A stretch of 64,000 bases of DNA from Cyclobacteriaceae bacterium (lineage in GTDB: Bacteria > Bacteroidota > Bacteroidia > Cytophagales > Cyclobacteriaceae), in contig JAEUUE010000123.1 in NCBI GenBank assembly GCA_016787605.1, positions 25,985-89,984 on the forward strand, read 5' to 3'. Each line of letters starts with the position of its first letter. Position 1 is the stretch's first letter. The notes beneath the pieces were generated by a model. That model ran no database searches and was not told the origin of the DNA. It was given only the letters and a program-made list of their open reading frames with translations. Below are positions 1 through 64,000 of this stretch, in pieces. The translations under genes were made by a program, and so were the position numbers.

Positions 1-1715
1 TCCGGCTCAGTTTGGTGCTTGACTACAATTTCCAATATTTGCTTTTGGATTTCATCAATTGCCAATATCTGGGCTTTCCATTCAGAGTTTCTGAAATCAA
101 GATAAAAGGACTTGTAGTCGGCTTCTAAAGTCTCCAGCCTCCTTAAAGACTTTTCATAGGCAGCAAAGTCGCTGTGGATTGAAGCTTCAATCTCGAACGC
201 ATTTTCACCAACCAGTTTCTCGGAATTCAAGAAGGTTCTGTGCATATAGGGCTCAAAAGCTTCATAGAGAGATTGCGCCTCTTCCAACTGATCTGCAATA
301 TCACTTATCTCGTCAATGGAAAACTCAAATAAACCCTTGTTCAGATCAAGAGACGGAACCTTTGACTTCCCACGCATTTCGCGTAGGAACATTCCGACAA
401 CATGCGTCCATTCTTTGGACCCTATAACTTTCTGATCAAGTTTGGCATGCCCCTTGTTAATACCCTTTATGATTTTGGATACCTTTTTAAGCAGTATATC
501 CAAAGACTCCTTTGAATATTCATATCTATATCGCCGGTACGATGAGTTGTCGACACGCTCTCGAACAGAATCTACCACTAACTTCCGATCCTTTACAATA
601 TCCTTGATTAATACGCAATGAAACCCTAGTCCCTTTTGAATCAGTGCATTGTGCAGAACTTCGAGAGCTGTTCGCTTTTCGCAGACAACTATAGTTTTCT
701 TATGATTCTCAAGAGCATTAATAAGAATGGCGGTTAAAGTTTGGCTTTTGCCTGTTCCTGGTGGTCCTTGTATGAGAATATTGCGCTCCTTTTCCAATCC
801 GTGCAATATGCCTTGCTGGGAAGGATCAGTCTCGATAGATGAAATTGGTTGAAATGAATGGTTCTCGAGGTCGCCAAGGTTGATCGATAGGCCTTTAAGT
901 TTAAGCAAGTGATCATACTCATTGATGATACTTTGCTTCTGAACCTCAAAGATTGAGAAAAGTCCACCAAATTCTATCAAAGCATTTGTTGAACTAATTG
1001 GCAACCCCTCATAATGTATTCGATCCCTAATTGGATTTACATTCTCAATCTTGTCTTTGAAGATATCCTCAATATCATCGTCCACCTTAGGATTGATTGA
1101 CCTTAGCAGATTGGAGCAGATTGTAATCAATTCGGCCTTATCAATGAGACCATCTTCCAACATTTCTGTGGGAATCTGTTGTACTTCTACTTTTGCATCA
1201 TTTTGCAAATGATTCAACAGCACTTCATTGATGTAGATTGGATCCTCGTCGCTTCGTTGGATTTCCCAGGTATTGAATTCCTTCGTCCTCTTAATTCTAA
1301 GAGACCAAATGAGAATTGGCGCGACCGTAAGTTTGTTATCTGCCTGATCGCGTCTAATTAGAACTGGAAACCCAAAGCCAAATGTGTTGATTCCTTTTTC
1401 AGACTCTATAGCCTCAGTCTGATTAATCAAATTTTCAAAGCCTTTTGTAATACGGGCTAGTTGGAGCTGTTCCTCTTCAAAGAGAGAGTTAAGGTCGGCT
1501 ACGTTATCCTTCCAACTGATTTTGAATCTCAGAGGTTGGTCTGTCAATAGTTTTGAAACGAACGCGCTCGGAAGGCCTTTGTCAAGGTGAGACAACCTGG
1601 TAATATCAAACTTATATCTTGAATTTGATGGGATCGCATTAAGATGCACCCCCCTTCGGTTTCCAATTTTTAATCTTCTTTGAAGTTCAGTTAGAAGTTT
1701 GTCGGTGAGGACCAT
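1..1715 (-). CDS. SF1-type ATPase/helicase, C-terminal part missing (window edge)
   Basis: The minus strand reads open without a stop from an ATG at 1713-1715 to the left window edge (571 codons), so this is a true gene whose C-terminal part lies outside. A Walker A motif GPPGTGKSQT lies at about residues 317-326, followed by a segment (VVCEKRTALEVLHNAL) typical of motif Ia in Upf1/DNA2-like superfamily 1 helicases (AAA_11, DUF4011-like group). The first 300 residues look like the long N-terminal region of these proteins and show no second motif I recognise. Later helicase motifs and any nuclease domain would lie off the edge. An in-frame TGA about ten codons upstream supports the start. It is divergent from the herA operon, sharing the 387 bp spacer, and shares the island's low GC. 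Proteins of this type are frequent in defence islands; that role is inferred. Confidence 0.8.
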   Translation of the reverse strand, partial: MVLTDKLLTELQRRLKIGNRRGVHLNAIPSNSRYKFDITRLSHLDKGLPSAFVSKLLTDQPLRFKISWKDNVADLNSLFEEEQLQLARITKGFENLINQTEAIESEKGINTFGFGFPVLIRRDQADNKLTVAPILIWSLRIKRTKEFNTWEIQRSDEDPIYINEVLLNHLQNDAKVEVQQIPTEMLEDGLIDKAELITICSNLLRSINPKVDDDIEDIFKDKIENVNPIRDRIHYEGLPISSTNALIEFGGLFSIFEVQKQSIINEYDHLLKLKGLSINLGDLENHSFQPISSIETDPSQQGILHGLEKERNILIQGPPGTGKSQTLTAILINALENHKKTIVVCEKRTALEVLHNALIQKGLGFHCVLIKDIVKDRKLVVDSVRERVDNSSYRRYRYEYSKESLDILLKKVSKIIKGINKGHAKLDQKVIGSKEWTHVVGMFLREMRGKSKVPSLDLNKGLFEFSIDEISDIADQLEEAQSLYEAFEPYMHRTFLNSEKLVGENAFEIEASIHSDFAAYEKSLRRLETLEADYKSFYLDFRNSEWKAQILAIDEIQKQILEIVVKHQTEP

Positions 1716-2102
1716 GCTCAGTGAATTGTTTAAAATTCCTCATTCCGGGCCAAATGTTCCGAACAGTTGCTTTAGGTTCGTTAAAGCCATTCTTGAAGTT
1801 ATTTGCTACCATCCATTTTTCCAAGGCAGGACAAGCATCGCCAATGCTGAATAACCAAAATAATCAATTAATGCGTCTTCTGCTGGAATTTGCGCGCTAT
1901 ACAACAAGCGACTAAATTGCTGTTGGCTTACATGGCTTCGCCAACCAGCGAAACACTAGAGTTGGCTCCAAGCGCTTAAAGTCGAATTCTGGGTCTGGGA
2001 AAAACTCCCAGTATAAATAGGGGAATATTTAAGTAAATGAACAGTTCAACTTTGAAGTTGCGGTCGTCTTTCGCTTAGAAGAACATTACTGATTACTGAC
2101 CC
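1716..2102. promoter_or_regulatory. Divergent intergenic region between helicase gene and herA operon
   Basis: This 387 bp spacer separates the minus-strand helicase gene from the plus-strand herA operon and must hold both promoters. I see no convincing TAnnTTTG box. A perfect 6-bp inverted repeat (CTGGGA-aaaac-TCCCAG) lies at 1995-2011, and a looser GTTGGC/GCCAAC pair near 1928-1951. Either could be an operator or a leader hairpin. A short reading frame at 1721-1915 has no family features and is not called. Confidence 0.45.
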
Positions 2103-3794
2103 ATGAAAAGAAACATTGCACTTGGACGGGTTATAGGTACAGAGGATTCTACACCCCTAGAGTTTTGGGTTGCAATTTCAAACCATCAATTTGTCCAATT
2201 GGATGAAGTTGTTGCACTGGAACGAGAACTACCTGACGGTAGGAAGGTTAGGATCTATGGAATGGTAACGCAGATTCGTGCCCGACATGAAGGCGCTCGA
2301 TTTGACTCTGATGTCTTTCTAATTGAGAATGGCATCCTTCCCGCTGAAGTCAGTCAGGCTGCGAAAATTACCACAACACGATTTGAACCTGAGATTTTCG
2401 TACCACCAATTCCAGGTCAGTTGGTTAATATCGCTCGCGAAAACCAACGTGATGAAGCCCTTTTCTTCGATCAAATGGAAAGGAAGCTTGCTATTGGCCT
2501 ATCTCGGGATGATGAGGTTTTTTATCTGAACTTTGATTTCTTGAATGGAACCAGAGGAGCCCATGTAAACATAAGTGGTGTATCAGGTGTGGCAACTAAG
2601 ACTACCTATGCCAGTTTCTTATTGTATAGCCTGTTTCACTCGGGGATTCTCGGTAATGATTCTATTAATACAAAAGCCATTATCTACAATGTCAAAGGAG
2701 AAGACTTGCTCTTTCTAGATCACACGAACTCGAATATCAAGAATGAGCAACGCACTAAGTACAGTAAGCTTGGGCTAACTCCAGGAGCATTCGAAAGTGT
2801 TGAATTCTGGGCTCCCCCTAGAAGAGATGATCCGAATGTTGTACCTGATGTCACATCAAGACAAAAGGGGGTATCTTCTTTTTTTTGGACAATTGCCGAA
2901 TTTTGCAAGCGTGACTTCTTGACTTTTTTGTTCGCCGATGCAGAAGATGATCGTCAGCAGTACACAATTGTAATTCAAAATGTAATTGCACGACTACGCG
3001 AGGCAACAAGCCTTGGCACTGGTGGTGTAAGATTAGATGGCGTAGAAGTCCGAATGTTCAATGATCTGGTTGAACTAATCGTTTCTCGTCTCAGAGACAC
3101 TGACACACAAACTGCCTGGGCAGGCCCTGCAATTGGGCAAGGAACAATAAATGCATTTGTTAGAAGGCTGTATTCAGCTGCTCCGCATGTTGGACACCTT
3201 ATACGTGGCGACGTATCCAAGCCTGAAAAGCATGTAATCAAGAACGAAGCACAAGTATCAGTTGTGGATATTCACAACCTAAATGACAGAGCGAAGCGAT
3301 TCGTTGTTGGCATCACTCTCAAAAAACTATTTGACGAAAAGGAAAAGAGTGGCCAGGCAAACCCACTACTGTTTGTTGTTCTCGATGAGCTAAACAAGTA
3401 TGCGCCAAGGGAGGGGTCTAGCCCAATTAAGGAAATCTTAGTTGACGTAGCAGAACGCGGTAGATCATTAGGGATCATTCTCGTCGGCGCCCAGCAAACT
3501 GCGAGCGAAATTGAACGGAGAATTGTGGCCAATTCAGCGATAAGAATTGTTGGAAGGCTTGATTCAGCCGAAGCAGGTCACGCAGAGTATGGTTTCTTAC
3601 CAGTCGCTCATCGTCAAAGAGCGACAATTTTAAAACCTGGAACCATGATTTTAGCTCAACCTGAGCTACCAATTCCCCTGGTTCTCGAATTTCCTTTCCC
3701 TTCTTGGGCTACGCGAGCTACTGAGGCCTCTGAAGAAAAATCTAAATCAAGGTCTAAGCTTAAAACAGATCCATTTGCTGGTCTAAAAAATTAA
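2103..3794 (+). CDS. herA: HerA-type DNA translocase/helicase ATPase
   Basis: 563 aa. HerA is a hexameric FtsK-HerA superfamily ATPase that pumps DNA and works with the nuclease NurA and with Mre11-Rad50 in end resection. The N-terminus (about 5-70) resembles a HAS-barrel (GRVIGTEDSTPLEFWVAI). The P-loop at 159-168 reads GVSGVATKTT, with Thr where the classical loop has Gly before Lys166. Walker B is VVLDE with D428/E429. Downstream, ILVDVAERGRSLGIILVGAQ and the ANSAIRIVGRLD stretch match the sensor/arginine-finger part of HerA. It is the first gene of an eight-gene plus-strand operon; sbcD begins 4 nt after its stop. The pairing with NurA and SbcCD three genes on strongly supports HerA over a generic DUF87 ATPase. 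Confidence 0.88.
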   Translation: MKRNIALGRVIGTEDSTPLEFWVAISNHQFVQLDEVVALERELPDGRKVRIYGMVTQIRARHEGARFDSDVFLIENGILPAEVSQAAKITTTRFEPEIFVPPIPGQLVNIARENQRDEALFFDQMERKLAIGLSRDDEVFYLNFDFLNGTRGAHVNISGVSGVATKTTYASFLLYSLFHSGILGNDSINTKAIIYNVKGEDLLFLDHTNSNIKNEQRTKYSKLGLTPGAFESVEFWAPPRRDDPNVVPDVTSRQKGVSSFFWTIAEFCKRDFLTFLFADAEDDRQQYTIVIQNVIARLREATSLGTGGVRLDGVEVRMFNDLVELIVSRLRDTDTQTAWAGPAIGQGTINAFVRRLYSAAPHVGHLIRGDVSKPEKHVIKNEAQVSVVDIHNLNDRAKRFVVGITLKKLFDEKEKSGQANPLLFVVLDELNKYAPREGSSPIKEILVDVAERGRSLGIILVGAQQTASEIERRIVANSAIRIVGRLDSAEAGHAEYGFLPVAHRQRATILKPGTMILAQPELPIPLVLEFPFPSWATRATEASEEKSKSRSKLKTDPFAGLKN

Positions 3795-3798
3795 GGTC

Positions 3799-4953
3799 AT
3801 GAGATTCCTACATACCGCTGACTGGCACGTGGGCAAAACGCTTAGGGGAAGAAACAGAGCGGACGAGCACGTAGCAGTTCTAGCTGAAATTGTAAGGATT
3901 GGGGAAGAGAAGAAAGTTGATGCCGTCTTCATTGTTGGCGATCTCTTTGATTCATCAGCACCTACACCTGAATCTGAACGCATTGTTTACAACGCTCTTC
4001 TTGAGTTAGCAAAGGTAACCCCACAGGTTGTCATTATTTCTGGAAATCACGACAATTCAATGCGCTTCGAGGCTATCAAGCCTTTGCTTCGCCTTACAAA
4101 TATCCATGTTTTGGCCACGCCGTCAAGACCAAGCGAAGGAGGAGTAATTTCATTTAAGAATGACCAAGGTGAAACAGTCAATCTCGCTTTACTTCCCTTT
4201 CTATCCCAGCGTTCAATCATAAGGGCCGACCAGTTGATCTCTGGTAGTGCCGCCGATCATGCACTCGAATATGCTGAACGGGCCAAAAGGGTGATAGAGG
4301 CACTCTGCCAAGATTTTTCAACCAAGAGCATCAATATCCTACTTAGCCACGCGATGGTCCAGGGCGGTCTTCTTGGAGGTGGTGAGCGATTGGCGCATAC
4401 AATATTCGAATACAGTATTCCGACAAGTGCATTTCCTCCTATCCTTCATTATGTTGCTCTTGGGCATCTTCATAGGGCACAAAAGCTTGCTGGTGCATGT
4501 CCCATCTGGTACTCAGGCTCACCTATCTCCCTTGATTTTAGTGAGACCAAAGATATCAAGTCAGTAAGCATAGTTGATGCTCAAGCTGGGAAACCAGCCA
4601 AAGTCGAGCAGATTCCGATCAAATCAGGTAGGCGTCTTAGAGTTATAAGTGGGACAATTGACGACCTAATCGCTATGAAGGACACTTTGGGCGATGACCT
4701 ACTAAGAGTTGACCTAATAGCATCTGACACAGCAGGCGTTTCGGACCAGGTTAGGGAGATACTCCCTAATGCTCTGGATGTCAGACTTGTTCGCAAAAAT
4801 CCTACCGCCCAACCCAAGAATACAATCAATACATCAAGGTCACCTCAAGAACTCTTTGCGCAATATCTCAAGGAACAAGATGATGACGACAAGGGGGTTA
4901 AGAAACTATTCAACGAGCTACTAGACGAAATTCATGCGACCGATCCGTCTTGA
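3799..4953 (+). CDS. sbcD: SbcD/Mre11-family exonuclease subunit
   Basis: 384 aa, a normal length for SbcD. It is the metal-dependent phosphoesterase subunit that, with SbcC, opens hairpins and trims DNA ends. All five metallophosphoesterase motifs are visible: D8-W-H10 (HTADWH), GDLFD with D48, GNHD (82-85), LLSHAMVQGG with H184, and LGHLH with H223/H225. The C-terminal third is the capping/SbcC-contact region and is less conserved. The gene lies 4 nt behind herA, and its last 20 nt overlap the start of sbcC, which suggests translational coupling. The organism probably also has a chromosomal sbcCD, which cannot be seen here; this copy sits on the island and has the island's AT-rich composition. 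Confidence 0.93.
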   Translation: MRFLHTADWHVGKTLRGRNRADEHVAVLAEIVRIGEEKKVDAVFIVGDLFDSSAPTPESERIVYNALLELAKVTPQVVIISGNHDNSMRFEAIKPLLRLTNIHVLATPSRPSEGGVISFKNDQGETVNLALLPFLSQRSIIRADQLISGSAADHALEYAERAKRVIEALCQDFSTKSINILLSHAMVQGGLLGGGERLAHTIFEYSIPTSAFPPILHYVALGHLHRAQKLAGACPIWYSGSPISLDFSETKDIKSVSIVDAQAGKPAKVEQIPIKSGRRLRVISGTIDDLIAMKDTLGDDLLRVDLIASDTAGVSDQVREILPNALDVRLVRKNPTAQPKNTINTSRSPQELFAQYLKEQDDDDKGVKKLFNELLDEIHATDPS

Positions 4954-7330
4954 GTTGGAAGGCTTTACAGCATTTAGAGAACCGACAAAAATTGATTTTG
5001 ACGGTGTCGAGACGTTTGTTCTGTCAGGCCCCACGGGATCAGGAAAATCAAGCGTAATAGATGCAATCACATTTGCATTGTACGGGAGTGTTCCACGGTA
5101 CAACGATCCAAAACTTGTCCACCCGATTGTGAGTCAAGGCTTAATGGAGGCCAAGGTGAGATTTGATTTCCAAGTCAATGATAAGGACTACACAGTTGTT
5201 AGGGTTGTTAGGAAACTGAAACGGAACGACGCTTGGGGGGCAACTACCAAGGAGGCACGGCTTGAGTCAGATGATAAAGTGCTAGCTGGCAATGCGTCCG
5301 AGCTTGATGACGAAATTAAGAAGCTGTTTGGACTTGATTTCAATCAATTCATATCGTGTGTGGTTCTTCCTCAAGGGGAATTCGCAAAGTTCCTAAATGA
5401 GCAACCAAGCAAGCGACAGGATCTATTAAAGAACCTGCTGCGGCTTCAAGTATATGAGCAAATAGGCAAGCGCGCACGAGCAAGAGCTGCTAATTATACA
5501 AGTACAAAGCAGGCCTATGAGGAACAGCTCTTGGAGTATTCCGCTGTGGAACCCTCGGATCGAAAGAACATTTTAGAGAAGATTGCTACACTCGAGAGTC
5601 TTTTGAAAGAAGCAATTGCAATTCAGAAGAGCGTCTCCAAACTTGAGGTTCAATCTTCTTCAATTGATGAATCTTTGACAAAGATGCGAGAGCAGGTCGA
5701 GCTATTAGAGGGATTGAAGCCACCAAAGGATTATACCACAGTTGACGATAGGTACAAGAAATTGGAAGCAGCTTACGCTATAAGCGCGAAGAAAGTAGCT
5801 GAAGCAGAGGCCGTTTTGGAAAAGGTTGAGAAAAAGCTTGAACGCATTCCTGACATATCCACCCAGAAGCAAATCTTGAAAGAGTACAACGACATGTCAA
5901 GTGAGAAAGAAGTCCTTGTGCGTCTGCAACGTGATATTGACAAAAGAAACAAACAGGAAAGTGAACTGGCAAAGCAAGTGGAAAAGTTGATGGTTGAACT
6001 TGACGATGTTCAGAGCAAAATTGATCAATTCAAGGATGAGCATTCGGCATACCATCTTTCAAAAAAACTGTCTAAAGGAGATAAGTGCCCTATTTGTGAT
6101 AGAGAACTGACTGCCAAGCCTCAACTTCAGCTGCCTAGAGGCACTAAAGAAATCGAGGCTATAAAATTGAAAATTGAAACTGCCATCAGGGATGCTCAAG
6201 AGAATCACCAGGATGCCAAAAATGGTGTTGCGACGATTTCTGGGAGCATAGCTAGCACCAAAACACGGTTAGCACTCCTTGAAAAAGCATTACGAAATGT
6301 GCCATCGGTCTCGGAAATCAAAGCTGCAATGAAGATTTATGAGGACCTTCAATCTGAATTATTAAAAGCAAAGGAGAATGTAAAGGCGTCCAGGAGGGCC
6401 GAGAAAGAAGCGCTCCAGGCAAAGGAAGTAGTATTGAAAGACCTCAAACTAAGGTGGAAACACTTTGATAGCGTCCGCGATACCGTTGCCGAATTGAAGC
6501 CACCCGCTTCTGACAAGGAGAAGTATGATGATTCCTGGAATGAGCTCACAACCTGGGCTAACAAATTGGGAAAAAAAATGCTTGGGCAAATTGATGGGCT
6601 TCTGAAAGAGGAATCATCAATTCAAAAAAAGATCCAAAATGCCTATGAGCCTCTCATTAAGGATATGCGGAAACAGGACATAAACGTAGACGAGAATAAG
6701 GAAATCAAAGAAGAATTGGTTGAACTACTTTCAGATGCAAAATCTGAATTGAAAAGGGTTGATCAAAGTGCAAAAAAAGCAAGAGAATTGAAAGACAAGA
6801 TTTCCTTGCTTACCAGCGAAATCGAAGTGGGAAGAAGACTCGCGCAGCACATGAGTGCAAATTACTTTGAGAGATGGATTTTGCAGGAGGCATTTGAAAA
6901 CCTGGTATTTGAAGGCAGCAAAAAGTTGGAGGAATTGACATCTGGTAACTTTTCGTTTGCGATTGATGAAAGACTAAATTTTGATATCATAGATCATCGA
7001 AATGCGGATGAAAGGCGATCCTCAAAAACCCTATCTGGAGGAGAAACATTCCTTGCGTCATTGGCATTGGCCCTGACGCTTTCTGAGCAGATTGCTCAGT
7101 TGGCATCTGAAGGATCGGCTCCGCTTGAATCAATTTTCTTGGATGAGGGATTTGGGACTCTTGACCCTGAAACTCTTGAAACGGTTGCAAGCGCTATCGA
7201 GGAACTCGCTTCAAAAGGGCGTGTCATTGGTCTTGTAACCCATGTTAAAGAACTGGCAGACAGAATTCCGGTCCAATTTCAGGTAACAAAAGGCTCGTCA
7301 ACGTCAACTGTGAAAAAAATAGTTTTGTGA
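4934..7330 (+). CDS. sbcC: SbcC/Rad50-family SMC-like ATPase, short form
   Basis: 798 aa, clearly shorter than typical SbcC (about 1000 aa or more), the reduction being in the coiled coil. ABC ATPase halves flank the coiled coil: Walker A GPTGSGKSS at 32-40, signature LSGGE at 700-704, Walker B FLDEGFG with D737/E738, and a following VTHVKEL switch region. A zinc hook CPIC is at 385-388, near the centre, so the antiparallel coil is intact with arms of about 180 and 300 residues. It forms the SbcCD (Rad50-Mre11) complex with the gene upstream, with which it overlaps by 20 nt; its stop overlaps the GTG start of nurA by 4 nt (GTGA). Confidence 0.93.
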   Translation: MRPIRLELEGFTAFREPTKIDFDGVETFVLSGPTGSGKSSVIDAITFALYGSVPRYNDPKLVHPIVSQGLMEAKVRFDFQVNDKDYTVVRVVRKLKRNDAWGATTKEARLESDDKVLAGNASELDDEIKKLFGLDFNQFISCVVLPQGEFAKFLNEQPSKRQDLLKNLLRLQVYEQIGKRARARAANYTSTKQAYEEQLLEYSAVEPSDRKNILEKIATLESLLKEAIAIQKSVSKLEVQSSSIDESLTKMREQVELLEGLKPPKDYTTVDDRYKKLEAAYAISAKKVAEAEAVLEKVEKKLERIPDISTQKQILKEYNDMSSEKEVLVRLQRDIDKRNKQESELAKQVEKLMVELDDVQSKIDQFKDEHSAYHLSKKLSKGDKCPICDRELTAKPQLQLPRGTKEIEAIKLKIETAIRDAQENHQDAKNGVATISGSIASTKTRLALLEKALRNVPSVSEIKAAMKIYEDLQSELLKAKENVKASRRAEKEALQAKEVVLKDLKLRWKHFDSVRDTVAELKPPASDKEKYDDSWNELTTWANKLGKKMLGQIDGLLKEESSIQKKIQNAYEPLIKDMRKQDINVDENKEIKEELVELLSDAKSELKRVDQSAKKARELKDKISLLTSEIEVGRRLAQHMSANYFERWILQEAFENLVFEGSKKLEELTSGNFSFAIDERLNFDIIDHRNADERRSSKTLSGGETFLASLALALTLSEQIAQLASEGSAPLESIFLDEGFGTLDPETLETVASAIEELASKGRVIGLVTHVKELADRIPVQFQVTKGSSTSTVKKIVL

Positions 7331-8250
7331 GCATCAAAATATCAGTTGAGTCCTGGATGCCAGACTATGCTTCCGCTATTGGAGAAGTCGATTTTGATCC
7401 CTCTGAGGTCAAAGTAAACTTAGAGATAGAACGAAAGGCAACAGATTGGGCTCCAATTTCGCCTGATGGCACTACTGGTCGCGAAGGTACCGTCTATTTT
7501 GTCGACGGGGTTAGGCGAATCGAAGCAATGGTATGGCTTGAAAAGGAGGGTTCACCACCCACACGAGGTGTTTGTGCCTCGATAGCGGCTGGAGTTGTGA
7601 AGGCTAGTGATCATGCTCATGTAGTCGATGTGCAACTAAGACGGGGCATCTATTCATCGGTGAACCCGCCGGATTTATCGACGCGCGCAGGTGTCTTTAA
7701 GCCAATTGCTGTTACAAGTGGAGATTTCAAAGACCTCAATGTCGCAATTCAAGAAAGTCTTGGAAGCCTCGAAATTGAAGTTGCAGCAGAGTTAAATATT
7801 GAAGAGGATGCAATTGTTATTGTAGATGGGCCACTTTCTGGTCATAAGAATGTGCCAGGCGGACTGGGGTTTATAAAGACGCATCGAGTTGCCTATTTGC
7901 CTGAACCACAATCCAAAATTCTTGCAAAGTTGACGGAAGGTCAGCGTACTCCAATTTTTCTTACTAGTTCAACCTGGACTCGCTTTTCATGGTATTTGAG
8001 ACTACCAGGTCCAGTTGTTCACCCATACTCAGGATTGGTTAGGCTCGAGGCAACGGGGGAACTCCCATCCGTTCAACAACTAGCCAATCGAAGCTCCAAA
8101 ATGCTTCCCTTCTATGCCTCTTTACCACATAAAGACCCTAGGGCGCCACAGAACCTCTTTCCGATTGGAGGATTAGAGAGGGAATTAAGGAGAAGACTTG
8201 GGGACAGGGAGATAGTTCATCGAGCATTAAAGGTTGCAACAATGAATTGA
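7327..8250 (+). CDS. nurA: NurA-domain nuclease, probable HerA partner
   Basis: 307 aa from a GTG start inside GTGA, overlapping the sbcC stop. NurA is a 5'-3' nuclease (RNase H-like fold) whose dimer threads DNA delivered by HerA. The family's first acidic motif is seen as VYFVDGVRR (D60), and a second acidic strand as IVIVDGPLSGH (D167). Near the C-terminus PGPVVHPYSGLVRLEA fits the usual closing motif. Overall similarity to textbook NurA is modest, so the name leans on motif order and on linkage to herA, sbcD and sbcC, the same four-gene set found in archaea. The following OLD-type gene starts 10 nt after the stop. Confidence 0.78.
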   Translation: MSIKISVESWMPDYASAIGEVDFDPSEVKVNLEIERKATDWAPISPDGTTGREGTVYFVDGVRRIEAMVWLEKEGSPPTRGVCASIAAGVVKASDHAHVVDVQLRRGIYSSVNPPDLSTRAGVFKPIAVTSGDFKDLNVAIQESLGSLEIEVAAELNIEEDAIVIVDGPLSGHKNVPGGLGFIKTHRVAYLPEPQSKILAKLTEGQRTPIFLTSSTWTRFSWYLRLPGPVVHPYSGLVRLEATGELPSVQQLANRSSKMLPFYASLPHKDPRAPQNLFPIGGLERELRRRLGDREIVHRALKVATMN

Positions 8251-8260
8251 AAAGAGATCC

Positions 8261-9889
8261 ATGCATGTTTCAAAAGTACATATTCAAAATTTCAAGGGTT
8301 TCAAGGGATCATTTAAAGTCTTGCTAAATGAAAGGATCAACATTTTTGTCGGTGACAATGAAGCTGGCAAATCGACAATAATTGAGGGCATTCATCTAGT
8401 GTTATCTGGTCTATTCAATGGCAGATATCTCCGCAATGAGTTGAGTCAGTATGTGTTCAACGTTCATGTGGTTGAAGAATACATCAAGAAACTAGAAAGT
8501 GGGGATACGCCGTTACCGCCTCATATACTTATAGAGTTGTTTCTCGAGGGAGCTGACCTGGCAGAATTCGAAGGAATAAACAACAGCGAAAGAGTTAAAG
8601 CGCAGGGCTTAAGTCTAAGGATTGCATTTGATGAGAAATTTCAAGCTGAATATGAAAAACTAGTTCTGGCCGGGAACATCAAGACAATTCCAATTGAATA
8701 CTATGGTATGGTCCTGTCAACGTTTGCCCAGGATGAGGGTATTACTCCTAGGACAATTCCGTTGAAGTCTGCACTAATTGACTCGACAAGTAGTCGCTAT
8801 CAAAATGGCTCTGACATCTACATTTCAAGGATCGTGAGAGAACTTCTAGATGAAGAAGAAGTAGTTAACATTTCGCAAGCTCATCGTAAAATGAAAGAGG
8901 GCTTCATGAACGAGGCTTCCATAAAGCTAATAAATGAGAAGATTCAGCGTTCAACGCAAATTTCCAATAAGAAAGTAGAACTCTCTGTCGATCTCTCGTC
9001 CAAAAATGCCTGGGAGAGCAGTCTAATGACGTATCTTGAAAATGTACCCTTCCACTATATTGGAAAAGGTGAACAGAGTATTATTAAAACTAAACTAGCG
9101 CTTGCGCACAAGAAGTCGAAGGAAGCAAATTTCATTTTACTTGAGGAACCCGAGAATCATCTTAGTCACTCAAAGCTTAGCGAGCTGATTGGCTATCTAA
9201 AAGCCGATAGTCAGGGTAAGCAAATTGTAATCACGACTCACAATAGCTTTGTAGCAAACAAACTTGGCTTAGATAGTTTAATTCTTCTCCACGATCAAAG
9301 AACCATTCGCTTAAATGATCTAAGCTCAGACACAAAGGAATTCTTCAGGAAACTTTCCGGATATGATACGCTGAGACTAGTCTTATGCTCTAAAGCCATA
9401 CTTGTTGAGGGCGATTCCGACGAGCTGGTAATACAAAAGGCTTACTTAATAGCCAAGGGTCACCTGCCCATTGAGGATGGAATTGATGTGATTTCAGTAG
9501 GAACTTCATTCATGAGATTTCTTGAAATAGCCGTCAAACTTTGTAAGAAAGTTGCTGTGGCAACGGACAATGACGGAAATCTCTCAGCAGTTGAGAAGAA
9601 ATATAGAGACTTCATCGGTTCGAACACCAAACCATCAATCAAGATTTGTTACGATGAGACTGTAGATACGGGCTCCAACGAGAAAATCAATTATAATACA
9701 CTTGAACCAAAACTGTTAAAGGCGAATGGTTTGACATTAATGAACGAAGTTCTAGGTAAGACATTCAAATCAGATGAGGAGCTTTTACTCTATGCCCGTT
9801 CCAATAAGACAGAATGTGCACTGAAGATTTTCGATTTTGGGAAGGAATTGAAATTCCCACAATACCTTCTTGACGCGATCAATTTCTAA
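8261..9889 (+). CDS. OLD-family ATPase-TOPRIM nuclease (GajA-like)
   Basis: 542 aa. The N-terminal ABC-type ATPase has Walker A GDNEAGKST at 31-39 and Walker B LLEEPENHLS (295-304) followed by VITTHNSFVANK. The C-terminal TOPRIM domain has VEGDSDELV (E383, D385, D387) and VATDNDGN (D436, D438). This is the architecture of overcoming-lysogenization-defect (OLD) endonucleases, of which the class encoded next to a UvrD-type helicase includes Gabija GajA (about 580 aa). The next gene is exactly such a helicase and overlaps by one base (TAATG), so a Gabija-like pair is the best reading. Unlike stand-alone Gabija loci, it sits in one operon with herA-sbcDC-nurA. Family assignment is strong; functional identity with Gabija is inferred. 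Confidence 0.88.
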   Translation: MHVSKVHIQNFKGFKGSFKVLLNERINIFVGDNEAGKSTIIEGIHLVLSGLFNGRYLRNELSQYVFNVHVVEEYIKKLESGDTPLPPHILIELFLEGADLAEFEGINNSERVKAQGLSLRIAFDEKFQAEYEKLVLAGNIKTIPIEYYGMVLSTFAQDEGITPRTIPLKSALIDSTSSRYQNGSDIYISRIVRELLDEEEVVNISQAHRKMKEGFMNEASIKLINEKIQRSTQISNKKVELSVDLSSKNAWESSLMTYLENVPFHYIGKGEQSIIKTKLALAHKKSKEANFILLEEPENHLSHSKLSELIGYLKADSQGKQIVITTHNSFVANKLGLDSLILLHDQRTIRLNDLSSDTKEFFRKLSGYDTLRLVLCSKAILVEGDSDELVIQKAYLIAKGHLPIEDGIDVISVGTSFMRFLEIAVKLCKKVAVATDNDGNLSAVEKKYRDFIGSNTKPSIKICYDETVDTGSNEKINYNTLEPKLLKANGLTLMNEVLGKTFKSDEELLLYARSNKTECALKIFDFGKELKFPQYLLDAINF

Positions 9890-11010
9890 TGGGAGCCAGG
9901 GTAATTCTCGCAACAGCAGGATCAGGCAAGACAAGACACCTTGTCTATGAGTCGATCAAGCAAACTAAAAATAGGATCTTAATTACTACTTACACGCAGG
10001 CTAATGAGCTTGAAATAAGGAAGAAGTTTATTGAAGTCAATAAGTGCATACCATCAAATGTAACTGTGCTTTCATGGTTTTCCTTTCTGCTTAAGCATGG
10101 TGTTCGACCCTTTCAACCATTGCTATCTGAAAAGAGAATAAATGGACTTCTTCTGGTCAATAGTCAACGAGAATCTGGAGTCAAGTTCATTGACAAAAGA
10201 GGTATAGCAATTCCATATAGTGAAACCAAAGAATTTGAAAGACACTATTTTACAATTCACAACCGCAAGATATTTTCAGACAAGTTGTCAAAGTTTGTAT
10301 GCAGGTGTAACGCAAAATCTTCCGGCGCCGTCTTTAGTAGGATAATTCGAGTTTTCCCTACAATTTATATAGATGAGGTTCAGGACTTAGCTGGTTTTGA
10401 TCTTGATTTCATTGAGGGTCTGTATAAAAATGGAGCCAACATCGTTATGGTTGGCGACCCGCGACAAGCAACGTATTCTACAAACACAACATCTAAGAAC
10501 AAGCAATTTAGAAAGTCAGACATTGTTAGGTTTTTCGAAGAGCGTGCTGAACACATTTCAATAGATGACTCGTCCTTAATAACAAACTACAGGTGCACTA
10601 AGCTAATTTGTGATCTATCCAACAAGCTATTCCCAGACTACCCACAAGCCATTTCTGGTAACCATCACGTTGTAGATCACCTTGGCGTTTTTTTTCTAAA
10701 AACCGACGATGTTGAGGAATACCTCAACACTTTTCACCCAGTCCAATTGAGGGATTCAGTCAAGACAAAGGTAAACGCAGCATATCAGGTGATGAATTTT
10801 GGCGAATCAAAGGGTCTTTCATTTGACAGGGCACTGATTTACCCAACTAGTCCAATAATTCAATGGCTATTCGATCACTCGACTGATTTAGCACCAATTA
10901 GCAGGGCTAAATTTTACGTAGCATTGACCCGCGCTCGATTCAGTGTTGCAATTATCTACGATTTTCAAGAGTCCACCAGGGTCGATGGCATATCTAATTT
11001 CAGTTTTTAA
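9889..11010 (+). CDS. Short UvrD-type helicase (GajB-like)
   Basis: 373 aa, short for the family (GajB is about 490 aa, UvrD about 720). SF1A motifs are present in order: Walker A ATAGSGKTR (GSGKT 11-15), Ia region LITTYTQANELEI, Walker B YIDEVQDLAG (DEVQD 162-166), motif III VMVGDPRQATY, motif IV NYRCTKLICDL (about 233), motif V-like SKGLSFDRALIY, and motif VI FYVALTRARFSV (about 343-354). The reduction must come from the 1B/2B insertions. Helicase-plus-OLD is the Gabija arrangement. The start ATG shares one base with the stop of the OLD gene, typical of translational coupling. Confidence 0.86.
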   Translation: MGARVILATAGSGKTRHLVYESIKQTKNRILITTYTQANELEIRKKFIEVNKCIPSNVTVLSWFSFLLKHGVRPFQPLLSEKRINGLLLVNSQRESGVKFIDKRGIAIPYSETKEFERHYFTIHNRKIFSDKLSKFVCRCNAKSSGAVFSRIIRVFPTIYIDEVQDLAGFDLDFIEGLYKNGANIVMVGDPRQATYSTNTTSKNKQFRKSDIVRFFEERAEHISIDDSSLITNYRCTKLICDLSNKLFPDYPQAISGNHHVVDHLGVFFLKTDDVEEYLNTFHPVQLRDSVKTKVNAAYQVMNFGESKGLSFDRALIYPTSPIIQWLFDHSTDLAPISRAKFYVALTRARFSVAIIYDFQESTRVDGISNFSF

Positions 11011-11019
11011 ACTTTGAGG

Positions 11020-11760
11020 ATGAACCTTGTTAAGTTCTGTGCTTGTGAATTCGGTATTGAGAATCTTGAAAAAGGTCAACTCTATTTTAACAGTTTAAGC
11101 AATTTGAATGACCCTTTTGAAGGAATCTTCCGGTACAGACCCTCAACAAATCAGGATGAATTTGAAAGGTTCTATCGGATGTACTTTGGTGATAACGAAA
11201 AATTAGATTACTATTTCCAAAACAAACACGAATTCTATAGAAAAATAAATGAAACCCTTGAATGGAGATACTCCAATAATGGTATCTGCTGCTTTAGCGA
11301 TGAGACCTGTATTAATGACATTCGCATGTGGTCTCATTACGCTGATAAGCAGAAGGGGTTTTGCTTAAGGTTTAATGAGACCTTAAACTTTTCAACGCCA
11401 CGTGAACTCAACGAACCCGACAAACTGGTTGGCCATCCAAGCGGGCCTTTTAAAGTCGAGTATACTGATGAGTACATAAATGAAGATCCGACGGCTAAGA
11501 AATTAAATCAGCGAACATTCCTGACGACAAAATTCGTCGATTGGTCGCATGAAAAGGAGTATAGATTTATCTCGCCAATACCAGGTCCCTATCTGTTCGA
11601 AAAGCAATCGCTTATAGAAGTCGTTTTCGGACTAAATTTTGACTACACACAACTCGCAACAATTAAAGCAACAATTCAAAGCACTTATCCTGCCTTAAGG
11701 TTTCGATGCCAGGTTCGGGTAGGTGGTCGCTTCGAGCTCACTAGCATTGGTCTAGATTGA
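11020..11760 (+). CDS. DUF2971 family protein
   Basis: 246 aa from ATG 11020; a TTG six bases earlier is in frame but the ATG behind TTGAGG is preferred. DUF2971 proteins are of unknown biochemical function and recur in defence islands and mobile elements. Family hallmarks seen: N-terminal YFNSLSNLNDPFEG, the core CCFSDETCINDIRMWSHYAD leading to GFCLRF (residues about 90-118), and VDWSHEKEYRF (173-183). It lies 9 nt after the UvrD-type gene and 12 nt before the next gene, in the same operon. Whether it is an effector, sensor or processing protein cannot be told from sequence. Confidence 0.82.
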   Translation: MNLVKFCACEFGIENLEKGQLYFNSLSNLNDPFEGIFRYRPSTNQDEFERFYRMYFGDNEKLDYYFQNKHEFYRKINETLEWRYSNNGICCFSDETCINDIRMWSHYADKQKGFCLRFNETLNFSTPRELNEPDKLVGHPSGPFKVEYTDEYINEDPTAKKLNQRTFLTTKFVDWSHEKEYRFISPIPGPYLFEKQSLIEVVFGLNFDYTQLATIKATIQSTYPALRFRCQVRVGGRFELTSIGLD

Positions 11761-11772
11761 ACCTACGTTAAA

Positions 11773-12732
11773 ATGAGATACCCATTTGAGGGGGCCGAAA
11801 AATCCATTTTGGAGTTTGAAGAGGTCCTCAATGCGAACGGAATTTCAATTGAGTCCAATTCCGACCTAGAAAGAGTCTCGCTTCTAGTCCTGGAAGCTAA
11901 CGGCAAAGGCAAGAAAGAAATACCTCATGATAACAAACAAGACATTAGGCCCTTTTTTGCTGATGTTGCAGGAATACATGACTTTACTAGGAAGGTTGTT
12001 AAGCACAAGAACCATTCCGATTTTTCACAATTAATTCCACATCTAAGAATCCTAAACAAAGCAAACACAACAGTAATGACTTCAAGAAGTCTAGTATCGG
12101 ATGACGGGAATAACAAATTAATGGAGTTGTATATCGCATTGCTATGCATGGATTTCGCAACAAATATCAAGCTCGACGACCCGAATAATTCCAAGGGTGA
12201 CAATGCAGATATAATGTTCAGATTTCGCAATATTACCTATGCAATAGCTTGTAAGGCTATGCACTCAAGGAACCCCAAGACACTGCATGATGCACTGTTG
12301 AAAGGTACAAGTCAAATCATGTCGTGTGCTTCTGAGAGAGGCTTGGTTGCGGTTAACTTTAAGAACCTCATCGATTGGGACGAGATTTGGCCTATAACTA
12401 ATAAGGCTGAAGTTGAGAACCATAATGCAGAGCCACTATTCGGTTGTTTCCCCGACGTTAGCGTTCCAAATAAAATACTTGAACAGTTTGGGACTAAGGC
12501 GAGAACCGACCTTATTGAAACTCTGGGGTTGGACAATCTTAGGAATCTTGAGACTGAAAAGTCTCCTGCTGCTTTTCTTATTTTTCTACAGGCACTGACT
12601 TCTATACAAGATGGAATGGATTGTCCACCAACTATTCTGAAGACCATGCATTTTGTCAGTTTTAATGGAGTCGCAAAATTGGATCTTGAAGTCGCCGAAA
12701 AACTCAACGAGGCAATGCATGATCAACTTTAG
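11773..12732 (+). CDS. Unrecognised protein, possible PD-(D/E)XK-like nuclease core
   Basis: 319 aa, no family recognised with confidence. The middle contains an arrangement reminiscent of a PD-(D/E)XK nuclease: a helix with E119 (KLMELYIALL), then D146 in NADIMFRFRN, and after 14 residues IACK with K161, followed by a Gln-containing helix (LLKGTSQIM). In the canonical motif the residue two before the Lys is Glu/Asp; here it is Ala159, so the site may be altered or the resemblance accidental. No signal peptide or membrane segment. It is the last gene of the operon, 12 nt behind the DUF2971 gene, and its stop lies 10 nt from the stop of the convergent RES-like gene. Confidence 0.6.
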   Translation: MRYPFEGAEKSILEFEEVLNANGISIESNSDLERVSLLVLEANGKGKKEIPHDNKQDIRPFFADVAGIHDFTRKVVKHKNHSDFSQLIPHLRILNKANTTVMTSRSLVSDDGNNKLMELYIALLCMDFATNIKLDDPNNSKGDNADIMFRFRNITYAIACKAMHSRNPKTLHDALLKGTSQIMSCASERGLVAVNFKNLIDWDEIWPITNKAEVENHNAEPLFGCFPDVSVPNKILEQFGTKARTDLIETLGLDNLRNLETEKSPAAFLIFLQALTSIQDGMDCPPTILKTMHFVSFNGVAKLDLEVAEKLNEAMHDQL

Positions 12733-12742
12733 GTGGGCCTAT

Positions 12743-13618
12743 TCAGAGGCCAATTTCATCCCCATGGTATTCTTGCCAATTGAAACTAGTCTCGTGAATT
12801 CCAAAATCCTTGCAGTATCGACGAAGGGTAACCATGTTATCATTATTTCTTCCGACAAATTTGAATTCACCAACCGTTTCGAGCCGGAGATAACCATCTA
12901 CTGCAGCAGGGAGTAGCGCCACGTTTTGGCCTTTGTATTCAGTTGGTACACTTGGATATGTTATTCCCATTAATCCCGTTCTATTCCATAGATAATTTGC
13001 ATAAGCAGCCGAAATCTTGTACTTGTAGTCTTGCCCCTTACCAATGTCGGTTCTGGCAAATTCATTGCTAAAAAGGGTGCCTTGCGCAATACAGTGATCT
13101 CTCTGCGGGTGAGCAGTGATATTCTTTAGTTGATTATTGAGGGACATCTGTACGTACTCATTTACCTTCAATGCGGCCTCACTAAAAATCATCTCGACAA
13201 CTTCTAAATCTTGCAGAACTCTCCATCTACTTAGAGTGAAGGTTTCCTCTACTGTATCATGGTCATTCAATGATTTGACCAAATCTGAGGTTTCAAAGTA
13301 GGCCGCAACTCTTGGTTGTGGAATGTGCTTTGTAATTAGAGATCCATAGAAAACACCTTGACCAGGAACATTAGCCCTTCCAAAAGCCCTTATCCCTGCT
13401 AGTATTTTGGGATCGCTGATATAGCTAATCTGATCCTTTTGTGTAAAAGGCACTGCATGGCTATTTATGCGAACCCTATCAATGAATGACCCCTTTTTAA
13501 GGATTGCAGTAGGAATGAACTTATCACGCAGGTCTTCCACACTTCTATAAATAATTTCATAGTCAACATGTTCGAGGCCATCTCTTACGTCCGAAAGAAA
13601 CTTCAAAGTTGGATTCAT
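12743..13618 (-). CDS. RES-domain-like protein
   Basis: 291 aa. Residues about 45-110 resemble a RES domain: FIDRVRINS (Arg48/50), GRANVPGQGVFYGSL (80-94, the Gly-Arg-x-Asn-x-x-Gly and Tyr signature) and AAYFET (E109). RES proteins of toxin-antitoxin systems degrade NAD+; others are larger and of unknown role. This one is longer than the roughly 150-160 aa toxins, and no Xre/MbcA-like antitoxin gene is adjacent, so a classic module is not supported. The C-terminal half shows no motif I know. It is convergent with the defence operon at 10 nt spacing. Family call is moderate; NAD+ cleavage is only a possibility. Confidence 0.6.
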   Translation of the reverse strand: MNPTLKFLSDVRDGLEHVDYEIIYRSVEDLRDKFIPTAILKKGSFIDRVRINSHAVPFTQKDQISYISDPKILAGIRAFGRANVPGQGVFYGSLITKHIPQPRVAAYFETSDLVKSLNDHDTVEETFTLSRWRVLQDLEVVEMIFSEAALKVNEYVQMSLNNQLKNITAHPQRDHCIAQGTLFSNEFARTDIGKGQDYKYKISAAYANYLWNRTGLMGITYPSVPTEYKGQNVALLPAAVDGYLRLETVGEFKFVGRNNDNMVTLRRYCKDFGIHETSFNWQEYHGDEIGL

Positions 13619-13729
13619 TTAAACGAAGTTAAATCAACTCATTGGATAAATTGGGATTCTCAATTACAAAAATGAGGATCTAGTCAATTGCGAGTAGGTG
13701 GCGAGAGCTGCTATTCTCTCGCCACACTA

Positions 13730-14191
13730 TCATCCAATCATCCCCTCGTCTGCAAACGAGTAGTATCCATCCGTTGTGCATATCAGATGGTCAAGGAACT
13801 GAATCTCAAGGCATTTTGCTCCTTCCTTTAGCTTCCTAGTGAGGTCAATATCCGATTGAGAGGGCTTAAGGTTTCCAGATGGATGATTATGAGCCACAAT
13901 TATCCCGCTTGCAGCACTTTTCAGAGCTACTGCAAAGATGATCTTCGGATCGGCCACCGTGCCCGATACGCCTCCCTGGGAAACCTTCATGAATCCGATG
14001 GCCTTGTTAGCTCGATTCAGAAGAAGCAACATGAAAGTCTCGTAGAGCTCAAATCCGTCTTTATCCCAATTTTTCATCAGAAGATCATATGCGTCTCTGG
14101 AGCTGCTCACTTGCGGCCTGTCTTTCGGAGACACTTTGGTCTTGAACGAGAGCTGAACCTCAGCAACGTTCATAAGTTTAATTGATTCCAT
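13730..14191 (-). CDS. radC: RadC-like JAB-domain protein
   Basis: 153 aa, the JAB/MPN metalloprotease-like half of RadC without the N-terminal UPF0758 helix-hairpin-helix part. The metal motif is plain: E51 (ETFMLLLLN), H101-N-H103-PSGNLKPSQSD with S105 and D114. Short RadC proteins of this kind are common on integrative elements and plasmids of Bacteroidota and phage-related islands; their biochemical role is unsettled. It lies downstream of the small hypothetical gene on the same strand, but a rho-independent terminator stands between them, so it may have its own promoter or be expressed by read-through. Confidence 0.88.
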   Translation of the reverse strand: MESIKLMNVAEVQLSFKTKVSPKDRPQVSSSRDAYDLLMKNWDKDGFELYETFMLLLLNRANKAIGFMKVSQGGVSGTVADPKIIFAVALKSAASGIIVAHNHPSGNLKPSQSDIDLTRKLKEGAKCLEIQFLDHLICTTDGYYSFADEGMIG

Positions 14192-14210
14192 GTCTTTTGG
14201 TTTTGTTGAG

Positions 14211-14236
14211 AAAAAAGAAGGGGATTGCTCCCCTTC
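14211..14236 (-). terminator. Rho-independent terminator after the small hypothetical gene
   Basis: On the minus strand GAAGGGGA-gcaa-TCCCCTTC (8-bp perfect stem, 14217-14236) is followed by six T residues (14211-14216). It sits 7 nt after the stop of the gene at 14244-14528 and about 20 nt before the radC start. Confidence 0.85.
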
Positions 14237-14243
14237 CTAACTG

Positions 14244-14528
14244 CTACTGCTCGACCGCTTCTTCCTCAGGATCGGCAACCCGTTCACGAGTCTTCGGAAC
14301 AAACGTGTCCACCTCGATGTAGTGGGTCTTGCCGTATTCCGTTGCTTTCTTTCTCTTTACCACTTTCACATTGAGGTACTTGCGGCCTTGATACTCATAG
14401 GTCAGCAGTTTTATCCGCTTGTCACTGAGTACATCCAGGCAGATTGCTCCTGACACGAGGTTGTCAGGAAACTTTTCTGAGTTTTTGAGATTCCCAAGAA
14501 TGAGTCTCTCGGCTGGTTTGTTTTCCAT
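14244..14528 (-). CDS. Small hypothetical protein
   Basis: 94 aa. Not recognised. It is soluble, charged, with a central Tyr/Lys-rich segment (KLLTYEYQGRKYLNVKVVKR) and an acidic C-terminus (ADPEEEAVEQ), suggesting a small beta-rich nucleic-acid-associated protein, but nothing proves that. A clean terminator follows it and an AT-rich leader precedes the ATG, both supporting a real gene. Its leader resembles that of radC (an AAAACCAA tract just before ATGGAA). Confidence 0.6.
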   Translation of the reverse strand: MENKPAERLILGNLKNSEKFPDNLVSGAICLDVLSDKRIKLLTYEYQGRKYLNVKVVKRKKATEYGKTHYIEVDTFVPKTRERVADPEEEAVEQ

Positions 14529-15489
14529 AATTGTTGGTTTTAGTTGGAAATGATTACACTCCAGCTAAAGGAAAAGTTAGCACTTTACGCTTGTTGAAGC
14601 AGAAGCGAACTCCTGCGAACGGAGGCCGAAGCCTTTCAGAAAAAGCCCGAAGGGCGTCTGAAAGTGCAGCTTGCTGCGACGAAGGAGCTGAGGCCGACCG
14701 CAGGTTCGCACAACAAGGGCGGCGGTTGGCTGTTGCTCCGCTGCTAAAACAATAAAAACAAGGCAACAGACAAAGGAGCCGCCGTGAGGGAATGGCCGAA
14801 GTGTGCGTACGAGGACAAAGATGCAAGGCTGGCGAAGTTGGGGCAGGATAAGGAAACACAGCCATTCATCTTGGCCTTGCAGCCTTTGCCGCAGGGAGCA
14901 AAACGAGGACATGACCGAACTCCTTATTGCCTGCGACCGTTCAGCCAGCACGATCCCTAATGCCGGGAGGCAACTACCCACGATCAGACCAGCTTGTTAG
15001 AGTGTTCGGGATTAATGCCAGAAAGAAGCTTGCACATGAGGTGATGCGCAGCGATCTGGCGACCTGGATTCAAACCTCAAACAGATTTTAGGTTTTACCA
15101 GGAAAAGAATCAAAGAAAAGAGCCACCCAGAAAATCAAACCAGCGGGAATTTTTCCAGCGAGATCGACCCTCCGGGGGGCTGCTTTCCTCAAATGTCGGG
15201 TGGGGGTTAGCGTTGATCGGGGTGATCGCTCAAAGCACACGGGGTACCTTTAAAGCCTCCTTCCTTGACGGGTGCTTTCATCCTGATTTCGGCTTAAGAT
15301 GGGTAGAAACAGAATATTTCAGGACTGAAATGGGTAATTCTTGGACCCTTTTTGATACTTGATTAAGAATAGAAAGGAAGGGTGGAGTTCAGGAAGCTGA
15401 ATAGTTATTTAAGTACTTGATTGCCTCAGATTAAAGCGAATTAATAACGCCAAGGAATTGACTGGGCAGTTCATGCAAAACATGCAATT
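14529..15489. other. Gene-free tract inside the island (about 1 kb)
   Basis: No convincing gene on either strand. The first half (14580-15000) is markedly more GC-rich than its surroundings and contains overlapping short frames on both strands without family features. The second half is mixed, with a CCCTCCGGGGGGCT segment near 15168. In comparable integrative elements the space between the replication gene and the cargo holds mobilisation genes or an oriT; no relaxase or obvious oriT can be identified here. Confidence 0.4.
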
Positions 15490-15544
15490 CCTTCAAAACC
15501 TGCAAAGTCTTGTCTTGTTTTCCAGATTTTGCAAGTTTTGAAGG
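15490..15544. repeat. Long inverted repeat downstream of the DUF3987 gene
   Basis: Arms of about 17-18 bp with one mismatch (CCTTCAAAACcTGCAAA and its partner TTTGCAAgTTTTGAAGG) enclose a loop of about 19 nt. It lies 15 nt after the DUF3987 stop. There is no T-run, so it is not a standard intrinsic terminator, though it could act as a transcript end or a protein-binding site. A related CATGCAAAACATGCAA tract lies just outside the left arm. Confidence 0.55.
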
Positions 15545-15559
15545 TTTTGCACCGGCCGC

Positions 15560-16888
15560 TTAGCTTCCCTTCACTTTTCTATAACGACCGTTCTTCAGCT
15601 TTTCGACGTATTTTGGCTGGAGGGCCGCTAAGTCTAAATACATCGTTCGCGAATCTATTTCAAGTCGCTTGGCAGCTTCAACCAAATCCAGACTTGTAAA
15701 TTCATTAGGAAACTTCTGGATTTCCTGAAGTAGCCTTTGTCCTTTGCCGACTGTAATGCAATCTGCTTGAATTGGCAAGTCACTAATATGCTTCAATGCC
15801 ACTTTCGCAAATACATCGGTTAGATGTAGGGCCAATTCAAAGTCCCAATCATCACATTCTACAGTTGATGATTGATCCTTCCTCTCGGCTCGTCTCAGTG
15901 CAGTTAAAACCATACACACCTTAAATGCTCCAAGGCCCAGTCTCTTGACACTGCTATGGAGTTCAGGATGTATCGGTACCAAGTTTTTCATCATCTCACT
16001 GAAATGGCAATTCAAAACATCCCATTGACCCTCAGAGAGCATCATCTCGAAAGGATTTTGGGCATCGAATATCAGATTCTCCTTTACGCAATCTTGAATT
16101 GGAGCAAGCCTGTCGTCTATCGCTCCGTTGCTTCCCTTCGGGGAGACATCTCTCCACATGTAGTTAGGCTTGAGCTCAAAGAAGAAGAACCTACTGAACA
16201 AGCCTCCTGCCACCGACTCAATCAGTGGCCAAAGCTGTGTGGGCGTTCCTGAAAGCACTAAGGAAATCCTAGGGGTCTCGATCTCGATAAATGTCGAAGG
16301 ACCTCCAGAACCTTTCCTCATTAAGGAAATTGGCTCCTGTTGAAATGCTTTCAATAATAAGTCAGTAAAACTTCCCCAATCCTGTCCCAAGGCATTCGTC
16401 AATGTAACTGCTTCAGTTTCGAAGATTACACCCGCACCCTGGGTTTCCACTAAAGCTGCGTGCAGCGCTGCCGAGCTAGTGTTAGCCGGAAGGAAGACTC
16501 TGCTTTTTCCAAAGGGTTCTGGCAACTTCTTTACCATTTCACCAAATGGATTAAACAGTTTCCGTGCATACTTCATAACTCCCTTTCCAGATGCCGGAGG
16601 TGCAGTTACAATCACAAACAGGTTAGGATAGAAACGCTGCTTGTCATACACGCCCGTAACAGAAATACATCCGCTCAATACGCCAAGGGTACTTATGAAG
16701 AGTAAATCTCGTTCTTCATCATTGGACGCAAGTTCACAAATACCCTTAAGAGGCTGCGGAAGTTCTTTTAAATCACTTGATGTTACTAAATTGTTTCTTG
16801 TGGTTCCCGCGCTTTCAGTTTCACGGGTTGTTTCATTGTTGGCCGGCACTACTGTAGAGCCGCTTTCCAACTTGTCGTTTTCACTCAT
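15560..16888 (-). CDS. DUF3987 replication-associated ATPase
   Basis: 442 aa from ATG 16886-16888, which lies directly behind AAGGAG; an in-frame ATG 20 codons upstream would add an Arg/Ser-rich stretch unlikely to be coding. DUF3987 proteins have a RecA-like ATPase fold and occur next to integrase and excisionase genes on Bacteroidota integrative elements and plasmids, probably acting as replication helicase/primase-associated factors. The P-loop APPASGKG is at about residues 96-103, followed by a long helix (MKYARKLF), and an SGTPTQLWPLIE region fits the family's sensor strand. The C-terminal 70 residues look like a winged-helix DNA-binding tail. Confidence 0.78.
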   Translation of the reverse strand: MSENDKLESGSTVVPANNETTRETESAGTTRNNLVTSSDLKELPQPLKGICELASNDEERDLLFISTLGVLSGCISVTGVYDKQRFYPNLFVIVTAPPASGKGVMKYARKLFNPFGEMVKKLPEPFGKSRVFLPANTSSAALHAALVETQGAGVIFETEAVTLTNALGQDWGSFTDLLLKAFQQEPISLMRKGSGGPSTFIEIETPRISLVLSGTPTQLWPLIESVAGGLFSRFFFFELKPNYMWRDVSPKGSNGAIDDRLAPIQDCVKENLIFDAQNPFEMMLSEGQWDVLNCHFSEMMKNLVPIHPELHSSVKRLGLGAFKVCMVLTALRRAERKDQSSTVECDDWDFELALHLTDVFAKVALKHISDLPIQADCITVGKGQRLLQEIQKFPNEFTSLDLVEAAKRLEIDSRTMYLDLAALQPKYVEKLKNGRYRKVKGS

Positions 16889-16959
16889 CTCCTTGTTGAT
16901 CAAAACAAAGGATGACCGGCGGCGGCTCCGCCAACTAGCGGAGCGCACCGGTCTTCGTT

Positions 16960-17334
16960 CTAAATGGTTGTTTGCTGAAGCATCTCTAGCGAAACTACCC
17001 TGCTGTTCTGGACATATTTGTCCAAATCATCAAGTTTGAAAAGCAGCTGCTTCTTTGTTGGCTTGAAAAATGGAATCTTTTTCAAGCTCGTGAGTTTGTA
17101 CAATTTGGACTTGCTGATTTGCAAGTATTGAGCTGCCATATCCGAAGATATGGGTGCCCCATTGCTGGGATGCGGAGCCGGTACCTGGTACCGACTTTGC
17201 TCCGTTGTACTTACTTTTTGACCCCTTTCGTTGTTGCTTGCAGTCTGGGCGGGTGGTTGTGCCCCTTCGGAGGGCAACCCAGTCTGGGCCTTGTGTCGAG
17301 TTTTAGGGGACGATTCCCCTTGTCTCGTAAACAT
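16960..17334 (-). CDS. Excisionase-like helix-turn-helix protein
   Basis: 124 aa. The C-terminal half (about 65-112) is a MerR/excisionase-type winged helix: ISSDMAAQYLQISKSKLYKL, then the wing IPFFKPTKKQLLFKLDDLDKYV. The N-terminal 60 residues are low-complexity and probably disordered (Pro, Gln, Ser rich). Position between the integrase and the DUF3987 gene, all on the minus strand, fits a recombination directionality factor or a small regulator of the island. Confidence 0.8.
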   Translation of the reverse strand: MFTRQGESSPKTRHKAQTGLPSEGAQPPAQTASNNERGQKVSTTEQSRYQVPAPHPSNGAPISSDMAAQYLQISKSKLYKLTSLKKIPFFKPTKKQLLFKLDDLDKYVQNSRVVSLEMLQQTTI

Positions 17335-17395
17335 AAAAATACTGCCAAGCCTTCTGCTCGGCGCACAAATGTAACTCCTATTTATTTGATTTGGT

Positions 17396-18742
17396 TCACG
17401 CTACCTCAAGAAAATATTTCGTCACTATTGGTTCATTTGCCAATGGTTGCTTTTGATCACTTTTGGCTTCCTGACTATCGTAATCCTTTATTCTTGCGAG
17501 CAATTTGGTGTCAACTGCGGCGATCCGTGTGGAATCGAACCTCCGAAGGTATGCCGATGTTGTTCTGGTACTTGCATGACCAAGCATTTCGCTAATGAAT
17601 TCTATTGATACATCATTCCATTTCAGCATTGACGCATAAGTGTGTCTGGCCCAATAAGTTGTAACTTTTGGAAGCCCAATTCTACTGCAAATACGCTTCA
17701 GAGCCTTATTTGTCCTTTTAATCACATCTGCAATCCTTTTATCGATTTCAACAGGGGTCATCCCTGTACGAAGTATATTAAGAAGATAGTCTTCTGGAAG
17801 TATTCCTGTGGTTAACTCCGTCAAAACCAGGCGTAACTCGTTCGAGACAGGGACAACCAGCAATTCCTCATTGGTTTGAGTATTTCTGGTCTTGTGTCGG
17901 ATGTAGGTTATCAAACCATTATGGACATTACTGACCTTAAGCATTGATATGTCTCTGAAATTCATCCCGTGGCAATACAAGGAGAAAATCCACAAGTTTT
18001 TCGCCTTCTTTTCGGCTTCGGACCTTACTTCAGCATTTAGCAAACGCCTCAATTGATCAAGATTAAGTGCCTCACCTTTATGGCCAGATGCCATTCTTAT
18101 CGAATAGGTACCCCTTTCATTTTTCCTCTTCGAAAACGGGTAAAACTCTGCTAAGGACTTATCCTCCTGAGCGGCGATATTCCATATAACCTTGAGAGAT
18201 CGCATGTATATGGCCACAGTATTCTTATTTACGTGTCGGACATCCAATAGCCAATTCTCAAACTTTTGCAGGACTGGAACGGTCAAATCATGAACTTCAA
18301 TGTCCTTCTTGAGGAAAGAAGCAAGAGCGACTTTGGCACATTTATAGGTCCTAGCCGTACCAATCCTCCCCTGGCTCTCAAGATCTTGTAAGTATTTGTC
18401 GAAAAGGCCCAAAAAAGTGCTTCGGTTCTTTTTACCAAACTCTCTTTTGAACCGTTCCCAGCTGAATGGGACCTTACCGTTGCTAGTACAACGGTTAGCT
18501 GCTTCCCTTGCCATAACCTCGGTGGCTCTGATCACATCTCGAATCTTTCTGAGGTCCCTGGAAATACCGGGGTCGGTTTGAATCTTTTCCCAATCGGCTT
18601 CGCTAAGCATCAATTTATGACCTTCGAATTTGACAGGCACATACTTGGAAAGTGTCTGCCATGCAATCCTCACCTTTATGGCCCTTCTACCGCTCTTGTC
18701 GGGATAATACCTCCATTGAACAATGGAAACTGTAACTGACAT
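17396..18742 (-). CDS. Tyrosine recombinase (island integrase)
   Basis: 448 aa, a phage-type tyrosine integrase of the Bacteroidota form (N-terminal arm-binding and SAM-like core-binding domains, then a catalytic domain). Catalytic residues visible: R263 in HGMNFRDI, a Lys in YIRHKT (about 284), R366 in TYWARHTYAS, H389 in MLGHAS and the nucleophile Y398 in TTSAYLRRF. The gene ends the island: its start lies about 135 bp from the tRNA-Asn fragment at 18877-18923, the expected place for an integrase using a tRNA 3' end as attachment site. A TACATTTG promoter box precedes it. Confidence 0.95.
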   Translation of the reverse strand: MSVTVSIVQWRYYPDKSGRRAIKVRIAWQTLSKYVPVKFEGHKLMLSEADWEKIQTDPGISRDLRKIRDVIRATEVMAREAANRCTSNGKVPFSWERFKREFGKKNRSTFLGLFDKYLQDLESQGRIGTARTYKCAKVALASFLKKDIEVHDLTVPVLQKFENWLLDVRHVNKNTVAIYMRSLKVIWNIAAQEDKSLAEFYPFSKRKNERGTYSIRMASGHKGEALNLDQLRRLLNAEVRSEAEKKAKNLWIFSLYCHGMNFRDISMLKVSNVHNGLITYIRHKTRNTQTNEELLVVPVSNELRLVLTELTTGILPEDYLLNILRTGMTPVEIDKRIADVIKRTNKALKRICSRIGLPKVTTYWARHTYASMLKWNDVSIEFISEMLGHASTRTTSAYLRRFDSTRIAAVDTKLLARIKDYDSQEAKSDQKQPLANEPIVTKYFLEVA

Positions 18743-18765
18743 TTTTTTAAAGTGTTTTTAAAGTA

Positions 18766-18773
18766 CAAATGTA
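18766..18773 (-). promoter_or_regulatory. Predicted -7 box of the integrase promoter
   Basis: On the minus strand TACATTTG matches the Bacteroidota housekeeping -7 consensus TAnnTTTG exactly, 23 bp upstream of the integrase ATG. A TTG element about 21 bp further upstream fits the -33 box. This would give a 5' leader of roughly 15-20 nt. Confidence 0.6.
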
Positions 18774-18876
18774 TAAGGAGAAGAAATTGTCAACCAACAA
18801 AAGGCGCTGTAATATTTTGTAAATCAGGTAGATGCAACAAAAAGAAACTAGATGAAAATATCTGCAAATGAAATTT

Positions 18877-18923
18877 TCTGACTGTTAATCAGAGGGTCGT
18901 TGGTTCAAGTCCAACAGGAGGAG
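18877..18923 (+). other. Island attachment site: 3' half of a tRNA-Asn(GUU) gene
   Basis: The sequence reads as a tRNA-Asn from the 5' strand of the anticodon stem to the discriminator: stem TCTGA, loop CTGTTAA (anticodon GTT at 18884-18886), stem TCAGA, variable GGGTC, T-arm GTTGG-TTCAAGT-CCAAC, acceptor AGGAGGA, G. The D-arm and 5' acceptor strand are absent: the preceding bases are unrelated AT-rich island DNA. This is the attachment-site repeat left by integration into a tRNA gene; the intact tRNA gene should lie at the other island end, beyond position 1. Confidence 0.88.
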
Positions 18924-18958
18924 CTTAAAATACCCAGGCTGTTTCAATGTTCTGAAAC

Positions 18959-19015
18959 TGGTTCAAGCCTGCCCCGACGGAGGTCTCCGTAGTCGGGGTC
19001 CAACAGGAGGAGCCA
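18959..19015 (+). repeat. Second tRNA-like T-arm/acceptor remnant split by a hairpin insert
   Basis: TGGTTCAAG (18959-18967) and TCCAACAGGAGGAGCCA (18999-19015) repeat the T-arm and acceptor end of the tRNA-Asn fragment 50-90 bp upstream, this time including CCA. Between them, exactly inside the T-loop, sits a 31 bp GC-rich segment (18968-18998) with CCCCGAC/GTCGGGG ends and an ACGGAG-GT-CTCCGT centre, so it can fold into a hairpin. It is a degenerate copy, not a functional tRNA. Confidence 0.65.
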
Positions 19016-19024
19016 CAATAGACA

Positions 19025-19050
19025 AGCCACCGGAGTCGGCGGCTTTTTTA
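19025..19050 (+). terminator. Probable intrinsic terminator behind the tRNA remnants
   Basis: AGCC-a-CCG / gagt / CGG-c-GGCT stem (one A-C mismatch, 19025-19044) followed by a run of six or seven T. It probably served the original tRNA-Asn transcript. Confidence 0.6.
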
Positions 19051-19275
19051 TTGATCTTCGATTTAAAGTCATTTGATTTTGAGTGCTTCGTTGGGTCCGG
19101 ATGCCCGCCAGTCCGATTACCGCCTTGCTCTATCACCTATCCAGCCCAAGTCAGAGCCGGCAGGAATGTCTGGACCAACAGGATCGTTGTCCTTTAGGCG
19201 ATAATCAGTCAGGGAAACCGTCAAGAAAGTGGCGCCCTTTTGGAATGCCGGAGCCTGGGTTTCAGGAAGAACCAC

Positions 19276-19668
19276 TTATTGCCTGCTGTAGCTGGTCGTG
19301 ACTGTACAGCCACTTCCGATGTGGGTAAAGACTGTCGACAAGGTGGTTGCATTCAGCGTGTAGGTACCGGTTGTAGGCGGACCTCCGGTAAGGGTCATGG
19401 TCAAATTGTTTCCACTGGTAGAGTAGGTGCCACCAATGCTGGTGCCCCCATATGAAAAGGTAAACGTAGTGGCCGTGAAGGACAAGATATAGCAGTCGGT
19501 GCAGGGATAGGTGCCATTGTCACCAGGGTCCGTACAATTGGTTGTGGTTTCGGAGACCAACTTCCATGACCCAATAAGAGACGGCGCAGGGTCCTCTTTC
19601 TTGCTGCAGCCAAGGATTACTGCAACACAAACCAGGACCACGACAGACAGTTTGGCAAACTTTATCAT
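19276..19668 (-). CDS. Lipocalin-like lipoprotein
   Basis: 130 aa. Signal peptide with lipobox VILGC (Cys21) followed by SKKEDPAP, the usual Bacteroidota lipoprotein start. The mature part begins LIGSWKLVSE, the hallmark of lipocalin-like (Lipocalin_4/DUF4923-type) domains, then strands rich in Thr/Ser/Gly. Role unknown, probably in the cell envelope. It is the first chromosomal gene beyond the island; the bases 19051-19275 before it show no feature. Confidence 0.72.
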   Translation of the reverse strand: MIKFAKLSVVVLVCVAVILGCSKKEDPAPSLIGSWKLVSETTTNCTDPGDNGTYPCTDCYILSFTATTFTFSYGGTSIGGTYSTSGNNLTMTLTGGPPTTGTYTLNATTLSTVFTHIGSGCTVTTSYSRQ

Positions 19669-19977
19669 AAAGGATGAATTTTGGCCTAAAGTTTACCGTC
19701 CCGGCTCTGGACCACAATGACCGTGGTCATCGAGGCGAAGCACTCCAGGTTACTTCCACTTGTATTACCTCTCCAGACATGTCAGGCAGGCACTCACCGT
19801 GCACAACTACTGAATCTCTTGCGCTACTCTGTGGGTTATTATTTGCATTTATCGCAACTAAGTCGAAATGCAGTGAATGCTGATGGGGTCCGCAGCCTGC
19901 TCCTCAAAACCAATAGGTTGCTCAGGGTGAAAGGTCTACATTCCAAAAAACTAATCCCTAACCCTAACCCCCAACTC

Positions 19978-20739
19978 ATGAGGAACATTTCAGTATTGCT
20001 GCTATTAGCAGCAAGTGCATCTGCCTTTGCCCAAAAGGCCGACATCGTAACGGTAAGTACCGTGAAACCCAAGAACGGACAACGGATGGCCTGGGAAGCC
20101 GCCTACAAAACACACATTGCCAAATTTCATGGCACTACGGACAAGACCAATGTGTATGAAATCATGAGTGGACCCTCCACAGGCTATTACCACCTGGTGG
20201 GGCCCGCGGGAACGTTCGCTGACTTTGATACCCAACGAAGCGACGAGACCGCACATAACCTCGATCTCGACAAAACCTTCTTTCCTATGCTGGGTGATTC
20301 GTACGAGGGTGTCTACCAGACCATCGACAGTTGCGGCATACGCCCCGGAACGCCAGCCGACGCCTTTGTCGTTTCCGTCAGGCATTTGAAGGAAGGTCTC
20401 AATATGCAGGACTATCGCCGTGAATTGGCACGAGCGTCCAAAATCAGGACTGCTCAAAAGTCAGCGTTTTGGACAAACTTCTCCACCAGCTACTATGAAC
20501 AACAGTGGGATGGCTCCGACCAGGTGACCATTACGGTACGCGCCCTTAAAGATGGCTTTAAGTCACTGGCCAATGGCTTCTACCCTGCAGAGCCGACAGC
20601 CACACCTTCCTTCCGCGACGATTATGTGCGACTCTATGGCCATGCTGCCTGGGATGCGCGCGTGAAATTGATGGATGAGGCGGTGGTCAAGACCACGCAA
20701 TACATTATGAAGCTGAGGAGAGACCTCAGTTCGAAATAA
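19978..20739 (+). CDS. Secreted protein of unknown function
   Basis: 253 aa from ATG 19978, which starts a clear signal peptide (MRNISVLLLLAASASAFAQ); an earlier in-frame start at 19717 would bury it and is rejected. The mature part has no domain I recognise. It contains two similar halves (KPKNGQRMAWEAAYKTH.. and VRHLKEGLNMQDYRRELA..), possibly a dimeric ferredoxin-like (ABM-type) fold; this is a guess. An intrinsic terminator follows. A fragment of a second copy lies at 26480-26527. Confidence 0.65.
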   Translation: MRNISVLLLLAASASAFAQKADIVTVSTVKPKNGQRMAWEAAYKTHIAKFHGTTDKTNVYEIMSGPSTGYYHLVGPAGTFADFDTQRSDETAHNLDLDKTFFPMLGDSYEGVYQTIDSCGIRPGTPADAFVVSVRHLKEGLNMQDYRRELARASKIRTAQKSAFWTNFSTSYYEQQWDGSDQVTITVRALKDGFKSLANGFYPAEPTATPSFRDDYVRLYGHAAWDARVKLMDEAVVKTTQYIMKLRRDLSSK

Positions 20740-20758
20740 GCAGGGACCAACTCATGTG

Positions 20759-20790
20759 AAGGCCATCCGTAGGGGTGGCCTTTTCTTTTT
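20759..20790 (+). terminator. Intrinsic terminator of the secreted-protein gene
   Basis: AAGGCCATCC-gtag-GGGTGGCCTT stem with one bulge/GU position, followed by TTCTTTTT, 20 nt after the stop. The same hairpin recurs at 26547-26574 behind the pseudogene fragment. Confidence 0.85.
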
Positions 20791-20856
20791 CCCGCTCATC
20801 GCGGGGCGCTTTGAGGCCTTGCCAAATGCTAACCAAAGGGATAGGTGCACTCGCCG

Positions 20857-22392
20857 TTACCGGAGAACCGTGATTTCCACCCTCCTGTTCATGGCACGCT
20901 CAGCATCATTCTGGTTACCGTTCAGCGGCTCGGTCATGCCCCTGCCTTCGCTACGGATGCGACTCCCGGGTATGCCCCGTTTGATGAGATACTGACGCAC
21001 CACATTGGCTCGCTTTTGCGATAGACGAAGGTTGAACGACCCTGAGCCGATATTGTCCGTATGGCCCGTAATCTGAACACGCCATTGTTCATTCACCACC
21101 AGCTCAGACGCGAGCTCATCCAGAAATTTCTCGGTCGCATCGTCAAGGTCAGACGAATTGAAATCAAACGAGAAATGCAGTGTCACCTTTTCTATCAACA
21201 CAGGCTCCTGGTACAGGCGGCCGGCGCTGGCATCGGGGTAGCTTGAAAGCGGAGGCTGCTTTTCGACGACCACGGGTTCAATGATCGCAGCGGTGTCTCT
21301 CGTCATGTCCTTTGTATTCTGTGCCACCATCGGCTTTAATGCGTTCCGCTTCGCAATAACAGCCTTCTTTTCGTCCGCAGCCTTTTTCCGGCGCGCTGCC
21401 TGCTTTTGTACGCGGGTCAACACCAGCTTACGAATGGCTACACCTACTTCTAGTGCACCCATATTGCCGGCATTGGTACCCAAAACCGGAAAATCGTAGG
21501 ATATCCCCACAGAGAAATTCTCGCGATGCAACTGAATGCCCAGAATGCCCGACCGACCCACGGCATATTTCGCCAATAGCTCCAGGCGGTCAGACATACC
21601 TCGTGCGGTGATATTAAATTCCTTTTGTATCCTCACGCCGGTGTTTATAAAGGTGTTGGAAGCACTGAACGTCACGAGTGCCTCGGGTAAGATATTAATC
21701 CCGCTACGTGAATACGCCTGGAATCCCCCTTCAGCGACAAAGGTCGACGACAGGCGACCACCGGTGTTCAAAAACGAATCTTCCGGACGATTGAAATCAA
21801 ACAGGGAGATACCTAAATGATGAAGCCTTCTCCCCTTCCTGTCCGTTTGTTCCCAAAAGACACCCGTGCTGAAGGTCGTGAATGCATTCCGATACCCGTA
21901 GAATTCCTCCCCGCTGGCGATGGTCGCATCAAACCCTCTATCGGGAACATATTGCGAACCGGTATAATATCCTGCGTAGCTTATCTCTCGTGAAGCAACA
22001 AGAACTTTCATACCCATCGACAACGATTGCGTGCGGCTCAACCGAAGATGCACCGCATAACTCAACGCTGCCTCCTGCATATGAAATATTCCACCCGAAC
22101 GATCGTCGTGAACTGAAATGCCAAGCCCAGCCCACGGTCGCCCGGTGCTGGCATTCAGCAAGGGATAGGATAGCTCCAAGAAATTGCTGCGGATGCTAAA
22201 ATCACCCCCTGTCTTTTGGTCACGGAACACCAAGGATGCCTCTGCGTAGCGCGTCCCGCCAACGGCTGCCGGGTTGACACGTTGCTCGGTGAAGTTGTAC
22301 TGCGAGTACATAAAATACTGGGCATGGGAAAAGGTCAGACAGCTGACGTTGATCAGCAAAACCCCCACGCTGATTCTGAGAACCTCATTCAT
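20857..22392 (-). CDS. PorP/SprF-like protein fused to an OmpA C-terminal domain
   Basis: 511 aa. Signal peptide ends near SHAQ. Residues about 25-330 are a PorP/SprF-type outer-membrane beta-barrel (MYSQYNFTEQRVNPAAVGG is the family's opening motif), linked to type IX secretion and surface attachment of its substrates. A Lys/Ala/Arg-rich linker (about 330-395) leads to an OmpA-like peptidoglycan-binding domain with HTDNIGSGSFNLRLSQKRA at 444-462. The gene starts 1 nt after the stop of the T9SS-type surface protein, which it may anchor or translocate. It is the last gene of a four-gene operon headed by an ECF sigma factor. Confidence 0.88.
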   Translation of the reverse strand: MNEVLRISVGVLLINVSCLTFSHAQYFMYSQYNFTEQRVNPAAVGGTRYAEASLVFRDQKTGGDFSIRSNFLELSYPLLNASTGRPWAGLGISVHDDRSGGIFHMQEAALSYAVHLRLSRTQSLSMGMKVLVASREISYAGYYTGSQYVPDRGFDATIASGEEFYGYRNAFTTFSTGVFWEQTDRKGRRLHHLGISLFDFNRPEDSFLNTGGRLSSTFVAEGGFQAYSRSGINILPEALVTFSASNTFINTGVRIQKEFNITARGMSDRLELLAKYAVGRSGILGIQLHRENFSVGISYDFPVLGTNAGNMGALEVGVAIRKLVLTRVQKQAARRKKAADEKKAVIAKRNALKPMVAQNTKDMTRDTAAIIEPVVVEKQPPLSSYPDASAGRLYQEPVLIEKVTLHFSFDFNSSDLDDATEKFLDELASELVVNEQWRVQITGHTDNIGSGSFNLRLSQKRANVVRQYLIKRGIPGSRIRSEGRGMTEPLNGNQNDAERAMNRRVEITVLR

Positions 22393-22393
22393 C

Positions 22394-24817
22394 TTAATGG
22401 ACCAGCAACACCGAACCCATAGTTACGCCATTGAAAAGAAGCGGGTCTCCATTGGGCGTTCTGCCTTCCACTTTCCAATAGTACACCCCACTGGGCTGAA
22501 GCAATCCCCGGGTCACGCCATTCCATCCTGTAGTGCGCAACTGGTCTAAATCGAAAGTCTCATAAACGGTTGCTCCTTCCCGATTGTAGATACGGAATGA
22601 GAACCCGATGGCATCGGTAATGCCGTACACCAGGAGGTTGTCATTGCTGCCGTCGCCGTTGGGTGTAAATAAATTAGGCACAACCGCTGCCTCATCCACC
22701 CAAACCTCTATTGCGCCCGTTATCGTGCAACCGGCAGAGTCTGTAGCCGTAACGACATAATTGATATTCCGGCGCGGCGTGGCAATGGGATTGGCAATCT
22801 CAGCATTACTCAATCCCTCAGAAGGTGCCCAGCGAAAATGTGTCGCCGAACTGATAGCCTCAAGCGAAACAGAATTACCTACCTTGATCCTGAAGGCGTC
22901 ACCATTCAATGCCAGCGTAGGCGTGCTTATCCTGATATCAAAGACATGCTGGTACGTGCATCCGCCGGGAGCCACTGCATTAACAACAAGTGTCGACTCC
23001 TCATCGACTGTCCAACGGATGGAACCTTGATTTACGATGGCCGGTAAGGTATCCCATCTATTGCTTTCCCAGCCTGGATCGATACTCAAGTTCACTGTCT
23101 GATCGAGGCAGGTGTAGACTATCTCCCGTTTGGAAGATGGTCCATCGACGGCCTGTATGGTCCAGATTTTGTTCTTTGAGCAGTCTCCCTGCTGCGGAAC
23201 GAAAGCAAAAATTGTATCATTTTCAGAAGCCGTGAACGTGTAGGTCGAATCCATTGCGAGGAACCCCCGTGATGATGAGAACCAGTAAGCCTTGGAGGAA
23301 GCCTGCATAGTAAGAAGGCTGTTACGGCATGCCGTTAGCTCTTCGTGTACCAAATCAAAGCATGGGAGCACACCACCGGTACAGAGTCCGCCCTGGCCAG
23401 ATCGATAGCTGCCGCTATAGGCGTTGTCAACGGTCTGAATCAAGTAGAAGTAGCGATCATCGGTCAAGCCCCTGACCATCTTCGACTGCCGCATACCCGC
23501 ATTGCCGTGCGTCACGCTCATTCGTTGACCTGTGCCAAGGTCAAAGTCGGCGGTCACCAGCGTCCCCTCTGCCGTCCCCAGCCAGACGTCGTATGTCAAA
23601 GAGGCCTTTTTCGTGTGGTCATCCGTTGATGCCTCCCAGAAGAGGAACGTCCTGTTGTACGTGGAGATGGCGAAGGCCATGGATGGCTTTAACGGGTGCG
23701 CATTTTTCACGGGTGCCTCGTTGATCAGGATCGTCATCCAGGTCCGGTTGGCTGAATCCATAACCTGAAGCACATCGAGATCGCCATCGAAGTCAGCGTC
23801 ACCGGCGCACTGCAACAACAGGCCTGCTGTGGCCAACGGGATATGAACGGTATCGAAGGTTTCAACATAGCCAATGTGCCTTCCCATGGAATCGGTACCG
23901 CTCACCAATTTATCCGGTACCCCATCGCTGTTCATGTCCCCCGTGAATAGGCTTGCCCTCAGGGGCGCCGGAGAAGACCGCAATGGCCGAAAGCCCACAC
24001 CATCATTTCTCCATTCCGAAAGAAGATCTTTGCCTTCTGATGAAGTACCCGCAGCAAGAAGATCCACCCTGCCGTCTGCATTACGATCAATGGCGGAAAG
24101 TCGTCCAGCCAGTGGGCTCTCTATAGCCTTTGCTCTAAAGCGAAATTTGCCCTCCTGAACAAACTGAAGCATGACCGGCACCGTGTTGCTATTTCCGCTT
24201 ACGACGAAGTCAGGAAGACCATCGCCATCGAGATCTCCAATAACCAAATCACGGATCTGCATCTGGAGTGAATCATAGACGAGCAACAGGCGGTCGCGTT
24301 GGTTCGCATAAACCCTGATATTGCCCAAGGTATCCGCAGCTCCGGCCGTCAGGAGATCCATGAAACCATCCCCATCAAAATCAACCATCCGAAACTGCCC
24401 GGCATGCTCCACTATCAGCGCACCGCGCTGGAAGGTAAAGTCACCCTTGTTTTCAAACACATAAAGTGCCCAGGCAGATTGCAGGGTTTTCCCTGAAATC
24501 AGAATGTCCATCCGGTTATCCCTATTCCAGTCAGCCAGCTGAACGGTCCCTGATTCAAAACCCGTAGCCAAAGAACTTCGCTCGGTAAGTGAGGAAGGCG
24601 TATTTTGATAGGCATGGATATACAACTCACCCGCAAGGGTTCTTCCGACAAGAACAATATCCAGCAAGGTATCCTGGTCAAGTCTTACCCAATGGACTTC
24701 CGGGGAGGTCAAGGGTGTAGAGAGACTCTCGGTCCAGACACGCGAGAAGTGCTGACCGACTCCTGGCAAAGCCACGCATGTAAGCAAAAAGGCGCAGACG
24801 ATCCTGGATCTCATCAC
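22394..24817 (-). CDS. Large secreted FG-GAP protein with T9SS type B C-terminal domain
   Basis: 807 aa. Signal peptide (cleavage near PGVGQ). Residues about 40-370 hold FG-GAP/VCBS-like repeats with DxDxDG calcium-type loops (DFDGDGF, DLDGDGLP, DRNADGR, DMNSDGV, DADFDGD). A middle region of Ig/PKD-like modules follows. The last 94 residues (714-807) open with PNLFTPNGDGSNDN and end GVTMGSVLLVH, the gliding-motility-associated (CHU_C, type B) sorting domain of type IX secretion substrates. It is therefore exported to the cell surface. Neighbours, a PorP/SprF-OmpA protein at 1 nt and a TonB-domain protein upstream, fit a dedicated secretion/anchoring pair. Confidence 0.85.
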   Translation of the reverse strand: MMRSRIVCAFLLTCVALPGVGQHFSRVWTESLSTPLTSPEVHWVRLDQDTLLDIVLVGRTLAGELYIHAYQNTPSSLTERSSLATGFESGTVQLADWNRDNRMDILISGKTLQSAWALYVFENKGDFTFQRGALIVEHAGQFRMVDFDGDGFMDLLTAGAADTLGNIRVYANQRDRLLLVYDSLQMQIRDLVIGDLDGDGLPDFVVSGNSNTVPVMLQFVQEGKFRFRAKAIESPLAGRLSAIDRNADGRVDLLAAGTSSEGKDLLSEWRNDGVGFRPLRSSPAPLRASLFTGDMNSDGVPDKLVSGTDSMGRHIGYVETFDTVHIPLATAGLLLQCAGDADFDGDLDVLQVMDSANRTWMTILINEAPVKNAHPLKPSMAFAISTYNRTFLFWEASTDDHTKKASLTYDVWLGTAEGTLVTADFDLGTGQRMSVTHGNAGMRQSKMVRGLTDDRYFYLIQTVDNAYSGSYRSGQGGLCTGGVLPCFDLVHEELTACRNSLLTMQASSKAYWFSSSRGFLAMDSTYTFTASENDTIFAFVPQQGDCSKNKIWTIQAVDGPSSKREIVYTCLDQTVNLSIDPGWESNRWDTLPAIVNQGSIRWTVDEESTLVVNAVAPGGCTYQHVFDIRISTPTLALNGDAFRIKVGNSVSLEAISSATHFRWAPSEGLSNAEIANPIATPRRNINYVVTATDSAGCTITGAIEVWVDEAAVVPNLFTPNGDGSNDNLLVYGITDAIGFSFRIYNREGATVYETFDLDQLRTTGWNGVTRGLLQPSGVYYWKVEGRTPNGDPLLFNGVTMGSVLLVH

Positions 24818-24827
24818 CGCAGTGTTC

Positions 24828-25562
24828 TTATTCCTGTTTGTCAGGAGTACCCTTAGTCAGCCGGAACGTCAGCGGAAGCGAAATTCTTGTCGGCACTGGC
24901 ATGCCATTCCTCGTGGCTGGCTTCCATGCTGGCATGTGCTCTATTAGCCGAACGGCCTCCTTGTCGAACAAAGGGCCAAGCGAAGCGTTGATGTGTATAT
25001 TGATTATTTTGCCCTGGCGATCAATGACAAACGAAACGGTTTGGGTTCCCTGGATAGAATCCGGAATAGCCTCAACCGGGTAACGGAGTTCGGCGTTAAA
25101 ATAATCGTAGAGATGCGGGTACCCTTCGACAGGCTCCGCTTCGGTGACGGGATATGCCGCCTCCGGCAGTTGTTCCTGGCCTTCTGACTCTTCTTGCATA
25201 GCAACCTGGGTGGGCTGCGGATGCGCAGGGGTAGCCATCGCCGCTTTCGTTGCCGTAGTCAATTGCTTAACCGGCTCCTCAGTCACCAGTTGCTCGATCG
25301 TTGCCGAGTCGGTGACCGTGACTACGGCAGGCTCGGGGCTGGTGGTACTTGGAGAAGGCGCTGTTGCATCAGGAAGCAACGAGTAGACTCCTGCGGACAC
25401 GATGGCAGCGCCCACGAGCACGTTAAGCCCCAGTTTCCAAAAATGGATCATCGACATCTGTGTCTGATACTTCAGCGCCACAGAATTAAAATCCATATAG
25501 CGGCGTATCTCATTATCGGTTGCCACCGGTCGTGTTTTCAGAATGTTGATTTTGTGTTTCAT
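24828..25562 (-). CDS. Membrane protein with TonB C-terminal domain, sigma-linked
   Basis: 244 aa. A cytoplasmic segment of about 45 residues, one membrane segment (LGLNVLVGAAIVSAGVYSLL, about 46-65), a Pro/Ser/Thr/Glu-rich periplasmic spacer, and a TonB-like domain at about 155-238 (RYPVEAIPDSIQGTQTVSFV and IEHMPAWKPATRNGMPVP). It overlaps the start of the ECF sigma gene's stop by 4 nt (ATGA). The topology, N-terminus inside and one membrane pass, together with coupling to a sigma gene, suggests an anti-sigma role in addition to or instead of energising a TonB receptor. That is inference; no canonical anti-sigma zinc motif is present. Confidence 0.78.
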   Translation of the reverse strand: MKHKINILKTRPVATDNEIRRYMDFNSVALKYQTQMSMIHFWKLGLNVLVGAAIVSAGVYSLLPDATAPSPSTTSPEPAVVTVTDSATIEQLVTEEPVKQLTTATKAAMATPAHPQPTQVAMQEESEGQEQLPEAAYPVTEAEPVEGYPHLYDYFNAELRYPVEAIPDSIQGTQTVSFVIDRQGKIINIHINASLGPLFDKEAVRLIEHMPAWKPATRNGMPVPTRISLPLTFRLTKGTPDKQE

Positions 25563-26125
25563 ATGGTGGTCAGCATTTTCTTCATCCGGTCAAGGACCCG
25601 GTAGGTCCTTACTTTGGCCAGGTTTTCAGAGATCCCGAGTATCTCTCCGACCTCTCTGAAAGGCCTGCCATCCAGGAAGCGCAGCTCAATGATCTGGAGA
25701 TCGGCGGCCTTCAATTCGCCCAGAACACGCGGCAGGCTTTGCTTCCATTCGTCCATAGACTCCGTGTCAATAAGTTCTTCCACCAGGTCCTCCATGTGCT
25801 TTTCTTCGAGCACGATGGTCCGCTCCCGCTTGGCCTTTCTATAATAGGCATTACACTGGTTCAGCGCGATGCGATACAACCAGGAAGAAAACGGCACACC
25901 GCGCATCTCATAATTTTGAATGTTCAACATGGCGTTCAGAAACGTTTGCTGTGCAAGGTCCCCGGCCGTGTCCTTGTCGGCTACGCGGTATAAGATGAAC
26001 ATGTAAATACGGCTGAAATAGGCCTCATAGAGCGGCTGAAAATTAGCAGGCCCCTGCTTGGCATGACGAACCAACGCATCGTCTGGCAGGATGACCTCCT
26101 TACTTGCCGCTGTCTTCTGAAACAT
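25559..26125 (-). CDS. ECF-type RNA polymerase sigma factor
   Basis: 188 aa from ATG 26123-26125. Region 2 (YEAYFSRIYMFILYRVADKD then DLAQQTFLNAM and SWLYRIALNQCNAYYR) and region 4 (LKAADLQIIELRFLDGRPF then EVGEILGISENLAKVRTYRV) are both present with a normal linker. It would direct transcription of its own operon (TonB-domain protein, T9SS substrate, PorP/OmpA) and perhaps others. No promoter sequence can be assigned. Confidence 0.9.
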   Translation of the reverse strand: MFQKTAASKEVILPDDALVRHAKQGPANFQPLYEAYFSRIYMFILYRVADKDTAGDLAQQTFLNAMLNIQNYEMRGVPFSSWLYRIALNQCNAYYRKAKRERTIVLEEKHMEDLVEELIDTESMDEWKQSLPRVLGELKAADLQIIELRFLDGRPFREVGEILGISENLAKVRTYRVLDRMKKMLTTI

Positions 26126-26479
26126 GGGGGCAGTTTTCGGGTATAGAATGGCGCAACTCCCTAAAAGATACACCTTACCCAAGCGAAATATTTCGCAGAT
26201 GGAGTCCCTTCGACCCAATAGTGCCCCGCGCACCCGCGAAATCGTTGATCGGAACCCTTACCGAGGAGGCCGTTATAGGTACTTCAAACCAATAAGAATG
26301 GCAATTGTTGAGGTATTCAAATAGCATCCGGTTACCCTGCTGATGGTCCCAAGTTAGTCGGGAGTTTCCCCAAATCTATCGAAGGAGTACTCGTGATGCG
26401 AGAAGTACATTCGTCCAAACCGGAAATGAACCCTTGGACGGATTGGAAGCGTAACAAAAGATTAAGGTGCGGGGTAAGC

Positions 26480-26527
26480 ACTTCACAGTACATCATGAAG
26501 TTAAGAAGGGACCTGCGCTCCAAATAG
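26480..26527 (+). pseudogene. C-terminal remnant of a second copy of the 19978-20739 gene
   Basis: In one frame the bases encode TSQYIMKLRRDLRSK and a stop, against TTQYIMKLRRDLSSK-stop at the end of the secreted protein at 19978-20739. The same hairpin terminator follows. Nothing upstream (26300-26479) can be aligned by eye with the rest of the gene, so only the tail survives. Confidence 0.75.
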
Positions 26528-26546
26528 GAAAACATTCAATCCTGAA

Positions 26547-26574
26547 AAGGCCATCCGCTTGGGTGGCCTTTTCC
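26547..26574 (+). terminator. Intrinsic terminator behind the pseudogene remnant
   Basis: AAGGCCATCC-gctt-GGGTGGCCTT stem followed by TTCC, a near copy of the terminator at 20759-20790. Between here and 26700 lies a short run of 9-bp repeats (variants of AAGGAACCC at about 26643-26678) and no gene. Confidence 0.75.
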
Positions 26575-26700
26575 TTTTCCCGCAGATCACCGACGATGGA
26601 ATACATGACGCAGATCAGTCAACCACATAGACCATGAAACCGAAGGAACCCAAGAAACTCAAGGAACCCAAGGAACTCCTGTCCCTCTCAGGAACGGTGA

Positions 26701-27552
26701 TCACAGTTTCTTCTTCCTCCAAATGAGATGCCGGAGTCCCACCTCCACCGTCCAGCTATAGCGCGCAGGGTGATCGCCGAAAAGCCCGGCGCCGCCTTTC
26801 AGCCAAACGGCAAAGCGGTCCGACATCCGGTAGTATCCCGTGGCTTCCAGGTTCATGGAGAACCCGCCGCCGGAGTGATCGTAATACAACTCAGGAAGCA
26901 ACAACGTCCAGACCCGCCGTGACCAGGGGCGGATATGATACAACTGCATGCGCGACCACCGAATGTGTGCCCGCGATTCATCACCGCCAAATGAAAAATA
27001 ATCCTGGTACGTCAATGCCAGGACCGTTTTCCGCTTGGGCAGGTAACGAGTGTAGGCAATAACCGGCGTGATGATGTTCCTGCCCATTCCCAGCAAGGGT
27101 GACTGGGCCGTTGGAAAACTCAACTCCACCGAGGCCAGCATGGCCGCTCGTCGCGACTGCAGGATCTTGTATCCCAGCAACCGCGCCGATACATCGCCGA
27201 TGCCCGAGGTGGCTTCTGCGGACGATGTGCGCGGAAGGGAAATGTAGGGGATATCCACGCGCGTGGTGAACCGCTTTCCGATGGCCATGATGCCCCTCGC
27301 GGTGGTCACGTTCGCCACCGTACCGTCGGTCAACGTCTGGCGTTCATTAAACAACTCGATCCGGGTGAAGATGTTCGACGGGTCATCCTGCAGAATTCCG
27401 TTGTGCCGGCTGAGGGAATCGCTCTGACCAAAGGCCGCCCGGACGAACAGCAGAAAAAACAGAAGAGACCGAAGGGTTGCGAAAAGTATTTTTCCCGATG
27501 GGTCACCGTTTATCACAGGACGAACATAGGCCAGGCCGAAATCAAAAACCAT
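26701..27552 (-). CDS. Predicted outer-membrane beta-barrel protein
   Basis: 283 aa from ATG 27552 (a GTG four codons earlier is possible). A long signal-like segment (SLLFFLLFVRAAFGQ) ends near residue 43. The mature part is built of alternating aromatic/amphipathic strands (TTRVDIPYISLP, GIGDVSARLLGYKIL, TPVIAYTRYLPKRKTVLALT) and ends VEVGLRHLIWRKKKL, resembling the MetA-pathway/transporter-type porin-like family. Function unknown. It is followed on the same strand by a DUF2490 gene 63 bp further upstream in the transcription sense, so the two may be co-expressed. Confidence 0.6.
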   Translation of the reverse strand: MVFDFGLAYVRPVINGDPSGKILFATLRSLLFFLLFVRAAFGQSDSLSRHNGILQDDPSNIFTRIELFNERQTLTDGTVANVTTARGIMAIGKRFTTRVDIPYISLPRTSSAEATSGIGDVSARLLGYKILQSRRAAMLASVELSFPTAQSPLLGMGRNIITPVIAYTRYLPKRKTVLALTYQDYFSFGGDESRAHIRWSRMQLYHIRPWSRRVWTLLLPELYYDHSGGGFSMNLEATGYYRMSDRFAVWLKGGAGLFGDHPARYSWTVEVGLRHLIWRKKKL

Positions 27553-27615
27553 GACTTTTGACACGACATCAGACTGAGTGAAACAGCCTGGATACCCCTC
27601 ACCGGCAGGCGGCCG

Positions 27616-28356
27616 TCAATTCCCGTTCCCCTGCACCTGTGCCGGCTTGCTCTGGTGGAGGAAGTGCTTGACCCGGAAACGAAACAGGTTGTCGGTGGTC
27701 TCGAAGTCCCCGGCGATGGTGTTGCGCGACGCTTGCAGGGTGTACAAAAACTCAAAACGCCAGGTGTAGTTCAGCCGGAAGCCCGGGCCAAGCCGGATGC
27801 GGAAGCGGTTGGCAAAGCGTTCATCAACTTGCTCGATCGGCAAAAAGGCTTCCACGTCGGCCACCAGGTACCACAGCTTGTCGCCGTCAAACATGGTCTT
27901 CCGGTTCAACGGAGTTACCGTCTCCAGGCGGATTCGCCCGCGATAACTCTGCTCACGGGTGTCGGTTTCCGTGTAGTACATGTTACGCTGCTCCAGGCGC
28001 AGCAACAGGCGCGTCAGTACGCGGCTGAAGGGCGTCAGGTGGATCCGCGTGCCGAGCATGAGGCGAACCTCCGTACTCGATAACGACTGGTATTGGTTGG
28101 TCCGATTGTAAAGCAATGCACCCTGGAGGTCGACGTGAGGCGACAAGGCATACTCCGGGGTAATCTGGATGTCGAGCGCCTGCCACCGGGGCGATTCCAG
28201 CAAGGTGCTATAGGTACCCGCCAACTCCACGTTCCAGGAATTGGCAAACGGATAGTTGAGCATGTACTCTGCCCACAACTGGCTATTGACCGACTGCGCA
28301 CCCGCAGGAGAGCCGGCTGCCAGGAAAATGAACACAAGAAGGCAGCGGCCAATCAT
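27616..28356 (-). CDS. DUF2490 family outer-membrane protein
   Basis: 246 aa from ATG 28354-28356 (a TTG two codons earlier is ignored). Signal peptide MIGRCLLVFIFLAAGSPAGAQ. The mature part opens SQLWAEYMLNYPFANSWNVE, the DUF2490 signature, and continues with repeated amphipathic strands (VRLMLGTRIHLTPFS, RIRLGPGFRLNYTW, RFEFLYTLQASRN), predicting an outer-membrane barrel of unknown role. Confidence 0.75.
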   Translation of the reverse strand: MIGRCLLVFIFLAAGSPAGAQSVNSQLWAEYMLNYPFANSWNVELAGTYSTLLESPRWQALDIQITPEYALSPHVDLQGALLYNRTNQYQSLSSTEVRLMLGTRIHLTPFSRVLTRLLLRLEQRNMYYTETDTREQSYRGRIRLETVTPLNRKTMFDGDKLWYLVADVEAFLPIEQVDERFANRFRIRLGPGFRLNYTWRFEFLYTLQASRNTIAGDFETTDNLFRFRVKHFLHQSKPAQVQGNGN

Positions 28357-28381
28357 CGACAAGAAGAAAACGGGATTCCTC

Positions 28382-29050
28382 TCAGTTGACCCGCTGACTG
28401 TAGTCCTGGTTCACGGCGTTGATCTTCATCTTTTGCGCCGGCATATTCAGCACGGTGGTCGAACCATGGTTGACCCCGCTGCTGAATTTTTCGTAATTGA
28501 TCTCGCCATCGATGGCGTCCTTACCCAACAGGCTGGAGAATGTCTTCTTCAGGTACAGGTTGGTTTTGGCGTCGATGAGAATCGTGAGTTTGTCGCCTTT
28601 CACATAGACATCCTGCCCGGTGGCTTCGATCACGTCGCCCTTGTTGGTGACGGTGGCTTTCGTGAAGAAGTCCATCAGCTGGCCTTTGGTCATGTATGTG
28701 TAGGCCAGGGAAAGTTCAAGGGCTTTTTGCACATAATCGGCCTTGTCTTCCATGGCACTCTTCTGGGCCCTCCCGCGGAGGCCGCGCTTCTGCTCAACAG
28801 AACTCTCCGCGTCCACGAGTTTAGCCTGAATTTTCCCTTGGGCGTCGAAACTGAACTCCGTGAGCGTGGTGAGCTTTACCTGGCCGTCGACGGATACGTC
28901 GGACTTTCTTTTCCAGATATACGACTTGAGCTTGGTGGTGTTTTCCTCGTCGGCCTTGCTGATGGTCAGCGCGAGCTTCTCATTGTCGGATTGAGCGAAG
29001 GCACCCGTAGTCAGGAGGAATAAGGCAATGGCCAGGAAATTGAGTTTCAT
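28382..29050 (-). CDS. Secreted protein of unknown function
   Basis: 222 aa. Signal peptide MKLNFLAIALFLLTTGAFAQ. The mature part is Lys-rich with alternating beta strands (SYIWKRKSDVSVDGQVKL, TEFSFDAQGKIQAKLVD, YVKGDKLTILIDAKTNLYLK), reminiscent of LolA/outer-membrane lipoprotein-carrier-like or DUF4412-type proteins, but no family is certain. 26 bp before the DUF2490 gene on the same strand. A terminator of the upstream sulfatase gene separates it from that gene. Confidence 0.62.
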   Translation of the reverse strand: MKLNFLAIALFLLTTGAFAQSDNEKLALTISKADEENTTKLKSYIWKRKSDVSVDGQVKLTTLTEFSFDAQGKIQAKLVDAESSVEQKRGLRGRAQKSAMEDKADYVQKALELSLAYTYMTKGQLMDFFTKATVTNKGDVIEATGQDVYVKGDKLTILIDAKTNLYLKKTFSSLLGKDAIDGEINYEKFSSGVNHGSTTVLNMPAQKMKINAVNQDYSQRVN

Positions 29051-29085
29051 AAGTATTGAAGTCTGTTTGTGAGTCTCAAAAATAG

Positions 29086-29109
29086 AAAAAGGGCCGGATG
29101 TGCCGGCCC
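29086..29109 (-). terminator. Intrinsic terminator of the sulfatase gene
   Basis: On the minus strand GGGCCGG-cacat-CCGGCCC (7-bp perfect stem) followed by TTTTT, 8 nt after the sulfatase stop. Confidence 0.88.
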
Positions 29110-29116
29110 ACTTCGC

Positions 29117-31468
29117 CTATTTCTTTTGCTCGATAGTAATCGAATTTACTTTACCGTTGAACTTCGATGACGGACCATAGTCGGCCACCGGCGTCCCTTC
29201 GTCTAGCCCCACGTCGGCGAGGTCATCGACGGAAAAGATTCCCGCTTGTGTGCGCTCGATCCGGCCCGTGGCTACCTGCGCTTCGTTGACGTACATCGTG
29301 CCTACGCCACCCTTGCCGGGCCCGCCGCCGTCATACTTGAAATCGTATACCACCTTGTACTTACCGGGCTTCAGCGCCTGGCTGGACGCAATGGTCGTAG
29401 TTTGCATACCCAGGAAGTTGTACGAGAACGAAGGTTTACCGTTACGGACATACAAAGTCAGGCCGCCGAAGCGACCACCCTGGCATACGATCACGCCGTT
29501 ACCATTGGCTCCTACTTCCACGTCCGCGGTCATGGTGTAGGATGTGTTGCGGAGATCGATGAAGATATCCACACCCAACCCTTTCATACCCTCGCCAAGC
29601 GTCACGGAAGTCCGGCCTTCCATCACCGTCGGGCGGCCCATATCAGAGGCAACCATTCTTTCAAATGTCCGGTCGTCGAGCGGGAGCGCATGGTACTTCT
29701 CTGCCTCACGCATGAACAGGTCCTGCATAGACTTGAGCCGATCGGGCTGCTGCTGCGCCAGGTCATTGGACAAGCTAAAATCTTCCTGGGTGTTGTACAG
29801 GTTCCAGGTGTCTTCCTGCAGGGTACGATAGGGTTTAGGGAGATAGGGAGCCTTGTGCACGGTTCTGGCAAACCAGCCATCCTGGTAGATGGCCCGGTTG
29901 CCGAACATTTCAAAGTATTGCACCGTGTGGCGCTCCGCGGCCTTGGCGTCGTTGAAGGAATACGCCAGGCTGGTGCCTTCGATGGGATCCTGGGCAATTC
30001 CATTGACCATTTTGGGAGCCGGAATGCCAGCCACTTCATACACCGTGGGGGCAATATCGATGACATGGCCGAACTGAGAACGGATCTCTCCTTTCGACTG
30101 GATTCCTTTCGGCCAATGGATGACCGTGCCGTTGCGTGTACCTCCAAAGTCGGAAGCCATTTGCTTGGTCCAGGTAAAGGGCGCATCGGTGGCGACAGCC
30201 CAACCCGCCGCGAAGTGCGGATAGGTTGCTTCGGAGCCCCATTCGTCATAGTGCTTAAGCATGTCTTCTACTTTCTCCGGTACGCCGTTGAAGTAAGACA
30301 TCTCGCTGAACATACCATTCATCTGGCCCTCCGCGCTGGAACCATTGTCGCCGGCGATGACCACAATGAGGGTGTTGTCGAGCTCACCCATATCCTCAAT
30401 CGCCTTCACGAGTCTCCCCATTTCATAGTCGGTATGCTCAGCAAACCCTGCATACACCTCCATCTGGCGGGCGAAGAGGCGCTTCTCCTCGGCGGATAGA
30501 GCCTCCCAGTCTTTGATTTCCTGTGGCTTGGGCGCCAGCTGAGTGGATTCCGGGATAATGCCCAGCTTTTTCTGACGAGCCACAATTTCTTCACGAAGCT
30601 TGTCCCAGCCCTGGTCAAATTTTCCTCTATAGCGATCGATGTACTCTTTCGGTGCATGATGCGGGGCATGCGTGGCTCCGGGGGCATAATAGATAAAGAA
30701 CGGTTTGTCCGGTTGGAGTGCCTGCTGCATGCGTACCCACGATACAGCCTGGTTGGTCATGTCGGTAGTGAAGTGATAGTTGGGATCATCCGGCGTCTCC
30801 ACCATGGTTACGCCATCGTAGATGAGGGGTGCCCATTGATTGGTCTCTCCGCCCAGGAATCCATAAAACTTCTCAAACCCGGAGCGGGTCGGCCAACGGT
30901 CTTGCGGTCCGTTGTTGGAGATTTCCCACGGGGGCACTTCATGACATTTTCCGAATTGAGCCGTATTGTAACCATTCTGCCGGAGCACTTCGGCCATCGG
31001 GGTGATGGTTTGCGGCCGCACCGCGGTATATCCAGGGTAGCTACTCGCCAATTCCGTAATCACACCCATATTGTTGGAGTGATGATTGTACCCGGTGAGC
31101 AGCGCTGTTCGTGTTGGTGCACAAAGTGCCGTGGTATGAAAACGGTTGTACCGGAGGCCGTTCTGTGCCAGCCGGTCCATGGTCGGCATCTTCACAGGTC
31201 CCCCAAACGCCTCGGAGACACCGAAGCCCATGTCGTCGATGAGGATAACCACCACGTTGGGAGCCTGGGACGGCGCCTTCACCTCGAACCTCTTGGGTGG
31301 AGTGGCGTTACGGACATCCAGTTCTTTGGACGTCGGACGAGGCGGTTCTTTGATGGGCAGAACAGTCCGGTCGATCGTTTCCGTCGTGGCCTGCTTCTGG
31401 TCGGTCTGAGGTGCCTGGCACGATATGCCGAGCATGGCAACCAGGAATAGGGAATTGGAATAGTTCAT
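29117..31468 (-). CDS. Lipoprotein arylsulfatase
   Basis: 783 aa. Lipobox LGISC (Cys17) marks it as a lipoprotein. Residues about 70-560 are a type I sulfatase: NVVVILIDDMGFG with the metal ligands D78/D79, and C116-A-P-T-R120, the Cys-type site converted to formylglycine, followed by TALLTGYNHH. A second metal site motif AGDNGSSAEG is present near 375. The C-terminal 190 residues form an added beta-sandwich (lectin-like) domain. It hydrolyses sulfate esters, probably on glycans or small aromatics, in the periplasm or at the surface. No sulfatase-maturing enzyme gene is in the window. Confidence 0.92.
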   Translation of the reverse strand: MNYSNSLFLVAMLGISCQAPQTDQKQATTETIDRTVLPIKEPPRPTSKELDVRNATPPKRFEVKAPSQAPNVVVILIDDMGFGVSEAFGGPVKMPTMDRLAQNGLRYNRFHTTALCAPTRTALLTGYNHHSNNMGVITELASSYPGYTAVRPQTITPMAEVLRQNGYNTAQFGKCHEVPPWEISNNGPQDRWPTRSGFEKFYGFLGGETNQWAPLIYDGVTMVETPDDPNYHFTTDMTNQAVSWVRMQQALQPDKPFFIYYAPGATHAPHHAPKEYIDRYRGKFDQGWDKLREEIVARQKKLGIIPESTQLAPKPQEIKDWEALSAEEKRLFARQMEVYAGFAEHTDYEMGRLVKAIEDMGELDNTLIVVIAGDNGSSAEGQMNGMFSEMSYFNGVPEKVEDMLKHYDEWGSEATYPHFAAGWAVATDAPFTWTKQMASDFGGTRNGTVIHWPKGIQSKGEIRSQFGHVIDIAPTVYEVAGIPAPKMVNGIAQDPIEGTSLAYSFNDAKAAERHTVQYFEMFGNRAIYQDGWFARTVHKAPYLPKPYRTLQEDTWNLYNTQEDFSLSNDLAQQQPDRLKSMQDLFMREAEKYHALPLDDRTFERMVASDMGRPTVMEGRTSVTLGEGMKGLGVDIFIDLRNTSYTMTADVEVGANGNGVIVCQGGRFGGLTLYVRNGKPSFSYNFLGMQTTTIASSQALKPGKYKVVYDFKYDGGGPGKGGVGTMYVNEAQVATGRIERTQAGIFSVDDLADVGLDEGTPVADYGPSSKFNGKVNSITIEQKK

Positions 31469-31594
31469 AGGATTCTAGAATAGTGATTCGAAAACTATCA
31501 GAAATTTGCAATTCCTGGGCTGACTTTCGTCATACCCCGTACGGTCACGGCGGTTCACACGATTGCAGGCAAAATCAAGGCTGATTTTGGGCGA

Positions 31595-32332
31595 CTAAAT
31601 CATCTTCATGATGAGCCTCGCCACCACAACCTCGTAGAACGCAATTGTGATGATGATCTGAGCCAGGATGCGAATCAATTGCAGGGCCGGGGGCCTGCCG
31701 TCCACCGCATAGAGCTGCTTTCGTACCACCACCAGGTAAACAAACACGCCCAGCTTCAGCAACTGCCGGACGTCGAGCCAGCTGTTTGCCGGCGGGAAGT
31801 AGTGATCCTGAAGGTAAATGATCGGGAACAGCATCACCGTAATCACCAGTAATTGACCAGCCTGAAACGCGCTGGCCACGGTGATCTCCGCCACGTTGAA
31901 CCCCGCCCGGCGGTGCAGCAACAGGTCGCCCCCCGTGAGCATGCCCATGACCACCAGTCCGACCAAAATGAAGTATTTCTGGGCCACCAGGGGGCTCATT
32001 TTCTCAATATGCTCCAGGCTGATGCTTCGCACCGGGAGCGGCACATCAAAACTGAGGAAGAGCAGGGAGGTAAACCCGGCCATCAGCAACACATAGAAGA
32101 ACGGGTTCGAGTAGTTGACGCGCTTTCCTTCCAGGTATTCCCTTATCATGACTCCCGGCTGACGAAACAATTGTTGAACCGTAAAGAAGAATCCCCGGTC
32201 AACATCCACGGTAGCATGACGCAACTGCCGGACCACTTCGCTCCAGGTAATCCGGGTCGTCGTCGCTTCCTGCCTGCATTGATTGCAGTACTTCCCTTCA
32301 AAAGTATGGCCGCAGTTTTTGCAGGTGGTCAT
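31595..32332 (-). CDS. DUF3667 family membrane protein
   Basis: 245 aa. N-terminal zinc-ribbon CKNCGHTFEGKYCNQCRQE, then the DUF3667 signature RGFFFTVQQLFRQPGVMIREYLEGKRVNY, then four hydrophobic segments. Common in Bacteroidota, function unknown. The stretch 31469-31594 on its 3' side holds no gene. Confidence 0.82.
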   Translation of the reverse strand: MTTCKNCGHTFEGKYCNQCRQEATTTRITWSEVVRQLRHATVDVDRGFFFTVQQLFRQPGVMIREYLEGKRVNYSNPFFYVLLMAGFTSLLFLSFDVPLPVRSISLEHIEKMSPLVAQKYFILVGLVVMGMLTGGDLLLHRRAGFNVAEITVASAFQAGQLLVITVMLFPIIYLQDHYFPPANSWLDVRQLLKLGVFVYLVVVRKQLYAVDGRPPALQLIRILAQIIITIAFYEVVVARLIMKMI

Positions 32333-32363
32333 GTTGCAAGATAGAGGTTAACGATGAAATCTG

Positions 32364-32507
32364 TAAGGTGTTGAGGTGTTGAGGTGCTGAAGTGTTGAGG
32401 CGCTAAGGTATATGCGACAGAACTCCACCCTTTTCCCCTGCTTACTCCCACCTTAACACCTTAACACCTTAACACTTTAGCACTTTAGTACCTTAACACC
32501 TTAACGT
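32364..32507. repeat. Octamer tandem arrays in inverted orientation
   Basis: From 32364 the sequence runs in 8-bp units (TTGAGGTG, TTGAGGTG, CTGAAGTG, TTGAGGCG, CTAAGGTA). At 32441-32507 the complementary orientation runs CACCTTAA (three units), CACTTTAG (two), TACCTTAA, CACCTTAA. The two arrays can pair into an imperfect long hairpin. It lies between the symporter and DUF3667 genes. Confidence 0.75.
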
Positions 32508-33872
32508 TTAGCCCAGATTGGACAGGAAGATCATCGCGACAGCAGCGGGGGCGATGAACCGGATGAGAAATCTCCAGACAGTAAAATGGAGAGGCAAGGG
32601 TTGCAGCAACTCACTGTGCGCCACTGATCCGGGCAGCAGCCAGCCCGCAATCACCGCCATCAGGATTCCCCCTACCGGCATTAGCAGGTTGGAACCAAAA
32701 TAGTCCAGCAGCCCGAAGAACGTCTTGCCTTCGAGCGGACCCAGGGCCAGGGGGTGCCATCCCTTCCAGAGGTTAAAGGAAAATACTGTGCCTAACCCAA
32801 TCACAAACAGCAGGACACCCGACACTGCCGAGATGCGTGCCCGGCTGAAACGCGTGTTGGCGACCAGGTGCGCCACAATGGATTCCAACAGCGAGATGGA
32901 CGACGTCAAAGCGGCCACAAACAGGAGCAGAAAGAATAAGGCGCCCACCACCCCGCCGCCCGGCATTTCGCCGAACGCGATGGGCAATGTCATGAAGATC
33001 AAACCTGGACCTTCTCCCGGTGAAAGGCCATACTGGAACACGATGGGAAAAATGGCGAGGCCGGCGAGCATGGAAACGAAGCCATCCGAAAAGGAAATGA
33101 TCGCGGCGGATTTCAGCACGTGCGTCGTCTTCGGCATGTAGGCGCCGTAAGTGAGCATCACGCCCACCCCAATCCCCAACGAAAAGAAAGCCTGGCCGAA
33201 AGCAGCGAGCACAGTGCCGGGCGTAAAGTGACTGAAGTCGGGCGCGAACAGGAACCGCAGCGCCTGCAGGAATTCGCCGGTCACCATCGCGTAGCCGAAG
33301 AGCAACACCAGCAGCCCGAACAGCGCCGGCATCATCCAGGAAATGGAACGCTCCAGTCCCTCCTGCACGCCCTTGCCGACAATCCACGCCGTCGCCAGCA
33401 CGAAAATCCCCTGCCCGATCATCATGCGTGCGGGGTCGTCCAGCAGCCGCTGGTAGAAGTCCACGGCACCTTTTGCGTCCAGGTCATTGAGAAGGCCGGC
33501 GAAGGAAGTAACCGTATAGTCGAGCGTCCAGCCGGCGATGACGCTGTAGAAACTGAGGATGAGGAAGACGCCGATCATCGACACCCAGCCGAACCACGTC
33601 CAACGCGGGCTGAGGCCGTCGCGCCGGGCGAGTACTTCCAGGGTGCCGACCATGCTCTTGCCTCCGCGGCGGCCGATCATCAGTTCGGCGCCGAGAATGG
33701 GGATGCCCATCACGAGCAAAGACAGAAGATAGACCAGCACAAACACACCGCCCCCGTTTTCGCCGGCGAGGTACGTGAACTTCCAGATATTGGAGAGACC
33801 CACCGTACTGCCGATGGAGGCCAGGAGGAAGAGGTAGTTGGAAGACCAGGTGGGTGCGTTCTTTTCGGGCAT
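32508..33872 (-). CDS. Neurotransmitter:sodium symporter (NSS) family transporter
   Basis: 454 aa. The first segment carries the NSS/LeuT hallmark SIGSTVGLSNIWKF and GENGGGVFVLVYLL; about 11-12 membrane segments follow, with the unwound TM6-type region ALFGLLVLLFGYAMVTG and FFSLGIGVGVMLTYGAY. It should import amino acids or related solutes with sodium. The length is on the short side, consistent with bacterial 11-TM members. Confidence 0.9.
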   Translation of the reverse strand: MPEKNAPTWSSNYLFLLASIGSTVGLSNIWKFTYLAGENGGGVFVLVYLLSLLVMGIPILGAELMIGRRGGKSMVGTLEVLARRDGLSPRWTWFGWVSMIGVFLILSFYSVIAGWTLDYTVTSFAGLLNDLDAKGAVDFYQRLLDDPARMMIGQGIFVLATAWIVGKGVQEGLERSISWMMPALFGLLVLLFGYAMVTGEFLQALRFLFAPDFSHFTPGTVLAAFGQAFFSLGIGVGVMLTYGAYMPKTTHVLKSAAIISFSDGFVSMLAGLAIFPIVFQYGLSPGEGPGLIFMTLPIAFGEMPGGGVVGALFFLLLFVAALTSSISLLESIVAHLVANTRFSRARISAVSGVLLFVIGLGTVFSFNLWKGWHPLALGPLEGKTFFGLLDYFGSNLLMPVGGILMAVIAGWLLPGSVAHSELLQPLPLHFTVWRFLIRFIAPAAVAMIFLSNLG

Positions 33873-33926
33873 GGGCTAAAGATAGAATACACAGCTCGAT
33901 AAACAGACTGGGATCCGATTGAAGAG

Positions 33927-34032
33927 GGTGTTACCACCGCAACGGCGCAAAGTCGCGAAGTGCCGCAGAGGGGTTGAGAGGTGAGTACTCATTGCGAACC
34001 TTTGCGTCATAGCGTCTTCGCGGTGGTCACCC
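33927..34032. repeat. Intergenic inverted repeat (hairpin family)
   Basis: Left arm GGTGttACCACCGC followed by CGCAAAGtCGCgAAG; right arm ends CTTCGCGGTGGTCACCC, preceded by TTTGCGTCATAGCG. A related single-arm copy lies at 50298-50333. No gene is seen in 33873-34091. Confidence 0.6.
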
Positions 34033-34091
34033 GCACTCCATTCAACGAACTAAAGTCAGCTCAACCCGATTTTCCATGAATTACTTGCCAG

Positions 34092-35141
34092 TCAAGTAGA
34101 GATCTGATTTAAATTATACCGCATGATCGACCCATGGGGCCCGTCTTTCACGCGTTCGAGGTCGAAGACATCGCCATAGGGTCCGCGTCGGCGGGCCAGT
34201 ACGGCGCGGATGTCATCGTGATCTTCCTCGCTAAGGGCGAAATCAAACACCCCGAGATTCTCGTTCAAATGCACCGCCGTGCGGGCACCAATGATGGCGG
34301 CACCTACCTGCGGCTGCTCGAGGATATAGCGGCTGGCCACATTAGCCACACTGGTACGGTGCTTGTCGGCGATTGACTTGATCGTACGCAGCAATTCCTG
34401 GAACAGCATCCAGGATCCGAACTCGTCAATCATGAGCCGGTACTTCACTTGTGATCGGTTCTCAAACGGTGGCAGCGGCTCGGCCTCGCCCATCCAGGGC
34501 TCACTGAGAAAACCTCCGGCTACCGTACCATAACAAAGGAGATGAATACCGTGGTCACGGCAGAGATCCAGCAATCCCTTCTCCGGCCGGTTGTCGATCA
34601 GGGAATATTGCACCTGAAGCGTTGACAACTTCACTCCCGCATCGATGATCTGCCGAGTGGCCTCGGTATTGAAGTTCGTGCCGGAAATCAGCCGGATCTT
34701 CCCGGCCTGCTGCAGCTCTTTCAGCCACTGGGCCGCTTCTACCCACCCGGGAACGTCATAGGTCCACCAGCTGAACTGCACCATGTCGAGTCGCTCTACG
34801 CCCAGCCGTTGAAGCGACCGGTCGACGACCCGCTCGGCGTATCGTTTGGTGAGCGTGGGCAGCGCATCGTAGTCAGGAACGAACTTGGTCAGCACCTGGA
34901 TGTCGTCATAGGTGCCGCGGCGCTTTTTGCGCTCGGCCAGGAATCTTCCGATCAACTCCTCCACGCCGGTGTAGATGTCGGCGCAGTCGAAGGTGGTCAC
35001 GCCGGCGTCGGCGAAGGCCATCATGTCTTCCACCGGGTCGGCGCCGACGGCCTGGCTGTGGCCGGCCGACAACTGCCATCCGCCCTTGATGATCCGGGAG
35101 ATGGAAAAGCCGGGTTCGAGTTCAATGCGTTCTGCACTCAT
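34092..35141 (-). CDS. Aldo/keto reductase
   Basis: 349 aa. An AKR barrel with the catalytic set: D-x4-Y (FDCADIYTGVEELIG, Asp and Tyr), K from VLTKFVPDY, and a C-terminal nucleotide-binding strand (VAAAIIGARTAVHLNENLG region). It most resembles the plant/bacterial pyridoxal- or galactose-dehydrogenase-like AKRs. Substrate unknown. It overlaps the TIGR04076 gene by ATGA, so the two are translated together. Confidence 0.88.
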   Translation of the reverse strand: MSAERIELEPGFSISRIIKGGWQLSAGHSQAVGADPVEDMMAFADAGVTTFDCADIYTGVEELIGRFLAERKKRRGTYDDIQVLTKFVPDYDALPTLTKRYAERVVDRSLQRLGVERLDMVQFSWWTYDVPGWVEAAQWLKELQQAGKIRLISGTNFNTEATRQIIDAGVKLSTLQVQYSLIDNRPEKGLLDLCRDHGIHLLCYGTVAGGFLSEPWMGEAEPLPPFENRSQVKYRLMIDEFGSWMLFQELLRTIKSIADKHRTSVANVASRYILEQPQVGAAIIGARTAVHLNENLGVFDFALSEEDHDDIRAVLARRRGPYGDVFDLERVKDGPHGSIMRYNLNQIST

Positions 35142-35491
35142 GACGGCTCCTTCCAGTCGTTTTGGTCGGGCAGCGGCACCACGGTGGTTTCCGAGCGTTC
35201 CACCGTGCGGCGGCCGATGCGGCTGATGCGGAATTTCGCTCCGCAGTGGGGATCCGGGCAGGCGATGATGTGGTCGGTGGCCATCCAGTCGAATTCGTTC
35301 AGCGGCCGTTGCTTGGCTGGCAGTAGTGGAAGCAACGCAGCAAGGGCATAAAGGGAAAACGGTTTGTCGGTTTTGAAGTGGAGATTCTCGCCGTGCACTT
35401 CAAACGACTCCCCTACCTGGTGGCTGCAGACGAAGGGTTTGTCGCCCTGGATAGTCTCTACTCGGAGGTCGTAAAGATGAAATTGAGGCAT
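35138..35491 (-). CDS. TIGR04076-like small protein
   Basis: 117 aa from ATG 35489-35491; a TTG three codons earlier is in frame but falls inside the repeat. Features: RVETIQGDKPFVCSHQVGESFEV, FSLYALAALLPLLPAKQRPL and DHIIACPDPHCGAKFRISRI, fitting the Cys-containing TIGR04076 family of unknown function. In this and other genomes it is coupled to an aldo/keto reductase, suggesting a joint redox role (inference). Confidence 0.7.
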   Translation of the reverse strand: MPQFHLYDLRVETIQGDKPFVCSHQVGESFEVHGENLHFKTDKPFSLYALAALLPLLPAKQRPLNEFDWMATDHIIACPDPHCGAKFRISRIGRRTVERSETTVVPLPDQNDWKEPS

Positions 35492-35494
35492 AGA

Positions 35495-35583
35495 CTTCAA
35501 CAGTTCAATAGTTCAACAGTTCAATAGTTCAAAAGTTTAACGGCCCACGTCCAACCGTTGTACTGTTCAACCATTGAACCGTG
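35495..35583. repeat. Octamer array TTCAACAG/TTCAATAG with inverted partner
   Basis: Units TTCAACAG, TTCAATAG, TTCAACAG, TTCAATAG, TTCAAAAG are followed after a short spacer by GTACTGTTCAACCATTGAAC, which pairs back with the same unit. Same 8-bp period and layout as 32364-32507 but a different unit sequence. Confidence 0.75.
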
Positions 35584-35657
35584 GAACACCCCAGATGGAG
35601 GCAGAACAAAAAAGAGAGGTCGATCCGGCCTCTCTTTCTGTGTGTTTTCGGGGGACG

Positions 35658-36359
35658 TCAAAGTTTACGGGAGCCGGTCCAGGTGCCGGTGTCACCACTG
35701 CTCTCCCAGGTGCCCGAGCAGGCGCTGGCCTCTCCGGTAAACGTACCGACAGCCGTCACGCTGCTCCCTGAACCCGTAATGGCAATATTGCTTCCGGTGA
35801 TAACCCCTTCAAAGTACCCGCTGCTGCTGCCGGTGTAAACCCCTTGCAACTGATTGGCAATCGTAAAGAAATTCCATTTCCCCGATGCGGCACCGGCGTA
35901 GGTGCCTTCATAGACGCGTACCTGGGCTGTCGAAAGCTCCTTCATGATCACTCCCTCAAAGTCTACGGTTCCCGCCAGGTTCAACCCAAAGGCGAAACTG
36001 GAACCATCCGCATCAGCCATGAAGAGCAGCTGCCAGTCGGTGGAGGTAAACGTAGCCCCGGTTATCGCATCGCCGGAAACCCAACTGCTGAGATCGGTGG
36101 TGGTAAGCGTACGGGTGGTGCCGTTGTAGGTGACCACCGCCTCCGTCTTCCCATCCTGCAGCACAATCTTGACAGTACCCGAAGAACTGGAATTGGCGAA
36201 CGTTCCTTTGTAGATGCCTCCGCTCTTGGTGTTATGCTCCGCCTTGGCCTCGGGCGCCGTGGGGAGGGTCGGCCCTGCAGGAGCAGGATCATCTTTTTTA
36301 CAGGACACCGGGCCCAGCATGACGATGCCGGCCAGGATGAGGTAGATTAATCTTTTCAT
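35658..36359 (-). CDS. Lipoprotein, paralogue of 39239-39925
   Basis: 233 aa. Lipobox GPVSC (Cys20) then KKDDPAPAG. The mature protein carries SGGIYKGTF, an RTLTTTDLSSWVSGD core, VRVYEGTYAGAASGKWNFFT, and GTWESSGDTGTWTGSRKL at the end. The lipoprotein at 39239-39925 has the same blocks in the same order. Beta-rich, Ser/Gly/Thr-rich; function unknown. The start is set by the signal peptide. Confidence 0.7.
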   Translation of the reverse strand: MKRLIYLILAGIVMLGPVSCKKDDPAPAGPTLPTAPEAKAEHNTKSGGIYKGTFANSSSSGTVKIVLQDGKTEAVVTYNGTTRTLTTTDLSSWVSGDAITGATFTSTDWQLLFMADADGSSFAFGLNLAGTVDFEGVIMKELSTAQVRVYEGTYAGAASGKWNFFTIANQLQGVYTGSSSGYFEGVITGSNIAITGSGSSVTAVGTFTGEASACSGTWESSGDTGTWTGSRKL

Positions 36360-36556
36360 GGTTGATTTTGGTATGGTTTGGTTTGTTTGTGAAGACAGGG
36401 GGAGTGATCGGTTTATAGCAGGCAGGCCAGTTAGTCGATCCGTTATCCTATAAAGTTAAAATAAATTCCGGATGCGTAAAGGAGGTAAGCGGGTAACCTA
36501 CCCACAACCCACGACGTTTAAACCAGTTCCACTGGAAAATACTCCATATTTATAGC

Positions 36557-38521
36557 ATGAATCCGTCCTGGAAGGTATTCGCAGCGACATTTCTCATGTG
36601 GGGCGTTGCTGCTTCTGCGCAGCCTGACATGCCTGCCGACCCCCGGATGCAGTTCGACGCCAGCAACTATGACTTCGATTCCCGGGGTGCCCTGAGGGTT
36701 GACCAGGGATGGGGATTCTATTGGAAAGAACTTTACACGCCGATTACACTCCGGCGTGCGGCACCACCCACGCTATTTCCCCCGGGCCCGAACTGGAGTT
36801 CCGAGGAAGGCGTGGAACCACTCGGTTATGGCACCTACCGCATCCGGCTGCTGTTGCCCCACAACCATCACGGGCTGTCCCTCTACTTTCCGACCATCAA
36901 TGCGTCGAGCCGCATCTGGTTGAACGGCAAGTGGGCTGCGTCATCAGGGGTGGTCTCCGACGACCCGGAAAAATACCGCCCGGAATTAACCACTTTGCTG
37001 GTGCCGCTGCCTGACAAGGAAGAGACCGTTGACGTAGTCATCCAGGTGGCCAACTTCAATCACCCCAACGGGGGCTTCTCCAACTATCCGCGCATTGACC
37101 GCACGCCCGACGTTGTGGAAGGTCTTGCGCGCTCCAACGGCGTTCAGAACTTCTTTGCGGGCTGCCTCATCGCCATGGCGCTCTACCAGCTCATTCTCTT
37201 CTTCCTGTACCGCAAGGGAAGGCCGTTCCTGTGGCTTGCGTTGATTTGTCTTGGTGTGGCCGCACGGGCACTCGTCATCCACGGCGGCTCGCTGCTCCTC
37301 CCCAATCTCTTTCCCGACGTGTCGTGGGATATCTGGAAGAAGCTCGAATTTGGTTCCGTGTACGCCATCGTCGCGTTCTTCCCGCTCTATGTATACGACT
37401 TGTTCCCCAAGTATGCCAACCGCAAGCCCGTAATTGTGTTTGTCGTCCTGGGCATTCTGGCCACGAGCCTCGTGATCATCACCACCCAGGTTACATTCGG
37501 CGTAGTCCTTGAACTCGTGCACCTGTCTTACCTCCTCACCTTCGTCTATGCCTTTCATACCATCGCCCGGGCCTGGAAAGGCGGTGAGTGGGACGCGAAG
37601 ATTATCCTGCTCGGCATCGCGGTGAGCTTTCCCTTCATCCTGCTGGAGATCATGAAGAACTCGGCGCTGATCGCTCTCAACATCCCGAGCATGTACTATG
37701 TTGAGCTCGGCGTGTTGGTCTTCCTGCTCTTCCAGGTCTACCTGCTGGCCAATCACCAGGCCCTGTCGCACAAGGCCCTGGAGATCATGAACGTCAACCT
37801 GGAAGGCATCGTGCACGAACGCACCCGGGAGCTGCGCACCGCCAACGATGTGCGCGACCGCCTCCTGTCGGTCCTTTCCCACGACGTGCGGAGCCCGCTG
37901 AATACGCTGCAGGGCATGCTGGACCTGTACAACCAGGGGCATATCAAACCGGAGGAGTTCTCCCAATTCTCTCGCCAGATCCAGGGACAGCTCGGCAGCA
38001 CCAACCTGCTCGTTGAAAACATCCTGGTCTGGACCGCCTCGCAGCTGAAAGGCCACCAGACCAAGCGCGAGGATTTCGATCTCAAGGAAATCGTCGATCA
38101 CAACCTGGAACTCTTCCGTACGGCGGCTACCTCGAAAAACATCGCGCTGGTCTCCGGCATCCGCGAAGCCACGCCGATCCGTTGGGATAAGAATATTTTA
38201 CACCTGGCCCTCCGCAACCTGATCGTCAATGCCATCAAATTCTCCCACGAAGGAGGAACGGTCACCATCACGATGGAAGGCACCCCCGGGGAATTCCGCC
38301 TGCACGTCGCCGACACCGGGATCGGCATGGATCGCGCCACGCTGGACTCCATTCTCGCCTCCGGCCAGGCGGCCAGCCGGGAAGGAACGCAGCATGAACG
38401 CGGCGCCGGTATTGGACTGTCACTCGTTCAGGAATACCTTCTCAACGCTGGGGGAAAAATGATGGCTGAAAGTGAAGAAGGCAAAGGAAGCCGCTTCACG
38501 ATCGTCATCCCGAAGAATTAA
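36557..38521 (+). CDS. 7TM-DISM sensor histidine kinase
   Basis: 654 aa. Signal peptide (ends near ASAQ), then a jelly-roll extracellular sensor (7TMR-DISMED2-like, about 40-200), seven membrane segments (about 205-415), a short coiled coil, HisKA with H442 in LSVLSHDVRSPLN, and a HATPase domain with NLIVNAIKFSHEG, DTGIGM and GAGIGLSLVQEY. Ligands of DISMED2 sensors are thought to be carbohydrates or small molecules. The receiver protein at 38768-39190, on the opposite strand and convergent, is a possible partner. Confidence 0.9.
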   Translation: MNPSWKVFAATFLMWGVAASAQPDMPADPRMQFDASNYDFDSRGALRVDQGWGFYWKELYTPITLRRAAPPTLFPPGPNWSSEEGVEPLGYGTYRIRLLLPHNHHGLSLYFPTINASSRIWLNGKWAASSGVVSDDPEKYRPELTTLLVPLPDKEETVDVVIQVANFNHPNGGFSNYPRIDRTPDVVEGLARSNGVQNFFAGCLIAMALYQLILFFLYRKGRPFLWLALICLGVAARALVIHGGSLLLPNLFPDVSWDIWKKLEFGSVYAIVAFFPLYVYDLFPKYANRKPVIVFVVLGILATSLVIITTQVTFGVVLELVHLSYLLTFVYAFHTIARAWKGGEWDAKIILLGIAVSFPFILLEIMKNSALIALNIPSMYYVELGVLVFLLFQVYLLANHQALSHKALEIMNVNLEGIVHERTRELRTANDVRDRLLSVLSHDVRSPLNTLQGMLDLYNQGHIKPEEFSQFSRQIQGQLGSTNLLVENILVWTASQLKGHQTKREDFDLKEIVDHNLELFRTAATSKNIALVSGIREATPIRWDKNILHLALRNLIVNAIKFSHEGGTVTITMEGTPGEFRLHVADTGIGMDRATLDSILASGQAASREGTQHERGAGIGLSLVQEYLLNAGGKMMAESEEGKGSRFTIVIPKN

Positions 38522-38584
38522 TTTGCCTGTCCGAATAAACTACACTTGATTAGTTGGGAGCCGTTTGGTGCTTCGGCAAGACAT

Positions 38585-38690
38585 CCTCGGACGTAACCAA
38601 AAAAATGTAAAATGTAAAATTCAGAACTCTTTATACCCACGGTGGTACTTCTACATTTTACATTGGCTATTTTACATTTTGCGGTTCAGC
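38585..38690. repeat. AATGTAAA-type inverted repeat
   Basis: AAATGTAAAATGTAAAAT near 38605 pairs with ATTTTACATT and CTATTTTACATTTT near 38653-38681 around a 35-50 nt loop. It lies between convergent genes and could end transcription from both. The rest of 38522-38767 shows no gene. Confidence 0.6.
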
Positions 38691-38767
38691 GCTCCATGGC
38701 ATCAGGACCACTGGCCGACATAGCAGTATTCCAAATGCTGTAATTCTGGATTCCGCCGGCTTCTCTC

Positions 38768-39190
38768 CTACCGCCCAAACAGTTTGCTGAAGAACCCCCG
38801 CTTACTCTCCTTCTCCTTGATATTGTCCAACGCCGTCCGAAGTCGTACGAGGGACGCCGAGTCCTTGATGATGTACATCTCCGCCCCGAGATCCATCACC
38901 TGCATGCGCACCTTCTCATCGTCGAGCGTGGTATGGTAAATGACGGGGAGGTTTTTGTAGCGACGGCGAATGTCGGCAATATAGTCGAGGCCCGTCTTGG
39001 TCTGCCCCTCGAAGAAATGATCGAGCACAACGGCGTAGGGTTTTTCCTCCAGGCTGTTCATAAGCGCCTGGGGTGTAGGAAAGATCTTTACCTCGAAGTC
39101 GCCGAGTGTTTGTTCAAAATGTACCTGCAGCTGTTTCTGCTGCACCGGGTTGTCTTCCACGACGAAGACCAGTTTCTTTTCATTTCCCAT
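38768..39190 (-). CDS. Single-domain response regulator (receiver)
   Basis: 140 aa, CheY-like. Acidic pocket E12-D13 (VVEDN), phosphoacceptor D57 (VVLDHFFEG), conserved Thr in IYHTTLDDEK and Lys in YIIKDS. No output domain; a short basic C-terminal tail (KESKRGFFSKLFGR). Convergent with the 7TM-DISM kinase gene, of which it may be the partner. Confidence 0.88.
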   Translation of the reverse strand: MGNEKKLVFVVEDNPVQQKQLQVHFEQTLGDFEVKIFPTPQALMNSLEEKPYAVVLDHFFEGQTKTGLDYIADIRRRYKNLPVIYHTTLDDEKVRMQVMDLGAEMYIIKDSASLVRLRTALDNIKEKESKRGFFSKLFGR

Positions 39191-39238
39191 GCTCTGAAGT
39201 TACCACAGGCGCGGGCAAATGGAAAGGAAAAACTGAAT

Positions 39239-39925
39239 TTACATGACCCGCTTGCCGGTCCAGGTGCCTGAGTCGGCGCTGCCGCTCAGCGACCAGGTGC
39301 CCGACACGTTGTCGCCGGAGAACGTTCCCGTGCCTTCCACCACGTCGAGGGTGAGCGAGTTTTCGTTGACGAAGCCGTAGAACGTCAGGCTGGAATTGCC
39401 ATCCTGTGACCGGCTCACGCCGGTGAGCGCCGGTCCCTGGGTGAGGAAATTCCAGGTTCCCGACGACGTGCCCGTGTAGGAACCTTCGTAGAGGCGGACC
39501 TGGCCGTTGGAATACTCCTTTAATAAGGCCACCCTGGGGTCGGTGTGCCCGGGGATGCTGAACGAGATGCTGGGCGTGTTTCCTGCGGCCCCCACGCTGA
39601 ACGTGGCCTGCCAGTCGCCCGAGGCAAAGACCACATTCTTGATCGGTTCGCCCGACACCCAGGAAGCGAGCCCGGTGGTCGTCAGTGTCCGCGATTCGCC
39701 ATCCATGGTTACTTTGATGTGGGTGAGGCCGCTTTGGAGGACCACGGCGAAATAACCGCTTGACCCGGCGATGACTCCTTTATAGATGCCCCCGCTTTTA
39801 GCGTCTTCAGAGGCCTTGGCGTCGGGGCTGCCGGAAAAGGAACTGGCCGGGCTGGTCGAATCACTGCTGCAAGACGCCCAAAGGGTCAGGCTAAGAATCG
39901 CCAAAACAAGGTAGGAAGCGCGCAT
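39239..39925 (-). CDS. Lipoprotein, paralogue of 35658-36359
   Basis: 228 aa from ATG 39923-39925, chosen because the signal peptide MRASYLVLAILSLTLWASC begins there. Lipobox WASC then SSDSTSP. Shares with the 35658-36359 protein the blocks AKSGGIYKG, SRTLTTTGLASWVSGEP, VRLYEGSYTGTSSGTWNF and the closing GSADSGTWTGKRVM. Function unknown. Confidence 0.7.
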   Translation of the reverse strand: MRASYLVLAILSLTLWASCSSDSTSPASSFSGSPDAKASEDAKSGGIYKGVIAGSSGYFAVVLQSGLTHIKVTMDGESRTLTTTGLASWVSGEPIKNVVFASGDWQATFSVGAAGNTPSISFSIPGHTDPRVALLKEYSNGQVRLYEGSYTGTSSGTWNFLTQGPALTGVSRSQDGNSSLTFYGFVNENSLTLDVVEGTGTFSGDNVSGTWSLSGSADSGTWTGKRVM

Positions 39926-40021
39926 AAATGAAAAGCCGTTGGAATGAAATCCAAAGTTCGAAAAAAGGAGCAAAATCGCCCCTCCGATGGTACCTTTATT
40001 CCGTCAAATCACCCATGAACA

Positions 40022-40408
40022 ATGAAAACCCGGATACTTCTCATCGCATTCTTTGCCGTGGCCAGCGCATGCAGCCAGGGCCAAAATAAAAACGCCCTCG
40101 CCCCGAAAGCCTTTGACGACAAATTGAAAGCCACCGCCGACGCCACCCTCGTCGACGTGCGCACACCGGAAGAATTCGCCGAAGGACATCTCGCCGGCGC
40201 CAAGAACTTCGACTGGAACGGCGGACACTTCGAACACCAGGTGATGGGTCTCGACAAAACAAAGCCTGTCTTCGTGTATTGCCTGAAAGGCAGCCGCAGC
40301 GCTTCCGCCGCGGAAAAACTGCGGAGCCTGGGCTTCAAGCAGGTTTATGAGCTGGAAGGCGGTACCTCGGCCTGGACTGCCGCCAATATGCCGCTCACCA
40401 AAGAATAA
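40022..40408 (+). CDS. Lipoprotein rhodanese-like protein
   Basis: 128 aa. Lipobox ASAC (Cys17) places it in the periplasm or envelope. A rhodanese domain follows: TLVDVRTPEEFAEGHLAGA, then the active-site loop YCLKGSRSASAA with Cys87, and LEGGTSAW at the end. It may transfer sulfane sulfur or act in thiol chemistry; the acceptor is unknown. Confidence 0.88.
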   Translation: MKTRILLIAFFAVASACSQGQNKNALAPKAFDDKLKATADATLVDVRTPEEFAEGHLAGAKNFDWNGGHFEHQVMGLDKTKPVFVYCLKGSRSASAAEKLRSLGFKQVYELEGGTSAWTAANMPLTKE

Positions 40409-40455
40409 ACATATCCAATGCAACCCTGGCACGCCAATATGCATCTTGTCTACTG

Positions 40456-42276
40456 ATGCGGCTGGCGTGCCTACTTATCTTGTTTCTCCTGGGCGAATCC
40501 GCCCGGGCACAACCGATCATTGAGGGCAAGGTGACCGATGCGGAAACCGGCATCCCCGTCGTCGGCGCACACATTATCGGGTTAGGCAAGCAGCAGTCCG
40601 GAACTTCCGCCAACCAGGAAGGGGCTTTTGTGCTGCACGGGGAGGGCCTGGACTCTATCCGTATCTCCTGCATCGGGTACCGGACACTGGTCATCAGGGA
40701 ACTCAGGCCCGGCACTTTACAAGAAGTCCGCCTGCAACCGCACGTGATTTCCCTCGATGCCCTCACCGTAAAGCCTCCTTCCCCGCATCAGCTTATTCGC
40801 AACGCCGTAGGCGCGCTGTCGCGGAACTACACCTCACCGCCCCTGCAACTAAGAGGGTTCTACCGGGAAATAATCCGCAAAGAGAAAACCTATTACTCCG
40901 TGGCCGAAGCCGTCTTTGAAAGCCAGGTTCCCCGCCGCGGCGATGATGAAGCACTTCTCAAGCTCGTGCAGGGCCGGCGGAGCGAATCGGTAACGGCCAC
41001 GCGCATCTTTGAAGACTACCACCCGGGCGGAGGGCCCAACTACCTGGTCAACCACCTGCTGGAAGCCCAGGTGCCGGAATTCCTTCTCGACGAGGAATTC
41101 GACGACTACGTCTACGCCATCGATTCAATCACTTCGTATGAAGGCAACGATGTCTACGTCATCACCTTCGACCAGCGCGACGGGCTGAAGAAGAATCTCT
41201 GGAAAGGAAAGATCGGCATTGACGCCGAGTCCATGGCCATCGTCGACCTAACCTATGCGCTGAGCGAGAAAGGCGCCGCCTACCGAAAGCACCTTTCCAC
41301 CTCCGACAAGGTCATGGCCAACCTGCTGGGGATTGACTATACGGTACTGGACCGCCGCCATCATTACAGCTACCGTCGCGAAAACGGCCGCTGGCGTCTG
41401 CATGAAGCCTCCCTGCAGATGGACATCCACTTCAAACAGCCGCGGAAAAATATCGATGAAACGTTCACCCTCCAGGCACAACTGCTTTCGCTGGGACAAA
41501 AGGCCGGTTCGCTGGTGCCCTTCGACAAGGAAGAGGTCTGGCGCAAAAACAAGCTCGTCAAGAACCTGCCCGGCGAGTTCGATGAACAATTCTGGGGCAG
41601 CGACAATATCCTTCGTCCCGAGTCGTCGCTGACGGCTGCCGTGGCCCGTATGGACATACTCCGTAACTCCACGCTTCCGACCGGAATACCCGAAGGCTGG
41701 AACTTGTTTCACAGCCAGGAGGCCAAAGCCTATCAGCAGGGAAGTGCACTTCTCCTGAAGCCCTATGTCATTTCACGCTGGAAGGATGACGAGCAAGGGC
41801 CCTTCCTTTGGAAGACGGTGACGGGCGACTTTGAATGGACGGCCCGTCTCCGCGTTACCAAATCGCAGGACACCACGGCCGCCCCGGATGCAGGCTTTCA
41901 GGTGGGAGGATTGATGATCCGCAACGGGAATGAAGGCTCCGGGAACCACATCCTGTTTGCCCTTGGCTGCATGGGCAACCCGCAACTGAAACTGGTGAGC
42001 CAGCAAACAATGGCCGGCAAATCAAGCACCCGCGTGACGAAGGTCGACTTCAACACCTGCCTGATGCGCCTGCGCCGTAAGGGCTCGTCTGTAGAACTTC
42101 ACTATGAAATCAACGGGCAGTGGATCGAGATGGCACGGTTTGATCAGGCTAACCTTCCGGCTACCGTTCAGGTAGGTATTGCCGGCTACGCCTACGTTCC
42201 CGGCAACGGACCCAAGCGCCAGCCCAACCTTCTCATTAAGGCAGACGAACCCCGCCTCGAACTCCATAAACCTTAG
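40456..42276 (+). CDS. Carboxypeptidase-regulatory-like domain protein with C-terminal DUF1349-like region
   Basis: 606 aa. Signal peptide MRLACLLILFLLGESARAQ. CarboxypepD_reg-like domain at about 20-95 (IEGKVTDAETGIPVVGAHII, GTSANQEGAFVL, SIRISCIGYRTLVI), the N-terminal module known from SusC/TonB receptors but here without a receptor barrel. A middle domain of about 110-390 (LRGFYREIIRKEKTYYSVAEAV; YVITFDQRDGLKKNLWKGKI) fits the DUF5686-type companion region. Residues about 400-600 look like a concanavalin-like (DUF1349) domain (FEWTARLRVTKSQD, AGFQVGGLMIRNG). Surface or periplasmic; function unknown. Confidence 0.68.
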   Translation: MRLACLLILFLLGESARAQPIIEGKVTDAETGIPVVGAHIIGLGKQQSGTSANQEGAFVLHGEGLDSIRISCIGYRTLVIRELRPGTLQEVRLQPHVISLDALTVKPPSPHQLIRNAVGALSRNYTSPPLQLRGFYREIIRKEKTYYSVAEAVFESQVPRRGDDEALLKLVQGRRSESVTATRIFEDYHPGGGPNYLVNHLLEAQVPEFLLDEEFDDYVYAIDSITSYEGNDVYVITFDQRDGLKKNLWKGKIGIDAESMAIVDLTYALSEKGAAYRKHLSTSDKVMANLLGIDYTVLDRRHHYSYRRENGRWRLHEASLQMDIHFKQPRKNIDETFTLQAQLLSLGQKAGSLVPFDKEEVWRKNKLVKNLPGEFDEQFWGSDNILRPESSLTAAVARMDILRNSTLPTGIPEGWNLFHSQEAKAYQQGSALLLKPYVISRWKDDEQGPFLWKTVTGDFEWTARLRVTKSQDTTAAPDAGFQVGGLMIRNGNEGSGNHILFALGCMGNPQLKLVSQQTMAGKSSTRVTKVDFNTCLMRLRRKGSSVELHYEINGQWIEMARFDQANLPATVQVGIAGYAYVPGNGPKRQPNLLIKADEPRLELHKP

Positions 42277-42362
42277 CCCCTGAATTCAATCCAGCCTCTT
42301 AACTGCTAGATTCTAGCTTCTGAATTCCGTATTCTGCTATCTTACCGGGGCAATCGCCCTCC

Positions 42363-43862
42363 ATGAAAGCCCTCCTCTGTACCGAACACGGCCTTCCCTC
42401 CGCCCTTCGCCTCACCGATGTTCCCGAACCACAGGCCGGCCCCGGCGACGTGGTCATCCGCGTGCGTGCCTGCGGCGTCAACTTTCCCGACGTACTGATT
42501 ATCCAGAACAAGTACCAGTTTAAACCCACACTGCCCTTTTCCCCCGGCGGCGAAGTATCGGGTGACGTCATCGCCGTGGGCGAAAAAGTAAAGCATGTCA
42601 AAGCCGGCGACCGTGTCGTTGCCCTTTGCGGCTGGGGAGGATTCGCTGAGCAGGTCGTTGTGCAGGCGTCGCGCGTGTTTCCCATGCCCAAGGGAATGGA
42701 CTACCTCACCGGCGCTTCCACGCTGTACACGTACGGCACTTCTTACCACGCCCTCAAGGACAGGGCGCAGCTGAAGAAAGGTGAGACCGTACTCGTACTC
42801 GGCGCCGGCGGCGGCGTAGGGCTTGGAGCGGTCGAACTCGCCGGACTGATGGGAGCCACCGTCATCGCCGCGGCATCTACCGATGAAAAGCTGAAGGCGT
42901 GCGCGGAGAAAGGTGCCGTCCACCTGATCAATTATTCCACCGAAGATCTTCGTGCCCGGATCAAGGAAATCACCTCCGACAAAGGTGTCGATGTCGTGTA
43001 CGATCCCATCGGCGGGACGCTGGCCACCGAGGCCCTTCGGTCGATGGCGTGGAAAGGCCGCTACCTCGTGGTGGGCTTTGCCTCGGGCACCATCCCCCAG
43101 TTTCCGGCGAACCTGCCGTTGCTGAAAGGGTGTTCCATCGTGGGCGTATTCTGGGGGAGCTTCGCGGAGCGGGAACCCCAGCAGAGCCTGCAGAACTTCG
43201 GCGACTTGCTGGGCTTTATCAAATCCGGCCTGATCAAACAAAAGATATATAAAGAGTACCGCCTCGAAGACGCCGCCTCGGCCCTGGATGACTTGCTCAA
43301 CCGCAAAGTCACCGGCAAGGCCATCGTGAAAGTGGGTGAGTGGAAAGAAGAGCCTGCACAGGAAGAGAAAGCGGTATCGAAACCCAAGCCCGCTCCTTCA
43401 TCAGGAAACCCCCTGGTATTGTCGCTGGCCGATCTCAGGAACCACGTGGGTACCTCCCTGGGCGTGACCGAGTGGTTTACCGTGACGCAGGAGATGATCA
43501 ACGACTTTGCCCGGGCCACGCACGACTACCAATGGGTGCACGTCGACATCGAGCGGGCCAAGAACCAGATGCCCGGCGGCAAGACCATCGCCCACGGCTA
43601 CCTCACTTTGTCGCTGGCGTCGAAGTTCTTTTTTGAACTGCTGAAAATCGAGGGCGTTACCACCTCCATCAACTATGGACTCAACAAGGCGCGCTTTCCT
43701 GCGTCGGTCAAGTCGGGGAGCCGCATCCGAATGACCGGCAAGATTACCGGCGTGGAGGAAATGGCCGGAGGCGGCACCAAGATGCTCCTCGAGTGCATCA
43801 TAGAAGTTGAAGGAGAAGAAAAGCCCGCCTACGTCGGCGAACTCATCACCGCCTTGTACTGA
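42363..43862 (+). CDS. Fusion of zinc-free MDR oxidoreductase and MaoC-like dehydratase
   Basis: 499 aa. Residues 1-325 are a medium-chain NADPH:quinone-oxidoreductase-type enzyme (GDVVIRVRACGVNFPDVLI, the FSPGGEVSGDV loop, and the dinucleotide motif VLGAGGGVGLGAVELAG). After a charged Ala/Glu/Lys/Pro linker (about 330-350), residues 355-499 are a MaoC hot-dog domain with THDYQWVHVDIERAKNQ and PGGKTIAHGYLTLSL, carrying the hydratase Asp/His pair. Such fusions join an enoyl reductase with an enoyl hydratase. The FabG-like gene 50 bp downstream makes a ketoacyl reductase-hydratase-enoyl reductase set. Confidence 0.88.
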   Translation: MKALLCTEHGLPSALRLTDVPEPQAGPGDVVIRVRACGVNFPDVLIIQNKYQFKPTLPFSPGGEVSGDVIAVGEKVKHVKAGDRVVALCGWGGFAEQVVVQASRVFPMPKGMDYLTGASTLYTYGTSYHALKDRAQLKKGETVLVLGAGGGVGLGAVELAGLMGATVIAAASTDEKLKACAEKGAVHLINYSTEDLRARIKEITSDKGVDVVYDPIGGTLATEALRSMAWKGRYLVVGFASGTIPQFPANLPLLKGCSIVGVFWGSFAEREPQQSLQNFGDLLGFIKSGLIKQKIYKEYRLEDAASALDDLLNRKVTGKAIVKVGEWKEEPAQEEKAVSKPKPAPSSGNPLVLSLADLRNHVGTSLGVTEWFTVTQEMINDFARATHDYQWVHVDIERAKNQMPGGKTIAHGYLTLSLASKFFFELLKIEGVTTSINYGLNKARFPASVKSGSRIRMTGKITGVEEMAGGGTKMLLECIIEVEGEEKPAYVGELITALY

Positions 43863-43912
43863 AGGCACCCCCAATTACGAATCACCATTAACGAACAACC
43901 CATATCGATCCC

Positions 43913-44650
43913 ATGAGACTCAAGGATAAAGTCGCCATCATCACCGGGGGAGCCGCCGGCATCGGGCTCGCCACCGTCCAGGCCTTTGTGCGCGCAGGCG
44001 CTGCCGTCGCCTTTTGGGACGTGTCGGACAAAGGCGCCGAGGTGGCCGAGGAACTCACCCGGGCCGGGCACCGCGTCACGTTTACGAAAGTGACGGTGAC
44101 CGACAGTGACGAAGTGCTCCGCGCCACTGCGGCTGCCCACAAGCACTTCGGGCGCATTGACATCCTCATCAACAACGCCGGCATCACCCGCGACCGCACC
44201 CTGATGAAGATGACACAAGAAGAGTGGAACGACGTCATCAGCGTCAACCTCACCGGGGTGTTCAACTGCACGCAGGCCGTCGTGCCGATCATGAAAGAAC
44301 AAAACTACGGGCGCATCGTGTCGGCGTCGTCGAACGTGGCCATCCGCGGCAACTACGGGCAGACCAACTATGTAGCCACCAAGTCGGCGATCATTGGCAT
44401 GACCAAGGTGTGGGCGCTGGAGCTAGGCCGTTACGGCATCACCGCCAATTGCATCGCGCCGGGGTTCATCAGGACCGCCATGACCGACGCCATGCCCGAG
44501 GAAGTTCGCAAGGCTTCCCTGGCCCACATCCCTGTCGGCCACTGGGGTGAGCCTCACGACATCGCCATGGGCTACGTCTACCTCTCCTCCGACGAAGCCC
44601 GCTTCGTAAGCGGCATCTGCCTCACCATCGACGGCGGCGCCGCTCGTTAA
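43913..44650 (+). CDS. FabG-like short-chain dehydrogenase/reductase
   Basis: 245 aa, classical SDR. Cofactor loop TGGAAGIGLA near residue 11, NNAGI, catalytic Ser (SASSNVAIRG) and Y-x3-K (TNYVATKSA), and the closing GICLTIDGGAAR. Best match to 3-oxoacyl-[acyl carrier protein]/acetoacetyl-CoA reductases. 50 bp behind the MDR-MaoC fusion on the same strand. Substrate chain length unknown. No gene in 44651-44869. Confidence 0.9.
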   Translation: MRLKDKVAIITGGAAGIGLATVQAFVRAGAAVAFWDVSDKGAEVAEELTRAGHRVTFTKVTVTDSDEVLRATAAAHKHFGRIDILINNAGITRDRTLMKMTQEEWNDVISVNLTGVFNCTQAVVPIMKEQNYGRIVSASSNVAIRGNYGQTNYVATKSAIIGMTKVWALELGRYGITANCIAPGFIRTAMTDAMPEEVRKASLAHIPVGHWGEPHDIAMGYVYLSSDEARFVSGICLTIDGGAAR

Positions 44651-44869
44651 TTTGCATCGCCCGCAGAAGCTTTTGCGGAGGCGGTAAAATTTGAAAATTG
44701 TGAGGCTCCCCATGTTGGGCATTGCAGCCTGACATGCAACATAAATCAAGACGTTGGCACGTTGACACCTGGCTCGTTGCAACATTGCCCTTCCAATTTC
44801 TTTGTAATCGACCTGTTTTTGTTTGCCAACAGTCAGCCTGCCGGGCAGGATTAGCCTATCTTTGATTGC

Positions 44870-45622
44870 ATGGATACGCTGCGCATCACCATCGTCGAAG
44901 ACGAATTGATCGTTGCGGAAGACCTTCGGTTGACCCTGGAAGGAGAAGGTTATGTCGTGACCGGCACGTTTGACACCGCCGAAGCCGCCTACGAACACAT
45001 CCTAAGGGAGTCGCCCGACCTGGTGATGGTCGATATCCGGCTACAAGGACCCATGACAGGCATAGACTTGACCGGGAAATTACGGTTGTTGCGTCCTATT
45101 CCGGTCATCTACCTGACGGCCAACTCAGACGAAGAGACTTACCAGCAGGCCCGCCGCACGAAGCCCCAGGCCTTCCTGGTGAAGCCCTTCAATGTACGGA
45201 CGCTGCTCGCGGCCGTCGACCTGGCTTTCTACAACTTCTCAGAAAACCGGGAAGCCGAAGGAATCCTGGACCCGGTTCCTTTCGAAAGCAAGCCCATCGC
45301 CCTTCCTGTCAGCGACGGTTTCTTCATACGCACCGGGGGCAAGCACAAGAAAATCAGGGGCGAGGAACTTCTCTTCATCGAAGCCGATGGCAGCTATGCC
45401 AAGGTGGTGACAGAAAACGGGCAGTATATGATTTCCCAGAACCTCAGCGCCTTTCAGCGCAAAAGCAACCTGCCCACCCTTCTCCGCGTCCACCGGTCGT
45501 ACCTGGTCAACGTCAACCACGTAGATTCATTTGACGAGACATTCCTCTATATCGGAAAGCACCACATCCCCATCAGCAAGTCTTACCGCGCCGACTTCCT
45601 CTCCGTGCTCAACGCCCTTTGA
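44870..45622 (+). CDS. LytTR-family response regulator
   Basis: 250 aa. Receiver domain at 1-120 with E10-D11, phosphoacceptor D55 (VMVDIRLQG), Thr in YLTANSDEE and Lys in FLVKPF. LytTR DNA-binding domain at about 150-248 (SDGFFIRTGGKHKKI, LFIEADGSYAKV, LLRVHRSYLVNVNHV). Its stop abuts the stop of the convergent TPR histidine kinase gene (45622/45623), the likely partner. Confidence 0.9.
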   Translation: MDTLRITIVEDELIVAEDLRLTLEGEGYVVTGTFDTAEAAYEHILRESPDLVMVDIRLQGPMTGIDLTGKLRLLRPIPVIYLTANSDEETYQQARRTKPQAFLVKPFNVRTLLAAVDLAFYNFSENREAEGILDPVPFESKPIALPVSDGFFIRTGGKHKKIRGEELLFIEADGSYAKVVTENGQYMISQNLSAFQRKSNLPTLLRVHRSYLVNVNHVDSFDETFLYIGKHHIPISKSYRADFLSVLNAL

Positions 45623-47686
45623 TTATTTCACCGCCGCTTCCATACGGATGGCCACCGTATTGGGATCGGGTTGCTGAAGCGTGCCCTTGAGTTTGCGGAG
45701 AAGCAAGCCGATGAGTTTCGTCCCAAACCCATCCGTCGAGGCGCCATACCGGTAGCCCGGCCCATTGTCGACCACTTTCAAAAGAAGTCCGTCCTGGTCC
45801 GTCTTCAACGTGAGAGTGAACAGCGGTGAGGGATGATTGACCAGGGCATGTTTCATGGCGTTGGTGACCAATTCATTAACCAGGAGGCCCAGGGCGATGG
45901 CGGTGTCCACGTCAACGAGCAGAGAAGTGATCTCTACATTCTTGGTCAGCGGGGCACGGGTGGGAAAGGTACTGAGAAGGTTAGCCACGAGCTCCTGCAC
46001 AAAGGTGGCCACATCCACCTGGTACACATCCTGGCCCTGGTAGAGGCGTTGGTGGATTACGCCCATGGTCATGATGCGGTTCCTGATTTCCTCGATCTGT
46101 GCCGTGAGTTCAGCATTGCGCTGCGTCTGCGCCTGCAGGTTCAGCAGGCTCACAATATACTGGAGATTGTTTTTCACCCGGTGATGAATTTCCTGCACCA
46201 TCGCCCGCTGCTCCTGGTTGCGGGCGTTCAGCTGGGCATTCTGCCGCCGAATTCTCCGTTGCTGAACATAAAATACCACCATGAACGACACCGAAAGTGT
46301 GGCCACCACGATAAAGGAAGCCAGCGTAATGGTGCGATTACGGAGGAGGAGACGGGTGGCTTCCAGCTCGCGCTCCTTTTTGGAGGTGGCGAGCTGAGCC
46401 TGGAAGCGCATAAGTTCCATGGCGCTCTCATTGCGATTGATACTATCCAGCAACTTCTCAAACAGCCGGGAAAAAATCAGCGCCTTGACGGTTTCTCCCC
46501 GCTTTTCATAGTAATCACGTCCGAATTCATAAAGTGCGGAGGTGTGTTTTACCGACACCTCCCGGGCCAGTTGAACGCCCTCTTCCAGGTAGCGCTCGAC
46601 CGCGGGCCAGTTGCCTAATCGGTCATATACCTTGGCCAGGTCGCCGTGAAGCGCGGCCACGGTCAACCGGTTGTTCATGGCGCGGTTGAGGGTAAAAGCC
46701 ATCCGGAAGTACCGCAAGGCCGAGTCAGGTTCATCAAACTGCCGGTACGACTGCCCGATTTGTTCATAGGTAATGGCCACCTTGATACGGGTAGCCCGAT
46801 GGAGCTCACCGAGGGCCAGCCGATGGTAGTAGAAACACGAGTCCTTCATGCCGGCGAGCCCGTACTCTTTGGCGGCGAGATACCAAAAGGGGTAATAGCC
46901 GATTTTACTCATCACCTTCGAACCAAGCGCCGCATAATAACCGGCTTTCCGGTGCTCACCCAATTCCCGAAGGGCGATGCTTATGTTGATCAGGCTCTGG
47001 TATACACCGACCTGGTTGTTCTCGCGCTTGAATTTCTGCAACAAGCGCGATTCGTCGCGAACGACATCGCGGTAGTACAAGGTATCGATGAAGTAGTTGT
47101 TAATTCCGGTGAAGTCGCCCACGTAGTGGATGAAGTCGGGTTCGGCCTCCTTGAGGCGTTCGAGTTCGAGCAGGTAGCGGAGCGACCGCGCAAAATCGCC
47201 TCGCCGATGATACATCAGCGCAAGGTCGTGTAGCACTTCAATCTGGCCCGTCCGATGGCGCATGCCGACAAATCGGGAGAGTGCCCGCAGAAAGTTGGCT
47301 TCGGCCGAATCGTAATAGCCCTGGTAATAGTAGTTATTGGCCTTAACATGGTTGATACGGGCCATCGACTCCACGTCTTTCACCGACCGGGCATCTGCCA
47401 TGGCTGCCTCCAGGGTGGCTAGTGAAGCGGCATAGTCCCCGTTGGTCCACTGCGTCTTTCCCAAGGCCAACCGGGCACGCGCCAGGCACCATCCCGTTGT
47501 GCCGGTGTACTTCCCCACGAGCGACTCCGCCTGGGCGACCGCCTTCGGGTAGTCCGACCAGATCAGCGCCTCCATGGTCTTCACTTCATCCGCCACGATT
47601 GCGGTGTCGCACTGGCCTGGAGACTTTCCGGCCGCCACCACCAGCCACATGCCGGCCAACAGGATGATCTTACCCCAACTCGCCAT
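45623..47686 (-). CDS. TPR-containing sensor histidine kinase (HisKA_2 type)
   Basis: 687 aa from ATG 47684-47686, which opens a signal peptide (MASWGKIILLAGMWLVVAAG); an earlier ATG at 47743 would add 19 residues. Periplasmic TPR-like repeats at about 30-390, one membrane segment (ITLASFIVVATLSVSFMVVF), a coiled coil, a HisKA_2 motif with EIHHRVKNNLQYIV (His501/502 in this numbering), and HATPase with LLVNELVTNAMKHA, KVVDNGPG and GFGTKLIGLL. Pairs with the convergent LytTR regulator. Confidence 0.88.
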   Translation of the reverse strand: MASWGKIILLAGMWLVVAAGKSPGQCDTAIVADEVKTMEALIWSDYPKAVAQAESLVGKYTGTTGWCLARARLALGKTQWTNGDYAASLATLEAAMADARSVKDVESMARINHVKANNYYYQGYYDSAEANFLRALSRFVGMRHRTGQIEVLHDLALMYHRRGDFARSLRYLLELERLKEAEPDFIHYVGDFTGINNYFIDTLYYRDVVRDESRLLQKFKRENNQVGVYQSLINISIALRELGEHRKAGYYAALGSKVMSKIGYYPFWYLAAKEYGLAGMKDSCFYYHRLALGELHRATRIKVAITYEQIGQSYRQFDEPDSALRYFRMAFTLNRAMNNRLTVAALHGDLAKVYDRLGNWPAVERYLEEGVQLAREVSVKHTSALYEFGRDYYEKRGETVKALIFSRLFEKLLDSINRNESAMELMRFQAQLATSKKERELEATRLLLRNRTITLASFIVVATLSVSFMVVFYVQQRRIRRQNAQLNARNQEQRAMVQEIHHRVKNNLQYIVSLLNLQAQTQRNAELTAQIEEIRNRIMTMGVIHQRLYQGQDVYQVDVATFVQELVANLLSTFPTRAPLTKNVEITSLLVDVDTAIALGLLVNELVTNAMKHALVNHPSPLFTLTLKTDQDGLLLKVVDNGPGYRYGASTDGFGTKLIGLLLRKLKGTLQQPDPNTVAIRMEAAVK

Positions 47687-47803
47687 GGACTCAAGATACG
47701 GCTTTACCGGTGTATCGGCTTGCACCATTGGATTGCCGGACACCGAGGAAAAAAGCAGTCGCCAACCGCCATGCTGCCGGTAACCGCATCCGACCTACCG
47801 TCC

Positions 47804-48283
47804 TTACGGCATCTTCGACATTTTCAGGAATTTCTGGAAGTACAGGAAGCAGTCACAATCTACCTTGTACGAATAGTCGTCGTCGATCGGGTCGCGCTGA
47901 TCCCAATCCATCGACGTCCCGGCCACAAAATTCTTGATGGTGAAGAAACCAAGCCCATTGCTGCCATCGGTACCGATGAGGATGGTACCCGAGGCATCGT
48001 CTAGGTTCCAGGTACTCGGCCCGAATACCACATTACCCATGATGTCCTTCACAGACATCATGTTATCTTCAAAGACCAGTTTGTAGCCGACGAGGCTCGG
48101 ATCGTTGGCACGGGGAGTAATGATGCCGTCTCCCTTTCGCCACTCCGTCCCCTCTCCCGAAGTGATCGCCCAGGAACCCTGGATGGTGGTCGAAGACAAC
48201 CCGGCAGGCGCCGCCTCTTCTTTCTTGCATGCGGCGGTCAACAGCGTCAGGCCGACAACCACCATGAAAATTTGTCTTTTCAT
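47804..48283 (-). CDS. Lipoprotein with lipocalin-like start
   Basis: 159 aa from ATG 48281-48283; upstream in-frame codons are not plausible signal sequence. Lipobox LTAAC (Cys19) followed by KKEEAAPAG. IQGSWAITSGEGTEWRKG resembles the beginning of lipocalin-like/DUF4923 domains. Short, beta-rich, function unknown. Confidence 0.7.
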   Translation of the reverse strand: MKRQIFMVVVGLTLLTAACKKEEAAPAGLSSTTIQGSWAITSGEGTEWRKGDGIITPRANDPSLVGYKLVFEDNMMSVKDIMGNVVFGPSTWNLDDASGTILIGTDGSNGLGFFTIKNFVAGTSMDWDQRDPIDDDYSYKVDCDCFLYFQKFLKMSKMP

Positions 48284-48470
48284 TGGATTTGAGGTTTGTT
48301 TAAGTGAATGTAATGGGGCGGAATTGGGGCGCCTTGCCTTCCCTTGCGGGTAGCCAATTTGGTTTGCAGAACACCCCATTCGCTTTGTGAATTCCGCGCT
48401 ACCCCTGTATTTTCAAACCACAGAGTACCTTGCAACCTCTCATCCCCGCACTTTATCACCTAACCCGATC

Positions 48471-50267
48471 ATGTACACCAACCTCGACCATCTCAAATTC
48501 CTCCTCCGCGACGTTCATCCGATCTCTTCGCTGCTCAAACTCCCCCGCTTCGCGCACCTCGACTGGGAACAATGCTGGATGATGGTCGAATCGGCCAAGG
48601 CACTCGCCGACCGGCACATGGCGCCGTACTTCAAGGAGATGGACACCCTGGGCGTTACCTACGACGGCAAGGGCGGGGTGAAGTCGCACCCGCAGCTGAA
48701 AACCATTATCCGCCAGGCCGCTGAGGGCGGGTGGATCAACGGCGCCGCCTCGTTTGAAGTCGGTGGGATGCAGATGCCGCTGATGATCTTCAACTCCGGC
48801 CACCATATCTTCCAGGCCGCCAACAACGGATGCCAGGGTTACTTCAGCCTCACGAGCGGCGCGGCGGCACTGATCACCAGTTTCGGGTCGAAGGAACAGA
48901 TCGAGACATTCGTCCCGAAGATGTTTGACGGGCTCTGGCAGGGTACCATGGCCCTCACCGAACCCCAGGCAGGAAGTTCACTGACCGACATCACCACTTC
49001 GGCAAAGCCACTGGGCGGCGACAGGTACAAGATCAAAGGGCAAAAGATATTTATCTCCGGCGGGCAGCATGAAGCCTGCGACAACTTCGTGCACCTCACC
49101 CTGGCCCGCATCGAAGGAGCGCCTCCCGGCACCAAAGGCATATCCTTGTTTATCATCCCAAAATTCCGGCCCGAACCCGACGGCTCGCTGAAGTACAACG
49201 ATGTGTTCTGCGCCGGCGACTTCCAGAAGATGGGACAGCGAGGCTACGTCACCACGCACCTGGTGTTTGGCGACAACGACGACTGCGTGGGATACCTGGT
49301 CGGCGAAGCCCACAAAGGGCTCCCTTACATGTTCCAGATGATGAACGAAGCGCGCATCGGCGTGGGGCAGACGGCCGCCTCGGTGGCCATGGCCGCCTAC
49401 TACGCCTCGCTGGAATACGCGAAGGAACGGTCGCAGGGACGACTCGCCAGCGAGAAAGATCCACTCAAGCCGCCGACACTCATCATCCGGCACCCCGACG
49501 TGCAGCGTATGCTTTTGACCCAAAAGGCCATCGCCGAAGGTTCCATCTCATTGGCGATGGAATGCAACCGGCTCTACGACCTGAGTCACGCCACCGAAGG
49601 TGAAGAGCAGCGAAATCATTGGTTGCTCCTGGAAATTCTCACGCCCATCGTGAAGACCTATTCTTCCGAGCAGGGCAGCCGCGCCGCCGCCCTCGCCGTG
49701 CAGACGCTGGGGGGCTACGGCTTCACCATGGACTTCCCCGTGCAGCAGCACTACCGCGACCTGAAAATCATGTCGATCTACGAAGGCACGACGGGGATTC
49801 AGTCGCTCGACCTGCTGGGTCGCAAGGTGACAATGGAGAAAGGCAAGGCCCTGGCGCTCCTGCTGGCGGAGATGAAAAAGACCGCCGACACCGCCCGCCC
49901 GATGAACGGGTTGAAGTCCTATGCCGACCAGCTGTCGGAAGAGGCTGATCGGGTGCAGTCAGTCCTGGGTCACCTGCTCAAGTACGCGCCTACCGACGTC
50001 GACCGGTATCTTTCCGACGCCACTGTCTTTATGGAACAGGTGAGCTACGTCGTCATCGCCTGGCAGTGGCTGAAGATGGCCGCTTGCGCGCAGGAGATAT
50101 TGTCAAAAGGAGACTTAGGCACCACGCCAAGGGCGTTCTATGAAGGCAAAATCCACACGATGAAATTCTTCTTCCGCTACGAACTCCCTCATGCCGAAGC
50201 GTGCGCGGCAACGTTGACCGACCCCGAGTACCTAACAGGCTTATCCAACCACGACCTGTTGGGGTAA
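48471..50267 (+). CDS. Acyl-CoA dehydrogenase
   Basis: 598 aa from ATG 48471; a further start 28 codons upstream gives an unconserved extension. Domains in order: N-terminal helical, middle beta (MALTEPQAGSSLTDITTSAK, IKGQKIFISGG), C-terminal helical (IGVGQTAASVAMAAYYASLEYAKERSQGR, ALAVQTLGGYGFTMDFPVQQHYRDLKIMSIYEGTTGIQ), then a C-terminal extension typical of the 590-600 aa class. FAD-dependent alpha-beta dehydrogenation of acyl-CoA, first step of beta-oxidation. No electron-transfer flavoprotein gene is nearby. Confidence 0.93.
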   Translation: MYTNLDHLKFLLRDVHPISSLLKLPRFAHLDWEQCWMMVESAKALADRHMAPYFKEMDTLGVTYDGKGGVKSHPQLKTIIRQAAEGGWINGAASFEVGGMQMPLMIFNSGHHIFQAANNGCQGYFSLTSGAAALITSFGSKEQIETFVPKMFDGLWQGTMALTEPQAGSSLTDITTSAKPLGGDRYKIKGQKIFISGGQHEACDNFVHLTLARIEGAPPGTKGISLFIIPKFRPEPDGSLKYNDVFCAGDFQKMGQRGYVTTHLVFGDNDDCVGYLVGEAHKGLPYMFQMMNEARIGVGQTAASVAMAAYYASLEYAKERSQGRLASEKDPLKPPTLIIRHPDVQRMLLTQKAIAEGSISLAMECNRLYDLSHATEGEEQRNHWLLLEILTPIVKTYSSEQGSRAAALAVQTLGGYGFTMDFPVQQHYRDLKIMSIYEGTTGIQSLDLLGRKVTMEKGKALALLLAEMKKTADTARPMNGLKSYADQLSEEADRVQSVLGHLLKYAPTDVDRYLSDATVFMEQVSYVVIAWQWLKMAACAQEILSKGDLGTTPRAFYEGKIHTMKFFFRYELPHAEACAATLTDPEYLTGLSNHDLLG

Positions 50268-50297
50268 TTCAAGATTTGAGAGCTTTTCCTCAGCGAT

Positions 50298-50333
50298 CCT
50301 TCGCGCCTTTGCGACTTTGCGGTGGTCACCCAA
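50298..50333. repeat. Copy of the hairpin family also at 33927-34032
   Basis: GCGCCTTTGCGACTTTGCGG followed by TGGTCACCC, matching the right arm near 34000-34032; here the opposing arm is not evident. The stretch 50268-50515 otherwise shows nothing. Confidence 0.5.
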
Positions 50334-50515
50334 ACGCTCCGCAAAGTCACTGATCTTAGAATAAGAACTCGTCTTAGCTTCCATTTCGCGTCACTTTGAC
50401 AGTTTTCAGCTATCAAAGGACACCAACTTCTGCCAACCTGTCTTTTTTCTGGTGCCGGCACAGATTTTCCTGAGGGTAGATCAAAAGATTGTTCAACCAC
50501 TAAAAACTATACTGT

Positions 50516-50944
50516 ATGAGTCTCATCCGCTATAACACCAACGAGTATGTGCCTGCTACGTTCAGCAGTCTCATCGACCGCTTCTTCAACGACACGCTGA
50601 CCCGTTCGGGCGGCAGTTCCTTCCAGCCGCGTGTAGACATCGTGGAAACCGACAAGGCCTTTGAACTTCACGTGGCCGTGCCGGGGATGAACAAGGAAGA
50701 TTTCCAGATCGAGATGAAGGACAACTTCCTTACCGTAAGTGGCGAGCGCAAGTTCACCAGCGAGCAGAAGGACACCAACTGGCACAGCATTGAAACCCAG
50801 TACGGCAACTTCTCGCGCTCCTTCTCCCTCCCGGAGAACGTCGACGCCGCCAAGATCTCGGCCAAGTACGTCAACGGCATCCTGGAAGTATCGATCCCGA
50901 AGGACGAGAAGAAAGCGCTGAAGACGACCATCAAGGTAAATTAA
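50516..50944 (+). CDS. Hsp20 family small heat shock protein
   Basis: 142 aa. The alpha-crystallin domain spans about 37-135: PRVDIVETDKAFELHVAVPG, LTVSGER, FSRSFSLPENVDAAKISAKY, NGILEVSIPKDEK. ATP-independent holdase that binds unfolding proteins. A strong terminator follows; no heat-shock promoter element can be named. Confidence 0.94.
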   Translation: MSLIRYNTNEYVPATFSSLIDRFFNDTLTRSGGSSFQPRVDIVETDKAFELHVAVPGMNKEDFQIEMKDNFLTVSGERKFTSEQKDTNWHSIETQYGNFSRSFSLPENVDAAKISAKYVNGILEVSIPKDEKKALKTTIKVN

Positions 50945-51014
50945 TTCGCGCCGGGCGAAACATCCTGTAATCCATACTTGTTATTAAGTCAGATTTAGGT
51001 TGAGGGGTTGGTTT

Positions 51015-51052
51015 GAGGAGTCCCATCGAACGGTGGGGCTCCTCTTTTTTTT
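51015..51052 (+). terminator. Intrinsic terminator of the hsp20 gene
   Basis: GAGGAGtCCCA-tcgaacgg-TGGGgCTCCTC stem (about 11 bp, one T-G pair) followed by eight T. Confidence 0.92.
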
Positions 51053-51066
51053 AACAAGGGGGTAAC

Positions 51067-51819
51067 TTAGATGGGCAACAGGAACGACGCCACGGCGCGC
51101 CAGGCGGGAGTGCCGGGCAGGATGAGGTAGGCCAGCTGTAGGGCCAGGTAGATAATCAAGGAAACCACGAGGGGTTTAACCGGACGACCGTTGCGGTAGT
51201 CAACCCAGGCCAATGCAGCCAGAATCCCATCGATGAGGGTGAAGGCCACAAACGAAGCCGGGATACTGTAAATATTCTCGATGCCGAGGCGGATGAAAAA
51301 CAAGCGATCAACAATAGGTCCCGTGACGGTGACGATCGCTGCCAACATATACCGGCTGTGGAAGATCATGTTGCGCCGATGCCACATGGCCAGTGTAAAG
51401 AAGATGGCAGGCCACACGATGTAGACCACCCCCAACAAGGATCCGTCCAGTACCCGTTGCACAACTTGGTCGTCCGATAATGCGGCAGCGCCTGAGGCCA
51501 CTTCTCCCTGAAGTCTCGCCACCTCGTACTTCGCCCCCTGCCGCAACATCGCAAACCCCGTAAGTACCACCATCGGCAGAACGATGTAGCTGAACTTTCC
51601 AATGGTCCGATGCCAACCGGTCTGCCTGTACCGGATCAGCAAGGGCTGCGTGATGGATAGTCCGAGCCAAAGGGCCATGACGACGAAGTGCACATGCGTC
51701 ACCGGGGTCTGGCCTTCGATCACCGAAAAATAAGTAGTGTGAAAAGCCACGGCGGCCAACGGCAGGTACAGCAGGATGTAATAGCCCAGGTTCCGGAAAG
51801 CCGTGTCGCGACCAGCCAT
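51067..51819 (-). CDS. Predicted integral membrane protein
   Basis: 250 aa from ATG 51817-51819 (an upstream TTG is ignored). Seven or so hydrophobic segments. Features: HTTYFSVIEGQTPVTHVHFV, LLIRYRQTGWHRTIGKFSYIV, WHRRNMIFHSRYMLAAIVTV. Conserved His residues in segments 2-5 suggest a DUF2306-like or heme-binding membrane protein, but this is uncertain. Coupled to the DUF3592 gene (2 nt apart). Confidence 0.62.
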   Translation of the reverse strand: MAGRDTAFRNLGYYILLYLPLAAVAFHTTYFSVIEGQTPVTHVHFVVMALWLGLSITQPLLIRYRQTGWHRTIGKFSYIVLPMVVLTGFAMLRQGAKYEVARLQGEVASGAAALSDDQVVQRVLDGSLLGVVYIVWPAIFFTLAMWHRRNMIFHSRYMLAAIVTVTGPIVDRLFFIRLGIENIYSIPASFVAFTLIDGILAALAWVDYRNGRPVKPLVVSLIIYLALQLAYLILPGTPAWRAVASFLLPI

Positions 51820-51821
51820 GG

Positions 51822-52394
51822 TTAAGTCGATCGGGTAAACGCCCAAAGCACGATGGAGAATACGAGCAGGACAACCCCGACGATGGCGAGGTTCCGGGTG
51901 GACTTCTGAAGGATAGGCTTCGCGATGGGCAGCCGCGTGTCTTCGGGGTTCTCAGGGTTGACCAGCATATCCAACCGCTGGCCCTCGCGAAGGCCGAAAG
52001 ATTTCCAGAGTTCGCTGACGTCGGTGATGGAATAGGCTTTGCCTTGGTACTCATAGACAAACGTCACCGACGGGGTACCGTCCGGTTGTGTACTCATGGC
52101 CTTGATGGTACAGGGAACATGGGCCCATTCCATTTCTGGCGTAGAAAAAGAAAAGTAGCCCACCGCGCCGACGCCCGTTATGATCAATCCAAGCACCGTC
52201 AGCGCACCACCCACATACCGGGCTATTTTCCCCGGCTCCAGCTGCAGGCGGGGCAAATCATTCTGCAAGGCGATGACCAAATCCTCGGCCTGCTCGTCAG
52301 ATACCCGATAGGTGGATTGCAGGAACTTCCTGGCGGCTTCCCGGTTACCAAGAATAAGGTAGATGGCGGGCCTGATCTTCTCAAAGGGAAACAT
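51822..52394 (-). CDS. DUF3592-like membrane protein
   Basis: 190 aa. Two membrane segments (VGGALTVLGLIITGVGAVGY; LAIVGVVLLVFSIVLWAF) flank a DUF3592-type domain: WAHVPCTIKAMSTQPD, VTFVYEYQGKAYSITDV, LVNPENPEDTRL. Function unknown; precedes the 51067-51819 gene. Confidence 0.78.
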   Translation of the reverse strand: MFPFEKIRPAIYLILGNREAARKFLQSTYRVSDEQAEDLVIALQNDLPRLQLEPGKIARYVGGALTVLGLIITGVGAVGYFSFSTPEMEWAHVPCTIKAMSTQPDGTPSVTFVYEYQGKAYSITDVSELWKSFGLREGQRLDMLVNPENPEDTRLPIAKPILQKSTRNLAIVGVVLLVFSIVLWAFTRST

Positions 52395-52542
52395 AAACCG
52401 GATGTATTGAAGCGCTAGATAGGAAATAACGCGGCAAAACGAAATTAGGGACCAGTCCGCGTCCTAATGATCACCCGGCCTGCAACAAATGATCTGGGCA
52501 ACTTTTTGTCGTACCTTGAGTGTCGTTCTTGTCCACTCGCCA

Positions 52543-53352
52543 ATGACCCCCTGGGAAATCTTCTTCACCGGCCTGGCCGTAGTGCTCAGCCTGCTCACCG
52601 TGCTTTGGCTTATCAGCATACCGATCAGGAACGTGAGCATCGTGGATATCTTCTGGGGCGCCGGCTTTGCGGCGATCGGCTACACCTACCACAACCTGGG
52701 CGAAAATCATTCGTGGCGCGGCAACCTCGTGCTACTGCTGGTCATCCTCTGGGGATTGCGACTTTCTATTCACCTGGCCGTTCGCAACCTGGGCAAAGGC
52801 GAGGACTACCGCTACCAGGAATTCAGGCAGCGCTTCGGTCCGCGGCGGTACTGGTGGTTCAGTTTCTTCCAGGTCTTCCTTCTGCAGGGTGTGTTGCTCT
52901 GGTTGATCTCCACTCCCCTGCTGGCCGTGCAGGTTCTTGAAAACACGGCCGTTACGTTCCTCGACGAAGTCGCTCTCGTACTCTGGGTCACAGGCTTTGT
53001 GTTTGAAGCCGGTGGCGATTACCAGCTGATGAAATTCCGTTCCAACCCGGCCAACAAGGGCAAAGTACTACGGACCGGCTTCTGGAAGTACACCCGCCAC
53101 CCCAACTACTTCGGTGACGCTGCCGTGTGGTGGGGCTTCGCCTTGTTCGGCGTGGCCGCCGGGGCCTGGTGGCCGTTGCTGAGCGCGGCGCTCATGAACT
53201 TGCTGCTGCTGAAAGTTTCCGGCGTAGCGTTGCTGGAAAAATCATTGAAACAAACCAAGCCGGAATACCAGGAGTACGTGAGGCAAACACCCGCGTTCTT
53301 TCCCTGGTTTCCCAAATCGGGCAGCAGCGCCTCAACGCCTCCGGGACAATAA
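52543..53352 (+). CDS. DUF1295 (steroid 5-alpha-reductase-like) membrane enzyme
   Basis: 269 aa from ATG 52543; 18 in-frame codons upstream look non-coding. Signatures: NVSIVDIFWGAGFAAIGYTY, a tryptophan-rich core, and RTGFWKYTRHPNYFGDAAVW, the NADPH-binding/active motif of the 5-alpha-reductase fold. Substrate unknown. Its 3' end overlaps the convergent DUF2784 gene by 21 nt. Confidence 0.85.
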   Translation: MTPWEIFFTGLAVVLSLLTVLWLISIPIRNVSIVDIFWGAGFAAIGYTYHNLGENHSWRGNLVLLLVILWGLRLSIHLAVRNLGKGEDYRYQEFRQRFGPRRYWWFSFFQVFLLQGVLLWLISTPLLAVQVLENTAVTFLDEVALVLWVTGFVFEAGGDYQLMKFRSNPANKGKVLRTGFWKYTRHPNYFGDAAVWWGFALFGVAAGAWWPLLSAALMNLLLLKVSGVALLEKSLKQTKPEYQEYVRQTPAFFPWFPKSGSSASTPPGQ

Positions 53353-53703
53353 CTTCCGGTTCACCCACAGGGTGGCAATCAGGCTCAGGGCGAAAACAGT
53401 GGCCGTTGCCGTATCCACCCACTGCGGGTTGAAATCCATTCCCGTCAGCTTCAACAGCAAAAAGTGGATGTACGAAGTCGAGTGGTCGTGGTAGCCCAGC
53501 GCTTCACGGACCTGCCAGTGCCAGTCGGTGCAGAAGCAATACCCCCAGCCGTACCAAATGCCGAGCACAAACCAGGAAAACGCCGTCAGGGTCATGGTAA
53601 TCAAATGAAGCTTGCGCGTGCGGGCAAACATCCAGCCGACTACGTTGAACACCGTAAATACCGTGTGGAACAAGATGAAAAATATGTCCAGGAAGACGAG
53701 CAT
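53332..53703 (-). CDS. DUF2784-like membrane protein
   Basis: 123 aa with three hydrophobic segments. Matches the DUF2784 pattern of a small inner-membrane protein: FNVVGWMFARTRKLHLITMT, LGIWYGWGYCFCTDWHWQVR, LGYHDHSTSYIHFLL. Function unknown. Confidence 0.78.
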   Translation of the reverse strand: MLVFLDIFFILFHTVFTVFNVVGWMFARTRKLHLITMTLTAFSWFVLGIWYGWGYCFCTDWHWQVREALGYHDHSTSYIHFLLLKLTGMDFNPQWVDTATATVFALSLIATLWVNRKLLSRRR

Positions 53704-53710
53704 GGCTGCG

Positions 53711-53779
53711 GCTAGTGGCTAGAAATTTAAGGCGACTCACTTCAACATTCATTATTTAATAGTTAATATTCAATATTAA
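53711..53779. repeat. Gene-end repeat, copy 1
   Basis: Contains GCTAGTGGCTAGAA, then CACTTCAACATTC and the AT-rich block TTAATATTCAATATT. Related copies lie at 54247-54319, 56845-56930 and 57546-57600, each just after a coding region. Confidence 0.65.
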
Positions 53780-53789
53780 CTCCCCCTCC

Positions 53790-54236
53790 ATGACTACCGA
53801 ACTCCTCCTTCGCTACCTCCACTTCGTCAGCATCCTCACCATGGCCGGCACGTTGACGGCTGAATTGGTGCTGCTGCGGCCCAGCCTCACGCGACGGGAA
53901 CTTGGCCGCATCGCCCTGGTCGACGGCATCTACGGCATTGCCGCCGTCGTCCTGCTCGTCGCCGGTCTCACCCTCTGGCTCGGGAGCTACACCAAGCCTT
54001 CCGTGTACTATTCGCAAAACTGGATCTTCCTCACCAAGCTCGCCCTGGTCGGCGCCGTCGGCATCCTCTCCATCTACCCCACCATCTTCTTCCTCCGCCA
54101 GCGCAAGGGCAACCCCGACGACCTCGTGACCATCCCCGCCGGATTACTCTGGAGCGTCCGCGCGGAAGTGATGTTGCTCGCGGTCATTCCTTTTCTCGCG
54201 GGACTGATGTCGCGGGGAATAGGGTTCATGGGCTAG
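53790..54236 (+). CDS. DUF2214-like membrane protein
   Basis: 148 aa, four hydrophobic segments: LLRYLHFVSILTMAGTLTAE, LVDGIYGIAAVVLLVAGLTLWL, LVGAVGILSIYPTIFFL, VMLLAVIPFLAGLMSRGIGF. Fits DUF2214, function unknown. Confidence 0.75.
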   Translation: MTTELLLRYLHFVSILTMAGTLTAELVLLRPSLTRRELGRIALVDGIYGIAAVVLLVAGLTLWLGSYTKPSVYYSQNWIFLTKLALVGAVGILSIYPTIFFLRQRKGNPDDLVTIPAGLLWSVRAEVMLLAVIPFLAGLMSRGIGFMG

Positions 54237-54246
54237 GGGCCGGGGG

Positions 54247-54319
54247 CTAGTGGCTAGTGGCTAGAATTAAAACCGTTCACTTCAACATTCAATATTTAAT
54301 ATTCAATATTTAGTATTAA
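54247..54319. repeat. Gene-end repeat, copy 2
   Basis: GGCTAGTGGCTAGTGGCTAG, then CACTTCAACATTCAATATTT and AATATTCAATATT. Follows the DUF2214 gene. Confidence 0.65.
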
Positions 54320-54455
54320 CGCCGGATTTCCTGTCCGCAGTCGGTCACCGCGAACAAGCAGGAAGCCAACTGACAGATATCATTGGCTATTTCAAGAGAC
54401 ATTCCATCTTTTGTGCTTTCCGGACGGACCTCGAATTTTCCTGACCCGGGCTCCT

Positions 54456-56840
54456 ATGCTGACCAATTACCTGCTGATCACCTGGAGAAGCATGATGAAG
54501 AACAAACTCTTCATCCTGATCAATATGTTGGGCATGGGGGTGGCCATTGCCCAGTGTATCGTGGGCTTCTTCGCCTATGAATATGACGCCCTGTTCGACA
54601 GCCAGCATGCCCATCGCGAGCACATCTACCGGGTAAGTTCCATACGAAACTTTGAAGGCCAACTGACACGTCACGGCCGGGCTCCCCTTCCGCTGGGTGA
54701 TATCGTGGACAAGACATTTCCGGATGTGCATCAGTCCAGCCGCTATTTCGGTTCGTATTCCAACTTCAAGCTGGATGACAATCTTTTCCCGGCCAACTTG
54801 ACTTACGTTGACCCTGAGTTTTTTCAGATTTTCTCCTTCGACTTCATTTCCGGAAGACCCGAAGCCCTGGCCGATAAAACCAGCGTGTTCATCAGCGAAT
54901 CAATGGCCATACGCCTCTTTGGCAGCGTTGACTCCTCCGAGGGAAAAACCATTACGCAGGTATACGGAACAGAGGTAAAAGAGATAAATGTGGCCGGTGT
55001 GTTCAAAGACCCCCCGATGAACACCAGTTTCTACGGATGGAATGGCTCGGCCTACCTGAATTTTGAAAACTACAAAGACGAGCACAAGAGTACCCGGGAA
55101 GATGACTGGGCGGCTATGAACACCTTGTTTGTTCATATTCCGGAAGACAACCGGGTGAGCCAGGTATACCGGCAGCTTCAGCCTTTTACCGCCAACATCA
55201 ACAAGGTCAGGGAAGATTTCCAGGTCAGCGAATTTGTGCTGGATCCTTTCTCCACGATGGCTCACCGCGACCGGGCCGACCAAACACCCATGTCCACATG
55301 GGGGGCCCCGCCCATTTCTGCCGTCATTGGCAGCAACGTGATGGCGGTCATGGTGCTCCTCCTCGCGTGTTTCAATCTCACCAATACCTCCATTGCCCTC
55401 TCCTCGCGAAGGCTCAAGGAAATCGGCATCCGGAAAGTGATGGGAAGCCTGCGCAAACAACTGATCGGTCAATATATTGGTGAATCCTTGCTGACGTGTG
55501 TGCTGGCCGCCGGGTTGGGCCTGCTGCTGGCAGACTTCATGATCATGGGCTGGAACTTCATGTGGGGATATTTCCGGTTAACGCCTCATTACTTCGACAA
55601 CCCGGCCTTCCTCATTTTTCTCACCGGCGTCGTGCTCTTCGCCGGACTTGTCGCCGGGGGCTACCCGGCCTTCTACATCAGCAAATTTGAACCGGTGACG
55701 ATCCTGAAAGGGACCCAGAAATTCGGCGGAACGAATTACTTCACCCGAACCCTGCTGGGCCTGCAGTTCAGTATTTCCGTAACCGCCATCGTGAGTGCCG
55801 TTGGCTTTCTTCAAAATGCCCGCTACCAACGCGCCTATGACCTGGGCTTTGATGCCCGCGGATCACTTATTGCCTGGGTAAACAACCAGGGTGAGTTTGA
55901 CACCTATCGCAATGCGCTGCAAGCTAACCCTGACGTGAAGTCGATCGCCGGCGCCCGAAGCGGCATATTCTCCAACCGGGTCAATGACCCGATCAAGCAT
56001 GAATCGAGACAACTGGAGGTGGATATCATCGAAGTCGGGGACCAATACCTGTCTACCCTGGATTTGAAACTGGTCAGCGGGCGCGACTTCCACCGGGATT
56101 CCGAAACCGATCGAAAGGAATCAGTGATTATCACGGAGAAGGTTGCCCGCGAGTTTGGATGGGACAATGCCCTCGGCAAGGAGATCATCTGGAAGGACAG
56201 CACCAAGCTCTTCGTGGTCGGCGTGGTCAAAGACGTCTACACCCAGGGCGTGTGGCGTGAGTTAGACCCGATGATCATCCGCTTTGTCTGGCCTGAGCAA
56301 TACACCCAGCTGGCCGTGAGCACAGACGCCGCGAAGGTGAAAGAGGTAAATACATTTATGGAGGAGACCTGGAGAAAGGTATTCCCGAACCGGCTGTACA
56401 ACGGACAGATGCTCAGTCAAAATACGGCACAGGCCGACGAAGTCAACATCAATATTGTCTACATGTTCAGTTTCATGGCGGCCATAACCCTGTTGTTGTC
56501 GGCAACGGGCTTGTTCACGCTGGTATCTCTCAATATCATCAAGCGCACGAAGGAAATCGGTGTGCGCAAGGTGATGGGCGCCTCGATATCCCACATTTTC
56601 CGGATCGTGAATACGGAATTCGCCATCATCCTCGTCCTGGCCGCTGCCCTGGGGGCCTGGGGCGGGTTTGCCCAAAGCACCCTAATCATGGGGAGCATCT
56701 GGAAATACTACCAGGAGCCGAATACGATGACGTTCGTCATTTCAGTCAGTGCACTTTTTGCTCTTTCAGCCGCCGCCATCTCCTATAAGGTTTACAAGGC
56801 TGCCACGATGAACCCGGTAGATTCCCTGAAGCAGGAATGA
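54456..56840 (+). CDS. FtsX/MacB-type ABC transporter permease
   Basis: 794 aa from ATG 54456 (MLTNYLLITWRSMMKNKL, the usual start of Bacteroidota members). Two MacB_PCD-FtsX repeats: periplasmic core about 35-280, three membrane segments with RLKEIGIRKVMGSLRKQLIG, then another core and the last segments with KRTKEIGVRKVMGASISHIF and VDSLKQE. No ATPase subunit gene is adjacent; in this phylum such permeases are often stand-alone. Probably involved in export or mechanotransmission. Confidence 0.9.
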   Translation: MLTNYLLITWRSMMKNKLFILINMLGMGVAIAQCIVGFFAYEYDALFDSQHAHREHIYRVSSIRNFEGQLTRHGRAPLPLGDIVDKTFPDVHQSSRYFGSYSNFKLDDNLFPANLTYVDPEFFQIFSFDFISGRPEALADKTSVFISESMAIRLFGSVDSSEGKTITQVYGTEVKEINVAGVFKDPPMNTSFYGWNGSAYLNFENYKDEHKSTREDDWAAMNTLFVHIPEDNRVSQVYRQLQPFTANINKVREDFQVSEFVLDPFSTMAHRDRADQTPMSTWGAPPISAVIGSNVMAVMVLLLACFNLTNTSIALSSRRLKEIGIRKVMGSLRKQLIGQYIGESLLTCVLAAGLGLLLADFMIMGWNFMWGYFRLTPHYFDNPAFLIFLTGVVLFAGLVAGGYPAFYISKFEPVTILKGTQKFGGTNYFTRTLLGLQFSISVTAIVSAVGFLQNARYQRAYDLGFDARGSLIAWVNNQGEFDTYRNALQANPDVKSIAGARSGIFSNRVNDPIKHESRQLEVDIIEVGDQYLSTLDLKLVSGRDFHRDSETDRKESVIITEKVAREFGWDNALGKEIIWKDSTKLFVVGVVKDVYTQGVWRELDPMIIRFVWPEQYTQLAVSTDAAKVKEVNTFMEETWRKVFPNRLYNGQMLSQNTAQADEVNINIVYMFSFMAAITLLLSATGLFTLVSLNIIKRTKEIGVRKVMGASISHIFRIVNTEFAIILVLAAALGAWGGFAQSTLIMGSIWKYYQEPNTMTFVISVSALFALSAAAISYKVYKAATMNPVDSLKQE

Positions 56841-56844
56841 CGCC

Positions 56845-56930
56845 TGGCTAGTGGCTAGAAAATACAACCCACTTCAACATTCGTTATTTAATATTCAATA
56901 TTTGATATTTAGGCCCTGCGTCTAAATAGT
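56845..56930. repeat. Gene-end repeat, copy 3
   Basis: GGCTAGTGGCTAGAAAAT, CACTTCAACATTC, AATATTCAATATTTGATA, and TAGGCCCTGCGTCTAAATAG. The last block recurs in copy 4. Confidence 0.65.
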
Positions 56931-57066
56931 CCCAAGTTCCGAGTATCCAGCACCTAGAACTCCGACTTCTGAGCGAAGAGCACCCACCTGCATTTTGTCG
57001 CGCAAATCCGTGGCAGGAAGCTCAAATTTTTTCAACTTAGAGTCATCCATCCATCGCAAAGACCCT

Positions 57067-57531
57067 ATGATCATCCCGCTCCTCCTCTTTCTCACCCTCC
57101 TCGCCTACAGCATGGTGGTGAGCCAGTCGTTCATGTACCTTCTTTCCCTGCGTCATGCCTCGCTCGGGCTCGACGCCAACGGCTACCTCGCGCTGCGGAA
57201 GCTGGTTGACGGGGCCATGCGGGCAAACTTCAAGTACGTGGTCTACGGTTCCCTGCTCTCCAGCCTGGCGCTGACCGTCACCACAGCCGGCGACCCGGGC
57301 AGCCTGCTGTTCCTCACCTCCGCCATCGCGTTCGCCGCCCTCATCATCGACCTGGTCATCACGATGAAAGGCAACATGCCCATCAACGATGCCATCAACA
57401 CGTGGAAGACCGACGCCTACCCCGCCGACTGGGCTGACTACCGCGCGAAATGGCTGACCTACTATGGCTACCGACAAGTGGTGAACATCACCGGATTCCT
57501 CTGCCTGCTGATCGGGACAGTGTTTAAATAG
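57067..57531 (+). CDS. Small integral membrane protein
   Basis: 154 aa from ATG 57067; upstream in-frame codons are unlikely to code. Three or four hydrophobic segments (IPLLLFLTLLAYSMVVSQSF; YVVYGSLLSSLALTVTTAGD; LLFLTSAIAFAALIIDLVIT; VVNITGFLCLLIGTVF). It resembles anthrone-oxygenase-like/DUF1772-type proteins in layout only; no family is certain. Confidence 0.62.
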   Translation: MIIPLLLFLTLLAYSMVVSQSFMYLLSLRHASLGLDANGYLALRKLVDGAMRANFKYVVYGSLLSSLALTVTTAGDPGSLLFLTSAIAFAALIIDLVITMKGNMPINDAINTWKTDAYPADWADYRAKWLTYYGYRQVVNITGFLCLLIGTVFK

Positions 57532-57545
57532 GGGCCGGGGGCCAG

Positions 57546-57600
57546 GGACTAGCCACTTCAATATTCAATATTTGATAGTTAGGCCTTGCGTCTAAATAGT
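57546..57600. repeat. Gene-end repeat, copy 4
   Basis: GGGACTAGCCACTTCAATAT, TCAATATTTGATAGTTAGGC and CTTGCGTCTAAATAGT, closely similar to the end of copy 3. Confidence 0.6.
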
Positions 57601-57703
57601 TCCGCGTACCTAGCGCCGAGTCCCGAGCACCGAGCACCGTCCGTCAAATTAGCTCCCACCCGATGGCAAAAGTTCACCAAAATGCCCAACTTTGGTTACC
57701 CCC

Positions 57704-60013
57704 ATGCGCCTCTTCGGATTTTCGCTGCTCCTGCTCGCCGTGTCGCCACTGTTCGTGTCTTCCTGCCGGCAGAACAACCAGCTCGCGCTCACCAGCGACT
57801 CCGTAGATTTCAACCTCCACATCCGCCCCATCCTCTCCGACCGCTGCTTCAAATGCCACGGCCCCGATGCCGGCCAGCGTAAAGCCAACCTGCGACTCGA
57901 TATCCGAGAACGTGCCCTCGCTGCACTGAAGGACAACCCGAACGCGCGCGTAATCGTGCCGGGCGACGCTTCCAAGTCAGAACTGTTTCGCCGCATCACC
58001 GCCCACGACACCGCCGAGCTGATGCCGCCGCCGAAATCCAACCTCAAGCTCAACGAAAACGAAATCGACCTCCTCGGCAAGTGGATTGACCAGGGCGCGG
58101 TCTACAAGAAACACTGGGCCTTCATCCCCCCGCGCCAGCCAGCCATTCCCGATGTGGAAGCGAAAGAGTGGCCGCGGAACGAACTGGATCACTTCACGCT
58201 CGCCCGCATGGAAGCCAGCGGTCTAGCCCCCAACGGGGAAGCCGACAAGGAACGCCTGCTAAAACGGGTGAGTCTCGACCTCACTGGCCTCCCTCCGTCG
58301 CCGGAGTTGCAGGAGAAATTTCTCAAAGACGCATCCCCCAATGCCTATGAAGCGGTAGTCGACCAGCTCCTGGCCCAGCCGCAGTACGGCGAGCGGATGG
58401 CGGTCTACTGGATGGACGTCGCGCGCTATGCCGATTCCCACGGCTACCAGGACGACGGCCTGCGTACGATGTGGCCGTGGCGCGACTGGGTGATCCACGC
58501 CTTCAACCAGAATTATCCTTACGACCAGTTCGTCACCTGGCAACTCGCCGGCGACCTGCTGCCCAACGCCACCAAGGAACAAGTGCTGGCCACCGGTTTC
58601 AACCGCAACCACAAGATTACGCAGGAAGGCGGCGTCATCCAGGAAGAGTACCGGATCGAATATGTCACCGACCGCACCAACACGTTTGGAAAAGCTTTCC
58701 TCGCGCTCACCTTCGAATGTGCCCACTGCCACGATCATAAGTACGATCCCATCTCCCAGAAAGATTACTACAACACCTTCGCCTTCTTCAACCAGGTGCC
58801 CGAGAAAGGCCTTGTGGGCGACATCACGCTGGCCTCGCTCGCTGATCCGCCCAAGATCAAGTTCACCACGGATGAGATCGAAAAACTCTACACCTACATC
58901 AACAAGAAAGACACCGCTGCTGTCGAGGTGATGGTCATGCAGGATTCTTCCGCCCGCCGCCCCACCTACATTCTCAAGCGCGGCGTCTACGATGCCCCGG
59001 GCGACCCGGTTTCCTTTGGCGTGCCCAACGACATTCTTCCCTTCGACACCCTGACCTACGGCCCCAACCGTCTGGGTCTTGCCAAGTGGCTCTTCGACAA
59101 GAAGAATCCGCTCACCTCCCGCGTCTTTGTCAACCGGATGTGGCAGGAGTTCTTCGGCCGCGGACTGGTGAAGACGTCGGGCGACTTCGGCATGCAGGGA
59201 GAGATGCCGTCGCACCCCGAGCTGCTCGACTGGCTGGCCCTCGACTTCATGAACCACGGCTGGAACATCAAGCGGCTCGTCAAGCAGATCGTCACTTCGG
59301 CCACGTACCGCCAGTCGTCGGTGGTCGATAAAGACAAGCTGGCGGCAGACCCTGAAAATATTCTTCTTTCCCGCTCCTCCCGCCAGCGTCTTTCCGCCGA
59401 AGCTGTGCGCGACCTCGCCCTGGCCAGCAGCGGATTGCTGGTAAAAGAAATTGGCGGACCGAGTATGAAAGTCTACCAACCTAAAGGCATTTGGGAGTCG
59501 GCCACCTCCGGCCGTGGCGTGCTCGCCCGATACGTCCAGGATCACGGCGACGATCTCTACCGCCGCGGGCTGTACAGTTTCATCAAACGTACCGTACCTC
59601 CGCCTGGCATGCTCATGTTCGATGCCAGCAACCGCGACCAATGTGAAGTGAAGCGCATGCGCACCAACACACCCCTCCAGGCGCTCATGCTGATGAACGA
59701 TCCCACCATCCTGGAGGCGTCGCGAGTGTTTGCCCAACGGTTGATGGCCGGCAAGGCGGCTCCCAAAGAGAAGATCGCGCAGGCCTTCCGCACGATCGTC
59801 TGCCGGCAGGCCAGGCCCGAGGAGCTGGACGTGCTGGTCACCTACTTTGAAGAAGAAAAGATGAAGTTCAAAAAATCACCCGCTCAGGCCCGGCAGCTGA
59901 TCAAGGCGGGGGAATTCCCGCAGGCGGCGGTGAGCGATGTGGAAACACTGGCGGCAATGATGCAGGTGGTGCACACGATATATAATATGGAGGAGGCGAT
60001 CACGAAAACGTGA
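57704..60013 (+). CDS. Lipoprotein cytochrome with DUF1549 and DUF1553 (PSD1) domains
   Basis: 769 aa from ATG 57704 (a TTG at 57692 is less likely). Lipobox FVSSC (Cys21). A c-type cytochrome module (PSCyt1) has the heme site C48-F-K-C51-H52 and a distal [11 protein letters not shown]1549 (PSCyt2, about 150-360; [18 protein letters not shown]) and DUF1553 (PSD1, about 465-735; [19 protein letters not shown]) follow. These proteins, first known from Planctomycetes, are paired with DUF1501 proteins and implicated in periplasmic oxidation or carbohydrate breakdown; the reaction is unknown. Confidence 0.9.
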
Positions 60014-60059
60014 GTTAGTGGTTAGTGGATGGTGGCTAGTGAGTAGCCAAGGCCATTTG

Positions 60060-60318
60060 CCCCGGCACAATAGCCCCGGCCAATTGCCCCGGCCAATTGC
60101 CCCGGCCAATTGCCCCGGCCTTTAGGCCGGGGGGATCGGAGGACAAAAGATAGGATGGGCTTTAGCCCATAGGAATTGCCCCGGCACAATAGCCCCGGCC
60201 TTTAGGCCGGGGGGATCGGAGGAAAAAAGATAGAATGGGCTTTAGCCCATAGGAATTGCCCCGGCATTTATGCCGGGGTTCGGAAAAAGACAAAAGATAG
60301 AATGGGCTTTAGCCCAAT
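60060..60318. repeat. REP-like palindrome array
   Basis: GC-rich hairpins CCCCGGCCtttaGGCCGGGG at 60113-60132 and 60193-60212, and CCCCGGCatttatGCCGGGG at 60258-60277, alternate with ATGGGCtttaGCCCAT hairpins at 60155-60170, 60235-60250 and about 60302-60316. Units are about 80 and 65 bp apart. Before them a CCCCGGCCAATTG unit is repeated about three times (60075-60113). Structure resembles REP/BIME elements moved by RAYT (REP-associated tyrosine) transposases; no such gene is in the window. Confidence 0.8.
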
Positions 60319-60324
60319 GGAGAT

Positions 60325-61773
60325 ATGGAAAATGAATTCATGAAGAACAGGCTGCACGTCACGCGGCGCCATTTCCTGGGCAAGACGGCCCTGGGGCTGG
60401 GGTCGGTGGCGCTGGGCTCGCTCCTCATCCCCGACCTGTTCTCCGGGAAGGAGGATGAGTCCTTCCCCGTCGGCCTGCCCCACTTCGCCCCGAAAGCCAA
60501 GCGCATCATCTACCTCTTCCAGAACGGCGCGCCGTCGCAGCTGGAGAGCTTTGACTACAAGCCGTTGCTCACCACGATGCGCGGACAGGAGCTCCCCGCC
60601 TCTATCCGCATGGGCCAGCGTCTCACCGGCATGACGTCGGGGCAAAAGAATTTTCCCCTCGTCGGCTCGCACTTCAAGTTCCAGCAACACGGGAAGTCCG
60701 GCGCGTGGGTGAGCGAACTGTTTCCCAACACCGCCAAGATCGTCGACGAGTTGTGCTTCATCAAGTCGATGCATACCGAAGCCATCAACCACGACCCGGC
60801 GCTCACCTTCATGCAGACCGGCGCGCAGCAGGGCAACCGTCCCAGCATGGGCGCCTGGCTCAGCTATGGCCTCGGCAGCGAAAACAAAAACCTGCCGGCC
60901 TTCTGCGTGCTGCTGTCGCGCGGCCGCGGCAACGGGCAGGGCGTATACTCGAAACTCTGGACCAACGGCTTCCTCGACAGCATCCACCAGGGCGTGCAGT
61001 TCAGCAGCAGCGAAGAGCGTGTGCTCTACCTCAAAGACCCCGATGGCCGCAGCCGCGAAGACAGCCGCAAGATGCTCGACCACCTCGCGAAGCTCAACGA
61101 CATGAACTACCAGGAGTTCGGCGACCCCGAAATCCAGACGCGCATCCAGCAATACGAGATGGCCTACCGGATGCAGACCGCCGTGCCTGAGCTCACCGAC
61201 CTCACCCAGGAGCCCGACCACATCATCAAGATGTACGGCGCCGACTGCCTGGTGCCGGGCACGTATGCCGCCAACTGTCTTCTCGCCCGCAAGCTATCCG
61301 AAGCCGGCGTCCGCTTTGTGCAGCTGTACCACCAGGGCTGGGACCAGCATGGCAACATGGTGGGCGAGATGCCGCTGCAGGCGCAGGACGTGGACCGCGC
61401 GACGGCGGGGCTGATCATGGACCTGAAGCAACGCGGGCTCCTCGACGAGACCCTCGTCATCTGGGGTGGCGAGTTCGGCCGCACCAACTACTGCCAGGGC
61501 GACATGTCGAACAACAACTACGGCCGCGACCATCACCCGCGGTGCTACACCATCTGGATGGCCGGCGGCGGCGTGAAACCGGGCATCACCTACGGCGAGT
61601 CGGATGAATTTGGCTACAACATCATCCGCGACCCGGTGCACGTCAACGATTTTCATGCGACGGTCCTTCACCTCATGGGTTTGAACCACGAGCAACTCAA
61701 CTACAAACACCTGGGACGCAGGTACCGGCTCACCGACGTGGCCGGTAAAGTCGTGACGGGAATACTGGCCTAG
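60325..61773 (+). CDS. DUF1501 family Tat-exported protein
   Basis: 482 aa. Twin-arginine signal T-R14-R15-HFLGKTALGLG, so folded export is expected, likely after cofactor loading. DUF1501 is an alkaline-phosphatase/sulfatase-fold domain: IIYLFQNGAPSQLESFDYKP, HTEAINHDPALTFMQTG, VIWGGEFGRTNY, FHATVLHLMGL. Usually encoded with DUF1549/DUF1553 proteins as here; reaction unknown. Start at 60325, or Met6 at 60340. Confidence 0.9.
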   Translation: MENEFMKNRLHVTRRHFLGKTALGLGSVALGSLLIPDLFSGKEDESFPVGLPHFAPKAKRIIYLFQNGAPSQLESFDYKPLLTTMRGQELPASIRMGQRLTGMTSGQKNFPLVGSHFKFQQHGKSGAWVSELFPNTAKIVDELCFIKSMHTEAINHDPALTFMQTGAQQGNRPSMGAWLSYGLGSENKNLPAFCVLLSRGRGNGQGVYSKLWTNGFLDSIHQGVQFSSSEERVLYLKDPDGRSREDSRKMLDHLAKLNDMNYQEFGDPEIQTRIQQYEMAYRMQTAVPELTDLTQEPDHIIKMYGADCLVPGTYAANCLLARKLSEAGVRFVQLYHQGWDQHGNMVGEMPLQAQDVDRATAGLIMDLKQRGLLDETLVIWGGEFGRTNYCQGDMSNNNYGRDHHPRCYTIWMAGGGVKPGITYGESDEFGYNIIRDPVHVNDFHATVLHLMGLNHEQLNYKHLGRRYRLTDVAGKVVTGILA

Positions 61774-61778
61774 CCCCC

Positions 61779-63932
61779 ATGCGACGCTCCTCTGCCTTTA
61801 TATTGAACGTCATCTTCTTCTTCCAGGTCCTGCTCCTGTTCCTGTTCTACTTTGAAGACCGATTGTCGCTTCCCCCCTGGCTGCAGGTGGCCGGACGGCT
61901 GCACCCGGCGATGATGCACCTCCCCATTGCGGGCCTGATCTTCGCCTTCGTGCTCCCGTGGGTCGGCAGCCGGTTCAAGAAGAAAGCCTACAACAAGATC
62001 ACCCTCACGGTCTTGTCGCTCACGTCGCTGACCGCCGCATTCACCGCCCTGATGGGAATTTTTCTCGCCGCGCAGGGCGACTATGGAACGGAAGCCCTTG
62101 CGCAGCACAAGAACAGCGGCATCATACTGAGCATTCTCAGTTACCTCCTGGTCCTCGCGTTCGTCTACGGCCGCAAGAGCAGAGTCGTTTACAACAGTGT
62201 AATGCTCTTCACCGTCGGCACCCTGCTTTTCACCGGCCACACCGGCAGCGTGCTCACCCATGGAGAGAACTTTGTGCTGGCGCCGCTGAAGAAGTCGGTG
62301 GCCACTCCTCCGGCGGACGCTTCCGCTTATGACCAGGTGATCTATCCCATCCTGGAGAAAAAATGCACCTCGTGCCACAACTCTTCTAAAGCCAAAGGGA
62401 AACTCGTGATGACTTCGCTGGCGGAATTCACGAAAGGGGGAAAGCAAGGAAAGGAATGGGTGGCCGGAAAGCCGTCGGAGAGCCGGATGATCCAGTACAT
62501 CCATCTCCCGCTGTCGGACGACGACCACATGCCCCCCGACGGGAAGCCCCAGCTGACGAGACCAGAAATCAAATTGCTGGAATATTGGATTGCCTCCGGC
62601 GCTGATGTGGAGAAAAAGCTCACCGACTTCGCCGAGACCGACTCCTTCCGGATCCTGGGCGCGGCAGCGCTGGCCATGACGAAGACCACTGTACGCGAAG
62701 AGAAGACCTATTCATTTTCCGCCGCTTCCGAAGAGACCATCCGGAAGATGAACACCCCCTTCCGCTCCGTCTTCCCGCTCTACCAGGGCAGCCCGGCACT
62801 GCAGGCCGACTTCTTTGTGCGCGGGTCCTTTCAAGCCTCGGCACTCGAAGAGTTGCTGGAAGTCAAAGAGCAGCTGGTCATCCTTAATCTTTCGAAAATG
62901 CCGGTTACCGACAACGACCTGAAGGTGATCGGCAACTTCGTCAACCTGGAGAACATCAACCTGAACTTTTCAGCCCTTGATGGCAGCGGACTTGCCTCGC
63001 TGCAGTCGTTGAAGAACCTGTCCTCCTTGTCGCTGGCAGGAACCTCGGTGACCGGGCAACGGCTCGCTCCCGTGCTGGCCATGCCCTCCATGCGTGAACT
63101 CTATGTGTGGAACACCAAGATCACCGAAGACGAAAAAGCAAAACTGGCCGCCGCCCATCCGGGCATCCGGATCTTCACCACCCCGTTCACCGACGACCAG
63201 ATGCTGAAGCTGGGCAAGCCTATCCTGGTGAACGAAGGCGTGCTGAAGAAAGGTGATGCGGTGGCTCTTCGTCATCCCATGCCCGGCGTCACCATCCGCT
63301 ACACCCTCGACGGCACCGCGCCCGACAGCGTTTCTTCCAATCGCTACGACAAGCCCATCCCCCTCACGGCCACAGCCACCCTACGAGCCATCGCCTGCCG
63401 CGACGGTTGGTATTGCAGTGAAGTGCTCGAGACCATCTGCTTTGTCGAAGGGCACCAGCCCCTCCGCGCCCAGCTGCTCACCAAACCCGACAAGCAGTAC
63501 CCCGGCGAAGGCGACAAAAGCCTGGCCGACGGGAGAAAAGGATTTATCGAAGATTTTAAAGAACCCTCTTGGCTGGGCTACAAAGACGGTCCCTTCTCAG
63601 CCGCCTTTGAATTTGCCGGCGACTCCCCTGCCGTGCAGTCCATCGTGATCAGTTACGGCAAGAACATCGGCTCCTACATCTTCCCGCCCGAGACGGTGGA
63701 AGTGTGGGCCGGAAAGAACAGTCGCGATGCCCGGCTGATCCAGACTGTAAAAATCAGCCAGCCCACCACCTACGAGTCACCGCAGATGTCGGCGCTGGTG
63801 ATCCCCTTGAAATCAACGCCGCCCTACACCTACTACAAAGTCATCGCCAAGCCCGTCGCAAAGCTCCCCGCCTGGCACAGCGGGAAAGGACAGAAGGGGT
63901 GGGTGTTTGTGGATGAGGTGTTCTTTTACTGA
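61779..63932 (+). CDS. DUF2231-cytochrome c-LRR membrane protein
   Basis: 717 aa, 5 nt after the DUF1501 gene. N-terminal membrane part (about 10-165) with LHPAMMHLPIAGLIFAF, the DUF2231-type module. A cytochrome c (PSCyt1-like) domain has C196-T-S-C199-H200 and distal M251 (HMPPDGK). Leucine-rich repeats at about 357-463 (LEVKEQLVILNLSKMPVT, LKNLSSLSLAGTSVTGQ). A chitobiase/beta-hexosaminidase C-terminal-like domain (482-553; VTIRYTLDGTAPD) and a galactose-binding-like end (574-717). It completes the three-gene PSD1-DUF1501 cluster, plausibly as its membrane electron acceptor (inference). Confidence 0.82.
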   Translation: MRRSSAFILNVIFFFQVLLLFLFYFEDRLSLPPWLQVAGRLHPAMMHLPIAGLIFAFVLPWVGSRFKKKAYNKITLTVLSLTSLTAAFTALMGIFLAAQGDYGTEALAQHKNSGIILSILSYLLVLAFVYGRKSRVVYNSVMLFTVGTLLFTGHTGSVLTHGENFVLAPLKKSVATPPADASAYDQVIYPILEKKCTSCHNSSKAKGKLVMTSLAEFTKGGKQGKEWVAGKPSESRMIQYIHLPLSDDDHMPPDGKPQLTRPEIKLLEYWIASGADVEKKLTDFAETDSFRILGAAALAMTKTTVREEKTYSFSAASEETIRKMNTPFRSVFPLYQGSPALQADFFVRGSFQASALEELLEVKEQLVILNLSKMPVTDNDLKVIGNFVNLENINLNFSALDGSGLASLQSLKNLSSLSLAGTSVTGQRLAPVLAMPSMRELYVWNTKITEDEKAKLAAAHPGIRIFTTPFTDDQMLKLGKPILVNEGVLKKGDAVALRHPMPGVTIRYTLDGTAPDSVSSNRYDKPIPLTATATLRAIACRDGWYCSEVLETICFVEGHQPLRAQLLTKPDKQYPGEGDKSLADGRKGFIEDFKEPSWLGYKDGPFSAAFEFAGDSPAVQSIVISYGKNIGSYIFPPETVEVWAGKNSRDARLIQTVKISQPTTYESPQMSALVIPLKSTPPYTYYKVIAKPVAKLPAWHSGKGQKGWVFVDEVFFY

Positions 63933-64000
63933 TGCCCAATAGAAGACTGATGGCCACGGGTTCCCCCGCCCCTGGCCCCTAAAGGGGAAGAACTAACTCA
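63933..64000. other. Downstream non-coding tail
   Basis: No gene. A CCCCTaaAGGGG palindrome near 63977 could end transcription of the cytochrome cluster; there is no T-run before the window edge. Confidence 0.4.

Follow-up and report, generated by a model that had tools for sequence, protein, structure and literature searches.

An integrative element of ~23.9 kb, sited in tRNA-Asn of a Cyclobacteriaceae bacterium, was found to carry as cargo a row of eight genes, in which the operon HerA-SbcD-SbcC-NurA is followed directly by a complete Gabija pair, a DUF2971 gene, and a gene designated P8. The row lies within a stretch of 64,000 nucleotides of contig JAEUUE010000123.1, which was analyzed as a whole and is called here the window. 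Our tentative reading is that two machines, each complete and separable from the other, are stacked in the locus together with two accessory genes. The two modules would complement each other in their action on DNA ends and would not form a single complex.

The sequence-only reading had described eight plus-strand genes with spacings of −20 to +12 nt, and a check of the ORFs and gaps confirmed them at positions 2103–12732, in the order HerA, SbcD, SbcC, NurA, GajA, GajB, DUF2971, P8. Gaps within the quartet were +4 (HerA-SbcD), −20 (SbcD-SbcC), and −4 nt (SbcC-NurA), and those in the second half were −1 (GajA-GajB), +3 (GajB-DUF2971), and +12 nt (DUF2971-P8). The +3 value assumes that DUF2971 begins with TTG; if the in-frame ATG that follows two codons later is used, the gap is +9. 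At the junction of quartet and Gabija the gap was +10 nt (8251–8260, plus strand). The only terminator-like site on the plus strand was at 4014, inside sbcD, and a sigma-70 promoter scan did not do better than chance (21 found vs. 19.2 expected). Judging by the spacing, the eight genes probably form one transcript. Pfam cut-offs were passed by the SbcD, SbcC, NurA, OLD/TOPRIM, UvrD, and DUF2971 domains, and the proposed gene names hold by Pfam, PADLOC, and PDB profile matches.

HerA (2103–3794, on the plus strand like the seven genes that follow) is a predicted DNA translocase of the Deinococcus type. It has the Walker A motif SGVATKT (K166, T167) and the Walker B motif LDELNKY; by the expressions used, these were present in 70 and 83 of 85 HerA rows, respectively. 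A six-row HerA profile matched PDB entry 7f6d at 1e-201. According to PMC9960219, this entry is the D. radiodurans HerA-NurA complex. The HAS barrel was assigned by this match, its Pfam score being under the cut-off (20.3 vs. 25.2 bits). SbcD (3799–4953), a phosphoesterase and Mre11-type nuclease, matched Metallophos (7.8e-12), SbcD_C, and, above cut-off, TIGR00619. SbcC (4934–7330) is a Rad50-type ABC ATPase (AAA_23, 2e-25; SbcC_Walker_B, 3.4e-12) with a CPIC zinc-hook-like motif, and its motif columns were conserved in the alignment. Its match to TIGR00618 (2.9e-81) was yet below the cut-off of that model, the length being 798 vs. 1043 of the model. NurA (7327–8250) matched PF09376 above cut-off and the NurA chain of 7f6d at 3.4e-18. 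Across 50 NurA rows, the columns of its acidic residues D50, E139, and D157, putatively catalytic, showed a conservation of 93% or more.

The OLD/UvrD pair is, by PADLOC, a true and complete short-type Gabija with both proteins nearly full length. GajA (8261–9889, 542 aa, short subtype) combines an OLD ATPase with a TOPRIM domain; its match to PDLC00102 (8e-214) spans residues 1–541, OLD-like_TOPRIM was matched at 1.2e-10, and PF20469 was above cut-off. The adjacent GajB (9889–11010, 373 aa, short subtype), a UvrD-like helicase (PDLC00148, 1.1e-129), overlaps GajA by 1 nt. The DUF2971 protein (11014–11760; PF11185 above cut-off) falls in the PADLOC candidate family PDC-S31 (1.3e-26). P8 (11773–12732) has no family assignment: neither Pfam nor NCBIfam gave a match, PADLOC gave a single weak one (NsnC, E 0.018), and the best E of its profile against PDB was 0.45. 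Its AlphaFold model was unusable (pLDDT 37.9). Residues E118, D146, and K161 were invariant in four rows, and by a reading of motifs P8 may be PD-(D/E)XK-like. No P8 relative was confirmed among viral contigs.

P8 is convergent with a gene for a RES-domain-like protein (12743–13618, minus strand; match just under the Pfam cut-off). The element backbone follows on the minus strand, with a RadC-like JAB protein (13730–14191), a DUF3987 protein (15560–16948), and a helix-turn-helix protein (16960–17334); next comes the tyrosine integrase of the element (17396–18742), also on the minus strand. The integrase adjoins attR (18877–18924, plus strand), a 48-bp stretch that repeats the 3' part of tRNA-Asn with 46/48 matches; tRNA-Asn itself lies intact to the left of the window (G000:C172:21002-21078). 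The eight genes had a GC content of 39–47% vs. 52–60% in four chromosomal genes to the right. HerA was present in one of 39 genomes of the own genus and order, namely the own genome. Further defence-type genes were seen in the same element. In a search for the empty site, tRNA-Asn matches were obtained in all 30 genus genomes, and at 29 loci no flank aligned beyond the tRNA plus at most ~25 nt. The sole protein match among these loci was to the amidohydrolase, in another orientation (44% over 63 aa, L142), and the comparison thus revealed no empty site.

A rival possibility is that the quartet works for the mobile element, repairing or recombining the element's linear or broken DNA in transfer and integration, with Gabija as ordinary cargo. 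HerA of the window's type was indeed found on six of 72,556 plasmid records, five of which were read and four of which had the full quartet, and SbcD-like genes were found on 155 plasmid records. We nevertheless regard this explanation as improbable: several quartets adjoin chromosomal housekeeping genes, no HerA relative was confirmed among viral contigs, and the element's integrase module stands apart, encoded by the other strand.

The operon HerA-SbcD-SbcC-NurA is widespread among bacteria. HerA relatives were confirmed in at least 491 stretches in one scan; the four genes stood in order in 47 of 80 genome-contig loci (tblastn), and in a further 18 genome loci gene calling identified the whole quartet in 12, as it did in four of the five plasmid loci. 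A gene caller based on ORF length was unfit for GC-rich loci, and a codon-usage caller was used instead. Because the latter missed known genes, among them DUF2971 of the window, the Gabija search was redone on six frames from stop to stop, and the result was unchanged. With one genome described below (G220) set apart, 103 further HerA loci were read and none had Gabija; 44 of them comprised the full quartet with 2 kb or more of sequence on each side. In the 80 genome-contig loci, tblastn found no relatives of GajA, GajB, DUF2971, or P8. With G220 again set apart, neither HerA nor NurA was found in the flanks read at 15 other Gabija loci; quartet genes were absent from 14 of them, and the fifteenth had sbcDC only. 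Genes downstream of gajB varied between loci and included, for example, AbiE genes. The idea that the quartet is enriched in defence islands found no support: among the matches listed for 77 scanned flank proteins (of 126 listed, 15 loci), no PADLOC family was represented by more than two proteins, and TonB receptors led the Pfam matches with four. One quartet locus, in Streptomyces, adjoins Wadjet genes. A single protein of the 77 matched PADLOC GajB models (best 3.4e-37); it is probably the large UvrD helicase at L060 (1028 aa, next to a protein of 738 aa), to which our own GajB profile gave only a weak match.

The absence of one half from loci of the other, the variable surroundings of gajB, and the other defence-type genes of the element favour coincidental stacking, in which the element successively took up a resection operon, then a Gabija of the standalone kind and two lone genes of defence type, all of which share a promoter for convenience, with no functional coupling. 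The step in GC at the junction (43–47% in the quartet vs. 39–41% in GajAB-DUF2971-P8) likewise suggests separate origins of the two halves. We consider this explanation nearly as likely as that of complementary modules. It is opposed by G220, which holds the only other quartet in our phylum samples (395 and 114 genomes). Here the order is GajA-GajB-(210 aa)-HerA-SbcD-SbcC-NurA, and the row is flanked by genes for a tmRNA and an ion channel. Gabija is directly upstream of the quartet and of a subtype unrelated to that of the window, so the junction recurs once and was independently built. No other defence gene was recognized in the short insert, and a search for att repeats of the tmRNA gave matches of only 11–21 nt (E at least 1.6). 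Gabija adjacency in one of one (G220) vs. none of the 44 other well-flanked quartets corresponds to a post hoc p of ~0.02; the window itself was picked for its junction and leaves one independent recurrence only. Quartet and Gabija thus occur apart almost throughout, which comes close to what the sequence-only reading had named as its refutation; G220, with another Gabija subtype beside the same quartet, departs from this. Two unrelated genomes with both side by side suggest functional coupling, short of proof. Among seven plasmid loci with G220-type GajA (L239-L242, L244-L246), only Sulfitobacter p4 had sbcDC ~1.7 kb past gajB; on a Sphingopyxis plasmid with this GajA type, sbcD was ~28 kb off. 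Since SbcD-like genes occur on so many plasmid records, we treat Gabija beside SbcCD on a plasmid as an anecdote.

The sequence-only reading had gone further and proposed one composite anti-phage complex, a single machine of translocase-driven nuclease and OLD nuclease with DUF2971 and P8. The tight gene spacing, the recurrence in G220, and a Cupriavidus plasmid Gabija with a DUF2971 gene ~4 kb past gajB are compatible with it. However, the eight-gene order, expected across unrelated islands, was found nowhere outside the window, and tblastn detected no relative of DUF2971 or P8 either in the G220 region or in three further regions with Gabija from this phylum. P8 homologues occur in other settings, one being a conjugative element in which the neighbouring gene encodes a methyltransferase-helicase. 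We therefore rejected the fused complex, which appears highly improbable.

In the preferred reading of two complementary modules, the quartet would be a bacterial end-resection operon, in which SbcCD opens or cleans the DNA end, and NurA receives duplex from the HerA ring. The short-type Gabija would attack linear DNA ends. The quartet would process or degrade unshielded linear DNA; Gabija would strike ends shielded from processing by phage proteins, and processed host ends would be spared. The sequence shows how the locus is built, its homologies, signs of mobility, and a single recurrence of the junction; what we infer is co-transcription, the activities of these particular proteins, an anti-phage function, and the coupling of the two modules. 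According to a 2025 preprint, Gabija attacks ends that RecBCD left unprocessed, and the linear DNA on which it acts is free of RecBCD. The preprint also reports that end-binding phage proteins license Gabija and that a recB- strain does not tolerate it at high expression; the preprint covers RecBCD and does not mention SbcCD, Mre11, or NurA. We favour this reading because of the spacing, the nearly full-length Gabija matches, the 7f6d matches, the autonomous quartet, the mobile element, G220, and the preprint. It is weakened by the single recurrence, the GC step, the clustering of defence genes, and the commonness of Gabija (over 15% of genomes according to PMC10781630). Moreover, the host has two PF12705 hits on one contig, seemingly an AddAB-like pair of its own, so the quartet may not be needed for protection. 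The idea that the quartet replaces RecBCD/AddAB found no support, as PDDEXK_1 proteins exceeded the cut-off in all 18 tested genomes with this HerA; of 14 controls, some of them archaea, 12 also gave hits to the family, which is therefore no proof of AddAB.

A further and rather unlikely reading is a portable, self-licensed Gabija, whose element brings its own HerA-NurA-SbcCD in the role that host RecBCD plays in Pseudomonas. If so, HerA-NurA-SbcCD would mark processed ends as self and serve as a guarded bait: by blocking it, the end-binding proteins of a phage would expose that phage to Gabija. Gabija would then be independent of host repair enzymes. The locus offers a direct test of whether an end-processing machine other than RecBCD licenses or restrains Gabija, a question of self vs. 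foreign DNA.

Gabija and the end-resection quartet are each known separately. As the sequence-only reading had supposed, no described system with the whole set was found among the papers listed for Gabija with NurA, SbcC, or HerA, at the level of titles and abstract openings. Like known Gabija, the pair consists of an OLD ATPase-TOPRIM protein and, immediately after it, a UvrD-like helicase. It differs in being of the short subtype, in its position 10 nt after the end of a resection operon, and in having DUF2971 and P8 behind it. HerA and NurA share with D. radiodurans NurA-HerA the 7f6d matches and the same predicted end-resection role; here they form one operon with sbcDC on a mobile element. 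PMC9960219 places bacterial NurA-HerA in only a few bacteria, whereas our scan extends HerA relatives to many. The archaeal herA-rad50-mre11-nurA cluster (Constantinesco 2004) unites, judging by its title, the same four functions, whereas the proteins here are of the bacterial SbcCD type, on a mobile element in a bacterial host. HerA-DUF4297 and other HerA-effector defence systems apparently also place a HerA-superfamily translocase next to an effector, and other ATPases of the HerA type were among the remote matches of our HerA in PDB (e.g., 8xau, 8.4e-6); its partners, however, are NurA and SbcCD, and it is of the Deinococcus type.

The predicted operon consists of eight plus-strand ORFs at 2103–12732, spaced −20 to +12 nt apart, the same genes and spacings as in the sequence-only reading. 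Pfam, PADLOC, NCBIfam and PDB searches identified them as HerA, SbcD, SbcC and NurA (the end-resection quartet), GajA, GajB, DUF2971 and an unknown protein, P8. The OLD/UvrD pair had been termed "Gabija-like"; the Gabija layout stood, and the wording proved too weak, as the pair is, by PADLOC, a complete Gabija system of the short subtype. HerA is a member of the D. radiodurans HerA–NurA complex family (PDB 7f6d; profile match 1e-201). Its Walker A motif is SGVATKT, with threonine in the position before lysine, which is usually occupied by glycine. Lack of the usual glycine is a trait of the whole HerA family: the motif occurred in 70 of 85 aligned HerA sequences, while the search expression used did not match the remaining 15.

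P8 homologues were found in 3 of 395 genomes of the phylum (its own included) and on one Rhizobium plasmid; GajA/GajB relatives were absent from the regions examined around the three other homologues. Residues E118, D146 and K161, invariant in four aligned rows, may be read as a PD-(D/E)XK-like pattern. One homologue (52%; L041:3321–12857, genome G128) adjoins a 1829-aa methyltransferase-helicase protein and conjugative-element genes (TraG, DUF4133). DUF2971 relatives occurred on 35 plasmid records, every one under 60% identity, and on a Cupriavidus plasmid such a gene lies about 4 kb past gajB.

The operon belongs to a predicted integrative element of about 23.9 kb. On the left it is bounded by a tRNA-Asn gene lying 4.9 kb outside the window; on the right, a 48-bp sequence next to a tyrosine integrase (18877–18924) repeats the 3' part of that gene at 46 of 48 positions. 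The remaining cargo comprises HNH and RES-like proteins, a 359-aa unknown protein and a large helicase-nuclease (window 1 to about 1716; L129:15345–18989). The latter is related to PADLOC PDC-S37 and Hhe, carries an MTES_1575 nuclease domain at its C-terminus, and is transcribed divergently from the operon. The GC content of the measured element genes was 39–48% vs. 52–60% in four chromosomal genes to the right. The genome is 3.98 Mb in size, and its PorP/SprF and CHU_C type IX secretion genes point to Bacteroidota. Of 39 genomes searched within its genus and order, it alone contained HerA.

HerA matches at E 1e-3 or better were present in 21 of 395 phylum genomes and were high-scoring only in the window genome and in G220, the sole HerA carrier among 114 genomes of its order. 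Four further genomes (G407, G222, G313, G177) had a more distant HerA within another gene set; the remaining matches were weaker still. This recurring cluster (L034–L037), possibly another HerA-based defence system, joins the distant HerA to a protein of some 390 aa encoded upstream; among the members scanned in L035 and L036 were GHKL-type ATPases, a radical-SAM protein and, in L036, an OLD-like ATPase.

In G220, a compact cassette encoded on one strand (L192:1513–13535; PADLOC and ORF reading) consists of GajA (PDLC00099, 1.6e-192) and GajB (PDLC00105, 1.1e-167) directly upstream of a 210-aa ORF without Pfam, PADLOC or NCBIfam match, followed by the quartet. It directly adjoins the tmRNA gene, with an ion-channel gene on the other flank; opposite-strand overlapping ORFs aside, its seven genes are the only ORFs of at least 120 aa in between. 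At this locus, no att repeat was found and no integrase was recognised among the genes scanned. The Gabija subtype differs from the short one of the window. The best segment shared by the two GajA proteins was 26% identical over 174 residues, and the GajB match spanned only 44 residues. Because these proteins are barely alike, and Gabija precedes the quartet in G220 and follows it in the window, the two junctions were probably built separately. In the HerA tree, both fall into a weakly supported mixed-phylum group and are not clear sisters.

The quartet itself is widespread. One scan of genome contigs confirmed at least 491 stretches encoding HerA relatives; among the best 80 of these, tblastn detected all four genes in order at 47 loci, HerA-SbcD-SbcC at 20, HerA-SbcD at 6 and HerA only at 7, many partial sets being cut by contig ends. 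Some loci (L101, L112 and others) had 10 kb downstream of HerA yet no sbcD, and in some further loci genes intervene between HerA and SbcD. None of the phylum-named loci among these 80 bore a Bacteroidota name. HerA occurred in 5 of 277 genomes of the phylum of an Acidobacteriota locus and in 19 of 321 of that of a Chloroflexota locus; gene calling of 18 regions from these two phyla revealed four genes in 12, all in the order NurA-HerA-SbcD-SbcC. Six plasmid records carried HerA, with four genes in 4 of 5 examined; the Streptomyces locus adjoins Wadjet genes. Genes for TonB receptors, MFS transporters, DAHP synthase and SMC were among the other neighbours.

A six-frame search of 103 other HerA loci (80 contig loci, 5 plasmids and 18 two-phylum regions) with GajA and GajB profiles, built from nine sequences each, detected no Gabija. 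The best GajA-profile matches (4e-9; L078, L082, L085) were SMC-type proteins, and the sole GajB-profile matches were large UvrD helicases in L060 (2e-8) and L204 (1e-8; no quartet there). With Gabija loci outside profile building, GajA was recovered in 8/8 and GajB in 7/8; the exception, L244, has transposon genes after gajA. Four genes flanked on each side by 2 kb or more were available at 44 of the 103 loci (30/80, 4/5 and 10/18); at the others, a Gabija neighbour could fall outside the available stretch. Conversely, leaving aside the window and G220, 15 Gabija loci had neither HerA nor NurA in the flanks examined, and one had sbcDC. The eight-gene order was seen only in the window; a junction of quartet and Gabija recurred in G220 and at none of the 103 other loci. 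As the window was chosen for the junction itself, independent evidence is the single case of G220 (1/1) vs. 0/44 well-flanked quartets.

At L193, L194 and L045, Abi genes or comparably sized ORFs lie after window-type Gabija: AbiEi/AbiEii by domain scan in G286, DUF6088 and AbiEii as annotated on a Rhizobium plasmid, and ORFs known by their size in G322. Sulfitobacter plasmid p4 (L239:5643–15639) carries a Fic-annotated gene, GajA (58% to that of G220) and GajB, with sbcDC past three opposite genes.

According to one preprint, Gabija keeps linear DNA that RecBCD has not handled from circularising and is licensed by phage end-binding proteins; the host is protected by the translocation and nuclease activities of RecBCD (PMC12407980). 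A transferable end-resection complex beside Gabija is compatible with the two dividing the work at DNA ends. The preprint concerns RecBCD and does not mention SbcCD, Mre11 or NurA, however, and the window genome seems to encode an AddAB-like pair of its own. We therefore prefer complementary action of quartet and Gabija only tentatively, as possible, and regard their chance stacking as only slightly less likely. The single recurrence of the junction makes this live question testable. The sequence-only reading knew of no system with all these genes, and no report of the combination was found among the matches listed in searches of open-licence literature, which misses most subscription papers. 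The quartet and Gabija are each already known.
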